Under the pieces are notes generated by a model. The model was not told where the DNA came from, searched no databases, and worked only from the letters and a program-made list of their open reading frames with translations. A DNA stretch of 7,616 bases from Muribaculaceae bacterium. GTDB lineage: Bacteria; Bacteroidota; Bacteroidia; Bacteroidales; Muribaculaceae. The position numbers and the translations under genes were made by a program. The stretch lies in assembly GCA_029060585.1 (NCBI GenBank), contig JAIDTS010000458.1, positions 1-7,616 of the forward strand, written 5' to 3'. The number at the start of each line of letters is the position of its first letter. Positions within the stretch are counted from its first letter, which is position 1. Shown here in pieces: positions 1 to 7,616 of the stretch.

Positions 1-39
1 GCCGCGGTCTTCCCCTCGTTGGCGTTAGGTTGGAAAATG

Positions 40-134
40 AAAAAAGCGTAGGAATCTGTATCTGTTGCCGTCCTACAACCTGAGGCTTCTCGCATTGCCC
101 TATCTATGTCGGACGGCAACGCAGAAGCCCACGC
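40..134 (-). terminator. Possible 3' terminator / switching domain of the structured RNA
   Basis: GCGTGGG (134-128) pairs with CCTACGC (52-46), enclosing a perfect 10-bp helix (120-111/73-64), and is followed directly by TTTTTT (45-40). The base of the stem plus U-tract resembles an intrinsic terminator, although the stem is much longer and more interrupted than usual. A competing 16-bp hairpin (130-115/99-83) would break this stem, so the segment could act as terminator and antiterminator, or could simply be the 3' domain of a stable RNA. Confidence 0.4.
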
Positions 135-389
135 TTGTATATGCAACGATAGCATCAAACCAGCCATCCTCACGGATGACAAGGCTGATGACGGATGTAG
201 CATATCCATATGGGCGTCTACCGTTGCTCAATCCTTGACATAGATAAGAAAAGTTTGCGAGACATTTCAGGTTGTCAAGAATCAGCGCGGATAAACGCTT
301 TCTATTATGTCTAACACGATGCCATTAATGAGCATCGAGGCAGTCCCTCCCGCTTTGACCCCAGACCGGGGCTTCTGAGAGACGGTCTG
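40..389 (-). ncRNA. Large structured non-coding RNA candidate (about 350 nt)
   Basis: No protein family is recognised here, but the minus strand carries many long helices (plus-strand coordinates): 389-383/368-362 (7 bp), 337-332/322-317 (6 bp), 282-273/240-231 (10 bp, one G-U), 227-218/152-143 (10 bp, one G-U), 180-174/169-163 (7 bp, capped by a GUGA tetraloop of GNRA type), 130-115/99-83 (16 bp, one bulge at 91), 120-111/73-64 (10 bp, perfect) and 134-128/52-46 (7 bp, one G-U). A consensus Bacteroidota promoter lies just upstream, and the last stem is followed by T6 at 45-40, so both ends of a transcript are suggested. The 16-bp helix cannot coexist with the 10-bp and 7-bp helices, which suggests a switch or pseudoknot. 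I looked for RNase P RNA, tmRNA and SRP RNA signatures and did not see them. Bacteroidales-1 RNA, known for a Bacteroidetes-type promoter and a terminator at its ends, is a possible family, but I could not verify this. A leader or riboswitch for a gene beyond the left edge is the alternative. Confidence 0.62.
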
Positions 390-395
390 CACCTG

Positions 396-427
396 CAAAA
401 TTATAATTTATTTTTGGATTCGCCAAA
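396..427 (-). promoter_or_regulatory. Bacteroidota sigma-A promoter for the structured RNA
   Basis: On the minus strand, TTTG (427-424) is followed after exactly 20 nt by TAATTTTG (403-396), a full match to the Bacteroidota housekeeping consensus TTTG / TAnnTTTG. Transcription would start around 391-387, at the base of the first hairpin of the structured RNA. The spacing and the perfect -7 box make this the clearest promoter in the window. Confidence 0.75.
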
Positions 428-465
428 TATGATCTGGTATTTTTTCAAAAACTTGATTGATTCAT

Positions 466-843
466 AACTCAAGTTTCGGATTTAGCCTCAACGTATGTGT
501 ATGGTCCCACGATATGAAAGAAATTAATCGCGCAGAGGAGCAGAGGGCTCGCCAAGTAATTGCAATTTCCATTAAGGCAGCAAAGCCCGCAAAGGCTCGC
601 TCGCTTCGCTCCGCATCGCAGGAATGAGGGAGCCCCGTCGAATAATCAGCCAAAGAATATTCTATCCAAAAGCTAAAGGAAACCTGCAATGCGGAGCGGA
701 TGCTAAGCGAGCCTCCGCGCACTTTGCTGCCTTTGACAGAATGGTGCCGGCAGAGTTGGAAAATTATCTCAGCGAGCCCTTTGCTCCTCTGCGCGATGTT
801 AATATTTATATGATAGGCTATTGCTATATTAGAAACTTAAGTT
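466..843. repeat. Long imperfect inverted repeat, MITE-like, about 378 nt
   Basis: Four blocks on the left reappear in reverse complement and reverse order on the right: 466-477 with 832-843 (11 of 12 bases), 527-552 with 772-797 (25 of 26), 574-601 with 706-733 (24 of 28) and 608-622 with 683-697 (14 of 15). About 60 nt lie between the innermost blocks. The outermost block gives short terminal inverted repeats (AACTCAAGTTTC against GAAACTTAAGTT). No transposase or credible gene is inside. The short open frames on both strands (462-722 and 624-848) read the two arms and give similar peptide fragments, as expected from a palindromic element. It may be a non-autonomous mobile element or two copies of an interspersed repeat inserted head to head. 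No clear target-site duplication was found. Confidence 0.65.
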
Positions 844-979
844 CATAATAGACCGGCCATATACAAAGGAAGATAAACGGAACCATCCTTTTTATCCAAA
901 TCCTTAGAGTGGAGTATATATGACTTTCCGATATAATTATAAAATCTTTCACCTTACGACAACCCGGCTATGCATAGGC
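844..979. other. AT-rich intergenic stretch with nothing recognised
   Basis: This stretch between the long inverted repeat and the GC-rich palindrome has no open frame of note, no tRNA-like fold and no repeat that I could see. It lies downstream of the DUF389 gene and probably marks the end of that transcription unit, but no T-tract terminator was found for it here. Confidence 0.4.
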
Positions 980-1000
980 GGACGCACGGGCCGTGCGTCC
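980..1000. repeat. GC-rich REP-like palindrome
   Basis: GGACGCACGG (980-989) and CCGTGCGTCC (991-1000) are perfect reverse complements around a single G, which gives a 9-bp hairpin with a 3-nt loop. It lies 29 nt past the DUF389 stop codon and is far richer in GC than its surroundings. There is no T-tract on either side, so it is not a canonical intrinsic terminator. It may protect the 3' end of the mRNA or be one copy of an interspersed palindromic repeat. Short GC-rich palindromes of this general kind are common in Bacteroidales intergenic DNA, as I recall, but the copy number here is not visible. Confidence 0.6.
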
Positions 1001-1029
1001 CTACATTAAGATGGGGTTTGAGATAGTAA

Positions 1030-2394
1030 TCAGTTGGTAGGGACTATCTTGATTGACTTTGTCGAGAGGCGCGCCTCGAGATATTTCAGGAATTTGTCGG
1101 ATTGAGTGGTGTTCATCGGTTTTGAGTAGCGCACGAGTGCGACATTTAGGGTATCGAGGCGCCTGGTGTCGACATTGCTTACTATGGCTCTGGTCACGGC
1201 TATGTCTGTGACTTCCGGAAACAATACTTTCAGCTCTGGCGATATCGTGGCTCCCATCGTGTCGTTGCGGCATATGTCGGCGTTTATGGCCCGTAAGGAG
1301 TCGATAGTCTCCCGCTGGCTGTTGATGGTATTCTGTGTCACCTGATACATGTCGCGCAGCATGGTAGACGTGGCTTGTGTGGCATCGAATATATTTTCAG
1401 GATTATCACCCTGGATGATCTTCAGGCGTGTGCCACCGAGATTGTAGTCAGGAAGTTTGTCAGTAAGAGCCAGAACGAGGGAATCTTGCGGAAGCACCTT
1501 GCCGATGAGGCTTACCGTAAGTGTCTTGTTGTTGCCTTTCATCTCTGCCGATGAGTGAAGCACCTGAGTGCCATCGAAGTTGAATTGCTGCTCCACGAAA
1601 CGCTGACAATTAACATTGAAAGCCGATTGCTGAAACATTCTCCATGTAAGATAACCGGCAGGAATCATTGTCAGGAGAGCTATGGTATATACGAGGTTTC
1701 GTACTCTCTTGGCACGTTGTGGATTAGAGAAGTCCTTGATATGGTATTTCATAAGCTTCACGCCGACAGTGGTGGCGCAGGCGATGAAGACTGAGTTTAT
1801 GAAGAAGAGGAAGAGGGCTCCGAAGAAATAATTCATCTGGAAAGTGGCGAGCCCGTAGCCGACTGTGCAGAGCGGGGGCATAAGGGCTGTAGCGATGGCA
1901 ACACCTGGGATGACATTTCCCTTTACCTTGCTGGCAATAGCCAAAATACCTGCAGATCCACCGAAGAAAGCGATGAATACGTCATAAATGGTAGGCGACG
2001 TACGGGCCAGCAGCTCGCTATGACCTTCATTTACGGGGGAGATGAGGAAGTATACGCAGGAGGTAATCACGCTGAAAAACGCCGCAGCCAGAAGGTTGCG
2101 GAAAGAACGCTTCATCAGGTCGAAATCCTGAATACCGACTGCGAGTCCGATACCGATTATCGGGCCCATCAGCGGCGAGATGAGCATCGCGCCGATAATG
2201 ACAGCCGTAGAGTTGGTGTTGAGGCCAAGCGACGCTATGAAAATGGCGATGATCAGGATTATGATGTTGGTGCCGCGGAAAGACACTCCCTCACGGATCA
2301 CGTTTTCCGCCTCTTCCTGCGGAAGCAGGTCGGCCGACAGATCGAAATAACCGGCAAGGCTATTCTTCAACTCCTTTAAATCAGGTAAGCTCAT
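1030..2394 (-). CDS. DUF389 family integral membrane protein
   Basis: A 454-residue inner-membrane protein of the DUF389 (TIGR00341-like) family, whose function is not established. The N-terminus (about 1-40) is soluble. About seven hydrophobic segments follow (roughly 43-59, 62-87, 98-118, 135-155, 160-183, 188-210, 231-252). The family's glycine/proline-rich motifs are present at 63-79 (TAVIIGAMLISPLMGPI) and 164-182 (GVAIATALMPPLCTVGYGL). The remaining 200 residues form a soluble C-terminal domain with a long helical, possibly coiled-coil stretch near 335-372. Many DUF389 proteins are mostly membrane, so this sizeable C-terminal domain is worth noting; similar Bacteroidales members may share it. 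The start ATG is followed by a sensible soluble N-terminus and sits about 20 nt below a TAAATTTG promoter box. It lies 51 nt downstream of the sigma gene on the same strand but probably has its own promoter. Family assignment is firm; the substrate is unknown. Confidence 0.9.
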   Translation of the reverse strand: MSLPDLKELKNSLAGYFDLSADLLPQEEAENVIREGVSFRGTNIIILIIAIFIASLGLNTNSTAVIIGAMLISPLMGPIIGIGLAVGIQDFDLMKRSFRNLLAAAFFSVITSCVYFLISPVNEGHSELLARTSPTIYDVFIAFFGGSAGILAIASKVKGNVIPGVAIATALMPPLCTVGYGLATFQMNYFFGALFLFFINSVFIACATTVGVKLMKYHIKDFSNPQRAKRVRNLVYTIALLTMIPAGYLTWRMFQQSAFNVNCQRFVEQQFNFDGTQVLHSSAEMKGNNKTLTVSLIGKVLPQDSLVLALTDKLPDYNLGGTRLKIIQGDNPENIFDATQATSTMLRDMYQVTQNTINSQRETIDSLRAINADICRNDTMGATISPELKVLFPEVTDIAVTRAIVSNVDTRRLDTLNVALVRYSKPMNTTQSDKFLKYLEARLSTKSIKIVPTN

Positions 2395-2416
2395 GGTAAT
2401 TCTGTTCTTAGATTTG

Positions 2417-2448
2417 CAAATTTAGTAAAAAATCCCATTCCCCGCTCA
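2417..2448 (-). promoter_or_regulatory. Probable promoter of the DUF389 gene
   Basis: TAAATTTG (2424-2417, minus strand) matches the Bacteroidota -7 consensus TAnnTTTG fully. The upstream partner is weak: CTTG about 22 nt away, which overlaps the end of the sigma gene. The predicted start near 2410 leaves a leader of roughly 15-20 nt before the ATG at 2394, so the DUF389 gene can probably be transcribed independently of the sigma gene. Confidence 0.5.
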
Positions 2449-3048
2449 AGGTATAGGGGTGTGGTGGATTGCCAGCATGCCCAGAATAAGGACCACCATG
2501 GCCGTAGGCGTGCCGTCAGGGAAAGCAGAGCGTAGCATGGCGATCAGTCGGGCCTTCCGCTTCTTGACCGTAATCTCAGCCACTCCGAGACGCTCCGCGA
2601 TCTCGGAGTTCTTTAGTCCTTCCTCAAAACTCATCTCAAGCAGATCGCGCATTTCCTGTGGCAGCCCGTCAATGGCGGCATACAGACGCTGGAGGGTCTC
2701 CTGGCGGATGTAGTCGAGAAGAATATCCTCATGAAGTTCTCCGAGACCTATTACAAATTCCTGATATCGTTCCGATGCGTTTGAGTTGCGCAGATAACTG
2801 ATGGCCTTGTTTCGGATACAAGTTATCAAAAAAGCTTTCCACTGCGCGGCGGAGGTAAAGTCCGATCTTCGGCCATAAGCCTTCTCCACTGCGTTCTGTA
2901 CACAGTCTTCGGCCATAATCGACAGCTGCCCCGGAAGGCACGAACTGGCGTAGAGAATCATGTCGGCGTAGACATAAGTATAGAAATACTCAATATCACC
3001 TTCGATGAAACTCAAATAAGCCCTTTCTGTCAATTCTGTAGAAGCCAT
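2446..3048 (-). CDS. ECF-type RNA polymerase sigma factor (sigma-70 family)
   Basis: A 200-residue alternative sigma factor with the two-domain ECF layout. Region 2 covers about residues 12-88 and includes a recognisable DCVQNAVEKAY segment and the WKAFLITCIRNKAISYLRN helix used for -10 recognition. Region 4 covers about 118-176, with a helix-turn-helix at 145-173 (KNSEIAERLGVAEITVKKRK) that reads the -35 element. The last 20 residues contain a hydrophobic stretch (182-195, AMVVLILGMLAIHH), a tail seen in a number of Bacteroidota ECF factors and possibly contacting the membrane or an anti-sigma factor. In this phylum such factors are usually controlled by FecR proteins and drive SusC/SusD-type uptake genes. 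The only FecR in the window is about 3 kb away on the opposite strand, so the pairing is an inference. A consensus -7 box lies about 36 nt before the start codon. Confidence 0.92.
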   Translation of the reverse strand: MASTELTERAYLSFIEGDIEYFYTYVYADMILYASSCLPGQLSIMAEDCVQNAVEKAYGRRSDFTSAAQWKAFLITCIRNKAISYLRNSNASERYQEFVIGLGELHEDILLDYIRQETLQRLYAAIDGLPQEMRDLLEMSFEEGLKNSEIAERLGVAEITVKKRKARLIAMLRSAFPDGTPTAMVVLILGMLAIHHTPIP

Positions 3049-3083
3049 TTTCTAAAAAAATACGCAAAAGTGCATTCAAAAGA

Positions 3084-3091
3084 CAAAATTA
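3084..3091 (-). promoter_or_regulatory. -7 box of the sigma factor gene
   Basis: TAATTTTG on the minus strand matches TAnnTTTG exactly and lies 35 nt before the sigma start codon. No good TTTG partner is seen about 20 nt upstream; that position is a run of T ending in the terminator of the preceding gene. The sigma gene therefore looks to be transcribed from its own promoter, insulated by that terminator. Confidence 0.5.
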
Positions 3092-3104
3092 ACGAAAAAA
3101 TCCG

Positions 3105-3138
3105 AAAATAAAAAAGGTCCGGACATAAATCCGGACCC
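3105..3138 (-). terminator. Intrinsic terminator of the secreted repeat protein gene
   Basis: On the minus strand, GGTCCGGA (3137-3130) and TCCGGACC (3123-3116) form a perfect 8-bp stem with a 6-nt loop, followed by TTTTTT and a further T-rich run (3115-3105). It sits about 30 nt past the stop codon at 3169. On the plus strand no T-tract follows, so it works in the minus direction and separates this gene from the sigma gene. Confidence 0.88.
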
Positions 3139-3168
3139 AAATAGATGTTTAGGCGTATGCCTTCACGA

Positions 3169-4527
3169 TCATTTGATCACTTTTGTAGTCTTTCCATCTT
3201 GAACCTTGATGAATATGCCATTCTCGGGATTTGCCACACGTGCGCCCTGGAGGTTATAATATACGGGAGTGCCTGAGATTGCTGTGATGGAATCTACCGC
3301 ATCGTCTTCAACCGGCGTGGCAGCGAGCATGCCGGTGTTTACGTTGGATATACTGAAATTAAAGTTATACTTTCCTGCCTCAAGCGAGCACTTGAGCGCT
3401 TCTCCGCCCACTGCCAATGAAGAGAAGGGCATGGTATTGCTGAAATCGTTCGGAAGGAAAGCGGACAAGTCTGGGTTGTATCCGAACACATACACATTGT
3501 CCTGAGCCGCAACCGTCAGTTCGGCAGCCTCCTTAATTTCAACATCCTTCAAGACATAGATCAACGAGGTGTAGGATTCGGTCTCTCCAGTGTCTTCGTC
3601 TTCATATTCCTCTGTGATCTCCTGGCGGTCAAATTTATAGGCTTCGTCTGGCGTCTGGATTCCGTTTACTCCTACGAGATAGTATGCAAGCTCATCCTGT
3701 GGAGTCTGGTCTTCGCAGATCATGAACGATATCATCGTCATCGCACCGGCCATAGTGAGATTGACATCGTAGTATCCTTCCTTAAGCGAGCATTTCACGG
3801 GTGCGCCGTCAGCACCAAGAAAAGCCATCGGGTTCTCATCAGTCACATCGCCCATGGAGGCAAAAGTCTCGTCCTGTCCGAGGGTCACGTCCTGACCGGC
3901 ATTATATACGGTAAATCCTTCCTCGCATTCCGACACGAAATAGCGCGGCAGTGAATAAATGAAGTAAGTCTCGCCGTCCTCGGTATACTCGATCTTCTGG
4001 AAGCAGCATGCGGCTGAGGGTTCTGTATAGTCGTTGAATCCAAGAAGATAAAGTTGTTCTGTTGGCTCCTCGCTGTTGAGCGACTTTATCTGCAGGATCC
4101 ACGTGTCACCTCCCATGTCGCCCTCCACGTCCTCGAAAAGGGCAACCATTACCTGATATGAGCCTTCGGAAAGATTGTATTTTATTGCAGGGCCATCCTG
4201 TGCCATATATATCATGCTCTGCGAGGAAGTCAGGTCGTTGGTGAACCCGAACTGGTTGTCTTCGTCAAATCCGAGGCTGAAGGATGCTCCGTCGCTTACT
4301 GTCACCGTTCCTTCGGCAGCTGTAAGATTGACCTCAGGGAGCGACCAGCGCCAAATCCCCTCGTCGATGTCATCCTCGTCGCGCTCTCCGAGCACCAGAA
4401 GATTAGCTTCGGAAGGAGTGGTGTCTCCGTTAAGTCCGAGAATATACAGGTTTCCTTCCGGTGCGGCGGCCTGAAGGGATACGGCACTGCAGAGAATGCC
4501 GGAGATCAGCAGTAGATTTTTTTTCAT
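3169..4527 (-). CDS. Secreted acidic protein with three tandem repeats and a T9SS-like C-terminal tail
   Basis: The start chosen is the ATG at 4527 (452 residues), because it gives a clean signal peptide: MKKN, a hydrophobic core, then a predicted cut after LQA at residue 20. The longer open frame adds 21 residues that would spoil the signal. The mature part has three similar units of roughly 120-130 residues. They open with LYILGLNGDTTPSEA (27-41), LYLLGFNDYTEPSAA (159-173) and YYLVGVNGIQTPDEA (282-296), and end with GPAIKYNLSEGSYQV (112-126), GAPVKCSLKEGYYDV (241-255) and GEALKCSLEAGKYNF (375-389). The protein is rich in Asp and Glu. The C-terminus (about 412-452), with YYNLQGARV and GIFIKVQDGKTTKVIK, resembles the tails of Bacteroidales proteins sorted by, or derived from, the type IX secretion system. 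Function is unknown; a beta-rich surface or binding protein is my inference. It is divergently transcribed from the TlpA-FecR-SusC genes. Confidence 0.85.
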   Translation of the reverse strand: MKKNLLLISGILCSAVSLQAAAPEGNLYILGLNGDTTPSEANLLVLGERDEDDIDEGIWRWSLPEVNLTAAEGTVTVSDGASFSLGFDEDNQFGFTNDLTSSQSMIYMAQDGPAIKYNLSEGSYQVMVALFEDVEGDMGGDTWILQIKSLNSEEPTEQLYLLGFNDYTEPSAACCFQKIEYTEDGETYFIYSLPRYFVSECEEGFTVYNAGQDVTLGQDETFASMGDVTDENPMAFLGADGAPVKCSLKEGYYDVNLTMAGAMTMISFMICEDQTPQDELAYYLVGVNGIQTPDEAYKFDRQEITEEYEDEDTGETESYTSLIYVLKDVEIKEAAELTVAAQDNVYVFGYNPDLSAFLPNDFSNTMPFSSLAVGGEALKCSLEAGKYNFNFSISNVNTGMLAATPVEDDAVDSITAISGTPVYYNLQGARVANPENGIFIKVQDGKTTKVIK

Positions 4528-4687
4528 GTCGACAGTTTTTATAATTACGATTTTACTGAAATACGCATTCTTTATGAGAAGGTATATCAAAAAAAGGGAA
4601 TTTTTAAAAAAAATATCAATTCAGGTATACTTAAGCATAGATACTGCGTATTTAGGTTACTGAACCAAAACTATAAAAACCGAAATT
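4528..4687. promoter_or_regulatory. Divergent promoter region between the repeat protein and tlpA-like genes
   Basis: This 160-nt AT-rich region must contain both start sites. I find no full TTTG/TAnnTTTG pair in either direction, unlike the sigma, DUF389 and RNA promoters, which would fit use of an alternative sigma factor. Both genes share ATAAAAAC(T/C)G placed exactly 5 nt before the ATG (4542-4533 on the minus strand, 4673-4682 on the plus strand). This may be a translation-enhancing A-rich leader, since Bacteroidota rarely use Shine-Dalgarno sites, or a common regulatory element. A small GGTT-4-AACC inverted repeat lies at 4655-4666. Confidence 0.5.
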
Positions 4688-6103
4688 ATGAGACATCAGA
4701 CAATCTTAGGCGCTTCTTTCGTTATTGGCCTTATGTTGGCGGGAGCCTGCTCGGGCAGTCAGGGGCATGTTGACGGAATCGCCCTTCAAGGTACAATCGC
4801 AAACGACAGCATAGAAGACTTCGTGCTTTCCTATAATGAAGATGGCGACATGCTTCGCTACCGTACCATTGAGCTCCAGCGTGATGCCCAAGGAAGATTC
4901 CAGATTCCGGACTCGCTGATACCGGAGGGGGGCACCAACGCCACTTTAATGGCGGATTCTGAAGGATATTGGGGTGTGTACCTTGAGCCGGGAAAGACCG
5001 TGACAGTGGATATCACCGGCAATCCGGCCTCAGGTTATCAGATATCTTTCTCGGGTGAGAATGCCGACTTAAGTGATGTCTACAATACTATTGCTACCAC
5101 ATATGATATAATGATCTACTCACCGCAGGATCCCGAGGCACGCATGACTACGGAAGAGGCACTCAAGCGTCTGGAATCAGACAGGAAGAAGGTAGACGAA
5201 AAGGTGGCGACAATCGGCGACAAGGACAAGAAGGCATATTATTCAGAACTGGCATCCATGTTGTCGAAGCGTATGGAGGGTTTCATCTACGAGGATGCCG
5301 CCTATGAGCAGGATGCCGAGCCATGGGAAGATACAAGATACTCTTCTCTGATCGAGGGGATCGATCCCAACTCTGACGCTGCTCTTGAATCCGGCATGAT
5401 CTTCCTCTGGCTCAACGGGAAATCATATGCCGACGGATCGCCCGATGGATATGCAAAGAGCCTGGCACAGCTGAAGATGGTAGATGAAAAAATCAGCAAT
5501 CCTCGTACGCGCAAGGTACTCTACCATATGATGCCCCACCAGTTTTTCGCCTATACCAAGCCGACTCCCGAAGATGCGGCTGAATTCATGAAAGGATACT
5601 CGGAGCTTGCCAAAGACTACCCTGAATTAATAGACACCTATACGCTTCAGGCGCAGGGAGTGAAGGTGGTGGAGGCCGGAGAGCCGCTCAGGTTCGATCC
5701 CGTCATCGCTACTACCGACGGAAAGACCTGTAAACTGTCGGAACTTTTCGGAAAGGTGCTTTATATCGATTTCTGGGCTACATGGTGCGGACCATGCCGC
5801 AAGCAGATTCCTCATCTCGAGAAGCTTGTAGAACGCATGAAAGATGTGGAAGGTATAGAATTCATCTCAATCTCTTGCGACACAGATGTAGATGCATGGA
5901 AGGCCCTCGTGGCCAAGGATAAGCCGACATGGCCCCAGTATATCTTTGCCGAAGGTCAGGGCGATGCTTTCATGAGCGCGATGAACATCACCGGCATTCC
6001 GAGATTCATGATAATCGGCAAAGACGGTAAGCTCATCGCTCCCGAAGCGATGATGCCGTCCGACTCGAAGTTGGAAGAACAGCTCCGTTCCCTCGTAAAA
6101 TAA
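4688..6103 (+). CDS. TlpA-like thioredoxin-fold lipoprotein
   Basis: A 471-residue protein that begins with a lipoprotein signal peptide; the hydrophobic segment ends in LMLAGAC, with Cys21 as the likely lipidated residue. No acidic run follows the cysteine, so export to the cell surface is not suggested and the protein probably faces the periplasm. Residues about 30-125 form a beta-rich domain like the DUF4369 domain often found ahead of TlpA domains in Bacteroidota. Residues about 125-330 are mostly helical. Residues about 335-471 are a TlpA/AhpC-type thioredoxin domain with the redox motif WCGPC (366-370; Cys367 and Cys370) and a cis-proline at 438 (TGIP). Such proteins reduce or isomerise disulfides in envelope proteins. 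It is the first gene of an apparent operon, with fecR starting 18 nt after its stop. Standing upstream of FecR is unusual, because that is where the sigma gene normally lies. Confidence 0.9.
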   Translation: MRHQTILGASFVIGLMLAGACSGSQGHVDGIALQGTIANDSIEDFVLSYNEDGDMLRYRTIELQRDAQGRFQIPDSLIPEGGTNATLMADSEGYWGVYLEPGKTVTVDITGNPASGYQISFSGENADLSDVYNTIATTYDIMIYSPQDPEARMTTEEALKRLESDRKKVDEKVATIGDKDKKAYYSELASMLSKRMEGFIYEDAAYEQDAEPWEDTRYSSLIEGIDPNSDAALESGMIFLWLNGKSYADGSPDGYAKSLAQLKMVDEKISNPRTRKVLYHMMPHQFFAYTKPTPEDAAEFMKGYSELAKDYPELIDTYTLQAQGVKVVEAGEPLRFDPVIATTDGKTCKLSELFGKVLYIDFWATWCGPCRKQIPHLEKLVERMKDVEGIEFISISCDTDVDAWKALVAKDKPTWPQYIFAEGQGDAFMSAMNITGIPRFMIIGKDGKLIAPEAMMPSDSKLEEQLRSLVK

Positions 6104-6121
6104 AACATATCATAACGATTA

Positions 6122-7303
6122 ATGAATACCGAGCGAATAATCGACATACTCTGCAAGCTACTCTCCGGCGGCCGACTGACTGCCGGAGAGCAGGCTTTTC
6201 TTGACTCGTGGATAGCAGAGAACCCTGAGAAGCGCCGGGCTCTTTTGGATAGTGTTTTCGATCCGAAGCGTATCGCCGAGGATTACCGCATGAGGTCAAT
6301 GATCGACCCATCCCGTCCGATGGCTGAGATGAAGCGTCGTCTCGGTATAGAGGGGGACGTATATGCGGAAGGTCATGACTCTCCGCGACGTAAAGGAATC
6401 TCGATCAAGCATGTTGTCTCGTTCGCGGCAGCCTCTATCGCGATTCTTGCAGGAATCTTCTTTTTGTATAAGGAAAACCGCAATATGCCGGAGCGTCCAT
6501 CTGTAGCCATCGCCTCGGAGAGTCAGCTTCCGCTTCGGATTGAAAATCTCGGACCCGGTGGTTCGCGTGCGGTTGTGACTACCGAAAAGGGAGACACAAT
6601 CCATCTTTCAGACCCGGCGACCGCAAGATATATAGCTGAAAAGGCCGAGGAGGGGCCATTGCAGATCGACGTGCCTCGAGGCGGAGAGTTCGTGGTCACG
6701 CTCGAAGACAGTACCCGGGTATGGCTAAACTCGGAGTCGAAACTGATATATCCGGCTCGATTCGCATCCGGTTCGCGAAAAGTGGAGCTTGAGGGAGAGG
6801 CATATTTCGATGTGGCGAAGAATCCCGAAGCTCCGTTCATCGTAGAGGCCGCGGGTCAGCGGGTCAAGGTCTACGGCACAGAATTCAATATCCGTGCGTA
6901 TCCGGAAGATGCAATGGTCTATACTACGTTGAGCAGCGGAAGCATATCCCTGACTCCTACCACGGGAGGAGGCGAGGTGTTCATATCTCCGGGAAAGCAG
7001 GCGATGTTTGACAAGGAGACCGCCAAGGCTGCGATCCGCAATGTCGACATCGAGCACGTGACGGGGTGGCGCCACGGCCGCTTTGTATTCGAGGAGCAGT
7101 CTTTAAGGCAGATAATGAGAGACCTCAGCCGTTGGTATGATTTCAAGTATGAATTCGCCGACGAAGACGCTGCCGAGACAATATTCATGGGAAGTATACC
7201 GCGCTACAGCAACTTCAAGACGGCCATAGCGATTCTTGAGAAGTCAGGCGGACTCTCCTTTAAGGTAAAGGACAATCTAATCTTAATTTCCTCGCAACCA
7301 TAG
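6122..7303 (+). CDS. FecR family anti-sigma factor / signal transducer
   Basis: A 393-residue inner-membrane protein that normally relays a signal from an outer-membrane TonB-dependent receptor to a cytoplasmic ECF sigma factor. Residues 1-90 form the cytoplasmic anti-sigma part. One transmembrane segment covers about 97-116, after the basic stretch RRKGISIK, so the rest is periplasmic. The FecR domain lies at about 180-275 and carries the family pattern VPRGGEFVVTLEDSTRVWLN, followed by ELEGEAYFDV and an EFNIRAY segment. The C-terminal DUF4974-type domain (about 317-390, from WRHGRFVFEEQSL to LSFKVKDNLILI) resembles an STN fold and probably docks with the receptor. It follows the TlpA-like gene by 18 nt and precedes the SusC-like gene by 20 nt. 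No sigma gene adjoins it. The length is normal for the family and no domain is missing. Confidence 0.94.
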   Translation: MNTERIIDILCKLLSGGRLTAGEQAFLDSWIAENPEKRRALLDSVFDPKRIAEDYRMRSMIDPSRPMAEMKRRLGIEGDVYAEGHDSPRRKGISIKHVVSFAAASIAILAGIFFLYKENRNMPERPSVAIASESQLPLRIENLGPGGSRAVVTTEKGDTIHLSDPATARYIAEKAEEGPLQIDVPRGGEFVVTLEDSTRVWLNSESKLIYPARFASGSRKVELEGEAYFDVAKNPEAPFIVEAAGQRVKVYGTEFNIRAYPEDAMVYTTLSSGSISLTPTTGGGEVFISPGKQAMFDKETAKAAIRNVDIEHVTGWRHGRFVFEEQSLRQIMRDLSRWYDFKYEFADEDAAETIFMGSIPRYSNFKTAIAILEKSGGLSFKVKDNLILISSQP

Positions 7304-7323
7304 GATCAAAACTATAATATGCA

Positions 7324-7616
7324 ATGAAACGATCAATAATCATCGCAATAATCACAATGGTCTTTTTGCTCAATGCGTTAGTAGCGAAGGGGTCATCAAC
7401 TTATGATGTGACCTTCAGCGACACTCCTATCGAGCAGGTCATCACTGATTTGCGTAAACGTACAGGTTACGACTTTGTATACCAAAAAGATGTGCTGGCA
7501 GGTAATCCTGCAATCTCAGGCACTTTCCATAATCTGACACTTCAGCAGATACTCAACAGGATATTCGTCGAAGACCTAAATGTATCTTACGAGATAGTGG
7601 ATAAGACGATAATCCT
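7324..7616 (+). CDS. SusC/RagA-like TonB-linked outer-membrane protein, N-terminus only (runs off the window)
   Basis: Only 97 complete codons are present and the frame is open at the right edge. The protein starts with a signal peptide (MKRSIIIAIITMVFLLNALV, cut probably near residue 22). It continues into an STN (secretin/TonB short N-terminal) domain, about residues 27-97: YDVTFSDTPIEQVITDLRKR, then FVYQKDVL, then an LTLQQILNRIF helix. STN domains are found in receptors that signal to FecR, so this receptor is probably the ligand sensor for the FecR encoded 20 nt upstream. A secretin or another STN-bearing protein is not excluded, because the carboxypeptidase-like, plug and barrel domains lie outside the window. 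Position after FecR strongly favours the SusC-like reading. The substrate cannot be inferred. Confidence 0.82.
   Translation, partial: MKRSIIIAIITMVFLLNALVAKGSSTYDVTFSDTPIEQVITDLRKRTGYDFVYQKDVLAGNPAISGTFHNLTLQQILNRIFVEDLNVSYEIVDKTII

Follow-up and report, generated by a model that had tools for sequence, protein, structure and literature searches.

Muribaculaceae are common gut bacteria, and to our knowledge little is known about how they control their surface and accessory proteins. The stretch of Muribaculaceae DNA analysed here (7,616 nt, hereafter the window) carries at one end, on the minus strand, a region that a first-pass annotation had described as an RNA running from about 389 to 40, with its own promoter and a terminator-like end. 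What kind of RNA is this, where does it end, and how might it act on the gene that follows?

As far as sequence can tell, the minus-strand structured RNA is real, but position 40 is not its end. The strong structure claimed for it is borne out by the folding energy: the minus strand from 389 to 38 reaches -141.4 kcal/mol, compared with a shuffled mean of -104.1 (z -6.46; 0 of 100 shuffles as low). Half of the claim of "own promoter and terminator-like end" also stands. The -7 box TAATTTTG at 403-396 and the TTTG at 427-424 agree with the Bacteroidota promoter consensus TAnnTTTG/TTTG given in PMC7366714, a promoter type to which the sigma-70 scan used here is blind, and transcription would be expected to start at about 386-389. 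The terminator end fell: close homologues are similar down to position 1 and continue into an open reading frame (ORF), the conserved leader runs beyond the U-run as far as the start codon, and a terminator scan found no simple terminators in window 1-1200. The parts of the leader are as follows.

424-427, minus strand: -33 TTTG promoter element; a TTG lies 15-25 nt upstream of the box in 92 of the 129 copies with a TAnnTTTG box (raw count)
396-403, minus strand: -7 box TAATTTTG (TAnnTTTG); present 38-185 nt upstream of the core in 129 of 137 copies, against a background of 73 of 1055 downstream 147-nt stretches
302-389, minus strand: 5′ domain of variable length, with a hairpin CAGACCG/CGGUCUG in the window; from homologue alignments and folding
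43-301, minus strand: core, closed by P1 (301-296/48-43) and h12 (293-290/62-59); cells paired in 102 copies, P1 96.5% and h12 98.8%
40-45, minus strand: U-run; at least 6 T in 7 nt at the same place in 105 of 137 copies, missing in the other 32
1-23, minus strand: conserved tail GCC...GCGGC, located after the U-run and before the start codon of a gene that, for the window copy, is outside the window; loose tail pattern together with the promoter box in 72 of 140 hits

A protein-coding frame at 209-1, which the first-pass annotation had set against the RNA reading, was rejected: of 129 homologues, 13 have it open, compared with 4 and 11 for the remaining frames, and a start codon survives in 6.

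It is the homologues that show the leader position, the promoter box, the rod and the copy number, and by their sequences the element belongs to a family of 5′ leaders that occurs in many copies and has no match in Rfam. With window 1-440 as a blastn query, all 8 genomes reached through homologous loci gave 2-12 matches each, some of them partial. A sequence-only profile built from 22 copies (R1; cut-off E 0.001) matched 135 of 149 genomes of G001's family (Muribaculaceae), with at least 697 matches among those listed, a median of 4 and a maximum of 16 per genome; these counts are probably low, because 13 candidate stretches were scored per genome with stricter filters. An order-wide draw gave R1 matches in 26 of 247 genomes, including G001, G014, G020 and G029 from the search of G001's family, and a phylum-wide draw in 1 of 296, G001 itself. 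In a second family, that of G207, 17 of 18 genomes were matched, with up to 21 matches in one. For copy-level analysis 140 distinct hits were extracted. The copy L130 (G066:C7:35267-35586; 320 nt) is about 60 nt longer than the others and was split by the profile into overlapping L130 and L130b; its extra length would be an insertion or internal duplication.

The genes behind the leader follow at a narrow distance. An ORF of at least 50 aa starts on the same strand within 170 nt past the U-run in 118 of 134 copies (median 54 nt; 92 of the 118 at 40-80 nt), compared with 50 of 134 for an opposite-strand upstream control, and one of at least 100 aa in 96 of 132 copies, compared with 36% at random same-strand anchors. 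TAnnTTTG occurs between U-run and ORF in 2 of 118 copies, about chance for so short a stretch, and thus gives no sign of a second promoter of that type. In Bacteroides thetaiotaomicron, according to PMC7366714, 5′ UTRs have a median length of 32 nt and exceed 100 nt in 13.5% of mRNAs, so a leader of this length is unusual.

By annotation from sequence, the downstream genes are diverse and rich in secreted proteins. A Pfam scan of 106 downstream proteins returned 45 families, which provided no single common pathway; the commonest was the BspA-type LRR_5 (17 proteins), and DUF6567 occurred in 3. Under a crude rule, a signal-peptide-like start was found in 52 of 77 downstream ORFs of at least 150 aa and in 92 of 336 control ORFs, a contrast that is probably inflated because the controls are open frames rather than curated genes. 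Similar ORF starts recur behind different leaders (L047, L049 and L150; L032, L072, L095 and L130), as they do in the second family behind L182, L184, L187, L188, L194 and L196, whose ORFs we take to resemble small DNA-binding regulators. Defence genes were rejected as a shared theme: 9 PADLOC families were found, each in 1 of the 106 proteins.

A functional link to the DUF389 gene adjacent to the element in the window was also rejected. The DUF389 protein was found at 27 loci (best full-length match 95% identical, a Muribaculaceae record), of which only 4 carry a copy in the flanks examined, several contigs being short (L001, L005, L021 and a 24-bit fragment in L007), so that this neighbour looks incidental. 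The copy in L001 is 92% identical and occupies the same position beside DUF389; it is followed by a 73-aa ORF and then by a 336-aa ORF with a lipoprotein-like start. In L005, an ORF at 2914-3816 that presumably resembles a REP-associated transposase and a RhuM-like ORF at 3932-4933 stand before the copy at 5161-5605.

The window holds further features outside the leader. Positions 515-810 form a nested inverted-repeat element (arms 527-552/772-797, 574-601/706-733 and 607-622/683-698), MITE-like, pieces of which gave 13 matches in G001 and 26 in G003 at E 1e-6 (both strands of one place sometimes counted) and none in 6 other genomes. A palindrome around ACTTAAGT at 827-850 separates this element from the DUF389 gene. 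On the minus strand at 3109-3162, a strong hairpin GGUCCGGAUUUAUGUCCGGACC followed by U6 makes a good simple terminator behind the gene at 3169-4590, and coincides with a below-cut-off Rfam match to SorY. The region 2446-7303 contains a sigma-70 family (ECF-like) gene (2446-3048), a thioredoxin-like gene (4688-6103) and FecR (6122-7303), and between them 3169-4590 encodes a protein of 473 aa that is probably secreted and matches no Pfam family.

Does the RNA belong to a class already described? Rfam searches returned no match to the element up to E 10 (a small search); its counterparts in homologous loci also gave none, in 16 loci at E up to 5 and in a further 20 at E up to 1. Group I and II intron models did not match the element either. 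The first-pass annotation had excluded RNase P, tmRNA and SRP by eye and had offered Bacteroidales-1, a 6S-like RNA or an undescribed class instead. The exclusion holds, ARAGORN also having found 0 tRNA or tmRNA genes, and so, as far as Rfam goes, does the undescribed class. The two named identities are not supported. Bacteroidales-1 (RF01693) did not match the element up to E 10, and of 10 genomes tested 6 have the true family at a separate locus, with 5 of these matches above the cut-off. Neither 6S nor 6S-Flavo (RF01685) matched up to E 10; a separate 6S-Flavo locus was found in 0 of 5 genomes, with control genomes equally silent. A below-cut-off TPP riboswitch match (36.9 of 54.3 bits) at L163 1924-2018 lies on the other strand, apart from the leader. 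That the element is the leader of a family not in Rfam is, in our judgement, highly probable.

Comparison of the copies strongly supports a long nested rod as the fold of the core. This rod, termed state A, comprises P1, h12, h3, h4, h5, h10 and h11; its parts other than P1 and h12 are as follows.

268-275, minus strand: 5′ strand of h3 (pairs 82-75); 5 of 8 pairs above every null in all four covariation runs
75-82, minus strand: 3′ strand of h3; same basis
256-264, minus strand: 5′ strand of h4 (pairs 94-87), UCUCGCA, one base bulging out in the window; 4 pairs above every null in 151 core copies
87-94, minus strand: 3′ strand of h4; same basis
237-246, minus strand: 5′ strand of h5 (pairs 110-101); 4 pairs above every null in 100 full-length copies
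101-110, minus strand: 3′ strand of h5; same basis
223-234, minus strand: 5′ strand of h10 (234-233/111-112 and 227-223/116-120), partner of strand 120-111 within the rod; in 102 copies 98-99.5% of cells are paired
212-215, minus strand: h11, base of the rod tip (pairs 130-127); 98.8% paired, and in one pair both bases changed in 16 sequences
135-211, minus strand: variable rod tip with a GNRA-capped hairpin; 83 of 102 copies, shuffled mean 5.6

RNAalifold, given 102 copies and no manual input, returned the same nested rod with an open tip. In these copies 94.5% of state A cells are paired, compared with 83.6% after shuffling, 26 of 52 pairs changed on both sides, and the covariation score is 0.337, compared with 0.137 shuffled (sd 0.004) and at most 0.088 slid. 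Covariation was then assessed with a script modelled on the R-scape idea, in which observed alignments are compared with alignments simulated on the tree (tree-based null). Among 133 core copies, 6 pairs were reached by 0 of 40 nulls, 5 in h3 and 1 in h5; among 100 full-length copies, 9 pairs lay above every null, all in h3 and h5. With 151 core copies, including the second family, 12 pairs were reached by 0 of 60 nulls, 9 of them in h3 and h4; three non-helix pairs (264-89, 261-87 and 113-110) also lay above every null, and indirect signals therefore pass the tree-based test. When helix segments were placed by anchor, 6 pairs lay above every null, 5 in h3 and 1 in h4. Three h4 pairs in that alignment had E 0, 0.05 and 0.27, and the best h5 pair, in a ragged part of it, E 0.083; the best h5 pairs in the 151 core copies had E 0.067 and 0.13. 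P1, h12 and h10 were not significant against the tree-based null in either of these two alignments.

At four h3 pairs, A-U, U-A, G-C and C-G are all well represented, h4 in L047 reads CUGGAAA/UUUCCAG, and in 102 copies 2 of 4 h12 pairs changed on both sides and G-U pairs are found throughout the helices. Partner-swap z values are 18.3 for h5, 17.7 for h4, 10.9 for h2 and 1.2 for h1. The same helices are readable by eye in the second family, where h2 is UUUUGAC/GUCAAAA.

These results redraw the earlier structure without discarding it. Its GNRA-capped hairpin is present in the window and recurs: a GNRA-capped stem of at least 4 bp occurs in the tip as often as listed above. Of its two long-range 10-bp helices, 282-273/240-231 keeps its inner 8 pairs (281-274/239-232, here h2), which are paired in 89-99% of 151 copies, whereas 227-218/152-143 is not conserved and was rejected (5.74 of 10 pairs in 132 copies, 5.75 partner-swapped, z -0.1). 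The best-supported helices, h3 (275-268/82-75), h4 (264-256/94-87) and h5 (246-237/110-101), lay outside the earlier proposal. Fold, promoter, GNRA hairpin and the inner part of one long helix thus survive from that description; the second long helix and the end at 40 do not.

A second set of pairings, state B, is suggested by strands that also have partners elsewhere.

111-120, minus strand: shared strand GUUGCCGUCC, pairing with 234-223 (rod) or 73-64 (h8); 7 of 9 h8 pairs changed on both sides (helix row 251-259/302-311), partner-swap z 12.3
64-73, minus strand: 3′ strand of h8, GGACGGCAAC, the second partner of 120-111; same basis
274-281, minus strand: 5′ strand of h2 (pairs 239-232), its bases shared with h3, h5 and h10; in 102 copies 98.9% paired over 7 pairs and 97.1% in the eighth
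232-239, minus strand: 3′ strand of h2; same basis
128-134, minus strand: 5′ strand of h9, GCGUGGG (pairs 52-46, beside the U-run); 97.8% paired in 102 copies, nearly invariant
46-52, minus strand: 3′ strand of h9, CCUACGC; same basis

Across its positions h8 is paired in 93-99% of 132 copies, and as many as five pair types occur. In the alignment of 102 copies, two of its pairs are broken in 21 and 22, and in wider alignments they are 58-63% paired, probably through an indel shift. The h2 pair 275-238 is U-A in place of A-U in L083 and L103, and h9 is so nearly invariant that its covariation is uninformative (partner-swap z 0.8). Two-sided changes affect 41 cells over the whole of state B, compared with 8.1 shuffled and at most 19 slid, the shuffle and partner-swap controls ignoring kinship. 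State B pairing (97.4%, shuffled 96.5%) and score (0.173, shuffled 0.159) show a slight excess, the pairing barely above shuffles because the sequence is mostly conserved; against the tree-based null, h2, h8 and h9 were not significant in the 151 core copies or in the anchor-placed alignment.

Judged by geometry, h8 would be incompatible with the rod, because the 37-nt loop that it closes would contain the 3′ strands of h5, h4 and h3. The minimum free energy fold of the window core is state A (-109.3 kcal/mol; state B forced, -100.0), and forced folding gives state A the lower energy in 92 of 133 copies (average difference -3.6 kcal/mol, sd 9.1), with the state A constraint weakened by ragged h5 columns. 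A local hairpin, 76-71/53-48 (z 9.6; best pair E 0.75), would be a third possible stem before the U-run. With 94.5% of the cells of one set and 97.4% of the other paired, the two may represent exclusive states of a switch.

We propose the following model. Transcription would start at about 386-389 and produce an mRNA whose 5′ leader has many paralogues; the RNA would fold into a long rod with a GNRA tip, pass the U-run and enter the gene about 54 nt further on. In state A the rod would be complete. In state B, h2 would form early, 111-120 would pair with 64-73, and 128-134 would pair with 46-52 against the U-run. Which of the two forms would set the share of RNA polymerases that terminate at the U-run or continue into the gene, so that the two states would act as a switch with termination as the readout of any driving signal. 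We give a leader that switches and acts at the U-run about an even chance. A simple metabolite riboswitch is argued against because the downstream genes are mixed. It is tempting to speculate further that the family is a reusable plug-in two-state leader before unrelated genes, often for surface or secreted proteins, through which one signal or factor tunes the accessory repertoire in Muribaculaceae and at least one more family; this wider idea is possible, but we hold it only tentatively.

Other mechanisms would use the same leader differently. The rod with its GNRA tip may bind a protein or change RNA polymerase, with a bound factor permitting read-through by processive antitermination and no switch at all. 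One promoter-proximal element before many unrelated genes, with a recurring tip hairpin, speaks for such an adaptor over a metabolite sensor, as does the fact that the covariation surviving the tree-based null lies entirely in the rod, bar the three non-helix pairs; yet 111-120 keeps h8 as a second partner, with two-sided changes in most of its pairs (kinship ignored), which a single fold would not need, and we consider this reading rather unlikely. The leader could instead control mRNA stability or translation, by shielding the 5′ end or governing access to the start codon, with no terminator involved. The tight spacing to the start codon, the conserved tail directly before it in many copies and the possibility of explaining the U-run as the 3′ strand of P1 would all fit. 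However, the tail shows no excess of pairing with the 5′ domain (5.53, partner-swapped 5.49) and no excess of hairpins (5.82, shuffled 5.83), and we regard this as unlikely.

Two further explanations dispense with the leader altogether. An autonomous small RNA would end at the U-run, the ORF behind it being expressed from elsewhere. The promoter box and the U-run do stand at fixed places, but an ORF follows in most copies, mostly at tight spacing, a second TAnnTTTG box (the one promoter type sought) is almost always absent between them, and sequence conservation extends past the U-run; the small RNA is thus improbable. Still less credible, and in our view very improbable, is a DNA element that moves or recombines, with palindromes that act at the DNA level and an RNA that is incidental. 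Many dispersed copies before different genes, the repeated inverted-repeat element near the window copy and, in L005, the putatively transposase-like ORF about 2.2 kb before the copy would suit it. Against it, promoter box and start codon frame most copies, G-U pairs run through the helices, window 1-900 has 0 matches to plasmids or phages at E 1e-5, and one exact 26-mer has none in viral contigs.

Hundreds of copies, a covariation-backed fold and the lack of an Rfam entry together offer a direct handle on one RNA before many genes, and a family model would annotate several hundred loci together. If the switching model is right, one signal or factor might tune a whole accessory-gene repertoire through a shared leader module, which may decide whether the gene behind it is read.

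In the titles and abstract openings searched, largely of open-access papers, we found no published description of this leader family. Bacteroidales-1 RNA is similarly a structured RNA of Bacteroidales with unknown role, listed with cis-regulation uncertain in PMC2864571, but it has a 179-position model and, in 6 of 10 genomes tested, a single match at a locus of its own. 6S RNA shares the long rod-like hairpin, whereas the present leader has many copies, a fixed spacing upstream of ORFs and no Rfam match. OLE, GOLLD, ROOL and other large ornate RNAs (PMC12286853) are likewise large and complex, with functions unknown or partly known; unlike them, this family is a 5′ leader at many loci, without an Rfam match. 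The put, EAR and LoaP-dependent processive antitermination leaders are also promoter-proximal, and like them this RNA could license read-through of very different genes, although it has no Rfam match. Attenuators and attenuator-type riboswitches resemble it in being 5′ leaders with an elaborate fold and a U-run before the gene, and in two exclusive pairings, which are candidates here. By position, 118 of 134 copies do lie in the 5′ leader of a gene, that of the window copy being outside the window; the leader differs from such riboswitches in its length of about 390 nt, in its many copies per genome and in the lack of a common pathway among its genes. The element may be described as a large leader RNA that occurs in many copies and is absent from Rfam, and which would be attenuator-like if the switch reading is right.
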